A stretch of 64,000 nt of DNA from Achromobacter dolens (GTDB lineage: Bacteria; Pseudomonadota; Gammaproteobacteria; Burkholderiales; Burkholderiaceae_B): contig NZ_CADIJW010000001.1 of assembly GCF_902859745.1 (NCBI RefSeq), positions 1-64,000 on the forward strand. The letters are read 5' to 3'. Made by a program: the position numbers and the translations under genes. A model generated the notes under the pieces. That model was not told the DNA's origin, did no database searches, and was given only the letters and a program-made list of their open reading frames with translations. Shown here in pieces: positions 1 through 64,000 of the stretch (the stretch's first letter is position 1; every line of letters starts with the position of its first letter).

Positions 1-100
1 CAAGGTGGTACCACTCCTTCCCATCCCGAACAGGACAGTGAAACGCCTTTGCGCCGATGATAGTGGACGGACGTCTGTGAAAGTAGGTCATCGTCAGGCT
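1..100 (+). rRNA. rrf: 5S ribosomal RNA, 3' part
   Basis: The first 100 bases match the 3' portion of a proteobacterial 5S rRNA. They include the conserved CCATCCCGAACAGG region and the closing 3' stem strand near base 90-100. The 5' start lies outside the window. It is the last gene of a ribosomal RNA operon and is followed by two intrinsic terminators. The exact 3' end is approximate. Confidence 0.95.
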
Positions 101-112
101 TTTATTGCTCAG

Positions 113-149
113 AACCCCGCAGGCTAACGCCTGTGGGGTTTTGTCTTTT
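113..149 (+). terminator. Intrinsic terminator of the rRNA operon
   Basis: A 12-bp stem (113-124 with 129-140, one G-T pair) closes on a TAAC loop and is followed by a T-rich run (141-149). It lies directly after the 5S rRNA. Confidence 0.85.
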
Positions 150-159
150 GGGGCGCGCC

Positions 160-185
160 AAACCCTGAAAAGAAACCCTGAAAAG
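160..185 (+). repeat. 13-bp perfect tandem duplication
   Basis: The unit AAACCCTGAAAAG occurs twice head to tail (160-172 and 173-185), between the two terminators behind the 5S rRNA. It looks like a slippage duplication. No function is evident. Confidence 0.8.
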
Positions 186-186
186 A

Positions 187-226
187 AACCCCCGTGCGGC
201 TTGCGCCGCACGGGGGTTTTTGTTTT
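187..226 (+). terminator. Second strong intrinsic terminator after 5S rRNA
   Basis: A perfect 14-bp GC-rich stem (187-200 with 205-218) with a TTGC loop is followed by a T-rich tail to about 226. Tandem terminators are usual behind rRNA operons. Confidence 0.92.
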
Positions 227-425
227 CCACATAGCGCCCGCGACGGAATTCCAGGGCGATCCTGTCATTGATCGTTGTGGTTTCGACTCCTGAAAATCGC
301 TTGCGATAAGCCCCCGCAGCGAGCCTGCAACCCGCGCCAGCATTGAATGTGCCCAAATAACAACGCTCGTGGGGCGGCTGGCTTTGTGCGGTAAGATTGA
401 CCGAGTCAATTGTTGGAGCGTAATC

Positions 426-791
426 GTGAGTGATACCCAGACCCCCGCGCCCGGTACGGCATTAGACCTGCGCACGCTGACCCATGTCGCCTATGGTTTG
501 TTCGCCCTGGGCTTTCTGACCAGTGGTTTCCTGGGCATCGCCACCCTGGCGGCTGTCGTGCTGATGTACCTGAAGCGCTCGGACGTCGCCGGCACCGTTT
601 ATGCCACCCATTTCGACTGGCTGTTGCGCACCTTCTGGTGGGCGTTGCTCTGGCTGGCCATCAGCAGCCTGGCGCTGATCATCTACATTGGCTGGATCGG
701 TGTAGTCGCGACGGTAGTGTGGGGCTTGTATCGCCTGATCAAGGGCTGGCTGGCCCTGCTGGAAGGCGCTGCGCCGACCTCCTACGCCTGA
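426..791 (+). CDS. Small integral membrane protein, DUF4870-like
   Basis: This encodes a 121-residue protein made almost entirely of hydrophobic segments. A short polar N-terminus is followed by a segment at about residues 15-45, then two more after a basic turn (YLKRSD) and a Trp-rich stretch. The arrangement resembles small DUF4870-type membrane proteins of unknown function, but I assign the family only loosely. I chose the GTG at 426 because a GGAG ribosome binding site lies at 415-418. An in-frame ATG at 369 would add 19 residues without a good site. The gene stands alone between terminators. No function can be inferred. Confidence 0.72.
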   Translation: MSDTQTPAPGTALDLRTLTHVAYGLFALGFLTSGFLGIATLAAVVLMYLKRSDVAGTVYATHFDWLLRTFWWALLWLAISSLALIIYIGWIGVVATVVWGLYRLIKGWLALLEGAAPTSYA

Positions 792-810
792 TTCCGGGCG
801 CTCGCACTAA

Positions 811-836
811 AAAGCCGGCTGACGCCGGCTTTTTTT
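811..836 (+). terminator. Intrinsic terminator of the small membrane protein gene
   Basis: The stem AAGCCGGC/GCCGGCTT has a short TGAC loop and is followed by seven Ts. It lies 20 bases after the stop codon at 791. Confidence 0.92.
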
Positions 837-839
837 CGT

Positions 840-1589
840 TCGGGACCACGCCGTGGCGTTGACGCGCGGGCGGCAAAACTATCTGGATGGGCGATCGCTC
901 GCCATTGACTGTCTCGCGGCCATCACAGGGTAAGGCGCGAACGCCACGAGGGGCCTTTTGGAGGTAGTGGCGAGCGTCATGTTGCTGCACGATGAACCGC
1001 GCGGCTTGGCGGCGTTGGTGCGTATGGCGCAGGTGTTGCTGGACCTGGCGCAAGGGCCGCAGTTCAGCAATGCCGAGCTTGATGTTGCGGCCGATGACCA
1101 GCGCGCTGGCGAGTTGCTTCGCCTGTTCGATAGGGCGCGGCCCCACGACCATATATCTACTCGCAGGTATCTTCGCGTATGGCCCCACAGCGATCGGCGG
1201 CCTTGACGTTTCGCGCCTGCTTGCTCGATGAAGCGCAGATCGTCGCGTGCCGAGCATGGCGAGTCATGAGAGATCGCGGACCTTTGCTGAGCAGCATTGC
1301 GTTCAGGACGCCGACCCGTACGCGCGGCTGTCACGACAGCGTGAGGGTGCTCATGCATCTCGATCGAGACCGCAATGATGTTGCCCACGCGATTCGACGC
1401 GACAGCGTTCGCATGCAAGATGGATGAGGTGGGGAGGAAGGCCGTGCCCATCGCGGGTATGGGACTGGCTGGACAAGGCGCAAAGCCTGTGGCGGCGGGG
1501 ATCTTCGGAAGTCGGGTCCGCCCGGCGTTCTAGCCAGGGCGTCGCGACAGTATCGAGGCAGGGACGTACAGGGTACGCCCTTTGCCTGC
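840..1589. other. Gene-poor stretch, possibly a decayed gene
   Basis: No open frame here looks like an intact gene. On the minus strand around 904-1140 one frame keeps G/C-rich third positions and a plausible helical composition, but I do not recognise a family. Overlapping frames on both strands reach 172-190 codons without recognisable motifs. I read the stretch as non-coding or as the remains of a broken gene, with low certainty. Confidence 0.35.
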
Positions 1590-1868
1590 TTACTTCAGAT
1601 GTGCGTTGACCAGTTTGGTCAGTTCGAACATCGTGACCTGATCCTTGCCAAAGATCGGGCGCAGCTTGGCATCGGCGTTGATGTTGCGCTTGTTGCTCGC
1701 ATCTTGCAGGTTGTGCTTCTTGATGTATTCCCAGATCTTCTTGGTGACCTCGGTGCGCGGCACGGCTTCCGAACCGATCACAGCGGCCAGTTCGGCGCTG
1801 GGAGTCAGGGGCTTCATGAATGCAGCGTTCGGCTTGCGCGCGGTCGCGGGTTTGGAGGTTGTGGCCAT
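1590..1868 (-). CDS. SWIB/MDM2 domain protein
   Basis: This encodes a 92-residue protein. An N-terminal basic, Ala/Lys-rich tail (about residues 1-20) is followed by a single SWIB domain (about 18-92) with recognisable motifs such as VWxYIKKHNLQD-like WEYIKKHNLQD, NINADAKL and the FELTKLVNAHL end. The SWIB fold is best known from eukaryotic SWI/SNF chromatin complexes. Stand-alone copies occur in Chlamydiae and many betaproteobacteria, where a role in DNA topology or nucleoid organisation has been suggested but is not settled. The ATG at 1868 has an AAGGAG ribosome binding site 9 bases upstream. It diverges from the M20 gene. Confidence 0.88.
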   Translation of the reverse strand: MATTSKPATARKPNAAFMKPLTPSAELAAVIGSEAVPRTEVTKKIWEYIKKHNLQDASNKRNINADAKLRPIFGKDQVTMFELTKLVNAHLK

Positions 1869-1916
1869 AATGCGGCGCTCCTTCTCTGGCTGTTGGAAAA
1901 ATTGTCCTGCGGCCGG

Positions 1917-1945
1917 AGCATAACGTGTCTCTCCCGTAAAGACAA
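1917..1945 (-). promoter_or_regulatory. Predicted sigma-70 promoter of the SWIB gene
   Basis: Read on the minus strand, TTGTCT (1940-1945) and TATGCT (1917-1922) are separated by 17 bases. This would start transcription about 40 bases upstream of the SWIB start codon. It is predicted from sequence only. Confidence 0.55.
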
Positions 1946-2015
1946 AGGCATTTATCCTCTGTAGCAACTAAAATATCCCCACTGTCCCCCCTCTCACGTC
2001 ATTCTGTAACCTCCT

Positions 2016-3209
2016 ATGTACGCACGTTCTCCTTTGGAATCAATTCGCCTGTTCCATGACGAATTGACGGCGCTGCGGCGCGACTTGCATGCCCATCCCG
2101 AGCTTGGCTTCGAAGAGGTCCGGACGTCCGGGATCGTCGCGGGTGCGCTTGAGGCGTTGGGAATCGAGGTGCATCGCGGAATTGGCAAGACCGGCGTGGT
2201 GGGCGTCATCCGCGGCAAACGCTGCGACAGCGGCCGCATGATCGGCCTGCGCGCCGACATGGATGCGCTGCCGATGACGGAGGACAACGAATTCGGGCAC
2301 AAGTCGACCAAGCCGGGCCTGATGCACGGTTGCGGCCACGACGGCCATACTGCTGTGTTGATCGGGGCGGCGAAGTATCTGGCGCAGACGCGCAATTTCG
2401 ATGGCACGGCCGTGCTCATCTTCCAGCCGGCCGAGGAAGGACGCGGTGGCGCCAAGGCCATGATGGAGGACGGGTTATTCGATACCTTTCCGTGCGATGC
2501 CATCTATGCCTTGCACAACTGGCCGGGCTTGAGGCCCGGCACCATCGGCATCAATCCGGGGCCGATGATGGCCGCGGCAGACCGCTTCGAGATCCTGATC
2601 ACAGGCCGTGGCGGCCACGGCGCGCATCCTTATCAGACGATTGACCCGGTCACGATCGCCGGCCAGGTCATCACGGCATTGCAGACCATCGTGTCGCGCA
2701 ACGTCAATCCGCTGGATTCCGCGGTGGTGTCGATCGGGTCCCTGCAGGCGGGCCACCCTGGCGCGATGAGCGTGATCCCGCGCGAGGCGCGGCTGGTGGG
2801 CACGGTGCGCACATTCCGCAAGTCGGTGCAGGAGATGGTCGAGACGCGCATGCGCGAGCTGGTGACGGCGATCGCCGGCGCCTTCGGCGGCACGGCCGAA
2901 CTGACTTACGAACGCATCTATCCCGCGACCCTGAACACGCCACAGCATGCCAACCTGGTCGCCGACATCGCCACCGAGATGATCGGCAAGGAAAACGTGG
3001 TGCGCGATCTGGTACCGTCGATGGGGTCGGAGGATTTCTCCTTCATGCTGCAGAGCAAGCCCGGCGCCTACTTCCGCCTGGGGCAGGGCGGCGCCGAATC
3101 CGGCTGCGTGCTGCACAACTCGCATTTCGATTTCAACGATGCCGTCATTCCCCTGGGCAGCGCGATGTTCTGCGCGCTGGCCGAACGGGGCATGCCCCTG
3201 GCAGATTAA
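2016..3209 (+). CDS. M20D-family amidohydrolase (hippurate hydrolase-like)
   Basis: This encodes a 397-residue metal-dependent amidohydrolase. Family hallmarks are present in order: RRDLHAHPELGFEE near residue 22, GLRADMDALPM near 75, the metal-binding MHGCGHDGHTA near 105, FQPAEEG near 135, LHNWPG near 167, a dimerisation domain from about 185 to 300, and the late metal ligand region GSEDFSFM with a terminal LHNSHFDFND. Such enzymes remove acyl groups from N-acyl amino acids or similar amides in the cytoplasm. The true substrate cannot be read from sequence. A second paralogue lies at 42206-43402. pyrC follows 11 bases downstream, so the two may be co-transcribed. Confidence 0.9.
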   Translation: MYARSPLESIRLFHDELTALRRDLHAHPELGFEEVRTSGIVAGALEALGIEVHRGIGKTGVVGVIRGKRCDSGRMIGLRADMDALPMTEDNEFGHKSTKPGLMHGCGHDGHTAVLIGAAKYLAQTRNFDGTAVLIFQPAEEGRGGAKAMMEDGLFDTFPCDAIYALHNWPGLRPGTIGINPGPMMAAADRFEILITGRGGHGAHPYQTIDPVTIAGQVITALQTIVSRNVNPLDSAVVSIGSLQAGHPGAMSVIPREARLVGTVRTFRKSVQEMVETRMRELVTAIAGAFGGTAELTYERIYPATLNTPQHANLVADIATEMIGKENVVRDLVPSMGSEDFSFMLQSKPGAYFRLGQGGAESGCVLHNSHFDFNDAVIPLGSAMFCALAERGMPLAD

Positions 3210-3220
3210 GAAGCCTCTAC

Positions 3221-4285
3221 ATGTCCACGCAAAACACCAATCAACTGATCATCACCCGCCCCGACGACTGGCACCTGCATCTGCGCGACGGCGCGGCGCT
3301 GGAAGCGGTCGTTGCGGATACGGCGCGGCAGTTCGCCCGCGCCATCATCATGCCCAACCTGAAGCCGCCGGTGACCACCACCGAGCAGGCGCTGGCCTAT
3401 CGCGGCCGCATCCTGGCGGCGTTGACCAAGGCGGGCGGCGATGCGGGCGCCTTCACGCCGTTGATGACGCTGTACCTGACTGACAATACCTCGGCCGAGG
3501 AGATCTTCCGCGCGCACGAGTCGGGCCAGGTCTACGCGGTCAAGCTGTATCCCGCGGGCGCGACCACCAATTCCGACGCCGGCGTGACCGACTTGCTGGG
3601 CAAGTGCGCCAAGGCGCTGGAAGCGCTGGAAAAGTGCGGCATGCCGCTGTTGGTGCATGGCGAAGTGACGGATCCGTCGATCGACGTGTTCGACCGCGAG
3701 GCGATCTTCGTGGAGCGCGTGATGAAGCCGCTGCGCCGCGCGTTTCCGGCCTTGAAGGTGGTGTTCGAGCACATCACCACCAAGGAAGGCGCCGAATACG
3801 TGCGCGATGCCGAAGGGCCTATCGCGGCCACGATCACGCCGCAGCACATGCTGTACAACCGCAATGCGATTTTCCAGGGCGGCGTGCGACCGCATTGGTA
3901 CTGCCTGCCGATCCTGAAGCGCGAGACGCACCGCTTGGCGCTGGTGGAGGCCGCGACCAGCGGCAGCCCGCGTTTCTTCCTGGGCACCGACAGTGCGCCG
4001 CATGCCCGCGGCCTGAAGGAGCATGCCTGCGGCTGTGCCGGTTGCTATACCGCCCTGCATGCGATGGAACTGTACGCGACCGCGTTCGATGCGGTCGGCA
4101 AGCTGGATAAGCTGGAAGGATTCGCCAGCCTCCACGGCCCTGATTTCTATGGGCTGCCGCGCAACACTGGCAAGCTGACGCTGGTGCGCGAAAGCTTCCA
4201 GATTCCGGACGAGGTGCCGTTCGGCAACACCGCGCTGGTCCCGCTGGCCGCTGGCGAGACGCTGGCCTGGCGCGCGTCGGTCTGA
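3221..4285 (+). CDS. pyrC: Dihydroorotase
   Basis: This encodes a 354-residue class II dihydroorotase, which interconverts N-carbamoyl-L-aspartate and dihydroorotate in de novo pyrimidine synthesis. The metal-binding HxH lies in DWHLHLRDG at residues 16-24. The carboxylated lysine region (VKLYPAGATTNS) is near residue 107, the LVHGEV histidine near 143, and the late GTDSAPH aspartate near 255. Length and motifs fit the E. coli-type PyrC. The start at 3221 follows the amidohydrolase stop by 11 bases. Confidence 0.96.
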   Translation: MSTQNTNQLIITRPDDWHLHLRDGAALEAVVADTARQFARAIIMPNLKPPVTTTEQALAYRGRILAALTKAGGDAGAFTPLMTLYLTDNTSAEEIFRAHESGQVYAVKLYPAGATTNSDAGVTDLLGKCAKALEALEKCGMPLLVHGEVTDPSIDVFDREAIFVERVMKPLRRAFPALKVVFEHITTKEGAEYVRDAEGPIAATITPQHMLYNRNAIFQGGVRPHWYCLPILKRETHRLALVEAATSGSPRFFLGTDSAPHARGLKEHACGCAGCYTALHAMELYATAFDAVGKLDKLEGFASLHGPDFYGLPRNTGKLTLVRESFQIPDEVPFGNTALVPLAAGETLAWRASV

Positions 4286-4293
4286 GCGCGGCG

Positions 4294-4323
4294 ACCGCCC
4301 TCCGACTATATATAGAGGGCGGT
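4294..4323. terminator. Hairpin between convergent genes
   Basis: The perfect 9-bp stem ACCGCCCTC/GAGGGCGGT encloses a 12-base loop containing TATATATA. It sits between the pyrC stop (4285) and the end of the opposing ABC-F gene (4362). There is no T run, so it may be a transcript end structure rather than a classical terminator. Confidence 0.5.
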
Positions 4324-4361
4324 GCGGAAAGCGCCGCGGGCGCTGCGGTAACGGGACTGGA

Positions 4362-6197
4362 TCAGAGGGCGCTTTCGCGGCGCGCCTCGAGCAATTCCCA
4401 GCGCGCGAACTTTTCCTCGAGTTCGCTTTCCAGCTTGGACAGCTCGCTGTTGATGCGTTCGACTTCGGCGGGCGCATCGCGGTAAAGGCTGCCGTCGGCG
4501 AGCTTGCCGGCCAGTTCGGCTTGTTGCGCTTCGAGCGCGGCGATGGCTTCGGGCAGGCCTTCGAGTTCGCGAAGCTCCCACGAATTCATCTTGGCGGCGC
4601 GGGCCGGCTTGGGCTTGGCGGCCTTGGCGCGGGCCGCGGCTTCGTCGGCCGCGCGCGCCGCCTTGGCTGCGTCTTCCTGCGCCGCGGCGACCGGCGCCGG
4701 GGCGGGGCGCTGGGCTACCCATTCGTCATAGCCACCGACGTAGTCGCGCCAGTGGCCGTTGCCTTCGTAGGCGATGGTCTGCGTGACGACGTTGTTCAGG
4801 AAGGCCCGGTCGTGGCTGACCAGCAGCACGGTGCCCGAGTATTCCTGCAGCAGTTCTTCAAGCAGTTCCAGCGTTTCGATATCGAGGTCGTTGGTCGGTT
4901 CGTCCAGCACCAGCACGTTGGCCGGACGCGCGAACAGGCGCGCCAGCAGCAGACGGGCGCGTTCGCCGCCCGACAGGCTGCGCACCGGCGAACCGGCGCG
5001 GGCGGGCGAGAACAGGAAGTCGCCGAGATAGCTCATGACGTGCTTGCGGGTGCCGCCGATCTCGACCCACTCGCTGCCCGGACTGATGATGTCGACCAGC
5101 GTCGCGTTCTCGTCGAGCTGGGCGCGCATCTGGTCGAAGTAGGCCACCGACACGTTGGTGCCCAGGCGGGTCGTGCCGCTGTCCGGCTGCATCTCGCCCA
5201 GGATCAGCTTTAGCAGCGTGGTCTTGCCGGCGCCATTGGGGCCGATGATGCCGATGCGGTCGCCGCGCAGGATGGTGGTGGAGTAGTCGTCCACCACGAT
5301 CTTGTCGCCGAAGCGTTTGCCGACATGGTCGAGTTCGGCCACGAGCTTGCCCGAGCGCTGGCCCTCGGCCAGCGCCAGCGACACGTCGCCGACCCGTTCG
5401 CGACGCTCGGCGCGTTCGACGCGCAGGCGTTCCAGGCGGCGCACGCGGCCTTCATTGCGGGTACGGCGTGCCTCCACACCCTTGCGGATCCAGACTTCCT
5501 CCTGGGCCAGCAGCTTGTCGAAGCGGGCCTGTTCGAGGCGTTCGGACTCCAGCCACTGGGCCTTGCGCTCCTGCCATTGCGAGAAGTTGCCGGGGAAGCT
5601 GAGCAGCCGGCCGCGGTCCAGCTCGACGATGCGGGTGGCCACGGAATCCAGGAAGCGGCGGTCGTGGGTGATGATGACGGCGGCGCCCTTCCAGGTGCGC
5701 AGCATTTCTTCGAGCCAGGCGATGCCGTCGAAGTCGAGGTGGTTGGTGGGTTCGTCCAGCAGCAGCAGATCGGGTTCTTCGACCAGCGCGCGGGCCAGCG
5801 CGACGCGCTTGCGGGTGCCGCCCGACAGGCCGGCGATCTGGACGTCCGCAGGCAGGCCGAGCTTTTCCAGCACGGCGCGCACGCGCGAGGGGCGCTGCCA
5901 GTCTTCATGGTCGCCGTCGACATTGCAGACCACGTCGAACACGGTGGCGTTCTCGTCCAGTTCCGGTTCCTGTTCGACCGTGGCCACGCGCAGGCCCGAG
6001 CTGCGGGCGATGTCGCCATCGTCCGGCACGGTGCGGCCGTCCAGCAGCCGCAGCAGCGAGGACTTGCCGGCGCCGTTGCGGCCGATGAGGCCGATGCGCT
6101 CGCCGGCCTGAATGGCGAAGTCGGCGTGGTCCAGCAGCGGGTGGTGGCCATAGGCCAGCTGGATGTCGGTCAGGGTGATGAGCGTTGCGAGGGCCAT
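4362..6197 (-). CDS. uup: ABC-F family ATPase, Uup type
   Basis: This encodes a 611-residue soluble protein with two ABC ATPase domains and no membrane segments. Walker A boxes read GRNGAGKSS (about residue 40) and GPNGAGKTT (about 350). The signature boxes are LSGGTRKR and LSGGERAR, and both Walker B regions read LLLDEPTNHLD or VLDEPTNDLD. The C-terminus, after an Ala/Lys-rich linker, is a coiled coil, which is typical of Uup. ABC-F proteins act on ribosomes, and Uup has been linked to precise transposon excision and ribosome integrity. The ATG at 6197 was chosen because homology begins there. The open frame further upstream overlaps the rnpB 5' end. Confidence 0.92.
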   Translation of the reverse strand: MALATLITLTDIQLAYGHHPLLDHADFAIQAGERIGLIGRNGAGKSSLLRLLDGRTVPDDGDIARSSGLRVATVEQEPELDENATVFDVVCNVDGDHEDWQRPSRVRAVLEKLGLPADVQIAGLSGGTRKRVALARALVEEPDLLLLDEPTNHLDFDGIAWLEEMLRTWKGAAVIITHDRRFLDSVATRIVELDRGRLLSFPGNFSQWQERKAQWLESERLEQARFDKLLAQEEVWIRKGVEARRTRNEGRVRRLERLRVERAERRERVGDVSLALAEGQRSGKLVAELDHVGKRFGDKIVVDDYSTTILRGDRIGIIGPNGAGKTTLLKLILGEMQPDSGTTRLGTNVSVAYFDQMRAQLDENATLVDIISPGSEWVEIGGTRKHVMSYLGDFLFSPARAGSPVRSLSGGERARLLLARLFARPANVLVLDEPTNDLDIETLELLEELLQEYSGTVLLVSHDRAFLNNVVTQTIAYEGNGHWRDYVGGYDEWVAQRPAPAPVAAAQEDAAKAARAADEAAARAKAAKPKPARAAKMNSWELRELEGLPEAIAALEAQQAELAGKLADGSLYRDAPAEVERINSELSKLESELEEKFARWELLEARRESAL

Positions 6198-6292
6198 GTG
6201 GGTCGGGTCGTTCTTGCGGCGGATAAGCGGATCAGACCGGTATTGTCGCAGGAACCCGCGCCGCTGTTCGGGGACGGAGCGGCGACCTGTAC

Positions 6293-6298
6293 TAGAAT
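6293..6298 (+). promoter_or_regulatory. Predicted -10 element of rnpB
   Basis: TAGAAT lies about 8 bases before the predicted 5' end of RNase P RNA, as expected for a -10 box. No clear -35 box is visible at the normal distance. Confidence 0.5.
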
Positions 6299-6305
6299 AC
6301 GCACC

Positions 6306-6711
6306 GCAAGGCGGGTCGGGCGATCGCGGTGGATGCGAGTCCATCGAGGAAGGTCCGGACTCCACAGGGCAGGGTAGCGGCTAACGGCCGTCCGGTCGCG
6401 TCTTCGGACGCGGTCGAGGAACAGGGCCACAGAGACGAGTCTGCGGGGCGGGCGCGCCAGTCGCGCACCGATACGGCCATCTCCGTATCGCGCCGGTCGG
6501 CAACGGCCGGCGGCATCGCAGGGTGAAACGCGGCAACCTCTACCCGGAGCAACATCAAATAGGCATGCGTGCGGCTTTCGGGTCGCGAAGGGCGGCTCCG
6601 TCCGAGCATGCGGGTAGATGGCTACAGCGGCTCAGCAATGATCCGCGCAGAGGAATGATCGTCCGCCAGGGAAACCTGGTGTACAGAATCCGGCCTATAG
6701 ACCCGTCTTGC
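6306..6711 (+). ncRNA. rnpB: RNase P RNA (class A)
   Basis: This is the catalytic RNA of ribonuclease P, which removes tRNA 5' leaders. The outer helix P1 is visible: 6306-6317 (GCAAGGCGGGTC) pairs with 6700-6711 (GACCCGTCTTGC) with one G-U pair. The conserved core is present: GAGGAAGGTCCGGACTCC followed by ACAGGGCAGGGT after P1 to P4, the distal GCAACCTCTACCCGGAGCAA region, the TAGATGGC-type segment, and ATGATCGTCC before the 3' end. The ends are set by P1 pairing and may be off by a few bases. Several small open frames across it are spurious. Confidence 0.96.
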
Positions 6712-6734
6712 ATTGGATTTCCGATCGACGCGTG

Positions 6735-6752
6735 GCGCCGCGGCGCTTTTTT
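6735..6752 (+). terminator. rnpB: Intrinsic terminator of rnpB
   Basis: A short GC-only hairpin (6735-6746) is followed by six Ts, 24 bases after the RNase P RNA 3' end. Confidence 0.75.
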
Positions 6753-6816
6753 CTCGCCGCGATATCCGCCACCTGGCGCGCAACGCCCGCCAGTCTTCGG
6801 CAAGCGGGCCGGGTAA

Positions 6817-6905
6817 AACAATGCAAAGGCATTGTTAGCCGCCACTTCTTAAGAAGCACTTTTAGATAGTGACGCAACCTCCTGATTTATTGGGAGGTTT
6901 TTCTT
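6817..6905 (+). ncRNA. Possible small RNA or leader between rnpB and mraZ
   Basis: The 324-base gap between rnpB and mraZ contains three consecutive structures and no gene. They are a perfect 8-bp hairpin with an AAAG loop (6817-6836), a perfect 12-bp palindrome CTTCTTAAGAAG (6845-6856), and a terminator hairpin AACCTCC/GGAGGTT followed by a T-rich run (6876-6905). Hairpin, linker and terminator in series are what a short regulatory RNA would show. A plain terminator for read-through from rnpB is the duller alternative. Confidence 0.4.
6876..6905 (+). terminator. Intrinsic terminator upstream of mraZ
   Basis: The 7-bp stem AACCTCC/GGAGGTT has a 10-base AT-rich loop and is followed by TTTTCTTTTT. 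It separates rnpB-side transcripts from the dcw cluster. Confidence 0.82.
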
Positions 6906-6993
6906 TTTGCGTATTTACAAGTTGCTCTAAGTCCTTGTTGTGATTGAAAAAATTGCAACCGCGCGCTTGACCGCCCCATTGCCATACCGTAGA

Positions 6994-7039
6994 GTGGGAA
7001 ATAGTAGGAAATTGTGCAATTAAGTGGGGTAAAAGTGGT
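6994..7039 (+). promoter_or_regulatory. Predicted MraZ operator: repeats with 10-bp period
   Basis: GTGGG (6994), GTAGG (7004), GTG (7014), GTGGG (7024) and GTGGT (7035) recur with a 10-11 base period just before and into the mraZ start. Known MraZ boxes are TGGG-type direct repeats every 10 bases, through which MraZ represses its own operon. Confidence 0.68.
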
Positions 7040-7466
7040 GTTTCAGGGAAGCAGCGCGCTCACGCTGGATGCCAAGGGACGGATCTCGATTCCGACCCGG
7101 CATCGTGACGCGCTGATGGCGCAGGCCGAAGGCCGCCTGACCCTGACCCGCCACCCAGACGGCTGCCTGCTGGTGTACCCGCGGCCCGAGTGGGAAAAGA
7201 AGCGCGAGCAGATTGCCGCCTTTCCCATGACGGCGCGCGCGTTGCAGCGGCTGTTGCTGGGCAACGCTCAGGACGTGGAACTGGACGGCTCCGGCCGCGT
7301 CCTGATCGCGCCTGAACTGCGCAACGCTTCCGGTATGACGCGCGATGTGATGCTGCTCGGTCTGGGCGCCCACTTCGAGCTGTGGGATGCCGCTACCCTG
7401 GCCAGCCGCGAGGCTGAGGACCTGGCCAAGGGTATGCCGGATGTGTTGAATCAGTTTTCGTTCTGA
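7038..7466 (+). CDS. mraZ: Transcriptional regulator MraZ
   Basis: This encodes a 142-residue DNA-binding regulator that heads the dcw cluster and, in E. coli, represses it. It has two AbrB-like half domains. The first starts [20 protein letters not shown] and the second contains [13 protein letters not shown]. The protein ends in DVLNQFSF. The GTG at 7038 gives the family-typical start (M)FQGSS. An upstream in-frame start at 7014 would add 8 residues not seen in the family. Repeats resembling its own operator overlap the start region. Confidence 0.94.
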
Positions 7467-7473
7467 AAGAGTT

Positions 7474-8571
7474 ATGGAATTCGAACATCGGCCCGTCCTG
7501 CTGGAGCCGACGGTGGACGCGCTGTTGCTGGCCGATTTCGGCGGCAAGGGCGCGGCACGGTCGCACGCCCAGGACGAGCCGGCCGCGGCTACGCGAGCGG
7601 AACGGGGTGTCTTCGTGGACGGCACCTTTGGGCGCGGTGGCCACAGCCGCGAGCTGCTCGGCCGCCTCGGTCCGGCGGCCCGCCTGGTGGTGTTCGACAA
7701 GGATCCCGAGGCGATCGCGGTGGCCAATGCGTTGGCGGCGGCGGATTCCCGGGTGACGGTGGTGCATGGGGGCTTTGCCACCATGGCCGAAGAGTTGCGG
7801 CAGCTCGGCATCGACAAGGTCGATGGCGTGATGCTGGATCTGGGGGTGTCGTCGCCTCAGATCGACGATGCCGAGCGCGGTTTCTCGTTCATGCGGGACG
7901 GCCCGCTCGACATGCGGATGGACACCACTCGTGGACCCACGGTGGCGGATTGGCTGGCGCAAGCCAGTGTGGATGAGATGCGGGAGGTCATAGCGGATTA
8001 TGGCGAAGAACGGTTTGCTTTTCAGGTTGCAAAGGCGATTGCTGCTCGCCGCGCAACAAGGCCGCTGCGCACCACGCTCGAGCTTGCCGAGTGCGTCGCC
8101 AGCGCCGTCCGCACGCGCGAAAAGGGGCAGCATCCGGCCACACGCACCTTTCAAGCTCTACGGATTTACATCAATCGGGAACTCGAAGAGCTCGCGCGCA
8201 CCCTCGCGTCAGCTCTAGACCTGCTTGCCCCGGGGGGGAGGTTGGCGGTGATCAGCTTTCATTCGCTTGAAGACCGTATGGTCAAGCAGTGCATCGCGGC
8301 GGCGGCTCGTCCGGCAGCCGCGCATGCGCGCCTGCCCCTGCGCGAAAGCGAAATGCCCCAGCCGGTGTTGCGTTCCCTGGGTCGCGTGCTGGCCGAAGAC
8401 GATGAGGTCTCGGCCAATGCGCGCGCCCGTTCGGCCGTGCTGCGCGTGGCCGAACGCACCGCCACGCCCTTGCCCGCCGAGGGCGGCATGGCGTTCGTGA
8501 AAATCGGGTCGCTGCCGGGCAGCGATCTGGCTCCGCCGCCTCGCCGCGGCGGCAAGGGAGGGCGCCGCTGA
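7474..8571 (+). CDS. rsmH: 16S rRNA (cytosine(1402)-N(4))-methyltransferase
   Basis: This encodes a 365-residue SAM-dependent methyltransferase (formerly MraW) that methylates N4 of C1402 in 16S rRNA. The N-terminus [16 protein letters not shown], the SAM motif [11 protein letters not shown], the [12 protein letters not shown] motif and the [13 protein letters not shown] motif are all visible. Residues 25-45 carry an Ala/Arg-rich insertion (GGKGARSHAQ region) that is longer than in E. coli. ftsL starts at base 8571, sharing one base with this stop codon. Confidence 0.96.
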
Positions 8572-8861
8572 TGGGTCGCGTCAACCTGATCGTTGCGGCT
8601 TTGCTGATGCTGTCGGCCATCTCCCTGGTCACCAGCCGGTATCAGTCGCGCCAGCTCTTCGTCGAGCTGGGCCGCGATCAGGCGCAGGAGCGCGATCTGG
8701 AAACCAACTGGCGGCGTCTGCAGTTGGAGCGCGCCGAGCTGGCGCGCAACGCCCGGGTTGACGTGATTGCGCGCGACAGCCTGAAGATGATTCCCATCGT
8801 GCCTGACCGCACGCTCTATCTGAATCAGGCGCCGGTGCCGGCCAGCGGAGGTGCCCAATGA
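8571..8861 (+). CDS. ftsL: Cell division protein FtsL
   Basis: This encodes a 96-residue bitopic protein. One membrane helix (about residues 5-20) is followed by a periplasmic heptad-patterned coiled coil (about 25-65), the usual FtsL layout. FtsL acts with FtsB and FtsQ to activate FtsWI at the septum. The start codon overlaps the rsmH stop (TGATG), and the end overlaps ftsI by 4 bases, indicating translational coupling. Confidence 0.9.
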   Translation: MGRVNLIVAALLMLSAISLVTSRYQSRQLFVELGRDQAQERDLETNWRRLQLERAELARNARVDVIARDSLKMIPIVPDRTLYLNQAPVPASGGAQ

Positions 8862-10585
8862 AGCGCGTTCCGTTCTTCGACAATCCGGTGCTGCGCGGGC
8901 AACTGCCGACCTGGCGCGCGCGTCTTGTGCTGATCCTGCTGTTTGGCGGTTTCACCGTGCTGGCCGGCCGCGCGTTGTTCCTGCAAGGGTTGTCCACCGA
9001 ATTCCTGCAGCAGCAAGGCGAGCGTCGCTATGAGCGCACCCTGACGCTGTCCGCCACCCGCGGCAAGATCATGGACCGCAACGGCGCGGTGCTGGCCTCC
9101 AGCGTGCCGGCGCGCGCCATCTGGGCCATTCCCGAGGATCTGAAGCAGGCGACCCCGAGCCAGCTGGACTCGCTGGCCAAATTGCTGGAAACGCCGATCG
9201 CCGACTTGCGCCGCCGGGTCGAGGAAGACAAGAACTTCGTCTACCTGAAGCGCCAGGTCTCGATGGACGTGGCCGACAAGATCAAGCAGCTCGGCCTGCC
9301 GGGCGTGCACCAGCAGCCCGAGACCCGCCGCTACTACCCGGACGGCGACGTGATGGCCCACGTGGTGGGTTTCAACAGCGTCGAGGACCAGGGCCAGGAA
9401 GGCGTCGAACTGACCTTCAACCAGCAATTGTCGGGACGCCCGGGCAGCCGCCGCGTCATCAAGGACCGGCTGGGCCGCGTCATCGAGGACGTGCAGGCCG
9501 TGACGCTGCCGGTGGATGGCCGCGACCTGCGGCTGTCGATCGACACCCGCCTGCAGTACCTGGTGTTCAAGGAACTGAAGGACGCCATGGACAAGCACCA
9601 GGCCAAGGGCGCCACCGCCGTGGTGGTGGACGTCCATACCGGCGAGATCCTGGCGCTGGCCAACGTGCCGACGTTCGACCCGAACAAGCGCGAGACCTTC
9701 CACGGCGCCAATCTGCGCAACCAGGCCATTACCGACACGTTCGAGCCGGGCTCGATCATGAAGCCGTTCACCGCCGCGCTGGCGCTGGACCTGGGCCGCA
9801 TCACCACCTCGACCCTGTTCGAGACCGGCAACGGCCGCTTTACGTATCAAGGCAGCACGATCAGCGACGTCAGCCGCAACGGCACGCTGGACGTGGCCGG
9901 CGTGCTGCGCAAGTCCAGCAACATCGGCATGACGATGATCTCCGAGAAGCTGGAATCGCGCGAGATGTGGGACCGCTTCACCGAACTGGGCCTGGGCCAG
10001 GCCCCTCAAGTGGGATTCCCCGGCGCGGCCCCCGGCCGCCTGCGTCCGTGGGACCGCTGGCGCCTGATCGAGAAGGCCACCATGGCCTATGGCTATGGCC
10101 TGTCGGTGTCGCTGCTGCAAGTGGCGCGCGCCTACACCGTGTTCGCCCGCAATGGCGACATGGTGTCGCTGACCCTGGTCAAGCGCGACAGCGATCCGAC
10201 CAGCGTCAAGATCTATACGCCCAAGACCACCGCGCTGGTGCGCGGGATGCTGGAGGCCGCCACTGGGCCGGACGGCACCAAGGCCGCCCAGGTCCAGGGT
10301 TACCGTGTGGCCGGCAAGAGCGGCACCGCGCGCAAGATTGTCGACGGCAAGTACAGCACGCAGCGGTATCGCAGTTCGTATGTGGGCTTTGCGCCGGTGT
10401 CCGATCCCAAGATCGTGGTGGCCGTCTCGATCGACGAGCCCACGGTCGGCGGTTATTACGGCGGTGCGATCGCTGCGCCCGTGTTCTCCCACATTGTCGG
10501 CGGGAGTCTGCGGCTGATGGGGGTGCGGCCGGACGCGCCCTTCGAATCGACAATTGTTGCTGGTATCAAGGAGCCAGGCAGATGA
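8858..10585 (+). CDS. ftsI: Peptidoglycan D,D-transpeptidase FtsI (PBP3)
   Basis: This encodes the 575-residue septal transpeptidase that crosslinks peptidoglycan during division. One N-terminal membrane anchor (about 25-45) is followed by a PBP dimerisation domain and the transpeptidase domain. The active-site serine lies in SIMK at 299-302 and the second motif is SSN near 351. The third motif is KSGT at 487-490, where KTG is more common. Beta-lactams target this serine. It overlaps ftsL and the fused murE-murF by 4 bases each. Confidence 0.96.
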   Translation: MKRVPFFDNPVLRGQLPTWRARLVLILLFGGFTVLAGRALFLQGLSTEFLQQQGERRYERTLTLSATRGKIMDRNGAVLASSVPARAIWAIPEDLKQATPSQLDSLAKLLETPIADLRRRVEEDKNFVYLKRQVSMDVADKIKQLGLPGVHQQPETRRYYPDGDVMAHVVGFNSVEDQGQEGVELTFNQQLSGRPGSRRVIKDRLGRVIEDVQAVTLPVDGRDLRLSIDTRLQYLVFKELKDAMDKHQAKGATAVVVDVHTGEILALANVPTFDPNKRETFHGANLRNQAITDTFEPGSIMKPFTAALALDLGRITTSTLFETGNGRFTYQGSTISDVSRNGTLDVAGVLRKSSNIGMTMISEKLESREMWDRFTELGLGQAPQVGFPGAAPGRLRPWDRWRLIEKATMAYGYGLSVSLLQVARAYTVFARNGDMVSLTLVKRDSDPTSVKIYTPKTTALVRGMLEAATGPDGTKAAQVQGYRVAGKSGTARKIVDGKYSTQRYRSSYVGFAPVSDPKIVVAVSIDEPTVGGYYGGAIAAPVFSHIVGGSLRLMGVRPDAPFESTIVAGIKEPGR

Positions 10586-13446
10586 GCGCCAAAGGCTTCC
10601 TCTCATCCCCCGCCGCCACGGTCGAACAAGCCGTGGCGTGGTTGCATTCGCGCGTGTCGTTGACCGCGCACCTGAAGCTGGACTCCCGCGAGATCGAGCC
10701 GGGCGACGTGTTCGTCGCCTGCCCGGGCCTGTCCAGCGACGGCCGTCTATATATAGAGAAGGCGTTGGCGCTGGGCGCCAGCGCGGTGCTGTTCGAGGCC
10801 CCCGCGACCGAGGCCATCGAGGCCGCGGCCGCCGCCGGCGATACGCCGATGCTGCCGGTGACCGGCTTGCGCGCCCTGCTGGGCGAGCTGGGCGACACCT
10901 GGTACGGCCGGCCGTCGTCGACCCTGGCCGTGGTGGCCGTGACCGGCACCAATGGCAAGACTTCGTCGGTGCAATGGATCGCCCACGCGCTGGGCCGCAA
11001 CGACAAGCCCTGCGGCACCATTGGCACCTTGGGCGCCGTGCTGCCCGACGGGCAGACGCTGGGCGGCCATCTCACGACCCCGGACGTGCTGACCGTGCAC
11101 CGCCTGCTGGCCGCCATGCGCGACGCCGGCGCCAAGGCGGTGGCGATGGAAGCGTCTTCGATCGGCATCGAGCAGGGCCGCATGGATGGCGTGCGGGTGG
11201 CGCTGGCCGCCTACACCAACCTGACGCGCGATCACCTCGACTATCACGGCACGATGGAACGTTACGAGGCGGCCAAGGCCAGCCTGTTCCGCTGGCCGGG
11301 CCTGAGCGCGGCGGTGGTGAACGCCGACGATGAAGCCGGGCGCCGCCTGATCGCCTCGCTGCCGGCGGACCTGTCGGTGATGGGCTACAGCCTGAGCGCG
11401 GACCCGGCGATTCCCGCCGCGATGCGCGCGCGCGACCTGCAGGCCACCGCGCAAGGCCAGATCTTCACGCTGGTGTCGCCGCATGGCGAGGCCCAGATCG
11501 TGACGCGCCTGCTGGGGGCGCACAATGTTTCCAACCTGCTGCTGGTGGCGGGCGTGCTGTACAAGCTGGGCCTGCCATTCGCGCAGATCGCGCGCGAACT
11601 GGCCGCGACCGATCCGGTCGATGGCCGCCTGCAGACCGTGGAACCGGTTGCCGCCAGCACGCAGGCCCACTCGGGCCGTGGCGCGCTGGTGGTGGTGGAT
11701 TACTCCCACACCCCAGATTCGCTGGCGCGCGCGTTGATGGCATTGCGTCCGGTGGCGCAGGCGCGCGCCGGCCGCCTGGTGTGCGTGTTCGGTTGCGGCG
11801 GCGACCGCGACGCCGGCAAGCGCCCCGAGATGGGCCGCATCGCCGCCGAACTCGCGGACCACGTGGTGGTGTCCAGCGACAACCCGCGCAGCGAGTCGCC
11901 CGAAGCGATCGTGGCGCAGATCCTGGCCGGCATTCCGGCGTCGGCGGCGGTCGAGGTGCAGGTCGACCGCGCCCGCGCCATCATGCAGGCCATCTGGGCC
12001 AGCGCGCCCGAGGACGTGGTGCTGCTGGCTGGCAAGGGCCACGAAACCTATCAGGAGATCGCCGGCGAGAAGCTGCCGTTCGACGATCGCGAATGGGCGC
12101 GGCTGGCGCTGCTGCTGCCGCTGGTCAAGGGCGTTTCCACGGATACGCGGCGCATCGGCGCTGGCGAGCTGTTCGTGGCGCTGGTGGGCGAGAACTTCGA
12201 CGCGCACAACTACCTGGACCAGGCCGCCGAACGCGGCGCCTGCGCCGCGGTGGTGGCGCACGCCGTGCCGGAATCGAACCTGCCGCAACTGGTGCTGGGC
12301 GATACCCGCGTGGCGCTGACGCGCATCGGCGCGGCCTGGCGCGCCCGCTTCACGCTGCCGGTGGTGGCTGTGACGGGCAGCAACGGCAAAACCACCACCA
12401 AGGAAATGATCTCGGCCATGCTGGCGGTCTGGCGCGGCGAGACAGGTCGGCTGGCCACGGCCGGCAACCTGAACAACGACATCGGCGTGCCGCTGACGCT
12501 GCTGCGCCTGCGTCCGGAGCATCGCGCGGCCGTGTTCGAACTCGGCATGAATCATCCGGGCGAAATCGCCCAACTGGCTGCCATCGCGGCGCCCAGCGTG
12601 GCGTTGGTGACCAATGCCCAGCGCGAGCACCAGGAATTCATGCACTCCGTGGAAGCGGTCGCGCTGGAAAACGGCGCCGCCATCTCGGCGCTGCCGGCGG
12701 ACGGCGTGGCCGTCTATCCGGGCGACGAGGCTTACTCGGCCATCTGGGACAAGCTGGCCGCTCCACGCCGGGTCTTGCGTTTTGGCCTGCAGCCCGGTCT
12801 GGACGTCTATGCCGAGCAGATCCTGGCGGACGTCGATTCGACGCGCTGCCGCGTGGTGACCCCGATGGGCAGCGCCGACTTGACGCTGCCGGTGCCCGGC
12901 GTGCACAACCTGCGCAATGCGCTGGCGGCGATCGCCAGCGCCATCGCCGCCGGCGCGCCGCTGGATGCCGCCGTGCGCGCGCTGGCCGGCTTCAGCCCGG
13001 TCGCGGGCCGGATGCAGCACAAGAAATTGAGTGACGGAACGTTGCTCATCGATGACACCTACAATGCCAACCCCGACTCGGTTCGCGCGGCCATCGATGT
13101 GCTGGCCCGCATGGCCGGCACGCGTGTCCTGGTTCTGGGCGACATGGGCGAAGTCGGGGACAACGGCCCCGCCATGCATGAAGAGGTGGGCAATTACGCG
13201 CGCGAGCTTGGCCTCGATGCGCTCATCACGCTAGGCGATGCCAGCCGGGCGGCCGCGGCCGCCTACGGCACGGGCGCGCACGCCTGCGCATCGGTAGACG
13301 AAGTCGTTGCCGCATTGCGCGGCCTGCGCGCGTCCTGCGTATTGATAAAGGGATCGCGCTTTATGCGCATGGAGCGGGTAGTGACGGCTTTTATTTCGAA
13401 TGACGGGCAAGCGTCCAAGGGGCAGGGGGACAACCATGCTGCTTGA
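10582..13446 (+). CDS. murE-murF: Fused MurE-MurF ligase
   Basis: This single 954-residue reading frame carries two Mur ligases. The N-terminal part (about 1-510) is MurE, which adds meso-diaminopimelate to UDP-MurNAc-L-Ala-D-Glu. Its P-loop is GTNGKTSS at 122-129, and the DAP-recognition region reads DNPRSE near 434. The C-terminal part (about 515-954) is MurF, which adds D-Ala-D-Ala. Its P-loop is GSNGKTTT at 599-606, and it has NxNP-like [14 protein letters not shown] near 823. The MurF moiety starts directly at GVSTDTRR, without the usual extra N-terminal strand. MurE-MurF fusions are known in Bordetella and relatives. The ATG at 10582 overlaps the ftsI stop. Confidence 0.95.
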
Positions 13447-14605
13447 GATCGCCCGTCTGCTTTCCGATGATGTGCGCGCGCTGGGCGTGTTCGAGTACAT
13501 CACGCTGCGCGCGGTGCTGGCGTGCGCCACGGCGCTGCTGATCGGCCTGGTGGCCGGCCCGCGCGTGATCCGCAAGCTGACCGAGATGAAAATCGGCCAG
13601 GCCGTGCGTTCGTATGGCCCGGAAAGCCACCTGGTCAAGACCGGCACCCCGACCATGGGCGGCGTGCTGATCCTGATTTCCATCGCCATCAGCACGCTGC
13701 TCTGGGCCGACTGGACCAACCGCTTCGTCTGGGTGGTGCTGCTGGTGACGTTCGGCTTTGGCTGGATCGGCTGGATGGACGATTACCGCAAGGTGGTCTA
13801 TCGCGATCCGGAAGGCATGCCGGCGCGCCAGAAGTTCTTCTGGCAGGCAACCATCGGCCTGGTGGCCGCGGTCTACCTGGCGTTCGCCGTGTCGGCGCCG
13901 GCCAACACCGAATTGTGGCCGCTGTTCAAGGCCTGGGTGGGAAGCGGCTTCACGATGTCGCTGCCGACGCGCGCCGACCTGATCGTGCCGTTCTTCAAGA
14001 CCGTCAGCTATCCGCTGGGCGTGCTCGGCTTCGTGGCGTTGACGTGGGCCGTGATCGTCGGCACCAGCAATGCCGTCAACCTGACCGATGGCCTGGATGG
14101 CCTGGCGATCATGCCTACCGTGATGGTTGGCAGCGCGCTCGGCATCTTCGCCTACGTGGTCGGCCGCGTCGACTATTCGAAGTACCTGCTGTTCCCCTAC
14201 ATCCCCGGCGCCTCGGAATTGATGGTGCTGTGCGCGGCGATCGGGGGCGCGGGGCTGGCATTTTTGTGGTTCAACGCGTATCCGGCGCAGGTCTTCATGG
14301 GCGACGTCGGCGCGCTGGCGCTGGGCGGCGCGCTGGGCACCATCGCGGTCATCGTGCGCCAGGAGATCGTGCTGTTCATCATGGGCGGCGTGTTCGTGGT
14401 CGAGACCCTGTCGGTGATGATCCAGGTTACGTGGTTCAAGTACACCAAGCGACGTTATGGAACAGGTCGACGCATATTCCGCATGGCTCCGCTGCATCAT
14501 CACTTCGAAGTGGGCGGCTGGAAGGAAACCCAGGTGGTCGTGCGTTTCTGGATCATCAGCATGATGCTGGTGCTGATTGGCCTCTCTACCCTGAAGTTGC
14601 GATGA
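13436..14605 (+). CDS. mraY: Phospho-N-acetylmuramoyl-pentapeptide transferase
   Basis: This encodes a 389-residue polytopic membrane enzyme that transfers phospho-MurNAc-pentapeptide to undecaprenyl phosphate, forming lipid I. The conserved motifs are KTGTPTMGG near residue 64, the DDYRK-type MDDYRKV near 115, [10 protein letters not shown] near 216, and the late MAPLHHHFE near 350. About ten hydrophobic helices are evident. I chose the ATG at 13436 (MLLEIARLL), which overlaps the murF end by 11 bases. The longer open frame upstream is not needed. Confidence 0.96.
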
Positions 14606-16134
14606 ATACGATGGAAACCTCCCGCGCCGATGCGCCGCTTGTCCTGATCCTTGGATTGGGCGAGTCGGGCGTGGCCGCCGCACGCTGGAGCGCCCGCCAG
14701 GGCGCCCGCCTGCGGGTGGCCGACACGCGCGCGGAGCCGGGTGGACTGGACGCGCTCCGCGATGCGCTGGCGCAGGCCGAGGTCGAGTACCGCCTGGGCT
14801 GCGATACGTCTTTCGACGTCGCGTTGCTGGACGGCGTGAGCCAGATCGTCGTCAGCCCGGGACTGGCGCCCGAAGGCGCGCCGGCCGGCGATCTGCTGCG
14901 CGAGGCCAAGGCGCGCGGCATCGAGATCATCGGCGAGATCGAATTGTTCGCGCGGGCGCTGGCCGAATTGGCCGAGACCCGCGAATATCGCCCACGCGTG
15001 CTGGCCGTGACCGGCACCAATGGCAAGACCACCGTCACCGCGCTGACGCGCGATCTGGTCGCGGCCAGTGGCCTGTCGGTGCTGGCCGCCGGCAACATCA
15101 GCCCGGCGGCGCTGACCGCGCTGATGCAGGCGCTGGATGCCGACGATCTGCCGCAGGTGTGGGTGCTGGAGCTGTCGAGCTTCCAACTCGAGACCACGCA
15201 TACGCTGATGGCCGACGCGGCCGTCGTGCTCAACGTGACGCAGGACCATCTGGACTGGCATGGCGGCATGGACGCCTATGCGCGCGCCAAGGCGCGCCTG
15301 TTGAAGATGACGCGCATCGCCATCGTCAACCGCGATGACCCCCATACCGTGGACATGGTGCCGTCGCTGGCTGCCATGCCGGTGCGCAGCTTTGGCCGCG
15401 ACGTGCCGGAACTGGTCGGCGACATGGGCCTGGAGCTCGGGCAGGGCGTGGCCTGGCTGGCCGCGGCCGAGCCGGTCGATTTCGACGAGCCCGTGGCGCC
15501 TGTGCGGCGCAAGAAGGATGCGCCCGAGCCGACACGCGCCAAGGGCCGCATGAGCCGCCTGATGCCGGTCGATGCCTTGCGTATCCGCGGCATCCACAAT
15601 GCCTTGAACGCACTGGCTGCGTTGCAGTTGGCGCGTTGCCTGGATCTGGGCTGGGGCCCGATGCTGCGGGCCCTGCGCGAATACGCCGGCGAACCGCATC
15701 GCGCCGCCTTCGTGCGCAGTATCGGCGGCGTGGACTACATCAACGACAGCAAGGGCACCAACGTTGGCGCCACCGTGGCCGCGCTGGAAGGCATGGGCCA
15801 GCCGGTGGTGCTGATCGCCGGCGGCCAGGGCAAGGGCCAGGACTTCTCGCCGCTGATCCCGGTGGTGTCGCGCCGCGCGCGCGCCGTGTTGCTGATTGGC
15901 CAGGACGGCCCCGAGATCGGTCGGGTGCTGGCCGCCACCGGCGTCGACTGCATCGCCGTCGAATCGCTGCGCGACGCCGTGCGCCGCGCCGCTGACCTGG
16001 CGCAGGCCGGCGACGTGGTGCTGCTGTCGCCGGCCTGCGCCAGCCTGGACATGTTCCGCAATTACCCGCACCGCGGGCAAGTGTTCGTGGAAGAGGTCGA
16101 AGACCTGGCCCGCGACCGGGGAGAGGTGGCATGA
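14602..16134 (+). CDS. murD: UDP-N-acetylmuramoyl-L-alanine--D-glutamate ligase
   Basis: This encodes a 510-residue Mur ligase adding D-glutamate to UDP-MurNAc-L-Ala in the cytoplasm. An N-terminal nucleotide-fold ([10 protein letters not shown]) is followed by the ATP P-loop [11 protein letters not shown] near residue 138, the LELSSFQLE motif, [10 protein letters not shown] and the C-terminal [13 protein letters not shown] charged insertion (about 290-315, with RRKKDAPEP) makes it longer than the roughly 440-residue E. coli enzyme. The start ATG overlaps the mraY stop by 4 bases. Confidence 0.95.
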
Positions 16135-17324
16135 GCCTGATCGCCGATCTCACCGCCAGCGTCAACGCCGTACGGCCCGGCCGTACCCGCATGCGCAATT
16201 TCGACATGCCGCTCGCGATTGCGGCGTCGACCTTGCTGCTGCTCGGCCTGCTGATGGTGTATTCGGCGTCGATCGCGCTGGCCGACGGCCCGCGCTATGC
16301 CTCCTATGGCCGTTATTACTTTGTCATCCGCCATGGCCTGTTCGTCACCGCCGGCCTGGTGGCGGGCGCCGTCGTGCTGGCGATTCCGATCCGCGTGTGG
16401 CAACGCCTGGCGGTGCCGCTGTTCGTGGTGGCAATGGTGCTGCTGGTGGCGGTGCTGGTGCCCGGCATCGGCCGCGAGGTCAACGGCGCGCACCGCTGGA
16501 TCCCGCTGGGTCCGCTGAATTTCCAGCCGTCGGAACTGATGAAGCTGGCCGCGCTGCTCTACGCCGCCGACTACACCGTGCGCAAGCAGGAACACATGCA
16601 GGCCTTTGCCCGCGGCTTCCTGCCGATGGCGTTCGCGCTGGCCGGCGTCGGCATGCTGCTGCTGCTCGAGCCCGACCTGGGCGCCTTCATGGTGATCGTG
16701 GCGATCGCGATCGGCATCCTGTTCCTGGGCGGCATCAACGGCAAGTACTTCAGCAGCCTGCTGGCGGTGCTGGTCGGCACCTTCCTCATGCTGATCTGGT
16801 TGTCGCCGTGGCGCCGCGCGCGCCTGTTCGCCTACCTGGATCCCTGGAACGAAGACAACGCCTACGGCAGCGCCTACCAGCTTTCGCATTCCCTGATCGC
16901 CCTGGGGCGCGGCGAATGGCTGGGCGTGGGGCTGGGCGCCAGCGTCGAGAAATTGCACTACCTGCCCGAGGCCCATACCGACTTCCTGATGGCGGTGGTG
17001 GGCGAGGAACTCGGTTTCGCCGGCGTGATGCTGGTGATCACGCTGTTCGCCATCATCGTCTACCGCGGTTTCGACATCGGCCGCCAGGCCATTGCCATGG
17101 AACGCACGTTCGCGGGCCTGGTGGCGCACGGCGTGGCGATGTGGTTCGGGGTGCAGGCCTTCATCAACATGGGCGTGTGCCTCGGACTGTTGCCGACCAA
17201 GGGCCTGACGCTGCCGCTGATGAGCTATGGCGGTTCGGGCGTGGTGATGAACCTGTGCGCCCTGGCCATGCTGATCCGGGTGGACGTGGAAAACCGCATC
17301 ATGATGCGAGGAGGACGGGTATGA
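16131..17324 (+). CDS. ftsW: Lipid II polymerase FtsW (SEDS family)
   Basis: This encodes a 397-residue SEDS-family protein with about ten membrane helices. With FtsI it polymerises lipid II into septal peptidoglycan. Typical motifs are LLMVYSAS near residue 40, [18 protein letters not shown] near 120, the catalytic-region [11 protein letters not shown] and the long [16 protein letters not shown] near 282, ending in [10 protein letters not shown]. It overlaps murD and murG by 4 bases on each side. Confidence 0.96.
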
Positions 17325-18400
17325 CCGCGTCGTCGCGCACCATCCTGATCATGGCCGGCGGCACCGGCGGCCACATCATGCCCGGCCTGGCCGTGGCCGA
17401 CGTGCTGCGCCAGCGCGGCTGGCGCGTGCTGTGGCTGGGCAACCCGGACAAGATGGAAGGCAAGCTGGTGCCGCCGCGCGGCATCGAACTGGTGCCGCTG
17501 CGTTTCGCCGGCGTGCGCGGCAAGGGCGTGACGGCGCTGCTGAAGCTGCCGTTCCTGCTGGTGCGCGCCTTCGCCCAGGCCTGGGCGCGACTGTCGTACG
17601 TGCGTCCGGACGTGGTGCTGGGCATGGGCGGCTATGTCGCCTTTCCGGGCGGCGTCATCGCGACGTTGCGTGGCACGCCGCTGGTGGTGCACGAGCAGAA
17701 CGCGGTGGCCGGCACCGCCAACAAGTGGCTGGCCAGGATGGCGCGCCGCGTGCTGAGCGGGTTCCCCGGCGTGCTGCCCAAGGGCGAGGCCATGGGCAAC
17801 CCGGTGCGCGCCGACCTGTGCGCCTTGCCCGATCCGGCGCGGCGCTATGCCGCCCGCAGCGGCCCGTTGCGGCTGCTGGTGGTGGGTGGCAGCTTGGGCG
17901 CCCAGGCGCTCAATACCACCGTGCCGCAAGCGCTGGCTCGACTTCCGCAGGCGGACCGTCCGGTGGTGGTGCACCAGGCCGGCGAGCAACATTTGCCGGC
18001 GCTGCAGCAGGCCTACGCCCAGGCGGGCGTGACGGCCGACTGCCGCGCCTTCATCGAGGACATGGCCGGCGCCATGGGCGAGGCCGACCTGCTGGTCTGC
18101 CGCGCGGGCGCCATGACGGTGTCCGAAGTGGCCGCCGTCGGCGTCGCGGCGCTGTTCGTGCCGCTGCCCCATGCCATCGATGATCATCAAACCGCCAACG
18201 CGCGCTTCCTGAGCGACGCGCAGGCCGCGTGGCTGCAGCCGCAGAACGCCTTCAGCCCCGAGTGGCTGGCGGACTGGCTGGGCCAGCGTTCCCGCCAAGA
18301 ACTGCAAGCCGTCGCAGAACGGGCCCGCGCGCACGCGCGCCCGGAAGCGGCGGCGCATATCGCCGACGTCTGTGAACAAGCAGCGGGGCGTTCATCATGA
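17321..18400 (+). CDS. murG: UDP-GlcNAc:lipid I GlcNAc transferase
   Basis: This encodes a 359-residue GT28-family glycosyltransferase that adds GlcNAc to lipid I at the inner face of the membrane, giving lipid II. The N-terminal [16 protein letters not shown] glycine loop, the [11 protein letters not shown] motif, [14 protein letters not shown] and the sugar-nucleotide binding stretch [15 protein letters not shown] are all visible. The true start at 17321 overlaps the ftsW stop. The longer open frame upstream is a murD shadow. Confidence 0.96.
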
Positions 18401-19803
18401 AACACAGAATCCAGCATATCCATTTCGTAGGCGTCGGCGGTTCCGGCATGAGCGGCATCGCCGAGGTGCTGCTCAACCTGGGCTACACCATCAGCGGTTC
18501 CGACCTGAACGAGTCGGCCGTGACGCGCCGCCTGGCCGGCCTTGGCGTGAATATCGCCATCGGCCACGTCGCCAGCAATGTCACCGGCGCCGACGCCATC
18601 GTCACGTCGACCGCGGTGGCGGGCGACAACCCCGAAGTCATCGCGGCCCGCGCCGCCCGCATCCCGGTGGTGCCGCGCGCCATCATGCTGGCCGAGCTGA
18701 TGCGCCTGAAGCGCGGCATCGCGGTGGCCGGCACGCATGGCAAGACCACCACCACCAGCCTGGTGGCCAGCATCCTGGCCGCCGGCGATCTGGATCCGAC
18801 CTTCGTGATCGGCGGGCGCCTGAATTCCGCCGGGGCCAATGCGCGCCTGGGGCAGGGGGACTACATCGTGGTCGAGGCCGACGAATCCGACGCTTCGTTC
18901 CTGAACCTGCTGCCGGTGATGGCCATCGTGACCAACATCGACGCGGACCACATGGACACCTATGGCCACGACGTGGCCCGCCTCAAGAGCGCGTTCATCG
19001 AATTCACCCAGCGCCTGCCGTTCTACGGCAGCGCGGTGCTGTGCACCGACGACGCCAACGTGCGCGAGATCATGCCGTTCGTGTCGCGCCCCATCACCTC
19101 GTATGGCCTGAACGAAGACGCGATGGTGCGCGGCTACGAAGTGCAGGCCGACGGCACGCGCATGCGCTTCAATGTGCAGCGCAGCCACCGCGACACGCTG
19201 CTGCCGCCGCTGCAGGTGGAGCTGAACCTGCCGGGCCTGCACAACGTGCGCAACGCGCTGGCGGCGATCGCCGTGGCAACCGAGCTGGGCGTGGCCGATG
19301 AAGCCATCCGCGACGCGCTGGCCTCGTTCAAGGGCGTGGGCCGCCGCTTCACGCAGACGGGCGAATTCCCGGTGCCGGCCGCGCATGGCGGCGGCACCTT
19401 CACGGTGATCGATGACTACGGCCACCACCCGGTGGAAATGGCCGCCACGCTGGCCGCCGCCCGCGGCGCCTGGCCCGACCGCCGCATCGTGCTGGCATTC
19501 CAGCCGCATCGCTACACGCGCACCCGCGACTGTTTCGAGGATTTCGTGCGCGTGCTGGGCACGGCCGACGCGGTGCTGCTGACAGAGGTCTATGCTGCCG
19601 GGGAGCCGCCGCTGGTGGCCGCCGACGGCCGTGCCCTGTCGCGCGCCCTGCGCGTGGCCGGCAAGGTCGAGCCGGTGTTCGTCGAGGACGTGGCCGACCT
19701 GCCGCAGGCGGTGGTCGATTTCGTGCGCGACGGCGACGTGGTGATCGTCATGGGGGCGGGCTCGATCAGCAAGGTCCCGGCCCAAGTTGGAGAATTGGCA
19801 TGA
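18397..19803 (+). CDS. murC: UDP-N-acetylmuramate--L-alanine ligase
   Basis: This encodes a 468-residue Mur ligase adding L-alanine to UDP-MurNAc, the first peptide step of the cytoplasmic pathway. It has an N-terminal dinucleotide-like fold ([15 protein letters not shown]), a P-loop [10 protein letters not shown] near residue 112, [23 protein letters not shown] and the C-terminal DDYGHHPVE. Length and motifs are standard. It overlaps murG and ddlB by 4 bases each. Confidence 0.96.
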
Positions 19804-20750
19804 GCGCGAAATTCGGCAAGGTGGGTGTGTTGTACGGCGGCCGTTCCGCCGAACGCGAAGTGTCCCTGATGTCCGGGGCTGGCGTGCACCAGGCGCTGCT
19901 CAGCGCCGGCGTCGACGCGCACCTGTTCGACACGGGCGAGCGCAGCCTGGCCGAGCTGGCCGCCGAGGGCTTCGAGCGCGTGTTCATCGCCCTGCATGGC
20001 CGCTTCGGCGAAGACGGCTCGATCCAGGGCGCGCTCGAATTGCTGGGCATCCCCTATACCGGCAGCGGCCCGCTGGCCTCGGCACTGGCCATGGACAAGA
20101 CCATGACCAAGCGCGTGTGGCTGCAGCATGGCCTGCCCACGCCGGAATTCGAATTGCTGGACGCCGACACGGAACTGCGCCTGGTGCCGGACCGCCTGAG
20201 CCTGCCGCTCATCATCAAGCCGCCGCACGAGGGCTCGACCGTGGGCATCACCAAGGTGGTGGGCTATTCCGACATGAAGGAAGCCTACGCGCTGGCCGCC
20301 AGGTTCGATGCCGAGGTGCTGGCCGAGCAGTTCATCCAGGGCCGCGAGCTGACCGTGGCGGTGCTGGGCAGCGGCAAGACCGCGCGCGCGCTGCCGGTGA
20401 TCGAGATCGCCGCGCCCGGCGGCAACTACGACTACGAGCACAAGTACTTCTCCGATGACACGCAGTACTTCTGCCCGGCCGCGTTGCCGCCGGCCGTGGC
20501 CGAGGAGGTCGCCGACATCGCGGTGCGCGCCTATCGCGCGCTGGGCTGCGAAGGCTGGGGCCGCGCCGACTTCATGCTGGATGCCGACAACCGCCCCTGG
20601 CTGCTTGAAATGAATACCTCGCCCGGCATGACCAGCCATTCGCTGGTGCCGATGGCGGCCCGCGCCACCGGCATGAGCTATGCCGAGCTGTGCGTGGCGA
20701 TCCTGGCCGACGCCTCGTGCAAGTTGCACAGCGCCGCTCGCAATACTTGA
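19800..20750 (+). CDS. ddlB: D-alanine--D-alanine ligase
   Basis: This encodes a 316-residue ATP-grasp enzyme making the D-Ala-D-Ala dipeptide used by the MurF half of the fused ligase. It shows [14 protein letters not shown] at the N-terminus, [14 protein letters not shown], the ATP-grasp lysines in IIKPPHEGS, and the metal-binding end [20 protein letters not shown]. It sits between murC and ftsQ as in other dcw clusters. Confidence 0.95.
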
Positions 20751-20762
20751 CCCGGACATTCT

Positions 20763-21587
20763 GTGTGGAACGACGCTCGCACGACCAACCTGATCGCCAA
20801 CACGCTTGCCGTGCTGGCGGTCTGCGCCATGCTCCTGGCGGGCGTGGTGTGGGTGGCGCAGCGTCCGTATTTCACGCTGTCGGCCATCGAGCTGGAGTCC
20901 ACGCCGGACTCCGAGCTGCACTATGTCTCGCCGGGCGCGGTGCGCGCGGCGATCGCGGGGCGCTTCAAGGGCAACTTCTTCACGGTGGACCTGGACGACG
21001 CGCGCGAGATCTTCGAGTCGGTGCCATGGGTGCGCCACGCCACCGTGCGGCGGATCTGGCCGAATGTGCTGCGCGTGCGCATCGAGGAGCAGCAGCCGCT
21101 GGCGCTGTGGAACGAGAACCAGATGATCAACACCTGGGGCGAGGCGTTCACGGCCAACACGGGCGAAGTGGACGACGAGACGGTGCTGCCGCAGTTCTCC
21201 GGGCCCGAGGGCACCGAGTCGCTGGTGGTGCAACGCTACGCCGAGCTGGCGCGCTGGTTCGCGCCGCTCGATATGCATGTCAAGCAGCTGGAGCTGAGTC
21301 CGCGCTACGCCTGGCGCGTGGTGCTGTCCAACGGCATGCTGCTGGACCTGGGCCGAGATCCGGGCGCCGATGCGCCGGATCCGCACGGCCTGCCCGGCGC
21401 GCTGCCGTTCGCGGCGCGCATTCAACGTTTTGTTCAGGCCTGGCCGGCCGTGGCGGGGCGCCTGGAAGGGCGCACCATCACGCAGGCCGACCTGCGCTAT
21501 CCCAATGGTTTCGCCCTGGCGCTGGCCCCGTTGCCCGCGTCGGCAAACAAACCCAAATCCACACCGAAACCTCCCAAGAAACGCTAA
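20763..21587 (+). CDS. ftsQ: Cell division protein FtsQ
   Basis: This encodes a 274-residue bitopic inner-membrane divisome protein. One membrane helix lies at about residues 12-30. The periplasmic POTRA domain (about 35-105) contains the APTVRRxWPNxLRVRI-like HATVRRIWPNVLRVRI. A beta domain follows and the C-terminus is basic. FtsQ recruits FtsL and FtsB. The GTG start at 20763 gives MWNDARTTN and lies 12 bases after the ddlB stop. Confidence 0.9.
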   Translation: MWNDARTTNLIANTLAVLAVCAMLLAGVVWVAQRPYFTLSAIELESTPDSELHYVSPGAVRAAIAGRFKGNFFTVDLDDAREIFESVPWVRHATVRRIWPNVLRVRIEEQQPLALWNENQMINTWGEAFTANTGEVDDETVLPQFSGPEGTESLVVQRYAELARWFAPLDMHVKQLELSPRYAWRVVLSNGMLLDLGRDPGADAPDPHGLPGALPFAARIQRFVQAWPAVAGRLEGRTITQADLRYPNGFALALAPLPASANKPKSTPKPPKKR

Positions 21588-21591
21588 CGCC

Positions 21592-22818
21592 ATGACCCGT
21601 GACATCAAGGACCTTATCGTCGCCCTCGATATCGGCACCAGCAAGGTGGTGGCTGTGGTGGCTGAAATCCTGCCCGAAGGGCGATTCGAAGTGCTTGGCC
21701 TCGGCCAGCATGAATCGCGCGGCATGCGCAAGGGCGTGGTCGTCAATATCGAGACCACTGTGAATTCGATTCAGCGCGCGCTTGAAGAAGCCGAGCTGAT
21801 GGCAGATTGCAAGATCCGAGACGTCTACACCGGCATTGCCGGCAGCCATATCCGCAGCTTCAATTCCAGCGGCATGGTCGCCGTCAAGGACAAGGAAGTC
21901 ACCGCCACCGACGTCGCCCGCGTCATCGAGACCGCCAAGGCGGTGAACATCCCGACCGACCAGCAGGTGCTGCACGTGCTGACCCAGGAGTTCATCGTCG
22001 ACGGCCAGGAAGACATCCGCGAACCCATCGGCATGAGCGGTCTGCGGCTGGAAGTGCGCGTGCACATCGTGACCGGCGCCGTCAGCGCCGCGCAGAACAT
22101 CGTCAAGTGCGTGCGCCGCTGCGGCCTGGAAGTGCAGGACCTGATCCTGCAGCCGCTGGCCTCCAGCCTGGCCGTGCTGACCGCCGACGAAAAGGAGCTG
22201 GGCGTCGTCCTGGTGGACATCGGCGGCGGCACCACCGACGTGGCGATCTTCACCGGCGGCGCGATCCGCCACACCGCCGTGCTGCCGATCGCCGGCGACC
22301 AGATCACCAACGACATCGCGGCCATGCTGCGCACGCCGACGCCCGATGCCGAGGAAATCAAGCTTCGCTATGGCGTGGCCAAGCAGGTGCTGGCGAGCCC
22401 GGACGAGTCCGTGGAAGTGCCGGGCCTGGGCGACCGCGGCCCGCGCCAGGTCAAGCGCCAGGCGCTGGGCGCCGTGATCGAGCCGCGCGTCGAAGAACTG
22501 TTCACGCTGGTGCAGCAGGTGGTGCGCGACTCCGGCTACGAGGACCTGCTGGCTTCCGGCGTGGTGCTGACCGGCGGCTCGGCGCAATTGCCCGGCATGA
22601 TCGAACTGGCCGAGGACGTGTTCCTCAAGCCGGTCCGCGTGGCGGTGCCCGAATACGAAGGCAGCCTGGCCGACGTGATGCGCAATCCGCGCTTCTCGAC
22701 CGTGATGGGGCTGTTGCAGGAGGCGCGTATGCAACGCGTGCGCGGCCGCAAGGTCGCCGCGCAGACCGGCAATTTCAAGAGCCTGCTGGCGCGCATGAAG
22801 GAATGGTTCATGAATTGA
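21592..22818 (+). CDS. ftsA: Cell division protein FtsA
   Basis: This encodes a 408-residue actin-like ATPase that tethers FtsZ to the membrane. Phosphate loop 1 is ALDIGTSKVVA (about 10-20), the 1C domain lies at about 85-165, phosphate 2 is VLVDIGGGTTDVAIF near 206, and the adenosine motif is VLTGGSAQLPGM near 323. The C-terminal amphipathic membrane helix ends in LLARMKEWFMN. The start at 21592 is four bases after the ftsQ stop region. Confidence 0.96.
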   Translation: MTRDIKDLIVALDIGTSKVVAVVAEILPEGRFEVLGLGQHESRGMRKGVVVNIETTVNSIQRALEEAELMADCKIRDVYTGIAGSHIRSFNSSGMVAVKDKEVTATDVARVIETAKAVNIPTDQQVLHVLTQEFIVDGQEDIREPIGMSGLRLEVRVHIVTGAVSAAQNIVKCVRRCGLEVQDLILQPLASSLAVLTADEKELGVVLVDIGGGTTDVAIFTGGAIRHTAVLPIAGDQITNDIAAMLRTPTPDAEEIKLRYGVAKQVLASPDESVEVPGLGDRGPRQVKRQALGAVIEPRVEELFTLVQQVVRDSGYEDLLASGVVLTGGSAQLPGMIELAEDVFLKPVRVAVPEYEGSLADVMRNPRFSTVMGLLQEARMQRVRGRKVAAQTGNFKSLLARMKEWFMN

Positions 22819-22944
22819 AGAGGGGGGCAGGTTGGGGCCTGCTCCTTGGCACGATCCGCGGCGGTAGGGCGGGCCGGGCCAGAAAGGGGAGGCGTCTCAA
22901 ACCCGTTGCGGACCAAAGCAGTCGGCTTCGGCTTTGAGGCGATT

Positions 22945-22976
22945 CACAAAATATAGGTTGTTGGGGAATTTTTGTG
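22945..22976. promoter_or_regulatory. Inverted repeat in the ftsZ upstream region
   Basis: CACAAAA (22945-22951) and TTTTGTG (22970-22976) form a 7-bp inverted repeat about 35 bases upstream of the ftsZ start. A weak promoter-like pair, TTGTTG (22958) and CAAAAT (22982) spaced by 18, overlaps it. It could be an operator or an mRNA hairpin. Confidence 0.35.
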
Positions 22977-23008
22977 ATTTGCAAAATCGGACTTGTGAGG
23001 GAGTCATC

Positions 23009-24193
23009 ATGATGAACTTTGAGATGCTTGAGAACAACACCAAAGGGACCGTAATCAAGGTCGTTGGTGTGGGCGGTGCGGGCGGCAATGCCGTCGCGCA
23101 CATGATTCGCAGCGGCGTGCACGGCGTGGATTTCATCTGCGCCAACACCGATGCGCAGGCACTGGCGGCGACCAACGCCCCGGTGCAGATCCGCCTGGGC
23201 CGCACCGGCCTGGGCGCGGGCGCCAAGCCCGAGCAAGGCCGCGCGTCGGCCGAAACCGCGCGTGAAGAGATCCGTGCCGCCCTGAACGGCGCGCACATGG
23301 TCTTCATCACCGCGGGCATGGGCGGCGGCACCGGCACGGGCGCGGGTCCGGTCGTGGCCGAAGTCGCCAAGGAGCTGGGCATTCTGACGGTGGGCGTGGT
23401 CACCAAGCCCTTCTCGTTCGAAGGCAACAAGCGCCTGAAGATGGCCGAAGACGGCATTGCCGAACTGGCCAAGCACGTGCATTCGCTCATCGTGGTGCTC
23501 AACGAGAACCTGTATGAACTGATGGACGAGGACGCGACGCAGGAAGACTGCTTCCGTTCGGCCGACGACATCCTGCACAACGCGTGCGCGGGTATCGCCG
23601 AAATCATCAACGTCGAAGGCAACGTCAACGTCGACTTCGAAGACGTCAAGACGATCATGGGCGAGCAGGGCCAGGCCATGATGGGCACGGCATCGGCTTC
23701 GGGCGCTGACCGCGCCCGCGTCGCCGCCGAGCACGCCATCGCCTGCCCGCTCCTGGAAGGCGTGGACCTGAACGGCGCGCGCGGCGTGCTGGTCAACATC
23801 ACCGCCAGCCGCTCGCTGAAGATGCGCGAAACGCGCGAAATCATGGAAACGATCCGCAGCTACGCTTCGGACGACGCGACCGTGATCTTCGGCACCGCCT
23901 ACGACGAATCGATGGGTGAAAACCTGCGCGTGACCGTGGTTGCGACCGGCCTGGGCCGTGCGCAGGCGCGTCCGCAACTGGTGCAGAGCACCGCTGAAGT
24001 GCTGCGCACCGGCACCGACAACATGCCCATGGGCACGATGCCGGCCGCCGGTCAGGGTGATTACCGCAATCTGGACATGCCGTCTGTCATGCGCAACCCG
24101 CGCAGCCAGGCGTCGGCCCAGGTGCGCGCGCTGGAAAGCTCGGGCATGGATCATTTCGACATCCCCGCTTTCCTGCGTAAGCAGGCGGATTGA
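23009..24193 (+). CDS. ftsZ: Cell division protein FtsZ
   Basis: This encodes a 394-residue tubulin-like GTPase that forms the division ring. The N-terminal GVGGAGGNAVAHMI fold, the tubulin signature GGGTGTGAGP at about 105-114, the synergy loop NVDFEDVKTIM near 210, and the conserved C-terminal peptide DIPAFLRKQAD that binds FtsA and other partners are all present. GAGGGAG at 22997-23003 is the ribosome binding site. ATG at 23009 or 23012 could be the start; I took the first. The 190-base gap from ftsA suggests its own promoter. Confidence 0.96.
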   Translation: MMNFEMLENNTKGTVIKVVGVGGAGGNAVAHMIRSGVHGVDFICANTDAQALAATNAPVQIRLGRTGLGAGAKPEQGRASAETAREEIRAALNGAHMVFITAGMGGGTGTGAGPVVAEVAKELGILTVGVVTKPFSFEGNKRLKMAEDGIAELAKHVHSLIVVLNENLYELMDEDATQEDCFRSADDILHNACAGIAEIINVEGNVNVDFEDVKTIMGEQGQAMMGTASASGADRARVAAEHAIACPLLEGVDLNGARGVLVNITASRSLKMRETREIMETIRSYASDDATVIFGTAYDESMGENLRVTVVATGLGRAQARPQLVQSTAEVLRTGTDNMPMGTMPAAGQGDYRNLDMPSVMRNPRSQASAQVRALESSGMDHFDIPAFLRKQAD

Positions 24194-24198
24194 ACCTG

Positions 24199-24216
24199 GA
24201 GCCTGGTTTCAGGCTC
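24199..24216 (+). terminator. Hairpin after ftsZ
   Basis: The perfect 7-bp stem GAGCCTG/CAGGCTC with a GTTT loop lies 6 bases after the ftsZ stop. No T run follows, so it may be an mRNA 3' structure or a partial attenuator in front of lpxC. Confidence 0.4.
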
Positions 24217-24379
24217 TATATGCACTCCCTCATCTCCGGCTTGCCTGTCCCCGCGGGCAGGCCGGAGGCGGAGCGGTCCGTGTTTTGATTGTGTGACGTG
24301 AATCGGGGACGGTTTTATCGGTCGGTCCTGACGCTTTGATGGCGTTGAGAACCGGACAGAGTTACAATACGTCAGTTAC

Positions 24380-24407
24380 GCCGGCAATCTCTTGTCATCT
24401 TGCCGGC
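24380..24407 (+). promoter_or_regulatory. Hairpin in the predicted lpxC 5' untranslated region
   Basis: A perfect 8-bp stem, GCCGGCAA with TTGCCGGC, encloses a 12-base loop. It lies just downstream of a -10-like TACAAT (24363-24368) and 26 bases before the lpxC start. It may affect lpxC mRNA stability or translation. Confidence 0.4.
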
Positions 24408-24433
24408 TTCCTGGCTCAAAATACCTTAGTCTC

Positions 24434-25357
24434 ATGTTCCGACAGCGCAGCATTCAGAATCTCGTCCGCACGACAGGCGTCGGCGTCCACTCCGGACGGC
24501 GGGTCGAGCTCACCCTGCGTCCGGCGGCGCCCAATACGGGCATCGTGTTCCACCGCGTCGATCTGCCCGAAGTCGTCGACCTGCCCGCGCAGGCCACTGG
24601 CGTGGGCGATACGCGCATGGCGTCCGTCCTGCAGCAGGGCAACGTCCGCGTTTCCACGGTGGAGCATCTCATGTCGGCGCTGGCCGGCCTGGGCATCGAC
24701 AACCTGCATATCGACCTCACTGCCGAAGAAGTCCCCATCATGGACGGCAGTGCGGCAACCTTCGTGTACCTGTTGCGCTCGGCGGGCATCGTCGAGCAGA
24801 ACGCGCCGAAGCAGTTCATCCGCGTGTTGAAGACGGTGGAAGTGCGCGAGGGCGAAGGCCGCAACGAGAAGTGGGCCCGGCTCGAACCCCATGAAGGGTA
24901 CGCGCTGGCCTTCTCGATCGACTTCCGCCACCCGGCCATCGACTCGACCGCGAATTTCGCCGAAATCGATTTCGCCACCCATTCTTACGTGCGCGAGATC
25001 GCGCGCGCGCGCACCTTCGGCTTCGTCAACGAAGTCGAGGCGCTGCGTTCGATGGGCCTGGCCCGCGGCGGCAGCCTGGATAACGCCATCGTCATGGACG
25101 AATACCGGGTGCTGAACAGCGACGGCCTGCGCTACGATGACGAATTCGTGAAGCACAAGATCCTGGACGCCATCGGCGACCTGTATCTGCTGGGCAAGCC
25201 GCTGGTCGCGCGCTATGTGGCATGCAAATCGGGCCACGCGCTGAACAACCAGTTGGCGCGCGCGCTGCTGGCGCAGCGCGATGCCTGGGAAATGGTCACC
25301 TACGAATCGCAAGCCGAGGCGCCGCAGGCGTTCTGGCACGAATGGCAACTGGCCTGA
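24434..25357 (+). CDS. lpxC: UDP-3-O-acyl-N-acetylglucosamine deacetylase
   Basis: This encodes a 307-residue zinc enzyme catalysing the committed step of lipid A synthesis, deacetylation of UDP-3-O-acyl-GlcNAc. Zinc ligands are visible in [12 protein letters not shown] (about residue 78) and [15 protein letters not shown] (about 237-241). The catalytic histidine is in SGHALNN near 265. It closes the dcw cluster as in other proteobacteria. Upstream lies a 240-base gap with a possible promoter and a hairpin. In E. coli LpxC is degraded by FtsH via its C-terminus; nothing can be said about that here. Confidence 0.96.
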
Positions 25358-25555
25358 GGCCGGTCGACTGCTGATGGCCGGTGCGCCGGGGGCTGTCCCC
25401 GGCTGGCAGCCGGCCAATTTCATTTGGATGGCATCCCAAGGGGGCACGCCTCGACCCGCTGGCGCCATCCCCGCGCCCGCCGCAGGGTCATCCCGTCCGG
25501 CAATGTGGCCATCGATGTCACCCGAAAGGCGGGCATCCGGACAAGCCCGGCTATC

Positions 25556-26047
25556 TCAGCTACTCTTGTGGTGCTTCAATAGCCTGGCCACCGCGTCGGC
25601 CAGCGGGCCGGGACGCAGGTTGTCATGCAGGGTTTCGAAGGCGCCCAGGGCGGCATCCCCCAGCGGCTGCGCCTCTTTCGGCGGCAGCGGCTTGCGGGCC
25701 CCGGGCTTGGGCAGGCCGGCTTGTACCTTCACCGCAATTTCGTTAAGGTTCCAGCCTTGGTCCGCCAAAGCCTGCGCGATGCGCGGGGCAAGTTGGCGCA
25801 TCTTCGCCGCGTGCGCGGCGCTGGGCACCACCAGTTGAAGGCGCTGGTTTTCCAGCTTGCCGACCTGGCAGACGGAGCCCAACGGGGCGGGCAGGATCGC
25901 CGCCACCGCATATTGGATTTGCAAGTGCTTGCGGGCGGTTGCCAGTACGCCGGCGCCCCGCATGTCATGACCCAGCCATCCCAGGGCGGTATTTTCCCCT
26001 CGCCGGCTGGAACTGGAACGTTGACGGTATGAAGTGGGTCTATTCAT
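25556..26047 (-). CDS. dciA: DUF721 / DciA-family protein
   Basis: This encodes a 163-residue basic protein. A low-complexity N-terminus (RQRSSSSRRGEN) is followed by a DUF721 fold (about 30-115), containing the pattern where a VCQVGKLENQRLQLVV strand precedes an alanine-rich helix. The C-terminus is Pro/Lys-rich. DUF721 proteins include DciA, the ancestral loader of the replicative helicase in bacteria lacking DnaC. That role is inferred from the family. I set the start at ATG 26047, since the longer frame overlaps the divergent peptidase gene. The C-terminal 50 residues are not recognised. Confidence 0.75.
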   Translation of the reverse strand: MNRPTSYRQRSSSSRRGENTALGWLGHDMRGAGVLATARKHLQIQYAVAAILPAPLGSVCQVGKLENQRLQLVVPSAAHAAKMRQLAPRIAQALADQGWNLNEIAVKVQAGLPKPGARKPLPPKEAQPLGDAALGAFETLHDNLRPGPLADAVARLLKHHKSS

Positions 26048-26075
26048 CCCGGCTCTGAGAATTAGGAAGCAAACC

Positions 26076-27074
26076 TTGAAAATCGTGATTATGCACGCCC
26101 GCGACGGGCGGGACGGGCATTTCACCCTGGGAGGCGCGCATTTGGCGTTGTTTCTGGGGGGCGCGCTGATGACGGCCGCCATCTTCGGCGCCGCCCTTCA
26201 GCGCTACATTACACCCATCCTGCCCGCCGTACACACCGTTGGCTGGCCGCTGTCCGAACAACCGGGACGCGATGCGGACTTCCTGCGGGGCAACATGAAC
26301 CTGCTGGCCGCCAAGGTGGGCGCGCTGCAGGCCAAGCTGGCCAGCATCGACGGCCTGGGCCAACGGGTGGCCAAGGTGGCTGGCGTGGCCTACACCGATC
26401 CCGAGGTCGCCAAGCAACTGGCATCGGCCCCCGCCGACGCCCAGCATGCCCCCGAGGCCACCCAGGTGATGGACGACCTGTTCACCGAGGGCACGCCGCC
26501 CAGCGCCGCCTCGGCCGAGGCCCTGGGCCGTCAGTTGGACGAGATCCAGGAACGGCTGGCCCTGCAGACCGACAATCTCAAGCTGCTGGACGCGGCGCTG
26601 ACCCGGCGCTCGGCCGACCAGGCCCGCATGCCGACGGCGATGCCGATCACCGATTACCCCTATCTCAGTTCTTCCTACGGCTGGCGCCGCAACCCCGTGA
26701 CCGGTCGTTCGGCCATGCACGAGGGGCTGGACTTCGCCGCGCCGCCGGGCACGCCCATCCTGGCGGCCTCCGGTGGCGTGGTGCTGGAAGCAAGATTCCA
26801 TCCCGGCTATGGCAACATGGTCGAAATCGACCATGGCGATGGCCTTATCACACGCTACGCGCATGCTTCCTCGCTGATGGTCAAACAGGGTCAACTGGTC
26901 GACCGCGGCCAGCAGATCGCCCGGGTGGGCTCGTCGGGGCGATCCACCGGACCGCACCTGCATTTCGAAGTGCGGCTGGCCGGCCAGCCGCTGGATCCGC
27001 GCCTGTTCCTCGGCCCGCAGCAGAACGCTCCGCCGACGGTGGCGCAGGCCGGCGCGGACAGCGCCGCGCGCTGA
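26076..27074 (+). CDS. M23-family peptidoglycan endopeptidase-like protein
   Basis: This encodes a 332-residue membrane-anchored protein. An N-terminal membrane helix (about 18-40) and an Ala-rich coiled coil (about 65-185) are followed by a C-terminal LytM/M23 domain. Zinc ligands are visible in HEGLDFAAPPGTP (first His and Asp) and GPHLHFEVR near 305, with YGNMVEIDHGDG between. These enzymes cut peptidoglycan crosslinks or, if inactive, activate amidases. Here the metal ligands look intact. I chose the TTG at 26076 because AGGAAG lies 6 bases upstream; ATG 26091 would have no good site. It faces dciA head to head and precedes secA. Confidence 0.86.
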   Translation: MKIVIMHARDGRDGHFTLGGAHLALFLGGALMTAAIFGAALQRYITPILPAVHTVGWPLSEQPGRDADFLRGNMNLLAAKVGALQAKLASIDGLGQRVAKVAGVAYTDPEVAKQLASAPADAQHAPEATQVMDDLFTEGTPPSAASAEALGRQLDEIQERLALQTDNLKLLDAALTRRSADQARMPTAMPITDYPYLSSSYGWRRNPVTGRSAMHEGLDFAAPPGTPILAASGGVVLEARFHPGYGNMVEIDHGDGLITRYAHASSLMVKQGQLVDRGQQIARVGSSGRSTGPHLHFEVRLAGQPLDPRLFLGPQQNAPPTVAQAGADSAAR

Positions 27075-27248
27075 CGCCCGATCCGGGCTACAGTGCCACC
27101 CTGGCCATCGGTTCAGGCTCTTACGCGCCAGGTGCGTTAAACTGGTTCGTTTCCCAGCGGACCCCCGCTCAACCAAATAAATCAAGTCACGGGTGACGCC
27201 GCCCTGGCCCCATGTGGGCGCGGCGGGGCTCGTGCGGCCGACATACGC

Positions 27249-29984
<2,736 letters not shown>

Positions 29985-29996
29985 GCGGATAACGCC

Positions 29997-30716
29997 ATGC
30001 TGCATGCCGTCGGCCAGACCGAGTTCGACCACGCCGTGGTCATGGTGCGGGACCGCCTGGATGCGCTGGCGCCGCACTTCGAGCGCCAGGGCTTCCACCT
30101 GAGCGACAAGGCGGTGCACAACCTGGGTTCGTGCAACCGCCTGATCGTGCTCGAAGGCACCTACGTCGAACTGCTGGGCTGGCCGCCCGGCGCGCCGCCG
30201 GCGCGCAAGGAAATCGCCGATTCGCCCTTCGGGCTCGAGGCGCTGGTGTTCCGCACCTACGATGCCGAGGCCACGCGCGAGCGCCTGCTCGCCGCCGGCT
30301 TCGCCGTCAATCCGATGCAGGAGCTGTCCCGTCCCGCCATGCTGGACGGCCGGGAAGTCGAGGCCCGTTTCCATACCGTGCGTTTCGCCGAGCAGCCGCT
30401 GCCCGGGATCCGCATGTATTTCTGCCGTCACCTGACGCCCGAGTGCGTCTGGTCGCCTGAATTGATGGCCCATCCCAACGGCGCCCGCAGCCTGCTGCGC
30501 ATCGACGCCCGCGCGGCTCAGCCGCGCCAGGTGGCCGAACGGCTGGCCCTGGTGGCAGGGGTGACGGCCGAGGCCGCCGCCGGCGGTTGGGACGTGCCGC
30601 TGGCCAACCTGCACATCCACGTGCGGGAAGACGCCACGGCCGTGACCCCGGTGCTGTCCACGCTGACGTTGGAAAACCGCGACGGCGCTCACTACACGCT
30701 CGACACCGGCGTCTGA
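29997..30716 (+). CDS. VOC-superfamily (glyoxalase-like domain) protein
   Basis: This encodes a 239-residue protein. The N-terminal half (about 8-130) looks like a vicinal oxygen chelate fold, with FDHAVVMVRDRLDAL at the start, NRLIVLEGTYVELLGW in the middle and a YFCRHLTPECVW strand. The C-terminal half may be a second, degenerate VOC repeat. Such glyoxalase_3-like proteins are common beside housekeeping genes and their substrates are mostly unknown. It starts 12 bases after the secA stop, so co-transcription is likely. I can give no specific reaction. Confidence 0.72.
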   Translation: MLHAVGQTEFDHAVVMVRDRLDALAPHFERQGFHLSDKAVHNLGSCNRLIVLEGTYVELLGWPPGAPPARKEIADSPFGLEALVFRTYDAEATRERLLAAGFAVNPMQELSRPAMLDGREVEARFHTVRFAEQPLPGIRMYFCRHLTPECVWSPELMAHPNGARSLLRIDARAAQPRQVAERLALVAGVTAEAAAGGWDVPLANLHIHVREDATAVTPVLSTLTLENRDGAHYTLDTGV

Positions 30717-30830
30717 TCCCGCCTTCCGCGCGCAGTCGCCGCGCGGGCTTTTCTTTGGTTGACCTCCCGTTCCCAATTTTTGGGGGCGGAGCCTTGCTTC
30801 GCGCTTGCGGGCAAACCCGGGTTGTCCGGC

Positions 30831-30862
30831 AAAGTGTATGCACTTTAGTATGCACTTTATCC
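30831..30862 (+). promoter_or_regulatory. Repeated operator-like element upstream of the GntR gene
   Basis: AAAGTG-TATG-CACTTT (30831-30846) is an inverted repeat. Its right half, TATGCACTTTA, is repeated again 12 bases further (30849-30859). It ends about 37 bases before the GntR start codon, as expected of an autoregulatory operator. Confidence 0.5.
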
Positions 30863-30895
30863 CCATCGCGGAGCGCCCCGGCGGCCGACACCCTC

Positions 30896-31639
30896 ATGAC
30901 CTCATCCCGACCCGCAGCCCGCACCATGGCCGGCCAGGCCGAGCTGTACAACGCCGTCAAGGCGATGGCGGTGAGTTTCGAGTTCAAGCCGGGCGAGCGC
31001 ATCAACGAAGTCGAACTGGCCAGGCGCCTGAACGTGAGCCGCACGCCGCTGCGCGAGGTGCTCAACCAACTGATGGTCGAGGGCTTCCTGACCCGTTCGG
31101 TGAACCGCGGTTTCATCGCGCGGCTGCTCGACGCCAAGCAGATCCATAGCCTCTATGAATACCGCGCGGTGCTCGAGGCCGGCATTGTGCGCGCTGCCTG
31201 CGAACGCGCCACCGACGAGGAACTGGCGGCGCTGCGCGCGTTTGTCGAACGCTCGCGCGACGTGCCCGAGGACAGTGACGCGACCCGCCTGCTGGAATTG
31301 GACGAGGCGTTTCACCTGACGCTGGCGCGCTATTCGCGCAACGAGGAATTCGTGCGCGCGCTGGAGAGCGTCAACGCCCGCATCCATTTCGTGCGCTGGA
31401 TCGACATGCAGCAGGGCCGTCGCAGCCACACCCAGGGCGAACACTTGCGCATCGTCCAGGCGTTGGAGCGGCGCGACATGGATGCCCTGCCGGACATGAT
31501 GCGCAGCCACATCGGCCGGCGGCTGGACCAGATCACCGATGTCATCCGCACCGGCTTTTCCACGATTTACATGCGGGACCAGGCCGAACCCGCTGTCGCA
31601 GCGCCGGCCAACACCACAACAGCAGGGGAAAACACATGA
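30896..31639 (+). CDS. GntR-family transcriptional regulator (FCD subfamily)
   Basis: This encodes a 247-residue regulator. An N-terminal winged helix (about 25-85, containing INEVELARRLNVSRTPLREVL) is followed by an FCD ligand-binding domain (about 90-225) with the typical arginine/aspartate/histidine pattern (YRAVLEAGIVRAACERA, DEAFHLTLA, HLRIVQALERRD). FCD regulators usually respond to organic acids. It overlaps the Bug-family gene by 4 bases and repeats lie in front of it, so it probably controls this operon and itself. The ATG at 30896 is preferred over the longer open frame. Confidence 0.88.
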   Translation: MTSSRPAARTMAGQAELYNAVKAMAVSFEFKPGERINEVELARRLNVSRTPLREVLNQLMVEGFLTRSVNRGFIARLLDAKQIHSLYEYRAVLEAGIVRAACERATDEELAALRAFVERSRDVPEDSDATRLLELDEAFHLTLARYSRNEEFVRALESVNARIHFVRWIDMQQGRRSHTQGEHLRIVQALERRDMDALPDMMRSHIGRRLDQITDVIRTGFSTIYMRDQAEPAVAAPANTTTAGENT

Positions 31640-32625
31640 CCTACACAACGATGCGGCGCGCCTTGGCGGCCGTCTGCGCGCTCGCCGCGCTGGGGGGCGG
31701 GCTGGCCGCCGCGCCCGCCCGGGCGGAAGAAAAGCCGCTGATCCTGGTGGTGCCGTATCCGCCCGGCGGCAGCACCGACATCCTGGCCCGCATCCTGCAG
31801 CCACGGCTATCCAAGGAACTGGGCGGCCGCGCCGTGGTGGTGGAAAACCGCCCGGGCGCCGCCAGCCAGATCGCCACCGCCTTCGTGGCGCGGGCCGAGC
31901 CCGACGGCAGCACGCTGCTGGTCAGCTTCGACAACCACGGCATCAACCCGGCGGTGAAGCCCAAGCTGCCCTACGACACCTTCAAGGACTTCGTCGCCAT
32001 CACCCAGACCGTGCGCTTTCCGCTGGTGCTGGGCGCCAATCCGGGCGTGCCGGGCGACAACCTGAAGGAATTCCTGGCGGCCGCGGCCAAGCAGCCGCCC
32101 AACAAGTTCAACTATGCCTCCACCGGCGTGGGATCGCTGAATCACCTGGCGCCCGAAGAGCTCAAGCGCCTGTCCAAGGTGGAACTGCTGCACGTGCCGT
32201 ACGGCGGCGGCGGACCGGCCATCCAGGCCGTGGTGGGCGGCCAGGCCAACATGACCTGGTTGAGCTTTGCCGCGCTGCGCGGCCAGATCCAGGCAGGCAA
32301 GATCAAGCCGCTGGCGGTGGCCGGCGAGAAGCGCCTGCCGGACCTGCCCAACGTGCCGACGGTGGCGGAGTCCGGTTTTCCGGGCTTCGTCGCCTATTCG
32401 TGGAGCGGCATGTTCGCGCCCAAGGGCACGCCGGAGGCGACCGTCAAAAAGCTGACGCAGGCGTTCAACACGGTGCTGGCCGATCCGGACGTCAAGAAGA
32501 AGCTGGAAGAGGCCGGCTTCGAGATCGTGGCCTCGAACGGCCCGGCCCTGGATGCCTACGTGAAGGCGGAATACGACCGCTGGAGCAAGTTCATCAAGAG
32601 CAGCAACATCAACCTGGATAACTGA
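31636..32625 (+). CDS. Bug-family (TctC-like) periplasmic solute-binding protein
   Basis: This encodes a 329-residue secreted protein. A signal peptide (about 1-30, ending ARAEE after an Ala-rich core) is followed by the Bug fold with the two typical ligand loops, VVPYPPGGSTDILAR near residue 40 and NYASTGVGSLNHL near 158. A conserved end is also seen (LPNVPTVAESGFPG). Bug proteins bind carboxylates for tripartite tricarboxylate transporters, but no TctA or TctB gene is nearby. They are massively expanded in Bordetella and relatives. It overlaps the GntR gene and precedes the TPP enzyme by 59 bases. Confidence 0.9.
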   Translation: MTYTTMRRALAAVCALAALGGGLAAAPARAEEKPLILVVPYPPGGSTDILARILQPRLSKELGGRAVVVENRPGAASQIATAFVARAEPDGSTLLVSFDNHGINPAVKPKLPYDTFKDFVAITQTVRFPLVLGANPGVPGDNLKEFLAAAAKQPPNKFNYASTGVGSLNHLAPEELKRLSKVELLHVPYGGGGPAIQAVVGGQANMTWLSFAALRGQIQAGKIKPLAVAGEKRLPDLPNVPTVAESGFPGFVAYSWSGMFAPKGTPEATVKKLTQAFNTVLADPDVKKKLEEAGFEIVASNGPALDAYVKAEYDRWSKFIKSSNINLDN

Positions 32626-32684
32626 GCGGCCGGCGGCGGCGCGCCCTCGCGCGCCGCCCGGTCCGCGCATCGCGTGGAGAAGAC

Positions 32685-34379
32685 ATGGATACCTTGACTG
32701 GCGCCGAAGCAATGGTGCGGATGCTGCAACACAACGGCGTCAAACATATTTTCGGCCTGTGCGGCGATACCAGCCTGCCGTTCTACGACGCGCTCTACCG
32801 GCTGGATCATGGCATGCGACACATCCTGACCCGTGACGAGCGCAGCGCCGGCTACATGGCCGACGCCTATGCCCGCGTGACCGGCAAGGTGGGCGTGTGC
32901 GAAGGGCCCAGCGGCGGCGGCGCGACCTATCTGCTGCCGGGGTTGGTGGAGGCCAACGAATCGTCCATTCCGGTGCTGGGCATCACCTCCGACGTGGCGG
33001 TGGGCTCGCGCGGCAAGTACCCGCTGACCGAACTGGACCAGGAGGCACTGTACCGGCCGTTGACCAAGTGGAACCGCACCATCGATCGCGCCGACCAGAT
33101 CCCCGGCATGGTGCGCGCGGCGTTCCGCGCCATGACCACCGGCAAGCCCGGCGCGGCGCACCTGTGCTTTCCGTATGACGTGATGAAGCAGCAGGTCGAT
33201 GGCGCCGACGTCTGGGCCCAGCCCGAGCATGCGCAGTTTCCGTCGCTGCGCTACGCGCCGGATCCGTCGGACGTGGCGCGCGCGGCGCAGCGCCTGGTGG
33301 GCGCGCGTTCGCCGGTCATCATCTGCGGCGGCGGCGTGGTGATCGCCGGCGCCAGCGGCGCGCTGCAGGAACTGGCCGAGAGCCTGAAGGCGGCGGTCTG
33401 CGTGACCGTCAGCGGCCAGGGCAGCCTGGCCGACACCCATCCGCTGAACGCGGGCGTGGTGGGTTCGAACGGCGGCGTGATGGCCACGCGCGACGTGGTG
33501 GCCGCGGCCGACGTGGTGCTGTTCGTCGGCTGCCGCGCGGGTTCGACCTCGACCGAGCACTGGCGCTTCCCGAACCGCGACGTGCCGATCCTGCACATCG
33601 ACATCGATCCGATGGTGATCGGCGCCAACTACCTGACCGAAGTCGGCATGGTGGGCGACGCCAAGCTCGCCCTGCAGGCGCTGGGCGCCGAGGTGCAGGC
33701 GCGCCTGGCGCACCGGCCGTCCGACGCCGTTGATGGCGCGGTGCTGGCGGGCCGCGCCAAGGCCGCGCGGCGCGCGCAACTGGAGCCGCTGGCGAGCAGC
33801 CTGGAGGCGCCGATCCGCCCCGAACGCGTGGTGCAGTCGCTCAATCGCCTGCTGCCCGACGATGCCGTGGTGTGCGCGGATCCCGGCACGCCGTGCCCGT
33901 ACTTCTCGGCTTACTACGACGTGTCGCGGCCCGGCCGCCACTTCATCACCAACCGCGCCCATGGCGCCTTGGGCTTTTCGATGTCGGCGGCGCTGGGCGC
34001 CTGGGTCGGCCGGCCGAACGCCAAGTGCGTCTCGGTGATGGGCGACGGCAGCTTCGGCTTCACGGTCGGCGAGCTCGAGACCATCGTGCGCCACAAGGCG
34101 CCGCTGCTGATGATCGTGTTTTCGAACTCGGTCTATGGCTGGATCAAGGCCAGCCAGAAGGCCGGCTACGACAAGCGCTACTACAGTGTGGACTTCGATC
34201 GCACCGACCACGCCCGCATCGCGGAAGCCTATGGCGTGAAGGCCTGGCGGGTCGAGGATCCGGCCAAGCTGGACGCGGCGATCAAGGCGGCGATGGAGCA
34301 TGACGGCCCGGCGCTGATCGACGTGGTGGCGCAGCCGCTGCAGGACGCGGCGGCGCCGGTCAGCCAGTGGATGGGCTGA
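32685..34379 (+). CDS. Thiamine diphosphate-dependent enzyme (acetolactate synthase-like)
   Basis: This encodes a 564-residue protein with the three-domain acetolactate synthase/pyruvate oxidase fold. The N-terminal PYR domain carries the catalytic glutamate in RDERSAGYMADAY near residue 48. A central FAD/DHS-like domain follows (about 190-340). The C-terminal PP domain has the GDGSFGFTVGELETIV TPP-Mg motif near 452, with the asparagine in VFSNSVYGW. Members include acetolactate synthase, benzoylformate decarboxylase and sulfoacetaldehyde acetyltransferase. I cannot tell the substrate. There is no small regulatory subunit next to it, so true acetolactate synthesis is unlikely. It is the last gene of the GntR operon. 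Confidence 0.82.
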   Translation: MDTLTGAEAMVRMLQHNGVKHIFGLCGDTSLPFYDALYRLDHGMRHILTRDERSAGYMADAYARVTGKVGVCEGPSGGGATYLLPGLVEANESSIPVLGITSDVAVGSRGKYPLTELDQEALYRPLTKWNRTIDRADQIPGMVRAAFRAMTTGKPGAAHLCFPYDVMKQQVDGADVWAQPEHAQFPSLRYAPDPSDVARAAQRLVGARSPVIICGGGVVIAGASGALQELAESLKAAVCVTVSGQGSLADTHPLNAGVVGSNGGVMATRDVVAAADVVLFVGCRAGSTSTEHWRFPNRDVPILHIDIDPMVIGANYLTEVGMVGDAKLALQALGAEVQARLAHRPSDAVDGAVLAGRAKAARRAQLEPLASSLEAPIRPERVVQSLNRLLPDDAVVCADPGTPCPYFSAYYDVSRPGRHFITNRAHGALGFSMSAALGAWVGRPNAKCVSVMGDGSFGFTVGELETIVRHKAPLLMIVFSNSVYGWIKASQKAGYDKRYYSVDFDRTDHARIAEAYGVKAWRVEDPAKLDAAIKAAMEHDGPALIDVVAQPLQDAAAPVSQWMG

Positions 34380-34401
34380 GAACCCGGCCGGGAAATATGC
34401 A

Positions 34402-34430
34402 GCGGGGCCTTGGAAGGCCCCGCTTTTTTT
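34402..34430 (+). terminator. Intrinsic terminator of the GntR-Bug-TPP operon
   Basis: The perfect 8-bp stem GCGGGGCC/GGCCCCGC with a TTGGAA loop is followed by seven Ts, 22 bases after the TPP enzyme stop. Confidence 0.93.
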
Positions 34431-34456
34431 CGGGATGCCGGTTGCGGCGGACGGCG

Positions 34457-34993
34457 TCAGTGCGGCGCGGGCGTGGGCACCAGATGGTTGACGCCGGTGC
34501 AGAGGTCGGCCTGGTCGACCCCGTAGATATGCAGGGACACGGCGACGCCCGGGCCAGCGTTGCCGAGGCGGTGGATCTGATGCAGGCCCGGGGCGGCGGT
34601 GCCGACATCGCCCGGCCGGCGACTGATCTCGCCGCAGGCAATGGCCGCGGCGGCGGCAGGGTCCCAGCGGTAGTGGGTTTCGGCCAGTTCGCCTTGCAGG
34701 ACCTGGTAGGTGCACCAGGTCTTGTGGCCGTGCACCGGGCTGAACTGCCCCGGGCGCCAGATCAGGTAGGCGACGGTGAAGGCGCCATGCGGATCGGCGT
34801 AGGCGATATGGCGGGTGTAGGTGTCGGCGCGGCCGGCGCGCAGGTCTTCGGGCAGGCCGCGCAGCATGTCGCCGGCATTGGCGACGCTGCTGGCCAGCTC
34901 GCGCAGCAGGCCGCGGGCCGCGTTCATCTGGGCGACCTGCACCGATTCGCACAGCGAGCGCAGGTCTGCGGCGGCAAGTTGGACGGAGGTCAT
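34457..34993 (-). CDS. Cysteine dioxygenase-type cupin protein
   Basis: This encodes a 178-residue single-cupin protein. The metal-binding histidines are visible in SPVHGHKTWCTYQVLQG near residue 85 and HQIHRLGN near 138. The protein ends with VAVSLHIYG. This matches the cysteine dioxygenase type I family, which includes thiol dioxygenases acting on cysteine, 3-mercaptopropionate or cysteamine to give sulfinates. The exact thiol is not determined. The ATG at 34993 has an AGGGG site about 8 bases upstream. It stands alone, convergent with the TPP enzyme operon. Confidence 0.8.
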   Translation of the reverse strand: MTSVQLAAADLRSLCESVQVAQMNAARGLLRELASSVANAGDMLRGLPEDLRAGRADTYTRHIAYADPHGAFTVAYLIWRPGQFSPVHGHKTWCTYQVLQGELAETHYRWDPAAAAAIACGEISRRPGDVGTAAPGLHQIHRLGNAGPGVAVSLHIYGVDQADLCTGVNHLVPTPAPH

Positions 34994-35157
34994 GGGCGGG
35001 CCCCTGAATGACGAGGTTTCATCTTAGGGATTTGCGCTGGAATGCCTTTGCCAAATTCGGCCGCCGGGGCCCGAACATTAGAAAAAAATTCCACCCCTGC
35101 CGCGGCCTGCCGCTCCTATACTGATCCGCTTCACGGCATCACTCTGGAGAGTCAGGC

Positions 35158-35937
35158 ATGGATCTGGGGATCAGCGGCAAGACGGCATTGGTATTTGGCG
35201 GCAGCCGCGGCATGGGCCGTGCCTGCGCCCTGCAGTTGGCGCGCGAGGGCGTGGCGGTGACGATCGCGGCCCGCAACCCGCAGACGCTGGAGCAGGCGGC
35301 CGCCGAGATCGCCCGCGTCGCGGGCATCGGCGTGGGCTGGGTCTCGGCCGACCTGACGCTGGACAAGGGCCGCGACGCCGCGCTGGCCGCGTGTCCGCAC
35401 CCCGACATCCTCATCAACAACGCCGACGGCCCCATGCCTGGCGATTTCCGCGATTGGAGCCATGAAGACTGGATCGCGGCGCTAGATTCCATGATGCTGG
35501 GCCCCATCGACATGATCCGCCGCGTGGTCGACGGCATGATCGAACGGCGCTTCGGGCGCATCGTCAACATCGTCTCGCGCAGCGTCAAGGCGCCGCACGC
35601 CGAGCTGGGACTGTCCAACGGCGCCCGCGCCGGCCTGATCGGCTTTGTCAGCGGCCTGGCGCGTCAGACCGTGCGCCACAACGTCACCATCAACAACCTG
35701 CTGCCGGGCGCCTTCGCCACCGACGCGCAGGCGCGCCATATCCGCGGCATGCTGGAAGAGGGGGGCAAGACCTTCGAACAGCTTTGGGACGAGCGGGGCC
35801 GCGCCAGCCCGGCCGGCCGCTATGGCCAGCCCGAGGAACTGGGAGCGCTGTGCGCCTACGTCTGCTCGGCGCACGCTGGCTACATGACGGCGCAGAACAT
35901 CCTGCTTGACGGCGGTGGCTACCCCGGCACGTACTGA
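35158..35937 (+). CDS. Short-chain dehydrogenase family protein with altered active site
   Basis: This encodes a 259-residue Rossmann-fold protein of the SDR superfamily. The nucleotide-binding loop reads FGGSRGMGRA (residues 13-22), the NNAG equivalent is ILINNADGP near 86, and the active-site serine region is NIVSRS at 137-142. The usual catalytic YxxxK is missing. The aligned stretch reads LGLSN at 150-154, so Tyr is replaced by Leu and Lys by Asn. The rest of the fold (NNLLPGAFATD, ending in a GGGYPGTY tail) is intact. It may bind a nucleotide without classical SDR chemistry, or use different residues. Confidence 0.85.
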   Translation: MDLGISGKTALVFGGSRGMGRACALQLAREGVAVTIAARNPQTLEQAAAEIARVAGIGVGWVSADLTLDKGRDAALAACPHPDILINNADGPMPGDFRDWSHEDWIAALDSMMLGPIDMIRRVVDGMIERRFGRIVNIVSRSVKAPHAELGLSNGARAGLIGFVSGLARQTVRHNVTINNLLPGAFATDAQARHIRGMLEEGGKTFEQLWDERGRASPAGRYGQPEELGALCAYVCSAHAGYMTAQNILLDGGGYPGTY

Positions 35938-36022
35938 AGCCACGGCCGCTTAGGGTGTTCCACGGCTGGACGCGGTCGGGGCGTCAGGGCAAGATTGCGG
36001 CGATATCGCTTGAGGAACCCCC

Positions 36023-36481
36023 ATGGACCAGACGGACATCAAGATCTTGGCGTTGCTGCAGAAGGACGCCACCTGCTCGGTCGCCGAGATCGCCGAGCAG
36101 GTCAATCTGTCCGTCACCCCCTGCTGGCGCCGCATCCAGAAGCTCAAGGACGATGGCGTCATCGCCCGCAACGCGATCCTGCTGGATCCGCGCGCGCTGG
36201 GGCTGAACCTGACCGTGTTCGTCTCGATCAAGACCAGCCAGCACAACGAGAAATGGACCCAGAGCCTGATCAATGCGGTCATGGCGCTGCCGAACGTGGT
36301 CGAGTTCCACCGCATGGCCGGCGACATCGACTACCTGCTCAAGGTGGTGGTCGAGGACATGGCGGCCTACGACCGCTTCTACCGCCGCCTGATCGGCGCG
36401 GTCGACCTGCTGGACGTCAGCGCCAGTTTCTCGATGGAAGTGATCAAGAGCACCACGGAATTGCCGCTGGACGCGCTCTAG
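36023..36481 (+). CDS. Lrp/AsnC-family transcriptional regulator
   Basis: This encodes a 152-residue regulator. The N-terminal helix-turn-helix (about 1-60) contains DIKILALLQKDA and VNLSVTPCWRRIQKLKDDGVI. It is followed by a RAM/AsnC effector domain (about 65-145) with MAGDIDYLLKVVVEDM, typical for amino acid-responsive members of the Lrp family. These usually act as octamers on neighbouring amino acid metabolism genes. The target is unknown here; the SDR gene upstream and ChaC downstream are the nearest candidates. Confidence 0.92.
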   Translation: MDQTDIKILALLQKDATCSVAEIAEQVNLSVTPCWRRIQKLKDDGVIARNAILLDPRALGLNLTVFVSIKTSQHNEKWTQSLINAVMALPNVVEFHRMAGDIDYLLKVVVEDMAAYDRFYRRLIGAVDLLDVSASFSMEVIKSTTELPLDAL

Positions 36482-36711
36482 GCGCGGGCGGCCGACGCGC
36501 TCCGTGCGGGACCGTCCCCAGGGGGGCGGCCGGTGGCAATCGGGCCCCGGCGCCGATGCGCAATTTTTTTCCCTGGCGCCGCCCTCCGGCGAATACAAAT
36601 TTCTTTCGGGGTGTTGCGCGCGGCCCATCTCGCAATTCTTTTGCGCGCCAGGCGGCGTAGCATATCCGTCATTCCCGCCATGGGAATGAACCCGGGATAT
36701 CAGAGGACCCT

Positions 36712-37323
36712 ATGTCGTTGGCAGTACCCGCCGGCTGCGCCGGACTGGCGAAGACGCAACCCGCGTCGGTGGAAGATCTTTTGGTGGGATGGAACGGCAC
36801 CGACGACCTGTGGGTGTTCGCCTATGGTTCCCTCATCTGGCATCCCGGTTTTGCCTGGCGCGAACGGCGCCTGGCCACGGTGCGCGGCTATCACCGCTCG
36901 CTTTGCCTTTGGTCGCACGACCACCGCGGCTCGCCCGACAACCCCGGGCTGGTGTTCGGCCTGGATCGCGGCGGCTGCTGCCGCGGCGTGGCATTTCAGA
37001 TTGCCGCCTGCGACGTGCCGGAGGTGTTCGAGGCGCTATGGCGCCGCGAGATGGTCACCGGCGCCTACACGCCGCGCTGGCTGGCCTGCCACACCGAACA
37101 GGCGCCCGTGCGCGGACTGGTTTTCCTCTTGAACCGCGCCTGCCAGGAATACGCCGCCGACCTGAGCGACGACCGCCTGCTGGCATCGGTGCGCAACGCG
37201 GTTGGGCATTCAGGCCCGTGCCTGGATTACGTGGTGGAAACCGAAAAGGCGCTGCGCGCCCACGGCATTGACGATTGGCGCCTGGGCGAGCTGGTGCGCC
37301 GCCTGGGCATGCAGCCCTGCTGA
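36712..37323 (+). CDS. chaC: Glutathione-specific gamma-glutamylcyclotransferase (ChaC family)
   Basis: This encodes a 203-residue protein. The substrate loop is FAYGSLIWHPGF at about residues 36-47, and the catalytic glutamate lies in the ALWRREMVTGAY stretch near 110. VAFQIA and LDYVVET strands match the ChaC family. ChaC enzymes cleave glutathione to 5-oxoproline and Cys-Gly in the cytosol, taking part in glutathione turnover. The 230 bases upstream hold no recognisable gene and no clear terminator. Confidence 0.88.
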   Translation: MSLAVPAGCAGLAKTQPASVEDLLVGWNGTDDLWVFAYGSLIWHPGFAWRERRLATVRGYHRSLCLWSHDHRGSPDNPGLVFGLDRGGCCRGVAFQIAACDVPEVFEALWRREMVTGAYTPRWLACHTEQAPVRGLVFLLNRACQEYAADLSDDRLLASVRNAVGHSGPCLDYVVETEKALRAHGIDDWRLGELVRRLGMQPC

Positions 37324-37399
37324 AGGGCGGCGCGCCCGAGGCCGCCGAAGCGCCTTGCGGCGGGCGCCCGGGGCCGTTCCGCGGCGGCGCGCCGGGCCG

Positions 37400-37954
37400 T
37401 CAGAAGGCCCAGCGGCCGAACATGAACAGCACGTTGCCCGCGCCGCGCGAGCCGGGGATGTAGGTGGCGTACAGCATGGTGTCCTTGTAGCCGGCCGAGA
37501 CCAGTGGCAGCACGCCGGGGAAGGGCACGTAGCTCATGATGTCGCGGCGCGCGGTCAGGAAGACCGTATAGCCGGCGCCCAGCCGGAAGTTCTCGCTGAC
37601 CCGTCCGATCTTCAGGAAACCATAGCCGGCGATCGGCTCGACCTTGCTGTGCGAGTCCAGGAAGGCCATGGCGTACAGGCCCTGCCAGTCGCCGTCTTCG
37701 TCGTAGATGCTGCGGCCATAGCCGCCGCCCCAGGCCAGCTCGTTGAAGCTGTTGATCTTTTCGCGGCTGTACATGGCGCGGTTGTGCCACGCGTAGCCGC
37801 TGAAATAGAGGTCGTTGCCGCCTTCGGTCCAGATCTGGTCGAGGCGTTGACAGGCGGATTGGGCCCACGAGGGAAGGTTATCGCAGGCGTGCGCGGCGGC
37901 GCTGAAAGTGGAGAGCAGCAGGCAAAAAAGCGCTGCCCGGAAACGGGCGGTCAT
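37400..37954 (-). CDS. pagP: Lipid A palmitoyltransferase PagP
   Basis: This encodes a 184-residue outer membrane beta-barrel enzyme moving palmitate from phospholipid to lipid A, which hardens the membrane against cationic peptides. The signal peptide (about 1-22, ending AAAHAC) is followed by WTEGGNDLYFSGYAWHNRAMY with the active-site histidine, then the Asp-Ser pair in FLDSHSKVEPIAGYGF, and it ends LFMFGRWAF. I chose ATG 37954 rather than TTG 37978 by family length. Upstream lie a good sigma-70 promoter, a palindrome and a direct repeat, so regulated expression is likely, as known for pagP elsewhere. Confidence 0.9.
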   Translation of the reverse strand: MTARFRAALFCLLLSTFSAAAHACDNLPSWAQSACQRLDQIWTEGGNDLYFSGYAWHNRAMYSREKINSFNELAWGGGYGRSIYDEDGDWQGLYAMAFLDSHSKVEPIAGYGFLKIGRVSENFRLGAGYTVFLTARRDIMSYVPFPGVLPLVSAGYKDTMLYATYIPGSRGAGNVLFMFGRWAF

Positions 37955-37980
37955 TGCGGGGACAGAAAATGATGACAACC

Positions 37981-37995
37981 CCGTTACTGTAACGG
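37981..37995. promoter_or_regulatory. Perfect palindrome at the predicted pagP transcription start
   Basis: CCGTTAC-T-GTAACGG has two perfect 7-bp arms around one base. It lies 26 bases before the pagP start codon and just downstream of the predicted -10 box. It is an operator or 5' hairpin candidate. Confidence 0.6.
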
Positions 37996-38002
37996 AGCGG
38001 CC

Positions 38003-38030
38003 GTCATATTGACTGTCATGTCGCTGTCAA
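38003..38030 (-). promoter_or_regulatory. Predicted pagP promoter with overlapping direct repeat
   Basis: On the minus strand, TTGACA (38025-38030) and TATGAC (38003-38008) are 16 bases apart. On the + strand, CTGTCA occurs at 38013-38018 and 38024-38029, giving an 11-bp period. Such spacing is typical of sites for OmpR/PhoP-type response regulators. Confidence 0.6.
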
Positions 38031-38085
38031 ACGAGTGTTCAGGACATCCGGTGAAACATTCGTGCGCGGGTCCGTTGCGGACGCG

Positions 38086-39558
38086 CTACAGCAGGAAAAT
38101 CGTGGCCAGGCCCAGGAAGATGAAAAAGCCCAGCGAGTCTGTCGCGAAGGTCAGCAGGACCGAGGATCCCATGGCCGGATCTTTGCCGAAACGGGCCCGC
38201 ACCATCGGCACCAGCACCCCGACCGACGCGCCGACCAGCATGTTGCAGACCATGGCGGCCATCATCACCAGCGCGATCGACAGGGAGTGCGAAATCACCC
38301 AGGCGAACAGGGCCGCAACCAGGCTGCCGCACAGGCCCACCATGAGGGTCACGAACAGTTCACGCTTGACCAGTTGCCACAGGTTGCGGCCGGTGATCCG
38401 GCCCATCGCCAGGGCGCGGATGATCAGCGTCATGGTCTGGTTGCCCGAGTTGCCACCGATGCCGGCGACGATGGACATCAGAAACGCCAGGATCACGATC
38501 TGACTGACCGTGCCCTCGAATTGCGAGGCCACGAACGAGGCCGTGGCGGCGGTACAGAGATTGAACAGCAGCCAGGGCGCACGGTTGCGCAGCGCGGTGC
38601 TGACCGGGGCGAAGATGTCCTCTTCCTGCAGACCGGCGCGCGACAGGGCCTGCTCCTGTGAGTCTTCGCGCATCACGTCGACCACGTCCGCAATGGTGAC
38701 GCGGCCGATCAGGCGGCCCTGGTCGTCCATCACGGGCGCCGACACCAGGTCGTAGCGTTCGAATGCGCCGGCGGCGTCGGCGTCGGAGTCGAGCGGGTTG
38801 AGGGTCAGGAAGTCGGCGTTCATGACCGCGCGCACTTCGGTTTCGGGTTCGCTGACCAGCAGGCGCGACAGCGGCAGGATGCCTTGCAGCTTGTCCTGGC
38901 GGTCGACCACGAAGATCTGGTCGGTGTGGTCGGGCAGTTCGTGCAGGCGGCGCAGGTAGCGCAGCACCACTTCGAGCGTGACGTCCTCGCGCACCCGGAC
39001 CATTTCGAAGTCCATGATGGCGCCGACGCTGTCCTCCGGATAGCCCATCGCTTCCAGCAGTTGCGCGCGCTCTTCCTCGGTCAGGCCTTTCTGGACCTCG
39101 GCCACCACGTCCGGCGGCAGGTCGGGCGCCAGGTCCGCCAGTTCGTCGGCGTCCATGTTGCCGGTGGCGGCCACCAGGTCCTGGCGGTCCATCGCCTCGA
39201 TCAGCGACTCGCGCACCCAGTCCTCGACCTCGAGCAGCACGTCGGCGTCGTGCTCGGGGCTGACCAGCTTCCAGATCGCCTGGCGTTCATCCTTGGGCAG
39301 CGATTCGAGGATGAAGGCGATGTCCGCGGGATGCAGGCCGTCCAGCAGGGTCTTGAGCTCGGCCTCGTGCTGGCGGTGCACCAGGTCTTCGACCAGGTTG
39401 GCCTTGGCGTCGCCTTCTTCCTGGCGATGCACCAGGTCGGCCACCAACTGTTGGCGGCGCAGGCGCTCCTGGACTTCCGCCAGGGCGTGCTGCGCGTCTT
39501 CCGGGTCGAGGCGGCGGGGCGTCGCGGGCGGTTTCTGCGCGGCGGCGGACTGCGTCAT
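38086..39558 (-). CDS. mgtE: Magnesium transporter MgtE
   Basis: This encodes a 490-residue Mg2+ channel. An N-terminal superhelical domain (about 35-165, with LHPADIAFILESLPKDERQAIW) is followed by a tandem CBS domain pair (about 170-295) that senses cytosolic Mg2+. Five C-terminal membrane helices (about 320-490) contain the pore region GIGGNSGNQTMTLIIRALA. An extended N-terminal region rich in Gln/Arg precedes these domains. It lies 10 bases after the thioesterase gene in the same direction. No Mg2+ riboswitch-sized leader is present. Confidence 0.94.
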   Translation of the reverse strand: MTQSAAAQKPPATPRRLDPEDAQHALAEVQERLRRQQLVADLVHRQEEGDAKANLVEDLVHRQHEAELKTLLDGLHPADIAFILESLPKDERQAIWKLVSPEHDADVLLEVEDWVRESLIEAMDRQDLVAATGNMDADELADLAPDLPPDVVAEVQKGLTEEERAQLLEAMGYPEDSVGAIMDFEMVRVREDVTLEVVLRYLRRLHELPDHTDQIFVVDRQDKLQGILPLSRLLVSEPETEVRAVMNADFLTLNPLDSDADAAGAFERYDLVSAPVMDDQGRLIGRVTIADVVDVMREDSQEQALSRAGLQEEDIFAPVSTALRNRAPWLLFNLCTAATASFVASQFEGTVSQIVILAFLMSIVAGIGGNSGNQTMTLIIRALAMGRITGRNLWQLVKRELFVTLMVGLCGSLVAALFAWVISHSLSIALVMMAAMVCNMLVGASVGVLVPMVRARFGKDPAMGSSVLLTFATDSLGFFIFLGLATIFLL

Positions 39559-39568
39559 GCGATACGGC

Positions 39569-39979
39569 TCAAAGAATGGGGAGAGGGCGGCTGCGCCGCG
39601 CTTCGTCGGTGGCGACGTAGGTCAGCGTGGCTTCGGTGACCTTGACGACTTCGGCATCCAGGCGCTGGCGCTCCGCGTAGACCTCGACCGAGACGGTGAT
39701 GGAGGTCTTGCCGGTCTTGACGATGGAGGCATAGAAGCTGAGCAGGTCGCCCACGAACACGGGTTGCTTGAACTGGAACGCATTGACGGCGACGGTGGCG
39801 ACCCGGCCGGCCGCGCGGCGGGCAGCGGGAATCGAGCCGGCGATGTCGACCTGGGACATGATCCAGCCGCCGAAAACGTCCCCGTGGATGTTGGCGTCCG
39901 CCGGCATTGGCATGACGCGCAATACCGCGTCGCGATTGGCGGGCAAAGTCGTGAAGGGGGTTTTGGTGCTGGAGGTCAT
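39569..39979 (-). CDS. Acyl-CoA thioesterase, YciA-like hotdog protein
   Basis: This encodes a 136-residue hotdog-fold protein with the diagnostic GDVFGGWIMSQVDIAG stretch (about 34-49), where the aspartate is catalytic, and a FKQPVFVGDLLSFYA strand. YciA-type enzymes hydrolyse acyl-CoAs and probably limit toxic or excess CoA esters. The ATG at 39979 has a GGAG site 8 bases upstream. It is the first gene of a pair with mgtE, with 10 bases between. Confidence 0.88.
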   Translation of the reverse strand: MTSSTKTPFTTLPANRDAVLRVMPMPADANIHGDVFGGWIMSQVDIAGSIPAARRAAGRVATVAVNAFQFKQPVFVGDLLSFYASIVKTGKTSITVSVEVYAERQRLDAEVVKVTEATLTYVATDEARRSRPLPIL

Positions 39980-40020
39980 GCGGCCGGCTCCAATGCAAGG
40001 CAACCAGCCGATTATGCAGG

Positions 40021-40053
40021 AAAAACGTGGCGCCGGCGCGGGCCGGCGCCACG
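40021..40053 (-). terminator. Terminator of yeiH (minus strand)
   Basis: A perfect 12-bp stem (40026-40037 with 40042-40053) is followed on the minus strand by TTTTT (40021-40025). It sits between the yeiH stop and the start of the thioesterase gene. Confidence 0.88.
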
Positions 40054-40082
40054 TCGGGACGCTTTATCGAAGCGCCCGCGGA

Positions 40083-41168
40083 TCAGGACGCCAGCTTGAC
40101 GATGCCGTAGCCGCCGACCAGCAGCCAGACGTACAGGATCAGGCCCAGCGCCATCACGCGCGGACCGGCCTTGCGGATGTTGGCGAAGCGCGTTTCGATG
40201 CCCAGCGCGGTCATGGCCATGGTCAGGGCGAAGACGTCCAGGCGGCGGATGGCGGCGACGACGTCCGCCGGGATGATGTTCAGCGAGTTGATGATGGCCA
40301 GGGCCAGGAAGCCGACCGCGAACCAGGGAATGGGCAGCTTGGCGCCCTTGGCGTTGCCGCCGGCGTGGCTGGCGGCGCTGCGCAGGTACAGGCCGAGGAT
40401 CAGCAGCACCGGCACCAGCAGCGCGACGCGGGTCATCTTGACGATGGTGGCGACTTCCGTGGTGGCGGGGTCGATGTTGCTGGCCGCGCCCACCACCTGC
40501 GCCACTTCGTGGATGGTGCCGCCGATGTAGATGCCCAGCGCCTGGGTGTCGAAAGGCAGCCAGCCGGCGTGGTACAGCACCGGGTACAGGAACATCGACA
40601 GCGTGCCGAACAGCACCACCGTGGCCACCGCCACGGCGCTCTTGTGCGGCTGCGCCCGCAGGGTCGGCTCGAAGGCCAGCACGGCGGCCGCGCCACAGAT
40701 GGCGCTGCCGGCGGCCGTCAGCATGGCGGTGTCGCGGTCCAGCCCGAGCAGGCGCTGGCCGACCCAGGTGCCGATCAGCAGCGTGCCCACCACCACCGCC
40801 ACCGAGACCGCCAGGCCCGGCAGGCCGACGGCGGCGATCTGCTGGATGCTGATGTTCAGGCCATAGAAGGCCACGGCGATGCGCAGCAGGCGGCGCGCGG
40901 TGAAGTTGACGCCCACGCCCCAATCGACCGGCATGGTGCCGCGCAGGAAGTTGCCGTACAGCATGCCGCACACGATACCGACCACCAGCGGCGAGAAACC
41001 GAGCTGGCGGATGGCGGGCAGGTCCGCCAGTTGCATCACCGCGGCCGACATCAGGCCGACGAACAGCACGCCGTTGAGCTTGTCGCGCCAGGGCGTGGCC
41101 GCGGCGGCCGCGGCGGGCGGCGCGGCAGGGGCGGCATGGTGGGGGGCGGTGGTGCTGGCGGTGCTCAT
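40083..41168 (-). CDS. yeiH: YeiH-family membrane protein (putative sulfate exporter)
   Basis: This encodes a 361-residue polytopic membrane protein of the UPF0324/Cons_hypoth698 family. A low-complexity Ala/Pro/His N-terminus (about 1-28) precedes about ten helices. Conserved stretches include SPLVVGIVCGMLYGN near residue 59, TAAGSAICGAAAVLAFEP near 152 and IGGTIHEVAQVVGAA near 211. Family members are annotated as putative sulfate exporters, which is not proven. A LysR regulator diverges from it, the same layout as yeiE-yeiH in E. coli. Confidence 0.85.
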   Translation of the reverse strand: MSTASTTAPHHAAPAAPPAAAAAATPWRDKLNGVLFVGLMSAAVMQLADLPAIRQLGFSPLVVGIVCGMLYGNFLRGTMPVDWGVGVNFTARRLLRIAVAFYGLNISIQQIAAVGLPGLAVSVAVVVGTLLIGTWVGQRLLGLDRDTAMLTAAGSAICGAAAVLAFEPTLRAQPHKSAVAVATVVLFGTLSMFLYPVLYHAGWLPFDTQALGIYIGGTIHEVAQVVGAASNIDPATTEVATIVKMTRVALLVPVLLILGLYLRSAASHAGGNAKGAKLPIPWFAVGFLALAIINSLNIIPADVVAAIRRLDVFALTMAMTALGIETRFANIRKAGPRVMALGLILYVWLLVGGYGIVKLAS

Positions 41169-41235
41169 GGCGGGCCTTCGTGCATATCTAAATAACTAGG
41201 CGAAATATTAATTTCATGGTCGTTATTTGGAAAAT

Positions 41236-41254
41236 TTTCATTTTTGATATGAAA
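41236..41254. promoter_or_regulatory. LysR-type operator candidate between yeiH and the LysR gene
   Basis: TTTCAT (41236-41241) and ATGAAA (41249-41254) form an inverted repeat spaced by 7, within an AT-rich divergent promoter region (41169-41298). LysR proteins commonly bind such T-N11-A type sites. Confidence 0.5.
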
Positions 41255-41298
41255 TATCGGAAATTCTGATAATACGGCTGCCGCCGCCCGGACCGCCC

Positions 41299-42198
41299 AT
41301 GACCCCCGATCAATTGCTCACCTTCGCCACGGTGGCCGATGCCGGCAATATCAGCCGCGCGGCGCAGCAACTGCACCTGTCACAGCCGGCCGTGTCGGGC
41401 CAGTTGCGCGCCTTGCAGGAATGGTTCGGCGAGCCGCTGTACCGCCGCAGCGGCCACGGCATCGCCCTGACCGAAGCGGGCGAGCGCCTTGCCGAGCAGG
41501 CGCGGCAATTGCGCCAGGTGTACCGCCAGGCGCAGGCGGTGCGGGAGTCCTGGCGCGGCCTGGAGACCGGCGCGCTGCGCCTGGGGGCCAGCACCACGCC
41601 CGCCAGCTACCTGTTGCCCGCCCTGGTGGCGGATTTCCGCCAGGCGTTTCCGGCGGTCAGCCTGCACCTGTCCGATGGCAACACGCGCGAGATCGTAGAG
41701 CGCCTGCCCGCGCTGGACCTGGCGTTCATCGAGGGCGACGTGCCGACGGGCCTGCCGGCCGATACCGCGGTGCACGCGTGGCGGCAGGACGAGGTGGTGG
41801 CGATCGTGCGGGCCGACCACGCGCTGGCCGGCAAGGGCGCGGTGACGCTGCGCGACCTGGCGCAGTCGGCGCTGGTGATGCGGGAACCGGGCTCAGGCGT
41901 GCGGCGGCTGGTCGAGCGCGCGTTCGCCGACGCCGGCCTCGCGCCGTCGATCGGGCTGGAACTGGCGGGGGTGGAGGGGGTGAAGCAGGCGGTGCGCGCC
42001 GGGCTCGGCGTGGGCTTCGTGTCGGCCATGTCGATGCGGCACGAGGATGGCGCGTTGGCGGCCTTGCGGCTGTTGCCGCGTCCGCTGACGCGCACGCTGA
42101 GCATCCTGGTGCCGCACGCGGATGCCGCCGCCCGCGCCGCCCAGCGCTTCCTGGCGATGTGCCAGGCGGTGCGGACGGCGCAGGCGGGCGACTTCTAG
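41299..42198 (+). CDS. LysR-family transcriptional regulator (YeiE-like)
   Basis: This encodes a 299-residue LysR regulator. The N-terminal winged helix (about 1-60) contains NISRAAQQLHLSQPAVSGQLRALQ. It is followed by a linker helix and a periplasmic-binding-protein-like effector domain (about 90-295). It diverges from yeiH across 130 bases, mirroring yeiE-yeiH in enterics, where YeiE senses sulfite. That role for this protein is inference. A binding-site candidate lies in the shared promoter region. Confidence 0.88.
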   Translation: MTPDQLLTFATVADAGNISRAAQQLHLSQPAVSGQLRALQEWFGEPLYRRSGHGIALTEAGERLAEQARQLRQVYRQAQAVRESWRGLETGALRLGASTTPASYLLPALVADFRQAFPAVSLHLSDGNTREIVERLPALDLAFIEGDVPTGLPADTAVHAWRQDEVVAIVRADHALAGKGAVTLRDLAQSALVMREPGSGVRRLVERAFADAGLAPSIGLELAGVEGVKQAVRAGLGVGFVSAMSMRHEDGALAALRLLPRPLTRTLSILVPHADAAARAAQRFLAMCQAVRTAQAGDF

Positions 42199-42205
42199 CG
42201 GCGCG

Positions 42206-43402
42206 TCAGGCCTTGGCCAAGCGCTTGAGCGCCAGTTGCACCCAGTAGGTGCCGCCCAGCGGCAGCAGGTCGTCGTTGAAGTCGTAGCTGCCGTTATGCA
42301 GCATGCAGGGGCCCAGGCCATGGCCGGCGGCGCGGTGGTCGCCGACGCCGTTGCCGATCCAGACGTAGCAGCCGGGCAGTTCCTGCAGCATGAAGGCGAA
42401 GTCCTCGGCGCCCATGGTGGGCTGCACGTGGTCGTTGACCTTGTCGGCGCCGACGATGTCGCGCATGACCTCGGCACAGAACGCGGCTTCGTCGGGATGG
42501 TTGATGGTGGGCGGGTAGTTGCGCTGGAAGGTGAACTCCACCTCGCAGTCCATGGCGGCGCAGGTGTGGCGCGCGATCTCTTCCATACGGCGTTCGATCA
42601 GGTCCAGCACCTCCAGCGTGAAGGTGCGCACGGTGCCGCGCAGCTCGGCGTGATTGGGCACCACGTTGTCGGCGCTGCCGGCGTGGATCTGCGTGATGCT
42701 GAGGACCGCGGCGTCGAGCGGATTGCGGTTGCGCGTGATGATGGTCTGCAGCGATTGCGCCAGTTGCACCGCCGCCATCACCGGGTCGATGCCCAGGTTG
42801 GGCATGCCTGCATGGGTGCCCTTGCCCTTGACCACGATGGAGAATTCGTTGCTGGAGGCCATGATGGGGCCGGCGGTCACGCCGAACTGGCCGGGCGCCA
42901 TGCCGGGCCAGTTGTGCATGCCGAACACGGCTTCCATCGGGAAGCGGGTGAACAGGCCGTCGTCGATCATGCGCTTGGCGCCGCCGCCGCCTTCCTCGGC
43001 GGGCTGGAAGATCACGTACACCGTGCCGGCGAAGTCGCGGTGCTGCGACAGGTAGCGAGCGGCGGCCAGGAGCATGGCGGTATGACCGTCGTGGCCGCAG
43101 GCGTGCATCTTGCCGGCGTGCTTGCTGGCGTGGGCGAAGGTGTTGGCTTCCTGCATCGGCAGGGCGTCCATGTCGGCGCGCAGGCCGACGGCGCGTTCGC
43201 CGGGACGGTCGCCGCGGATGATGCCGACCACGCCGGTGCCGCCCAGGCCGCGATGGATTTCAATGCCCCATTCTTCGAGCTTGGCCGCGACCACGTCGGC
43301 GGTGCGGAATTCCTCGAACGCCAATTCGGGATGCGCGTGGATGTCGCGTCGGATCTGGGAGATATCGTCGCGCCAGGCAACGATGGGATCGAGCAGTTTC
43401 AT
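42206..43402 (-). CDS. M20D-family amidohydrolase (second copy)
   Basis: This encodes a 398-residue paralogue of the amidohydrolase at 2016-3209. The same landmarks are present: RRDIHAHPELAFEEF, GLRADMDALPM, MHACGHDGHTAM, FQPAEEGGGG, GAEDFAFML and LHNGSYDFND. It is probably a cytoplasmic N-acyl amino acid or hippurate-like hydrolase. The gene ends 7 bases from the opposing LysR stop and diverges from the acyl-CoA ligase gene, with 76 bases between the two starts. The substrate is not predictable. Confidence 0.9.
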   Translation of the reverse strand: MKLLDPIVAWRDDISQIRRDIHAHPELAFEEFRTADVVAAKLEEWGIEIHRGLGGTGVVGIIRGDRPGERAVGLRADMDALPMQEANTFAHASKHAGKMHACGHDGHTAMLLAAARYLSQHRDFAGTVYVIFQPAEEGGGGAKRMIDDGLFTRFPMEAVFGMHNWPGMAPGQFGVTAGPIMASSNEFSIVVKGKGTHAGMPNLGIDPVMAAVQLAQSLQTIITRNRNPLDAAVLSITQIHAGSADNVVPNHAELRGTVRTFTLEVLDLIERRMEEIARHTCAAMDCEVEFTFQRNYPPTINHPDEAAFCAEVMRDIVGADKVNDHVQPTMGAEDFAFMLQELPGCYVWIGNGVGDHRAAGHGLGPCMLHNGSYDFNDDLLPLGGTYWVQLALKRLAKA

Positions 43403-43478
43403 GGAAAGAATCAGGCGGAATATGGGAACGCAACAAGGTTATCATCAATCAAAAACCAATTTAATGGAGACAAACACC

Positions 43479-45179
43479 ATGACCCGTCCGTGGCTTGCCC
43501 ATTACCCGAAAGGCGTGCCCGCCGATATCTCCATCGACGGCTACACCTCGCTGACCGACCTGCTGGACCGGGCCTGCAAGCAGTACGCGACCCGCATCGC
43601 CTGCACCGCCATGGGCAGCGACATCACCTATGCGGAGCTGGACGCGCACGGCCGCGGGTTCGCCGCCTGGCTGCAAAGCCTGGGGCTGCCCAAGGGGTCG
43701 CGGGTCGCGTTGATGATGCCCAACGTGCCGGCCTACCTGGTGGCGCTGCTGGGCACGCTGCGAGCCGGACACGCGGTGGTCAACGTCAATCCGCTGTATA
43801 CCCCCGATGAACTGCAACGACAGTTGCAGGACAGCGGCGCGGCGGTCATCGTCATCCTTGAGAATTTTGCCCACACGCTGCAGAGCGTGTCGGACCGCGG
43901 CCAGCTCAAGCACGTGGTGGTGACCGGGCCGGGCGACCTGCTGGGCGGCCTGAAGGCGCCGCTGGTGAACCTGGCGGCGCGCTACATCAAGAAACTGGTG
44001 CCGGCGTGGCACATCGAGGGCGCGCAGATGCTGTCGAAGGTGCTGGCCTCGGGGGCGGGCCTGCCGTTCACCGCGCCGGCCATTTCGATGGACGACCTGG
44101 CCGTGCTGCAGTACACCGGCGGCACCACCGGCGTGCCCAAGGGCGCGATGCTGACGCATCGCAACCTGACCTCCAATGTGATGCAGATGGAAGCGGTGGC
44201 CTCGCCCGCGCTGCATGACCTGGCGGCGCGGCAGGTCACGATCCTGAGCGCGTTGCCGCTGTATCACGTGTTCGCCATGACGGTCTGCGGCCTGTACGGG
44301 CTGCACGCCGGCATGCGCAACGTGCTCATCATCAATCCGCGCGACCAGCCGTCGCTGATCGGCGCGTGGCGCAAAACGCCCATCAACGTGTTCCCGGGCG
44401 TCAATACGCTGTTCAATGCGCTGGTCCACAACGAGGACTTCGCCAAGCTGGATTTCTCCGGCCTGCGGCTGACGCTGGGCGGGGGCATGGCGGTGCAGCA
44501 GGCGGTGGCCGAGCGCTGGCTCAAGGTCACCGGGAGGCCGCTGGTCGAAGGCTATGGCCTGTCCGAAACCTCGCCGGTGGCCACGGTCAATCCGACCGAT
44601 ACCGATGCGTATTCGGGCTCGATCGGGCTGCCGCTGCCCTCCACCGACGTCGCCATCCTGGATGACGAGGGCCACGAGGTGGCGCTGGGCGAGCGCGGCG
44701 AGGTCTCCATCCGCGGGCCGCAGGTCATGGCGGGCTACTGGCAGAAGCCGGAAGAGACCCGCCAGGCGATGACCGCCGACGGCTTCTTCCGCACCGGCGA
44801 TATCGGCATCATGGACGACAAGGGCTATACGCGCATCGTCGACCGCAAGAAGGACATGATCACCGTGTCGGGTTTCAAGGTCTATCCGAACGAGGTCGAG
44901 GCGGCGGTGTCGCAGATGCCGGGCGTGCTCGAATGCGCCGCCATCGGGGTGCCGGACGGGCATTCGGGCGAGGCCGTCAAGGTCTTCGTGGTGAAGAAGG
45001 ATGCCTCGCTGACCGAGGCCCAGGTGCAGCAGTGGTGCAAGGACAAGCTGACCGGCTACAAGCGGCCGCGCTTCGTCGAGTTTCGCGACGAGTTGCCCAA
45101 GAGCAACGTCGGCAAGATCCTGCGGCGCGAACTGCGTCCGGACGCCGAGGCCGCGGCGCCGCAGGGCCAGGCGGCCTGA
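43479..45179 (+). CDS. fadD: Long-chain fatty acid--CoA ligase-like protein
   Basis: This encodes a 566-residue acyl-CoA ligase of the ANL superfamily. The ATP motif is YTGGTTGVPKGAMLTH at 212-227, the second motif is GYGLSETSP near 367, and GFFRTGDIG, DRKKDMITVSG and the C-terminal lysine in KSNVGKILRREL complete the family pattern. It activates fatty acids for beta-oxidation or membrane use, and the FadD assignment is by overall similarity. I chose ATG 43479 with a GGAG site 9 bases before it. An in-frame ATG at 43464 is the alternative. A short gap precedes the convergent IMPase-family gene. Confidence 0.88.
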   Translation: MTRPWLAHYPKGVPADISIDGYTSLTDLLDRACKQYATRIACTAMGSDITYAELDAHGRGFAAWLQSLGLPKGSRVALMMPNVPAYLVALLGTLRAGHAVVNVNPLYTPDELQRQLQDSGAAVIVILENFAHTLQSVSDRGQLKHVVVTGPGDLLGGLKAPLVNLAARYIKKLVPAWHIEGAQMLSKVLASGAGLPFTAPAISMDDLAVLQYTGGTTGVPKGAMLTHRNLTSNVMQMEAVASPALHDLAARQVTILSALPLYHVFAMTVCGLYGLHAGMRNVLIINPRDQPSLIGAWRKTPINVFPGVNTLFNALVHNEDFAKLDFSGLRLTLGGGMAVQQAVAERWLKVTGRPLVEGYGLSETSPVATVNPTDTDAYSGSIGLPLPSTDVAILDDEGHEVALGERGEVSIRGPQVMAGYWQKPEETRQAMTADGFFRTGDIGIMDDKGYTRIVDRKKDMITVSGFKVYPNEVEAAVSQMPGVLECAAIGVPDGHSGEAVKVFVVKKDASLTEAQVQQWCKDKLTGYKRPRFVEFRDELPKSNVGKILRRELRPDAEAAAPQGQAA

Positions 45180-45207
45180 GCGCGCGCGGCGTGGGGACGG
45201 CCGGGCC

Positions 45208-46083
45208 TCAGCCCGGCTGGTCCAGGTGGGGGGCGATCATCTCGTGCAGGGCGCGCTCGATGTCGGGGTTGCCGGCCACGACGCGTCCGCCGATGGGCCA
45301 GGAGTCCTGCTGGTGCATGTCGCTGCAGGCGCCGCCGGCTTCGCGCACGATCAGCGTGCCCGCGGCCACGTCCCAGGGCGCCAATCCCATTTCCCAATAG
45401 CCGTCATAGCGGCCGCAGGCGGTCCATGCCAGATCCAGCGCGGCCGCGCCCATGCGCCGCACGCCGCGGGCTCGGTTGATGGCGTCATGCAGCATCGGCA
45501 TGTATTGGCTGGCGAAGGAAAAATCACGGAAGGGAAAGCCCGTCGCCAGCACGGCGTCGTCCAGCGTGCGGGTGCGCGAGCAACTGATGCGCCGGCCATT
45601 GAGCCAGGCGCCCAGGCCGTACACGGCGGTGAACAGTTCTTCGCGGCAGGGATCGTAGACCACGCCCGCCACGGGCGTGTCGCGCGCCAGGCGTTCGGTG
45701 GGGGATACCGCGGTGCCGGCATGCGCGATGAGCGCGATCGAGACGGCGTAGTGCGGAATGTCGTGCAGGAAATTGGTGGTGCCGTCGAGCGGGTCGATGT
45801 ACCAGGTGGCGGCGCCCTGCGCCTGGCCGCCGGTCTCTTCGGCGACGATGCCGAACTTGGGCGTGCGCGCCTGCAATTGTTCGATGATCGCGGCCTCGGC
45901 CTCGCGATCGGCCTGGGACACGAGATCGTTGCGCGCCTTGCGATCGATCACGAGGTCGGCGCGATGATGCGCGTAGGATTGCAGGATGGCCGCGCCGGCG
46001 TGGGCTGCCGTGACCGCGGCGTCAAGCGCGGCGCACAGGTCTACGGGCGAGGCGAGCGAGCGGGGCGGGTCATAGGTTTCCAT
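45208..46083 (-). CDS. Inositol monophosphatase-family protein
   Basis: This encodes a 291-residue Mg2+-dependent phosphatase fold. Metal-binding motifs are GIVAEETGG near residue 80, YIDPLDGTTNFLHD near 94 and the late WDVAAGTLIVREAGG near 233. SuhB-type members act on inositol phosphates or work with Nus factors at rRNA operons. Others hydrolyse 3'-phosphoadenosine phosphates. I cannot choose between these. The METYDPP start (46083) was preferred over an in-frame ATG 78 bases upstream. Confidence 0.86.
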   Translation of the reverse strand: METYDPPRSLASPVDLCAALDAAVTAAHAGAAILQSYAHHRADLVIDRKARNDLVSQADREAEAAIIEQLQARTPKFGIVAEETGGQAQGAATWYIDPLDGTTNFLHDIPHYAVSIALIAHAGTAVSPTERLARDTPVAGVVYDPCREELFTAVYGLGAWLNGRRISCSRTRTLDDAVLATGFPFRDFSFASQYMPMLHDAINRARGVRRMGAAALDLAWTACGRYDGYWEMGLAPWDVAAGTLIVREAGGACSDMHQQDSWPIGGRVVAGNPDIERALHEMIAPHLDQPG

Positions 46084-46214
46084 GAAACCAGTGTAAGCCC
46101 ACCCATGCGTCAAATCCGTGGCGACGCGGCAAAAGCCCGCGTGCCCGTGGCGCATATCCAACGCAGCCGGCTGCGCCAGCCGATAATCCTTCTTTTCCGA
46201 TCGCCGCCGTTTTC

Positions 46215-48089
46215 ATGTCCTCGTCCTATGCGCCCCTGACCCCCGCCGTCGCTGAATTCGATGCCCAGGGCCGGCTGTACAGCCCGGTCTATGGCGACGT
46301 CTATCACTCGCCGTCGGGCGCGTTGGGCCAGGCGGAACACGTTTTCCTGCGGGGCAACGGCCTGCCGGAACGCTGGCGCGGTCGCGGCGCCTTCACCGTC
46401 TGCGAGACCGGTTTCGGCCTGGGCCTCAATTTCCTGGCGTTGTGGCGCGCCTGGCGCGACGATCCACAGCGTTCGCGCACCCTGCACGTGGTGTCGCTGG
46501 AGGCGCATCCATTCGGCGGCGAAGACCTGCGAGCCTTGCTGGCGCGCCATGCGCCCGAGCCCGTGGCTGCGCTGGCGACGCAACTGGCGGCCCAGTGGCC
46601 GGCCTTGCTGCCCGGCCTGCACCGGCTGGAATTCGAGGGCGGCGCGGTGACGCTGACGCTGGGTTTCGGCGACGCGCAGGTGTTGGCGCCGCGGCTCGCC
46701 GCGCGAGTCGATGCGTATTTCCTCGACGGTTTCGCACCCGAACGCAACCCGCGCATGTGGCAGGCCGCCTTGCTCAAGGACCTGGCGCGGCTGGCCGCGC
46801 CGCAGGCCACGGTGGCCACCTGGGCCTGCACGGGTGAACTGCGCCAGGCCCTGCGCGATGCGGGGTTCGACGTGCGGCGGGCGCCGGGCTATGGCGGCAA
46901 ATGGCACATGACGGTAGGCGCGGTGGCGGTCGGCGCCGACGCCGCGCCGGCCGCCACGGCCGACCCTGGCCGCCATGCGCTGGTGGTGGGGGCGGGCCTG
47001 GCGGGGGCGGGCATTGCGCAGTCCCTGGCGCTGCGGGGCTGGCGGGTAACAGTGCTGGATGCGGCGCTGGCGGGGGGCGCGCTGGCCCATGCCGGCCACA
47101 CCGCGGCTGCGCTGACGCCGGTGCTGGCGCGCGACGACAATGCGCGCGCGCGCCTGTCGCGCGCCGGCAGTGCACGCGCCCGGGCGCGTTGGGCCGGGCT
47201 GGCCGGCGGCGCCGCGCCGATCCGGTGCGGGACCGTGCAATTGGAACGTGACGCCGGGCGCGCCGCCGCGCTGGAGGAAACCCTGTCGGTGCTGGCGTTT
47301 CCGCGTGACTGGGTGCGCGCGGTCAGCCGCGACGAGGCCAGCGCGCTGGCCGGATTGCCGCTGGCGCGCGGCGGTATTTTCTTCGGGCAGGGCATGCTGG
47401 TGCAGCCCGCCCAGTTGATTCCGGCCTTGCTGGCGACGCCCGGCGTGCGCGTGGCGGCGGGGACGGTGGCGCGGGTGGCGCCGGACGGCACGGGTTGGCG
47501 CGCGCTCGACGCCGCCGATGCGGAGCTGGCGCGGGCCGATGTCGTGATCCTGGCCAACGCCTTCGGCGCCCAGGGTGTGCTGGCGGCCAGTGGCCTGCTG
47601 GCGCCGCTGCCGCGGGTAGCGCAGATGCATGCGCTGGCAGGCGAGGTCACACTGATACCGGCCGCGGCGCTGGGCGGCGGTCCGCGTTGCGTGGTCGGGG
47701 GCGAGGGCTACCTATTGCCGGACACTGGCGCGGGTTGTGTGGCGGGCAGTACGTACGTGCATGGCGCCAGCGAGGCGTGTATCGGCGCCGAAGGCCAGCG
47801 CGTGACGTTGGACAAGGCGGCGGGATTGCTCAGCAGCGGCGACTTTCCCGCCTTCGACGCGCTCGTGCCTGGCACGCTGCCGGGCTGGGCGGGGTGGCGG
47901 GCGGTGTTGCCGGGGCGCCTGCCCGCCGTGGGCGAGCTGGCCCATGCGCCGGGGTTGTGGTTGGCGGCGGGCTACGCGTCGCGCGGGTTGTCCTGGTCCG
48001 CGTTGATGGGGGACCTGGTTGCGGCCCGGCTTTGCGGCGAGCCGTCACCTCTTGAAACCGATCTGTCCCGGTTGATCGCCCCACGCTGA
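46215..48089 (+). CDS. mnmC: Bifunctional tRNA mnm5(s2)U34 methyltransferase / FAD oxidoreductase
   Basis: This encodes a 624-residue two-domain protein completing the wobble uridine modification of tRNAs for Lys, Glu and others. The N-terminal methyltransferase (about 1-240) carries [14 protein letters not shown], and [14 protein letters not shown] is the late motif. The C-terminal FAD-dependent domain (about 250-624) starts with [19 protein letters not shown] and removes the carboxymethyl group before methylation. The start at 46215 diverges from the IMPase-family gene. Confidence 0.93.
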
Positions 48090-48360
48090 AAAAAACTTCC
48101 GGGGCGTGCAGAACCCGGAGCGGGGTGGCGTAGAATTGTGGCAAATGCCAGGATTTGGCGCCAAATGAACCCGCGTTGGGCGCAGGTTTGGTGTTCCGGT
48201 GGCGCTCTGGCGATGACTTGCGGGGGGCCAGCCGGGGGCTTTGCGACCCCTTTTTTCGGATGATATCGCCATCCAAAAGAGGGACTGAGTTTATTTCAAA
48301 GCTCAAATCCGTCAAAATAGCGTCTTTTGATGGTTTTTGGCTTAAGCCGGGGGATGCTCT
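48090..48360. other. Intergenic region with palindrome and weak terminator
   Basis: This 271-base gap between mnmC and the GH31 gene holds no gene. It contains a perfect 14-bp palindrome, ATTTGGCGCCAAAT (48153-48166), and a weak terminator-like hairpin (48235-48250 followed by six Ts). A promoter for the GH31 gene probably lies in the AT-richer stretch 48260-48350, but I cannot place it. Confidence 0.6.
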
Positions 48361-50586
48361 GTGCCGCCCAAGTTCGACTTTGCCCATACTACCCAGCTCG
48401 ACAACATCGAGCTGCTGACGTCCCGCCCCAGTCGCATCGATTTCGACGCGGGCGATGGGTTGCACCTGGTAGTCGAGGCGCATGCGCCTGGTGTGTTCCG
48501 CCTGCGCTGCGGCGAGGCGAACCACCTTACCGATGACAAACCCGGCGCGCGCGCGCGCGCCGTGGCCGAGATGCTGCTCGCGCGCCAGGAGGCGGTGGGC
48601 GAGGCCGCCATCGCCCCGCGCGAAGGCGGGGACGGTTGGCGCATCACCCAGGGCGACGTGGCCCTGGAGCTCCAATCCAACCCGGTGCGCTTTGCGCTCT
48701 ACCGCAATGAAGAGCGGGTGTTCGAGTCCGAGGTTTCCGCGCATACGCCCGCATTCGGGCACAACGCGCTGGACCAGGCCGACGCCGCGGCCTGGACGGC
48801 GGGCTTTACCCTGCTGCCGGGCGAGCGGGTGTACGGTCTGGGCGAAACCCCGGGCGATCTGAACCGCCGCGAAGAATCCGTGGTCTCCGACGATCCCGAG
48901 CATCGCGCCCTGCCGCTGGCATGGAGCCCGCGCGGCTGGGGGCTGTACGTCAACACGATGCGCCGCGTCGAGCACGCGGTTGGCACGGCGCCGGCCGATT
49001 CGGCCTACGTCGTCAGCGTCGACGACGTGGTGCTGGATGTGTTCCTGTTCGCCGGCGAGCCCGCCGAAATCCTCAACCAGTACACCGCCCTGACCGGCCG
49101 CGCCGGCCAGCCGGTGCTGTGGGCGATGGGCGCGTGGCTGCAGCAGGCCAGCGGCGAGATGCCGACACAGACCGTGGCCCTGCTGGGCCGCATGCGCGAA
49201 AACCAGATTCCGGTGGATGCCGTGACCCTGGCGCAGCCGGCGGCCTGGGGCTTCCAGGCCGACAAGACCGTGTTCGAATGGGACGCCCAGCGCTTCCCCG
49301 ATGCCAAGCAGATGCTGGCGCTGTTCCACAAGCACAACGTGCATGTGGCGGCGTCGGGTTTCCCGGGTGTCATCAAGACCAGCCCGCTGTTCGAGGAACT
49401 CGAAGACCGCGGCTGGCTGCTGACGCGCGAAGATGGCTCGGCGCAGGTGTTCGACGGCAATGCCGCCACCTCGGGCCAGCCCTACGGTCTGCTGGACCTG
49501 ACCTACCGCGACATTTACAACCTCTGGGTCGAGCGACATCGCCAACTGGTCGAGGACGGCCTGGACGCGCCGGCCTGCGACGCCCAGATCGCCATTCCCG
49601 ATGGCGTCTCCGCCCGCAACGGCGAGACCGGCCCCGCGCTGCGCAGCATGTATCCGCTGCTGGTGCGCCGCGCGTTGTTCGACGCCGTCGCCGGCCTGAA
49701 AGTGCCGCCCGAGGGCGTGGTGCCCAGCACCGACCTGTTCCCGGCCGCGCAACGGCTGCCGTGGCAGGTTGGCCCGCAGGTCGACAACACCTGGGAAGGC
49801 CTGCGCCATACCCTGCGCACCGCGCTGTCGATCGGCGCCTCGGGCCTGCCGGTCCAGGTGCACGGCATTGGCACCGGTTCGCGCGGCACGGCCGACATGA
49901 CGCCCGAGCTGTACCTGCGCTGGCTGACCGCCGGCGTGTTCTCGGCCAATTTCTCGTTCCAGGGCGTCGCCGGCCTGCTGCCGTGGGACTTCGGCGACGA
50001 GACCCTGGCGCACGTCAAGACCTGGATGCAGTGGCGCTACCGCCTGGTGCCCTACGTGCTGGGCGCCATCGAGGACGCTGCCCGCACCGGGCTGCCGGTG
50101 CAGCGCTCCATGGCGCTGTCGTTCCCCAACGACCCGCATGCCCACGAATGGGATCTGCAGTACCTGCTCGGCCCGGCCCTGCTGGTGGCGCCGATCACCG
50201 CGCCGGGCAAGCAGGTGCGGGTGTACCTGCCCAAGGGCGAGGCCTGGTGGGACCTGAACACCGGTCATCGCTACGAAGGCGGCACCACCTGGACCATCGA
50301 TTGCGAGCTGGGCCAGTTCCCGGTGTTCGGCCGCGAAGGGCACATGCTCTGTCTCGGCCCGGCCGCGCAGCACACCGGTGAATTCAATTCGGCCCGCATC
50401 CTCGACGAGGTCTGGATGTTCGGCATGCCGGTGCACAACCCGGTGGTCATGCGCAACAAGATCCGCGTCATGCAGATGCAGGGCTCCAGCTACATCAAGG
50501 GGCTGGAAGGCCTGCGCATTTCGCCGTCCGAGGGTCTGGAGGTCAAGCGCCGCGGCGCGGAAGTCCGTATTTCGCGCGCTCGCTGA
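48361..50586 (+). CDS. Glycoside hydrolase family 31-like protein
   Basis: This encodes a 741-residue GH31-type protein. An N-terminal beta domain (about 1-240) precedes a TIM barrel (about 250-560) and C-terminal beta domains. The barrel carries the family's overall pattern. A candidate nucleophile Asp lies near 407 (CDAQ) and a candidate acid/base Asp at 475 (QVDNTW). Several usual GH31 substrate residues are changed. The DIGGF-type loop reads HGIGTG near 501, and the arginine/histidine after ELYLRW (516-521) is absent. GH31 enzymes cleave alpha-glucosides or alpha-xylosides, but these changes make the substrate unclear. The GTG start gives MPPKFDF. Confidence 0.78.
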   Translation: MPPKFDFAHTTQLDNIELLTSRPSRIDFDAGDGLHLVVEAHAPGVFRLRCGEANHLTDDKPGARARAVAEMLLARQEAVGEAAIAPREGGDGWRITQGDVALELQSNPVRFALYRNEERVFESEVSAHTPAFGHNALDQADAAAWTAGFTLLPGERVYGLGETPGDLNRREESVVSDDPEHRALPLAWSPRGWGLYVNTMRRVEHAVGTAPADSAYVVSVDDVVLDVFLFAGEPAEILNQYTALTGRAGQPVLWAMGAWLQQASGEMPTQTVALLGRMRENQIPVDAVTLAQPAAWGFQADKTVFEWDAQRFPDAKQMLALFHKHNVHVAASGFPGVIKTSPLFEELEDRGWLLTREDGSAQVFDGNAATSGQPYGLLDLTYRDIYNLWVERHRQLVEDGLDAPACDAQIAIPDGVSARNGETGPALRSMYPLLVRRALFDAVAGLKVPPEGVVPSTDLFPAAQRLPWQVGPQVDNTWEGLRHTLRTALSIGASGLPVQVHGIGTGSRGTADMTPELYLRWLTAGVFSANFSFQGVAGLLPWDFGDETLAHVKTWMQWRYRLVPYVLGAIEDAARTGLPVQRSMALSFPNDPHAHEWDLQYLLGPALLVAPITAPGKQVRVYLPKGEAWWDLNTGHRYEGGTTWTIDCELGQFPVFGREGHMLCLGPAAQHTGEFNSARILDEVWMFGMPVHNPVVMRNKIRVMQMQGSSYIKGLEGLRISPSEGLEVKRRGAEVRISRAR

Positions 50587-50620
50587 GCCAGGCGGGGCCG
50601 GTTCGCCGGCCGCCGATGAA

Positions 50621-50660
50621 AAAGGGCAGTCAGGAAGGCTTTCCTTCCCGACTGCCCTTT
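50621..50660. terminator. Long hairpin terminator after the GH31 gene
   Basis: The stem AAAGGGCAGTC/GACTGCCCTTT (50621-50631 with 50650-50660) has an inner GGAAGG/CCTTCC arm. It separates the GH31 gene from metN and could act in both directions. Confidence 0.8.
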
Positions 50661-50721
50661 ACGTCTTTGCGCGGACGCATCTTATATTACTGTTAGTTAT
50701 TAAAAATGGAAAAAACGGTCG

Positions 50722-50738
50722 TTCTCTTTAGAAGAGAA
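50722..50738. promoter_or_regulatory. Inverted repeat upstream of metN
   Basis: TTCTCTT (50722-50728) and AAGAGAA (50732-50738) are perfect arms around TAG, ending 20 bases before the metN start. It is an operator or mRNA hairpin candidate. No SAM riboswitch was recognised in the short leader. Confidence 0.5.
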
Positions 50739-50758
50739 AAGATACAAAATCGCTTGCC

Positions 50759-51847
50759 ATGATTCAGATCGAGAACCTATCCAAGACCTACGCCACGCCG
50801 CACGGCCAGTTCCAGGCGCTGCGTGGCATCAACCTGCACATCCAGCAGGGCGAGGTCTTCGGCATCATCGGCCCCAGCGGGGCCGGTAAAAGCACGCTGG
50901 TCCAGTGCATCAACCTGCTGGAGCGTCCCAACGAGGGCTCCATCGCCATCGGCGGCCAGGCGCTGACCGGGCTGAGCGAGGCGCAACTGCGCGCGCAGCG
51001 CCGCCGCATCGGCATGGTGTTCCAGGGCTTCAACCTGCTGTCGCGCCGCACGGTGTACGGCAACGTGGCGCTGCCGCTGGAAATCGCCGGCGTCGCCAAG
51101 AGCGAGATCCCGGCCCGCGTCGAACGCCTCCTGGCGCTGGTGGGCCTGGAGCACCTGCGCGACCGTTATCCCAGCCAGATCAGCGGAGGCCAGAAGCAGC
51201 GCGTCGGCATCGCGCGCGCCCTGGCCAACAATCCGGACGTGCTGCTCAGCGACGAGGCCACCTCCGCGCTCGATCCCGAGACCACCCACAACATCCTGGC
51301 GCTGCTGCGCGACATCAACCGCAAGACCGGCGTGACCGTGGTCATGATCACGCACCAGATGGAAGTGGTGCGCGAGGTCTGCGACCGCGTGGCCGTGCTG
51401 TCGCAGGGCGAAGTGGTCGAGATGGGCAGCACCCGCGAAGTGTTCGCGCAGCCGCGCCACGAAGTGACCCGCGCCATGGTGTCGGCCGCGACGGCGTCGG
51501 ACCTGACCGACGCCACGCTGGCCGCCGTCAAGCAGCGCATCGAGGCGCTGGCCGCCGCCAAGCCGGGCCAGGCCGTGCGCCTGCTGCGCCTGTCGCTGAC
51601 CGGCACCGACGCGTCGGGCTCGTTCCTGTCCGACCTGTCGACGCAGTATTCGCTGGACGTGGGCCTGGTGCAGGCGCGCGTCGAAGACATCCAGGGCGTG
51701 GCCGTCGGCACGATGTTCGTGCTGGCCCAGGGCGCGCCCGCCGCGGTCAAGGACGCCATCGCCGCGTTGACCGCCCGTGACATCACCGTTGAAGAAATCG
51801 CTCATGAGCCCGCAACTGATCGACCTGCTTATTACGTCGCTGCTTGA
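50759..51847 (+). CDS. metN: Methionine ABC transporter, ATP-binding protein
   Basis: This encodes a 362-residue cytoplasmic ATPase of the D/L-methionine importer MetNIQ. Walker A is GPSGAGKST at about 38-46, the signature is ISGGQKQRVGIAR and Walker B is VLLSDEATSALDPE. A C-terminal NIL domain (about 275-350) binds methionine and inhibits transport when the cell is replete. Its end overlaps metI by 44 bases. Confidence 0.94.
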   Translation: MIQIENLSKTYATPHGQFQALRGINLHIQQGEVFGIIGPSGAGKSTLVQCINLLERPNEGSIAIGGQALTGLSEAQLRAQRRRIGMVFQGFNLLSRRTVYGNVALPLEIAGVAKSEIPARVERLLALVGLEHLRDRYPSQISGGQKQRVGIARALANNPDVLLSDEATSALDPETTHNILALLRDINRKTGVTVVMITHQMEVVREVCDRVAVLSQGEVVEMGSTREVFAQPRHEVTRAMVSAATASDLTDATLAAVKQRIEALAAAKPGQAVRLLRLSLTGTDASGSFLSDLSTQYSLDVGLVQARVEDIQGVAVGTMFVLAQGAPAAVKDAIAALTARDITVEEIAHEPATDRPAYYVAA

Positions 51848-52457
51848 CACCCTGCTGATGGTGGGCGTGGCCAGCGCCATCGCGGTGCTGGTCGGCATTC
51901 CGCTGGGCGTGATCCTGACCGTCACCGCGCGCGGCAACATGCTGGAGAACCAGGCCGTCAACCACGCGCTGGGCGCGGTCATCAACGCCACCCGCTCGGT
52001 GCCGTTCGTGATCCTGATGGTCGCCATCATTCCGTTCACGCGCCTGGTGGCGCAGACCTCGATCGGCACCACCGCCGCCATCGTGCCGCTGTCGGTGGCC
52101 GCGATCCCGTTCATGGCGCGCATCGCCGAGAACGCCATGCGCGAAGTCGATCCGGGCCTGATCACGGCTGCGCGCGCCATGGGCGCCTCGCCGATGCAGA
52201 TCATCATGAAGGTGCTGCTGCCCGAGGCGCTGCCCGGCCTGATCGCCGCCACCATCGTCACCGTGGTCAGCCTGATCGGCTACTCGGCCATGGCCGGCGC
52301 CATCGGCGGCGGCGGCCTGGGCGACCTGGCCATCCGCTACGGCTACCAGCGCTTCCAGTCCGACGTGATGGCCGCCGTGGTCATCGTGCTGATCGTGCTG
52401 GTGCAACTGATCCAGAGCCTGGGCGACCGCTACGTGCGCCGCATCTCGCATCGTTGA
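51804..52457 (+). CDS. metI: Methionine ABC transporter, permease protein
   Basis: This encodes a 217-residue inner-membrane permease with about five helices and the EAA-type coupling motif EALPGLIAATIVTVVSLIGYS near residue 140. I chose ATG 51804 (MSPQLIDLL) inside the metN end. A longer frame from 51777 has no clear site. The overlap implies coupled translation of metN and metI. Confidence 0.92.
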   Translation: MSPQLIDLLITSLLDTLLMVGVASAIAVLVGIPLGVILTVTARGNMLENQAVNHALGAVINATRSVPFVILMVAIIPFTRLVAQTSIGTTAAIVPLSVAAIPFMARIAENAMREVDPGLITAARAMGASPMQIIMKVLLPEALPGLIAATIVTVVSLIGYSAMAGAIGGGGLGDLAIRYGYQRFQSDVMAAVVIVLIVLVQLIQSLGDRYVRRISHR

Positions 52458-52506
52458 TCACACCGAACATTCTTCTCCTCCTTCCGACATCCGGGAAATT
52501 CGCAAC

Positions 52507-53304
52507 ATGAGCATCAAGGTTTTGAAGTCGCTGGCCGCGTTCGCCCTCGGCGCCGCCGTATTCGCCCAGCCCGCGCTGGCCCAGGACAAGCCCCTGAAGG
52601 TTGGCGTCACCGCCGGCCCGCACGCCCAGATCTTCGACGTGGTCAAGCAGGAAGCCGCCAAGCAGGGCCTGAATATCCAGGTGATCGAGTTCACCGACTA
52701 CGTGCAGCCCAACGTCGCGCTGGCCTCGGGCGACCTGGATCTGAACAGCTACCAGCACCAGCCGTACCTGGACAACGCCAACGCCGACCGCGGCTACAAG
52801 CTGGTCAGCATCGCCAAGACCGTGATCTTCCCGATCGGCATCTACAGCAAGAAGATCAAGTCGCTGTCCGAGCTGAAGGAAGGCGCCCGCATCGCGCTGC
52901 CGAACGACCCGACCAACGGCGGCCGCGCCCTGTTGCTGCTGCAGGCCAATGGCCTGATCAAGCTGCGTCCGGAAGCCGGCCTGAAGGCCACCCCGATCGA
53001 CGTCATCGAGAACCCGAAGAAGCTGCGCTTCATCGAACTGGACGCCGCCCAGTTGCCGCGTTCGCTGGACGACACCGACGCTTCGGCCGTGAACACCAAC
53101 TTCGCGCTGGAAGCGGGCCTGAACCCGGCCACCGACGCCATCGCCCAGGAATCGCCCAACTCGCCGTACGCCAACGTGCTGGTGGTGCGTGAAAAGGACA
53201 AGGACCGTCCCGAGTTCGCCAAGCTGGTCAGCATCTACCACAGCCCCGCCGTGAAGCAATTCATCGAGACCAAGTTCAAGGGCGCGGTGGTGGCTGCCTG
53301 GTAA
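52507..53304 (+). CDS. metQ: Methionine ABC transporter, substrate-binding protein
   Basis: This encodes a 265-residue NlpA-family binding protein. The signal peptide ends about ALAQ (residues 1-26), followed by the conserved GVTAGPHAQIFDVVK, PNVALASGDLDLNSYQHQPYL and ALPNDPTNGGRALLLLQ strands that bind methionine. Unlike E. coli MetQ it has no lipobox cysteine, so it is probably free in the periplasm. It lies 49 bases after metI and is the last gene of the operon. Confidence 0.92.
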   Translation: MSIKVLKSLAAFALGAAVFAQPALAQDKPLKVGVTAGPHAQIFDVVKQEAAKQGLNIQVIEFTDYVQPNVALASGDLDLNSYQHQPYLDNANADRGYKLVSIAKTVIFPIGIYSKKIKSLSELKEGARIALPNDPTNGGRALLLLQANGLIKLRPEAGLKATPIDVIENPKKLRFIELDAAQLPRSLDDTDASAVNTNFALEAGLNPATDAIAQESPNSPYANVLVVREKDKDRPEFAKLVSIYHSPAVKQFIETKFKGAVVAAW

Positions 53305-53328
53305 GCCAGGTTCGCCTCCCCGATGCAG

Positions 53329-53354
53329 AACGGCCGCGCAAGCGGCCGTTTTCC
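53329..53354 (+). terminator. Intrinsic terminator of the metNIQ operon
   Basis: The stem AACGGCCGC/GCGGCCGTT (53329-53337 with 53342-53350) with a GCAA loop is followed by TTCC. It lies 24 bases after the metQ stop. Confidence 0.78.
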
Positions 53355-53468
53355 GTTGAGGCGGGCCGAACGGCCGTTTCACGGTCCCGCCGCAGCGCGG
53401 GTCGCGTGCAGCGGCGCCGCTGGCGGACAGCGATCGTTCCGGCGTGGAGGCATCCTGGCCTCTATTTT

Positions 53469-53497
53469 TTGACAAGGTCCACGAAATCAGCCATAAT
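53469..53497 (+). promoter_or_regulatory. Promoter of tRNA-Lys
   Basis: A perfect -35 TTGACA (53469-53474) and a -10 CATAAT (53492-53497) are separated by exactly 17 bases. The predicted start lies about 7-8 bases before the tRNA. Confidence 0.88.
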
Positions 53498-53511
53498 TTT
53501 GGGCTTCGGTC

Positions 53512-53587
53512 GGGCTGATAGCTCAGTCGGTAGAGCAGCGGACTTTTAATCCGTTGGTCGCGAGTTCGAGTCTCGCTCAGCCCACCA
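53512..53587 (+). tRNA. tRNA-Lys (anticodon TTT)
   Basis: This 76-base tRNA has the acceptor stem GGGCTGA/TCAGCCC and an encoded CCA end. The anticodon TTT lies at 53545-53547, with a normal TTCGAGTC T-loop region. The discriminator base is A. It is one of the tRNAs modified by MnmC, whose gene is in this window. Confidence 0.97.
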
Positions 53588-53653
53588 CCCCGAATTCTCG
53601 CTTGAGCCCAAGCTCTCCATCCCCCGGGGAGCTTGATGCCATGGCACCCAAAG

Positions 53654-53681
53654 ACGCCGCTTTCGAAGCGGCGTTTTTTTT
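53654..53681 (+). terminator. Intrinsic terminator after tRNA-Lys
   Basis: The perfect 9-bp stem ACGCCGCTT/AAGCGGCGT with a TCG loop is followed by eight Ts. Confidence 0.92.
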
Positions 53682-53946
53682 GCGCGGCTCTTCGCCTGGA
53701 GCCGCGCCGGTATCCGAGTACCGGTGCTCCCCGGCGGGCCGCTGCGCGGCGCGCCGCTTCAGGATTCGCGACCGACCCTTGGGCTCTGATCGAGCCGCCT
53801 CCCGCCGATCGACCGATCTGGCCGCAATGGCCATCGTGGTGTGCGGGGCGATTCCGCAGCCGTTGTTGATCGGCCACTTTCTTGCGGATGAATCAGATTC
53901 CCGGGAAAGAGCGGTTTCCTTTTATCTGAATATCACGCCATCTGAG

Positions 53947-53972
53947 CAGCTCGACGGAAATAATTCGAGCTG
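53947..53972. promoter_or_regulatory. Inverted repeat in the AT-rich region
   Basis: CAGCTCGA (53947-53954) and TCGAGCTG (53965-53972) are perfect 8-bp arms spaced by 10 bases. No T run follows, so an operator is more likely than a terminator. Confidence 0.5.
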
Positions 53973-54093
53973 AAAATATCATTATTGGAAATGGCTTCGG
54001 ATAATATAAGACCAAGCCGCGGTTTTATAAATATCTATGTGTTTTATTTGTCCTGCTTCCCGCAATAATAATTATTAGAGTGCGGCGTGCGCA

Positions 54094-54123
54094 TTGACAT
54101 TCGATTGCTCCATCGAAATTAAT
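54094..54123 (+). promoter_or_regulatory. Promoter candidate of the type I secretion operon
   Basis: TTGACA (54094-54099) and ATTAAT (54118-54123) are separated by 18 bases in AT-rich DNA. Transcription from here would give a leader of roughly 290 bases before the TolC-like gene. Confidence 0.5.
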
Positions 54124-54240
54124 ACCTATGGCGTTACGCATGACGCGTGTGCCGCAAGTGCTCTAATTCATTAGCCAAATCGCCTCGATTCTCGCGAAGG
54201 AATCGTGCCGGCGGGGTTATTTCCTTGCTGAATGCACGTA

Positions 54241-54260
54241 GCGATTTCAATTGGAATCGC
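54241..54260. promoter_or_regulatory. 20-bp near-perfect palindrome in the predicted leader
   Basis: GCGATT-T-CAATTG-G-AATCGC matches its own reverse complement at 18 of 20 positions. It lies 160 bases upstream of the TolC-like gene. It is either a regulator-binding site or a leader hairpin. Confidence 0.55.
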
Positions 54261-54419
54261 GGGATTTCATCCAGGTGGAAATAATGGCTTGCAGGGCCGT
54301 TTTTTTGTCGTCGTAATAATGAAAAAATATAAAACTGAAATGCAGGCGGGGTGCAATGCCGATTGGCAAATGCACCGATGCGCAACGATTGCTGTGTCCG
54401 TAATGGATACGGGTACGTC

Positions 54420-55796
54420 ATGGTCGTCCTGATGTCCGGGGCGGGCCGATCCCGGTCATGGGGAGCAATGCGCTGGTGCGCGGGCGCCGTCGTCGCGATG
54501 GCCCTGGTCGCGACGGGCGGCACGGCCGGGGCCGGTGTGACCGGCGGCAAGACAGCGTCGGTTGGCGCGCCCGCGGGTGCCTCCGGGCCCGGGGAGGCTC
54601 CCATCACACTGCAGGCCCTGGTCGAGGCGGCGATGCGCGGCCATCCGCTCGCGCGTGGCGCGCTGCAGGAGCTGGACGCGGCCAAGGTCGACGTGGACGC
54701 GGCCCGGCGGCGCTGGTGGCCTTCGGCGTCCCTGGTCATGGAGTCGCACTCGACTTCCGTCAACTCGCCCGCATCGCGGGGCGCCCAACTCGAGCAGACG
54801 CTATGGGATGGCGGCCAGATCAATGCCAATATCGACCGGGCGCGCGCGGATGTGAGCAAGAGCGAGGCGCGGGTCACATGGCAGCGCCAGCAACTGGCGC
54901 TGCAGGTCATCGGCGCCTGGCAGTCGCTGATCAGCGCCCGAGACCGGATTGCCATTTCCGAGGCAACCATGACCCGGCTGCGCGGCTACGAAGCCCAGAT
55001 GCGCCGCCGGGTGGCGGCCGATGCTTCGCCGGCGGTCGACATCGAATTGGCGCTGTCGCGCCTGCGGCAGACGGAAGTCGACCTGACGACGGCGCGTTCC
55101 GCCCTGCGGCTGGCGGCACAACGGATCGAGCAATTGTCGGGCGTGGCCGGGCTGGACGCTGAGGCCGACACGCTGGCCGCGTGGCCCGACGCGCAGCAGG
55201 TCAAAGACGTTTCGGCCCGCTTGCTGGCGGAAGACGTCGGCGCCCAGGCATGGGACAGCGCGGCCGTGAAAATGGCGCAGGGCGATGTGGCCGTCATGCG
55301 GGCCCAGCTCGACGCCAAGTCGGCGCAACGTTGGCCGACGGCCTACCTGCGCGTCAACCGCCCATTGGGCGATGCCTATCCGGGCGCGCGCACCGACCGT
55401 GGCGTATCCGTGTTCGTGGGCCTGCGCTATACGCCGGGCGCAGGGTTCTCGACCGGTGTCGAGGCCGATGCCCTGCGCGAGCGCGTGTCGGCGGCAAGCA
55501 TGGCCGTGGACGCGGCCTGGCTCGAACAGCGGGAGGCGATGCTCGGCGATATCGATCAGATCGCGGCGGCCGAGAATCAGTTGGCGGCGCTGGAGAGCGC
55601 CGTCACCGGCTCGCAGCACGTGCTCGACTCCTATTCCCGTCAGTTCACCGCCGGACGCAAGACCTGGATCGACCTGTTGAATGCCGTGCGGGAACTGGCG
55701 CAGAACCAGTACGCCCGGGCCGACTCGCAGGCCGCGCTGGCCGCGGCCGCCTATCGCCTGCAGGTGCGCCTGGGCGCGACGGAGCTGGCGCCGTGA
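54420..55796 (+). CDS. TolC-family outer membrane efflux protein of a type I secretion system
   Basis: This encodes a 458-residue protein of the outer membrane factor family. It has a signal peptide (about residues 10-40, with an Ala/Gly/Val-rich core) and two repeated coiled-coil/barrel halves. TLWDGGQINANIDRARADV and QLALQVIGAWQSLISARD mark the first half. The second contains SVFVGLRYTPGAGFS and RQFTAGRKTWIDLLNAVREL, which is diagnostic for LapE/TolC-type proteins. It forms the channel through the outer membrane. ATG 54420 is the best start; ATG 54432 is possible. Its end overlaps the ABC exporter start (GTGA). Confidence 0.88.
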   Translation: MVVLMSGAGRSRSWGAMRWCAGAVVAMALVATGGTAGAGVTGGKTASVGAPAGASGPGEAPITLQALVEAAMRGHPLARGALQELDAAKVDVDAARRRWWPSASLVMESHSTSVNSPASRGAQLEQTLWDGGQINANIDRARADVSKSEARVTWQRQQLALQVIGAWQSLISARDRIAISEATMTRLRGYEAQMRRRVAADASPAVDIELALSRLRQTEVDLTTARSALRLAAQRIEQLSGVAGLDAEADTLAAWPDAQQVKDVSARLLAEDVGAQAWDSAAVKMAQGDVAVMRAQLDAKSAQRWPTAYLRVNRPLGDAYPGARTDRGVSVFVGLRYTPGAGFSTGVEADALRERVSAASMAVDAAWLEQREAMLGDIDQIAAAENQLAALESAVTGSQHVLDSYSRQFTAGRKTWIDLLNAVRELAQNQYARADSQAALAAAAYRLQVRLGATELAP

Positions 55797-57964
55797 GCGC
55801 CGTCCCCAAGATGGAGCCGCTGGAGTCGCTGGCCTGGGCATTGAACCGGCTGGCCACGTTGCAGGGCGCGGTGCTGGATCCGCTGCAATTGCGGTCCGGC
55901 CTGCGTCAATGCGCCGGCGTCCAGCATCCCGCCGAGTTGCTGGTTCTGTTGTGCCGCCTGTTGGGGGTGGGGACGCCGCAGGGGTTGCGGCGTCCCGATG
56001 CCGCGCATTTGCCGCTGCTGTGCCATCTGCCGGACGGCCAGTGGGGCATCGTGACCGACCTGGCGCCCACGGGCGACTGGATGGTGGCATGCGGCACCGT
56101 CACCCAGGCGTTCGCGAGCGCCGCGCTGCAAGACCGCTGCACGCGGATGCAACTGGCGCCGGCGGGTTCTTCCGCGGTCAGCGGCCATCCGGTCGGGCCG
56201 GCACCGGCCGAGACCTTCCGCTCGCGTCGCAACGCGGCCATCCGGCCGTACCGCGGCGCGTTGATCGAGGCGTGCGTCGGCTCCGTGATGGTCGGCCTGC
56301 TGGCGCTGGCCACCTCCATGTTCTCGATGCAGGTGTATGACCGTGTCATCCCCACGCGTGGCGAGTACACCCTGTTCGTGCTGGCGACCGGGGTATTGAT
56401 CAGCGTCCTGATCGAACTCGCCGTCAAGATCGCCCGGGCCCGCGTGATGGATCACGTGGTGGTCGGGGTCGACGGCATGCTTTCGCGCGACATCTTCCAT
56501 CGCCTGATGTCGCTGCGCATCGATCAGGTCCCGGCTTCCGTCGGTTCGCTGGCGGCGCAGATCCGCGGCTACGAACAGGTGCGCGCGTTCTACACCGCGT
56601 CTTCGTTGTTCGCGCTGGTCGACTTGCCGATGGCCTTGGTGTTCGTGGCGATCGTGATGGCGCTGGCTACGCCGGCGGTGGGCCTGGTTTTGCTGGGGTT
56701 CGCGCTGGTCGCGCTGTTCATCGGCCTGGCATCGCAGCGCCGGATCGCGCGCCAGGCCAAGGAGGGCGCGGCGTATGCCAATCTCAAGACGGGCCTGCTG
56801 GTGGAGGCCGTCGAAGGGGCCGAGACCATCAAGGCCGGCGCGGGCGGGTGGCGCTTCCTGTCGCGCTGGCTCGATGTCAGCGCGCGGACCATCGCCAACG
56901 ATCTCAAGATGCGCCACTTGAGCGAAAACGTGGGGTATCTGGGCGGCTCCATCCAGCAACTCAGCTATGCCTCGTTGATCGTCGTGGGCGCCCTGACGGT
57001 GATGCACGGCGAGATGACCACCGGCGCCCTGATCGCCTGCTCCATCCTGAGCGGCCGGATCCTGAATCCGATCCTGGCGGTGCCGGGCTTGATGATCCAG
57101 CGCGCGCATGCGCTGGCCGCCGAGGACGGCCTGGAAAAACTCTATCAACTCAAGACCGACAACCACGGCGTGCGGCGTCCGCTGGCGCCGGAGCGGATCG
57201 AAGGACGCTTTGCGCTCGAAGACGTGTCGTTCGCCTATGGCGACAATCCCGTGGCCCTGCGCGTGCCGAACCTGCGTATCCAGCCGGGTGAAAGAATCGC
57301 GGTGGTCGGGCCGATCGGGTCGGGCAAGTCGACACTGCTGCGCGTACTGACCGGCATGTACGTGCCGCAATCCGGGCGCGTACTGCTGGACGACCTGGAT
57401 CTGTCGCACATCAGCCGGCTGGCGTTGAGCCGGCAGATCGGCTACCTGCAGCAGGACCATCGCCTGTTCCAGGGAACCCTGCGCGAGAACCTCCTGATCG
57501 GGCTGCCCGATCCCGGCGACGAAGAGATCCTGCGCGCCATGCGCCGCACCGGCATGGATCGCATCGTGGCCGCGCATCCGAAGGGCCTGGACCGGCCCAT
57601 CGTCGAAGGCGGGCGGGGATTGAGCGGCGGGCAGCGGCAACTGGTGGCGTTCACCCGCCTGGTGCTGTGCCGGCCGCGGATCATCCTGCTGGACGAGCCC
57701 ACCGCGTCGATGGACGACGACCAGGAGCGCCGTTGCCTCGGCGTGTTGGCCGAAGAGGCGCGGGCCGGCGCGACGCTGGTGGTCGTGACCCACAAGCCCA
57801 ATGTGCTGCCGTTGGTCGAGCGCGTCGTGGTCATGATCGGCAACGGCATCGTCAGGGACGGCCCGCGCGATGCGGTATTGAAAGACCTGGAGGCCGCCCG
57901 GCGCGATGATGATGCCCGGCGTGCCGCCGGGGCCTCCCTGGGCGTGGCGGGAGCGCAGGCATGA
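55793..57964 (+). CDS. Type I secretion ABC exporter, LapB-like
   Basis: This encodes a 723-residue inner-membrane exporter. The N-terminal domain (about 1-130) resembles the peptidase-C39-like domain of RTX exporters, without a clear catalytic cysteine motif, so it probably docks the substrate rather than cleaving it. A six-helix transmembrane domain (about 155-450) is followed by the ATPase domain, with Walker A at 506-513, signature LSGGQRQ at 610-616 and Walker B IILLDEPT at 630-637. It energises one-step export of the adhesin downstream. GTG 55793 has a GGAG site and overlaps the TolC-like stop. Its end overlaps the HlyD-like gene by 4 bases. Confidence 0.9.
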   Translation: MSAVPKMEPLESLAWALNRLATLQGAVLDPLQLRSGLRQCAGVQHPAELLVLLCRLLGVGTPQGLRRPDAAHLPLLCHLPDGQWGIVTDLAPTGDWMVACGTVTQAFASAALQDRCTRMQLAPAGSSAVSGHPVGPAPAETFRSRRNAAIRPYRGALIEACVGSVMVGLLALATSMFSMQVYDRVIPTRGEYTLFVLATGVLISVLIELAVKIARARVMDHVVVGVDGMLSRDIFHRLMSLRIDQVPASVGSLAAQIRGYEQVRAFYTASSLFALVDLPMALVFVAIVMALATPAVGLVLLGFALVALFIGLASQRRIARQAKEGAAYANLKTGLLVEAVEGAETIKAGAGGWRFLSRWLDVSARTIANDLKMRHLSENVGYLGGSIQQLSYASLIVVGALTVMHGEMTTGALIACSILSGRILNPILAVPGLMIQRAHALAAEDGLEKLYQLKTDNHGVRRPLAPERIEGRFALEDVSFAYGDNPVALRVPNLRIQPGERIAVVGPIGSGKSTLLRVLTGMYVPQSGRVLLDDLDLSHISRLALSRQIGYLQQDHRLFQGTLRENLLIGLPDPGDEEILRAMRRTGMDRIVAAHPKGLDRPIVEGGRGLSGGQRQLVAFTRLVLCRPRIILLDEPTASMDDDQERRCLGVLAEEARAGATLVVVTHKPNVLPLVERVVVMIGNGIVRDGPRDAVLKDLEAARRDDDARRAAGASLGVAGAQA

Positions 57965-59199
57965 GCCGGCTGATCATTGATTCCCGCTCGCGCGGCAAGG
58001 GGAATGCCTTGGCGCCGATGTTGCCCGCGGACGGATCGGATGGGGTCTCGCTGGCCACGCCGCCGCGCCGGGCGCGCTGGTGCATGCGCGCCATGTTCGC
58101 CGGCCTGTGCGCGTTGCTGGCCTGGGCCGCGGTGGGCAAGATCGACCAGGTCACGCGGGCGCCCGCCCAGATCATCGCCGCCGCGCGCACCCAGGTGATC
58201 CAGTCGCCCGATGGCGGCATCATCACCCAACTGCATGTCAGCGAGGGCGACGTGGTCCATGCCGGCGACGTGCTGGCGACGCTGCAGGAAGAGCGGGCCC
58301 GCGCCGCCGTCAGCGACAGCAACGCCAAGGTGGCGGCGCTGCGGATCACGCTGGCGCGCCTGCATGCCGAGGTCTATGGCACCCCGCTGGCGTTCCCCTC
58401 GGATCTGCAGGATTACAAGGACTACATGCGCAATCAGCGCGACCTGTACCAGAAGCGCCGCACCGCGATCAAGGAAGACCTGGCGGCGCTGCGCAACATG
58501 CTGTCGCTCGCGCGCCAGGAACTGTCGATCAACCGCAAGCTGGTGGCCACAGGCGACGTCAGCCAGGCGGAGATCCTGCGGCTGCAACGCGCGGTCGCCG
58601 ACATCGAGGCGCAGATGACCAGCCGGCGCAACAAGTATTTCCAGGACGCGCAGGCGGAAATGACCAAGGCGCAGGAAGACCTGACCAGCCAGACCGAGCA
58701 GTTGCGCGACCGCAATCAGGTGCTGGAACAGACGCGGCTGATCGCCACGGCCGATGGCATCGTCAACAACATCCGCGTCAACACGATAGGGGGCGTGGTG
58801 CGTCCCGGCGAGACGGTCATGGAAATCCTGCCGACCGGCGGCGACCTGCTGGCCGAGGCGCGGGTCGGACCCGCCGATATCGCCTTTGTCCAGGTGGGCC
58901 AGAGCGCCAACGTGCGCATCGATGCCTATGACTCCTCCATCTTCGGCGTCATGTCGGGCGAGGTGAGCTACATCAGCCCCGACGTGCTTCAGGAAGAGAC
59001 ACGCCAGGGGCCTTCGCATTACTACCGCGTCCGCATCCTGATCCGGGAAGCGGAGTTCAAGCGCCATTCCTCCGAACAGATCCAACTGCGGGCGGGCATG
59101 ACCGCCACCGTGGACATCAAGGCGCGCGAGCGCACGGTGCTTCAGTACCTCGCAAAGCCCATCACCAAGGGGTTGCAGCAATCGCTGGGTGAACGCTGA
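57961..59199 (+). CDS. Type I secretion membrane fusion protein, HlyD/LapC-like
   Basis: This encodes a 412-residue adaptor linking the ABC exporter to the TolC-like channel. A short cytoplasmic N-terminus and one membrane helix (about 44-62) precede a lipoyl-like domain (QSPDGGIITQLHVSEGDVV near 80). A long alpha-helical hairpin (about 110-255), the returning lipoyl half and a beta-barrel domain (about 290-400) follow. The family ending is intact. It is co-transcribed with the two preceding genes and lies 65 bases before the adhesin gene. Confidence 0.9.
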   Translation: MSRLIIDSRSRGKGNALAPMLPADGSDGVSLATPPRRARWCMRAMFAGLCALLAWAAVGKIDQVTRAPAQIIAAARTQVIQSPDGGIITQLHVSEGDVVHAGDVLATLQEERARAAVSDSNAKVAALRITLARLHAEVYGTPLAFPSDLQDYKDYMRNQRDLYQKRRTAIKEDLAALRNMLSLARQELSINRKLVATGDVSQAEILRLQRAVADIEAQMTSRRNKYFQDAQAEMTKAQEDLTSQTEQLRDRNQVLEQTRLIATADGIVNNIRVNTIGGVVRPGETVMEILPTGGDLLAEARVGPADIAFVQVGQSANVRIDAYDSSIFGVMSGEVSYISPDVLQEETRQGPSHYYRVRILIREAEFKRHSSEQIQLRAGMTATVDIKARERTVLQYLAKPITKGLQQSLGER

Positions 59200-59264
59200 C
59201 CTGCCTTGTCTTGCCGGGCGTGACAGGCCCGGGATTTTGATTCTCCTTTTGTGAAACCACCGCC

Positions 59265-62200
59265 ATGAAAAATCGATTCAGGACGCTCTCCACCTTTGCC
59301 AAAGACGGCCGCATTCCGCTGAACTTCAAGCTCTCCGACGTCAAGGCCATGGCGATCGTCGGTGTCGACGTGGTCGCGCTGATGAAGGATGGCAGCCGAG
59401 TGCTGTTGCCCGGCCTGGCAGTGAAGATCCTGGAGCGCCCCTCGCCCGAATTGCAGTTCGATGACCAATCGCTGTCGGGTGCGGAGCTGTTCTCCAAGGT
59501 GGATATCGACAGCACCGCGCTCAAGGACGCCGCCGAGGCGCTGCAGGTGCCGATCTCCGAACCCACGACGCAAGAGACGCTCGGCTTCGCCGAGGAGGCG
59601 GCGGCCGTGCCGTCGGACAGCGCGCAGGGCGCGCCCAAGGAGGATGGCAAAGGCACGGGGGAACCCTTGGCCTGGTACCAGGAGTACGGCTGGATGTTCG
59701 GCGTGGTCGGCCTCGTTGGCCTGGCGCTGGGGCTGTCCAGCCAGAAGGGCAAGAGCAAGGGCAAGGAAGAAGACAGGCCGGCCGCGCCGGCGCCCGCGCC
59801 AGACGCCGGGGAGCAGCCGGAGGCTGGCGGGAGCACGCCGTCGCCGACGCCGGACCCTGACGGCGACACGCCGGCAAAGCCGGCCGTCACGGTCACGGGG
59901 GGCATCGCGGCCGGGGTGTTCAACCATGCGCAGACGCTGTCGATTTCGCTGTACGACGGCCAGGGGCAGTCGCTGGGCGAGGGCGACCTGGTGCTGGGAC
60001 CCGGCGGCCAGGTGCTGTCCTACCGCGCCGAACTGCCGTCCGACTATGTCGGCCTGGTGCGCGTGGTGGTGTCCGACAAGGCGCGCGACGGCCAGGGCTA
60101 TATCGATGAATATCGCCAGGCCTTGGCGCTGGCCCAGGGGATGACGGCGGAGCAGGCGGCGCAATTCGCCGCGACGGATTTCCCCACGCTGAGCGCAATC
60201 GGCTACCGCGCCGAGGGGCAGACCGAACTGTCGATCTCGGTGACGCCGCTGACCGAACTCGTCACGCGCCTGGTGGGCGCGCCGGCCGATCCCTCCACGC
60301 CGCTTGACGGGGTGTCGGCCGAGCAGGTCAACGCGATGGCGGCCGCGGTGACCAAGCTCATGTCGCAGTTCACCAGCGATGCGCAGCTCGTCGACATCCT
60401 GGGGCCGGTGGTGGCCATCAATGCCGACACGTTCGCGCAGGCGTCGGTCGCGGCGCAGGCTTATGGCAAGGTGCTGGCGGCCCTGGCCGGCATGGATTCG
60501 GTGTCGGGCGCGCTGGGCAACACCCTGCAGCTTCTGGCCGGCGGCCTGGCGCCGGATGCCGATGGCGCCTTGCGGATCGCGCCGACGATCGAGGGCGCGG
60601 TCCTGCTGGCGGCCATGCAGGAAGCCAATGTGCTGCTCGGCAGGCTGGTCGATCCCGCCCTGTTCGATACCTTCACGTTGCCGCAGATGCCCTGGGCGTC
60701 CGTGGCGGCGACGTTCACGGACGCGGAGGCGTCGCCCCTCCCCGCGCTCGATGCGCTGGGCAAGGATGCGCAGCCGTCGGTGACGGTGTCATGGACCGGC
60801 AGCGCCGACCGCATCAGCGCCGGCCAGCGCGTCGAGCTGCATCTGCTCGATGGCCGCACCATCCTGTCGCGCGTGTTGACGGCGGAGGACGTGGCCGCCG
60901 GCAGCGTGGTGCTGCGGGCCGGGGACTACGGCGAGAACACATTGGGCGAGGACGGCGCCAAGCGCTTGTTCGCTGCAATCGTCGACGACCAGGGCGAGTT
61001 GATCGCCGGATCCGACCTGCGGACCTATGGGTTGGTCAGCGTGGAGGTCGATGAGATCACCGGCCTGAGCGCCGATACCGGCGTTTCGCCCAGCGACTTC
61101 ATCACCAATCAGCCGGTGCAGGCCGTGTCCGGCCACTATCTCGGCACGTTGGGGCCCAACACCCATATCGAGGTGTCGGCCGATGGCGGCAAGACCTGGG
61201 TGGAGGCCGAGGCGACGCCCGCCGCTGATGGCGCGAGCGGCGGCACCTGGGTCTCCGGCTTCCTGCGGCTGGACGGCGAAGGCGAGGACGCGCGGCTGCT
61301 GACGCGTGTGGCGGTGTCTGGTGTCGACGGCGAGCAGCCGTTGACGCTGCCCGGCGCCTCGCATGCATTCGTGCTGGACGTCACGCCGCCGGACGCCCGC
61401 GTGGCTTCCATCGACAGCATCAGCACGCCGTTCGCGGGCGCGGTGCTGCCGGGCGGCTTCCTGTTCACGCAGCCGGCGCAGACGATCCGCGGCAAGGTGC
61501 TTGGCACGGTGACCAGTGACGACCGGATCATGGTGTCGATCGACGGCGGCGCCACGTGGACCGTGGGCGAGCTGTCGGCCGACGGCGCGTCATGGAGCGT
61601 CGCGGTGGGATTCTCCAGGTACGGCGCGGGCGACATCCTGGCGCGCATCAGCGACGTGGCCGGCAACACGACGGAAACCGTGTCGCACCCGTACCAGTAC
61701 ACCGAGCCCACGCTGGTCGGCATACAGCCGACCCAGGCCGCGCAGATCGTCATGGTGGCCGACGACGTCGGCGATCCATCCACCGATCCCTACGATTTCG
61801 TGGGCGCGCTCAGTTCCAACATGAGCACCGACGATCGGCGGCCTTCCTTCAGCGGCACGCTCAGCGCGGCGCTGGAAGGCGACCAGGTGCTGGTGCTGGC
61901 CGATAGCCTGAACGGCGGGGCCGAACGCTTGCTGGGTTACGCCAACGTGGCGCCGGCCGGCGAGGGGCAATTGCCGCAATGGTCCTTCACGCCGGTGTCG
62001 GACATGGCGTTTGGCAGCCATCACGTCGTGGTCAAGGTGTTCTCGCCGGGCCTGGATGCGTACGCGCCGGTCTATCCCGAGGGCGTCGATGCCGATGCGC
62101 CGGACGCAACGTCCAACTGGGGCTCCTGGGACGTCAACGTGCAGTCGCTGTCGTTCGACGGCGTGATCGTTCCGGGCGTGACCGAAGTCAACCTGTTGGA

Positions 62201-64000
62201 GACCACGAGTCCCGTGACGGACTACACCCAGCCCATCCTGACGGGCGCGCTGGGCAGCCTGCCCGCGCCAGGCGAGTACGTGGCCATCTACGACGCCCTC
62301 AATGGCGGCGCGCCGACACTGGTGGGCAGGGCGGACGTCACGCCTGCCAGCGAAGGCTCGGGAGCGACGTGGCGCTACGAATTCCCCGCTGACAGCGAAC
62401 TGAGGGATGGCGTCCACCGGCTGCGCGCCGTGGTCGAGCGCGCCGGGCCGGAGGATGGGGCGCCACAGGCCCTGCTCAGCGCGGCTCCGCCTGCCGTCAT
62501 CGTAAGCACCGAGCTGCCCGAGCAGCAGGTGGTGATCGACCAGGTCATGGATGACGTGGGCGTCTACACGGGCCTGATCGTCAGCGGCGCTTCCACCGAC
62601 GACACGCAACCTTCGCTGTCCGGGACGCTGTCAGGCCCGTTGCTCGCCGGACAACGCCTGCAAGTCCGCGTGGAGGACGTCAACAATCCCGGCCGGTCCT
62701 TCTCCTACCAGCCGCAGATCGATGAAACGGGCCTGGCCTGGTCGCTGCGGATCGATCCCCCGCTGGCCGAGGGCAACTATCGCCTGATGGCGGGCGTGGT
62801 GAACGGCGGCGACGCCATGGGACCGCGGCATGCCGAATTCGATCTGCGTATCAACAGCCTGACCTTCAGCGAGCTGGATGACGCCGCCGGCCCCATCAGG
62901 GGCAATGTGTTCGACGGCGACGGTCCGTTCCTGACCGACGACCATGCGCCGGTGCTGCGCGGCCAACTGGGCACCGCGCTGGGAGAGGGCGAGGCGTTGC
63001 AGATCGTGGCGGCGCAAGCAGGGAAGGAGACGGTGCTGGGCCAGGCTTCGCTGATCGAGCGCCCGCAGGGCGGATTCACCTGGCAACTGGAGCTGGGCGC
63101 GTCGCAAGGCGGCGCGGGTGAGTTGCCGGAAGGGCATTCCACCTTGTCGGTGCGAGTGGTGGACACGGCCAGCGGGCAGATTCGTCTGGCGGTGGACCGG
63201 GAAATTGACTTCGATGATGGCACGCCCACGGGGGTCGTCAACATCACTGAGGTTCGTGACCAGATTCCTGGCAACAGCGGCTTCGTCGGCGCGCTGGCTC
63301 CCGGTCAGAGCACCGATGATCGCCGGCCGCTGATCTCGGGCGTGCTGCTGGACGGGAATACGCTGCCGGCATCGCGCGCGGTGCAGATCGTAGACTCCGT
63401 GAGACAGCCCGATGGCAGGGTGGTCGAGAACGTACTGGGCCTAGCCACGCTCAATGCCGACGCCGCCGACGGCAGTTGGCGCTTCACGCCGCCCGGAGGC
63501 CTGGAACTGGGTGACCATACGTTTTCCGCCCGGATCGTCAACCGGGCCAACGGGCAATTGGGACCGGTGGGCCAGACATTCACCGCCAGGGAAAGCCAAC
63601 TGACCATCAACGCGGTCCAGGACAGTGTCGGTGCGCTGCAGGGCAATCTGCTGGATGCGAAGCTGTTTGCCCAGCCGCCCTTCACCGACGACGTGCGCCC
63701 GCAGTTGTCGGGCAGGCTGGGCATGCCGCTGGGGCCGAATGAGCGCGTCGCGGTCTATGATTCGGTCGATGGCACCGCTGCGGTCCTGCTGGGCGTGGCG
63801 ACCGTGGCGGACACCACCTGGAGTTTCCAGCCAACCGCGGGTTTGAGCAACGGCGCGCACGGGTTCCAGGTCAGGGTGGAGCGGATCGTCGCCGGTGCAA
63901 GGCCTCAGGTCCTGCTGTCGGATTCGACGGTTCCCATCACGATCGACGCCGTCGCCCAGCCGGTGACGGCGGTGGTGCTCACGGTGAACGTAACCGATCG
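59265..64000 (+). CDS. Giant type I secreted adhesin (BapA/LapA-like), partial
   Basis: The frame stays open from ATG 59265 to the right edge, 1,578 complete codons with no stop. Residues 1-130 resemble the N-terminal prefix domain of BapA/LapA-type adhesins. A hydrophobic stretch follows (WMFGVVGLVGLALGL, 143-157), then a Lys- and Pro-rich linker (about 160-205). Ig-like domains, one near 208 and others from about 506, surround a mostly helical segment (about 290-480). From about 825, at least six divergent repeats of 113-130 residues recur, each with a TDD- or TDY-type motif (855, 985, 1111, 1224, 1350, 1474). I see no TAAG cleavage motif for a LapG protease. It is presumably exported by the three genes upstream. 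The C-terminal secretion signal and RTX repeats lie outside the window. Confidence 0.86.
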   Translation, partial: MKNRFRTLSTFAKDGRIPLNFKLSDVKAMAIVGVDVVALMKDGSRVLLPGLAVKILERPSPELQFDDQSLSGAELFSKVDIDSTALKDAAEALQVPISEPTTQETLGFAEEAAAVPSDSAQGAPKEDGKGTGEPLAWYQEYGWMFGVVGLVGLALGLSSQKGKSKGKEEDRPAAPAPAPDAGEQPEAGGSTPSPTPDPDGDTPAKPAVTVTGGIAAGVFNHAQTLSISLYDGQGQSLGEGDLVLGPGGQVLSYRAELPSDYVGLVRVVVSDKARDGQGYIDEYRQALALAQGMTAEQAAQFAATDFPTLSAIGYRAEGQTELSISVTPLTELVTRLVGAPADPSTPLDGVSAEQVNAMAAAVTKLMSQFTSDAQLVDILGPVVAINADTFAQASVAAQAYGKVLAALAGMDSVSGALGNTLQLLAGGLAPDADGALRIAPTIEGAVLLAAMQEANVLLGRLVDPALFDTFTLPQMPWASVAATFTDAEASPLPALDALGKDAQPSVTVSWTGSADRISAGQRVELHLLDGRTILSRVLTAEDVAAGSVVLRAGDYGENTLGEDGAKRLFAAIVDDQGELIAGSDLRTYGLVSVEVDEITGLSADTGVSPSDFITNQPVQAVSGHYLGTLGPNTHIEVSADGGKTWVEAEATPAADGASGGTWVSGFLRLDGEGEDARLLTRVAVSGVDGEQPLTLPGASHAFVLDVTPPDARVASIDSISTPFAGAVLPGGFLFTQPAQTIRGKVLGTVTSDDRIMVSIDGGATWTVGELSADGASWSVAVGFSRYGAGDILARISDVAGNTTETVSHPYQYTEPTLVGIQPTQAAQIVMVADDVGDPSTDPYDFVGALSSNMSTDDRRPSFSGTLSAALEGDQVLVLADSLNGGAERLLGYANVAPAGEGQLPQWSFTPVSDMAFGSHHVVVKVFSPGLDAYAPVYPEGVDADAPDATSNWGSWDVNVQSLSFDGVIVPGVTEVNLLETTSPVTDYTQPILTGALGSLPAPGEYVAIYDALNGGAPTLVGRADVTPASEGSGATWRYEFPADSELRDGVHRLRAVVERAGPEDGAPQALLSAAPPAVIVSTELPEQQVVIDQVMDDVGVYTGLIVSGASTDDTQPSLSGTLSGPLLAGQRLQVRVEDVNNPGRSFSYQPQIDETGLAWSLRIDPPLAEGNYRLMAGVVNGGDAMGPRHAEFDLRINSLTFSELDDAAGPIRGNVFDGDGPFLTDDHAPVLRGQLGTALGEGEALQIVAAQAGKETVLGQASLIERPQGGFTWQLELGASQGGAGELPEGHSTLSVRVVDTASGQIRLAVDREIDFDDGTPTGVVNITEVRDQIPGNSGFVGALAPGQSTDDRRPLISGVLLDGNTLPASRAVQIVDSVRQPDGRVVENVLGLATLNADAADGSWRFTPPGGLELGDHTFSARIVNRANGQLGPVGQTFTARESQLTINAVQDSVGALQGNLLDAKLFAQPPFTDDVRPQLSGRLGMPLGPNERVAVYDSVDGTAAVLLGVATVADTTWSFQPTAGLSNGAHGFQVRVERIVAGARPQVLLSDSTVPITIDAVAQPVTAVVLTVNVTD
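61735..64000 (+). repeat. Tandem Ig-like protein repeats of the adhesin
   Basis: At least six repeat units of about 113-130 residues are visible in translation. A DDVG-type start recurs, then STDDRRP or a similar motif, a xxSGTLxxAL strand and an LLGxAxV strand. The conserved threonine codons lie at 61827, 62217, 62595, 62934, 63312 and 63684. Nucleotide identity between units is low, so the repeats are old rather than recently amplified. Confidence 0.82.

Follow-up and report, generated by a model that had tools for sequence, protein, structure and literature searches.

Among the described systems closest to the locus analysed here, LapA-type adhesins feature RTX repeats near the C-terminus, and Salmonella BapA and the Acinetobacter Bap-type proteins are long Ig-like repeat adhesins with a type I exporter. 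In the SPI-4 system of Salmonella, the adhesin SiiE is exported by SiiCDF and held through its N-terminus, with control exerted by SiiAB, a proton channel of MotAB-like type that governs both retention and release of SiiE, according to the available parts of two reports (PMC6272769, PMC12607715). In the available part of one of them, the mechanism by which SiiAB draws on the proton-motive force to retain or free SiiE is called unclear (PMC12607715). SiiA of this system has a single membrane helix and a periplasmic domain that binds peptidoglycan. The ArtA locus of A. xylosoxidans comprises an exporter, a 3,296-aa adhesin, a transglutaminase-like protease and an EAL protein, as far as the accessible excerpt of its description goes (PMC9430717), and [T/A/P]AAG is given as the LapG-type cleavage motif in an excerpt of a further source (PMC13090378). 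Among the titles and abstract openings listed in literature searches, none treated proteins of the SiiAB type in type I secretion beyond Salmonella, which does not establish absence from print.

The DNA analysed (the window) is 64,000 bases long and opens a contig of 536 kb (C1) in the 6.29-Mb genome of Achromobacter dolens (G000). Directly 3′ of a tRNA-Lys (TTT) gene predicted by ARAGORN (53512..53587, + strand) starts an island of six genes, all on the + strand and ordered OMF-ABC-MFP-adhesin-SiiA-like-SiiB-like. An outer-membrane factor of the TolC/OEP family (OMF, 54351..55796; PF02321 9e-33, OEP 114 bits) is followed by an LssB/LapB-like type I secretion ABC permease/ATPase (55799..57964; TIGR03375 625 bits, below the cut-off of 693; ABC_tran 108 bits and ABC_membrane 62 bits in Pfam) and by an HlyD-type periplasmic adaptor (MFP, 57961..59199; TIGR01843 295 bits, above the cut-off of 209), which overlaps the ABC gene by 4 bp. 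The overlapping or abutting TolC-like, ABC and HlyD-like genes reported in an earlier note on this DNA were thereby confirmed by both coordinates and Pfam/NCBIfam matches.

The giant adhesin frame begins 65 bp beyond the MFP gene (59265..71468, + strand), runs past the end of the window at 64000 and closes only at 71468 of contig C1, which gives a protein of 4,067 aa. The earlier note had described a giant frame with a BapA/LapA-like prefix and repeats; its size and repeats were verified, the Ig-like model Big_13 matching 11 stretches at 165.8 bits, whereas neither Pfam (E up to 10) nor NCBIfam (E up to 1) had a prefix-domain model that matched the N-terminus. Long Ig-like repeats and a type I exporter are shared with the BapA/Bap-type systems, from which the adhesin differs in this unmatched prefix. 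The RTX C-terminus anticipated for the full-length gene did not appear either, as not one GGxGxD motif occurs in the 4,067 residues. The NCBIfam Blp2 repeat model reached 54.5 bits against a cut-off of 750, and searches of PDB chain sequences with the adhesin, SiiA-like and SiiB-like queries returned nothing informative.

Two further genes follow, each after a gap of 10 bp: a SiiA/MotB-like gene of 347 aa (71479-72522, + strand) and a SiiB/MotA-ExbB-like gene of 435 aa (72533-73840, + strand), which the earlier note missed because they lie beyond the 64-kb window. The SiiA-like protein has an N-terminal hydrophobic helix with WPGFVD, containing Asp17, then a coiled coil and then a C-terminal domain. 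Its N-terminus matched MotB-type peptidoglycan-binding models (1.6e-6), PRK09039 models scored up to 28 bits, far below their cut-offs, and W12, P13, V16 and D17 were invariant in eight selected aligned rows, two of them from standalone pairs; no SiiA was among the PDB chain sequences matched by its profile. The SiiB-like protein carries the GLVGTFIGL...AFAASLFGLVGS core of MotA/ExbB-type channels and matched MotA1 at 3e-5, while MotA_ExbB hit it at E 0.067, failing the Pfam cut-off, and hit all seven aligned SiiB-like homologues at E ≤1 (best 6e-4). All MotA/MotB-family scores of the pair were under the curated cut-offs, weak but consistent, and at family level only, the SiiB-like protein would be a Mot/Exb/Tol-type channel subunit. 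Kinship of the pair to Salmonella SiiA/SiiB is putative, the likeness lying in family profiles and published descriptions; the pair may instead be an independent recruitment of a widespread MotA-like/peptidoglycan-binding pair, and the similarity would then be convergent and equally interesting.

Compared with SPI-4 SiiABCDEF, the locus has the same dedicated OMF-MFP-ABC exporter beside the adhesin, the same giant non-RTX Ig-repeat adhesin with an N-terminal region before the repeats, and the same adjacent MotA/MotB-type pair, in six genes with no LapG among them. It differs in gene order, being siiA-B-C-D-E-F with the pair first in SPI-4 but with the pair last here; the SPI-4 order is nearer to that of a divergent operon in another Achromobacter genome, G006 (SiiB-OMF-SiiA-MFP-adhesin-ABC, with OMF and SiiA assigned by reading only). 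SiiE is described with an N-terminal coiled coil, whereas a glycine-rich hydrophobic segment is present here, and the taxon differs as well, the Salmonella proteins being compared by description.

With the LapA/LapD/LapG systems, ArtA included, the locus shares a giant type I-secreted repeat adhesin and an LssB/LapB-type exporter, but it differs in having neither a LapG match nor a lapG-linked LapD in the genome, no [T/A/P]AAG in adhesin residues 1-250 and no RTX C-terminus. The genome check for lapG and lapD proposed earlier returned no Peptidase_C93 match in G000, where the lapG-linked lapD is also missing and only one weaker PF16448 paralogue (33.6 bits) is retained. Both LapG and a strong lapD (PF16448, 125.5-131.7 bits) are present in 40 of 43 Achromobacter genomes, each missing only from G000, G010 and G011. 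In G040, a lap block of 19.3 kb (2222975-2242312) carries lapD, lapG, an adhesin of 3,296 codons with 10 GGxGxD, a 218-codon frame, MFP, ABC and OMF, and agrees in content and adhesin length with the A. xylosoxidans ArtA locus as excerpted (PMC9430717). Contig C10 of G000 is without exactly this 19.3-kb stretch, with flanks of 88 and 94% identity, and on this alignment the lap/ArtA block is cleanly deleted in G000. The possibility that the window locus is the known Achromobacter ArtA/lap locus was ruled out, because the latter sits elsewhere and is deleted here. The likeness to Bordetella/Achromobacter LapA-like loci drawn in the earlier note was accordingly not upheld, the Achromobacter ArtA-type locus being a different one, and phmmer found no match between the window adhesin and the G040 RTX adhesin at E 1e-3.

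DNA alignment revealed that the six genes form a 20.3-kb insertion (53597-73873) missing at the same site in G040 and G010, with homology to both ending at 53596, 9 bp beyond tRNA-Lys, and restarting at 73874, 34 bp beyond the SiiB-like stop; the stretch looks like a mobile island. G040 and G010 carry a different 4.2 kb at the tRNA-Lys site. The same operon with the same conserved flanks, as far as the sequence was compared, is found in G011, and a contig scan with the SiiB-like protein found one locus, in A. pulmonis LMG 26696 (G018), which has all six genes, their order unchanged, on a different contig and off the tRNA-Lys site. A SiiB-like gene in a secretion locus was thus counted in four of 43 Achromobacter genomes (G000, G011, G018 and the divergent G006), weaker SiiB-like matches in the others being excluded by frame length; for the G006 adhesin, hhalign with the N-terminal profile gave E 0.042 and probability 1.3, which is merely suggestive. 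LapG is kept in two of these four genomes (G018, G006) and missing in the other two, and G010 has neither LapG nor a SiiB-like secretion locus. Because G018 and G006 hold LapG beside the SiiB-like locus, the two systems are not mutually exclusive and there was no strict replacement.

Alignment of the adhesin N-termini of three species (G000, G011, G018) distinguished three parts on the + strand: a conserved N-terminal domain, the proposed retention plug (residues 1-100, 59265..59564); a variable linker (residues 101-134, 59565..59666); and, by hydropathy as well, a conserved AWYQEYGW plus glycine-rich hydrophobic segment (residues 135-160, 59667..59744). The linker varies between species by indels and in sequence, with 37 residues in G000 and G011 and 59 in G018, while its flanking parts are kept in all three. 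The dN/dS values against G011 were 0.15 for residues 1-100, 0.70 for the linker (34 codons) and 0.29 for the segment part; against G018 they were 0.22, 0.22 (23 alignable codons only) and 0.20, so that a fast linker is evident versus G011 only. With a dN/dS of 0.24 for the SiiB-like gene, these values indicate that this gene and adhesin residues 1-100 are under purifying selection versus G011.

Both GFAEEAAAVP (residues 107-116) and the hydrophobic segment (about residues 141-159, inside the conserved AWYQEYGW...LALGLS stretch) are present as the earlier note quoted them, and the canonical cleavage motif is indeed missing: in both G000 and G011 the first 250 residues are free of [T/A/P]AAG. 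GFAEEAAAVP was rejected as a degenerate cleavage site, being conserved in neither G011 nor G018, and no motif common to the three linkers and usable by a specific protease was evident. The G018 linker holds one AAAG, a LapG-type motif, at residue 121, and G018 also has LapG; a motif of the [T/A/P]AAG type occurred in 5.6% of shuffled G018 linkers, and the AAAG may therefore be due to chance. Over 19 residues the segment has a Kyte-Doolittle mean of 1.5, a modest value for a membrane helix, and related adhesins that lack it reach no lower values in their best stretches (1.56 in G067, 1.54 in G114); by reading, the adhesins of G067, G114 and G006 show no comparable glycine-rich segment up to residue 420. 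Because the segment is conserved in three close relatives while the preceding linker differs, its contribution to retention is plausible. The observation in the earlier note is thus confirmed and its interpretation, anchoring by this segment or release by another protease, partly supported: the segment is conserved and a role in retention plausible, but the MotA/MotB-type pair would explain the locus better than a protease.

Among 399 Burkholderiales genomes, the SiiB-like profile scored >100 bits in five and the adhesin N-terminal profile (residues 1-520) matched five, with four genomes common to both searches (G000, G067, G114 and G221). Singly, the N-terminal matches are weak (19.5-41 bits; E 4e-4 in G067 and 2.5e-4 in G114), and they were weighted because of their coincidence with the SiiB matches and not by their own scores. 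The residues 1-100 part of the profile matched weakly (19.5-26 bits) in the SiiAB-linked adhesins of G067, G114 and G221; the best part in G221 was residues 293-425, with residues 16-123 scoring 6.6e-6, and G321 matched at 205-442 only. In G067, G114 and G221 the pair adjoins MFP and ABC genes and the adhesin, in the order SiiA-MFP-SiiB-adhesin-ABC in the first two; in G221 an adhesin frame of 9,542 codons comes first, followed by a glycosyltransferase-like gene and then by OMF-ABC-MFP-SiiA′-SiiA-SiiB (SiiA′ by reading). With G006, SiiAB-like pairs therefore recur beside type I secretion adhesins in four other genomes, all of them divergent.

As sampled here, most of the SiiB family is standalone. 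Among 369 genomes drawn class-wide there were 21 SiiB matches of ≥84 bits besides the own one, 20 of them with a SiiA-like partner in either of two scans (not in G739). No type I adaptor (MFP) was matched within the 3-20 kb scanned around the 21, several of whose stretches are cut short by contig ends (3.2, 6.5, 6.7 and 7.9 kb being the shortest), or, in scans of up to 40 kb, near the standalone G052, the fifth order-level match >100 bits, which ruled out taking any SiiB-family match as a secretion locus. Given this standalone majority, the pair could equally well be described as descended from a general MotA-like pair or as kin to SiiAB. The standalone MotA/TolQ/ExbB plus peptidoglycan-binding (PRK09039-type) pairs belong by profile to the same channel family and likewise carry W-P-x-[FYT]-[VT]-D, but differ in the absence of a type I adaptor match nearby, in a mostly shorter channel subunit and, by reading, in an OmpA-like C-terminus in two aligned rows. 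A plasmid search gave no match for the adhesin N-terminus and three weak matches for SiiB (H1-H3), of which H3 is unannotated and H1, on Sinorhizobium pSymB, is a standalone pair annotated as MotA/TolQ/ExbB plus peptidoglycan-binding protein. Matches with frames of ~570-1,470 codons and ~19-50 bits, which look like another MotA-domain family, were excluded by frame length and score, with the surroundings read for a few.

In the SiiB tree, one branch (support 63/72) divides secretion-linked from standalone members, amid long branches, and the standalone side has G006 and G485 at its base, each on a long branch; a single change between the two states suffices, and none of 500 shuffles needed so few. 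Besides the own genome, a class-wide search with the short N-terminal profile gave one match (3.8e-4), whose 98-codon frame contains a stop. Misses are possible in these searches, as the candidates scored per genome were at most four (SiiB, order and class), three (N-terminal, order) or 12 (short N-terminal, class), and the OMF query was insensitive, missing G006, G067 and G114. Gene thinning left six neighbourhoods with no SiiB match; an all-frame rescan covered five of them, and the sixth is L148 (49-bit match).

Since its parts list is that of SPI-4 and LapG is absent, we read the locus as probably a SPI-4/SiiAB-like adhesin system, controlled by the proton-motive force and working without LapG. 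The six genes would make a self-contained module, in which the OMF-ABC-MFP channel exports the Ig-like adhesin C-terminus first, and the N-terminal domain and glycine-rich hydrophobic segment lodge in the channel or periplasm and so keep the adhesin at the surface. The SiiB-like (MotA/ExbB-type) and SiiA-like (MotB-type, Asp17) proteins would form an inner-membrane proton channel that, in place of LapG cleavage, sets retention and release, along the lines put forward for SiiAB and SiiE of Salmonella. It is unlikely that the pair powers export instead of retention, as a MotA/MotB-type motor that pulls or pushes the giant protein or opens the cell wall for the exporter. The MotB/peptidoglycan-binding kinship of the SiiA-like N-terminus and the company of a 9,542-codon frame in G221 fit such a motor, but giant adhesins such as LapA are exported without any MotA/MotB-type pair. 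SiiAB is named in a list as one 5:2 motor, and these related motors act at the envelope (PMC12204202, in part), yet deletion of siiA and siiB in Salmonella left SiiE secretion into the medium unaffected, according to the text available (PMC12607715).

Clean deletion of the lap block, the LssB/LapB-type exporter and the AAAG in the linker of the LapG-keeping G018 would also suit an ordinary LapA-type adhesin that became permanently retained after loss of LapG/LapD, with an unrelated pair downstream. We consider this quite improbable, because the G040 lap block has its own RTX adhesin and exporter, so the window adhesin is not the orphaned partner of LapG; moreover, pair and operon move as one island, the pair recurs elsewhere, and the adhesin has no RTX C-terminus and, in both G011 and G000, no [T/A/P]AAG in its first 250 residues. 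A hydrophobic segment that anchors the adhesin in the membrane, together with some periplasmic protease that frees it by cutting the linker, would account for AWYQEYGW and the glycine-rich segment being kept in three species beside a variable linker; this reading appears very unlikely, as the linker changes in both sequence and length (37 versus 59 residues) with no common motif evident, and as the G067, G114 and G006 adhesins were read to have no such segment.

The SPI-4-like reading suggests that the proton-channel mode of holding and releasing adhesins extends beyond Salmonella. If it is true, with unrelated adhesins and shuffled gene orders, the constants, namely the channel pair, the W-P-x-x-V-D motif and the adhesin N-terminal domain, would be the working parts, and Achromobacter and other Burkholderiales would offer non-Salmonella models for SiiAB-type control. 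The locus may also mark opportunists whose giant adhesin the LapG route cannot control. More tentatively, giant adhesins gated by the proton-motive force might constitute a class of their own beside the protease-gated Lap systems, modular and spread by horizontal transfer through Burkholderiales and further taxa, with the N-terminal domain as the target of the SiiAB-type channel and with the system remaining in some Achromobacter from which the whole of Lap is deleted.

Near its C-terminus, at about residues 3506-3860 (69780-70844 on contig C1), the giant A. dolens adhesin contains two stretches that resemble each other and carry GWFHV...AGWHYL motifs. They appear PA14-like by eye, with no Pfam match over either of them, and possibly represent ligand-binding domains.

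Secretion-adhesin operons were also found in other genomes. A divergent one in another Achromobacter (G006:C9:32879-43409; stretches L024 and L025) almost matches the gene order of Salmonella SPI-4, and its adhesin frame comprises 1,243 codons. The operon of the Burkholderiales genome G221 (C16, about 281.9-321.4 kb; L070, L071, L085, L089) begins with an adhesin-like frame of 9,542 codons built of short LTTAQVAAL-type repeats, and encodes two SiiA-like paralogues and, as identified by reading, a TPR/O-GlcNAc-transferase-like protein. Likewise, two SiiA-like genes occur in a gammaproteobacterial SiiB-SiiA'-SiiA-OMF-like cluster (L141:1672-6295, G485:C24), of which the outer-membrane factor was assigned by reading; no MFP or ABC match was detected near it in the 20 kb fetched. 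Separately, most searched Achromobacter genomes encode a protein, about 1,100-1,470 codons long, in which one stretch is weakly MotA-like; an example in A. dolens lies at G000:C28:44964-45737 (L069).

In the A. dolens genome, which has no LapG match, a LapD-like GGDEF-EAL gene (L080:10126-12099, G000:C10) still adjoins the deleted lap block, its product being 45% identical to LapD of the Achromobacter genome G018. As for the tRNA-Lys site, it may be a hot spot, because two other Achromobacter genomes carry about 4.2 kb each of different DNA there (G040:C1:898512-902725; G010:C26:6446-10664).
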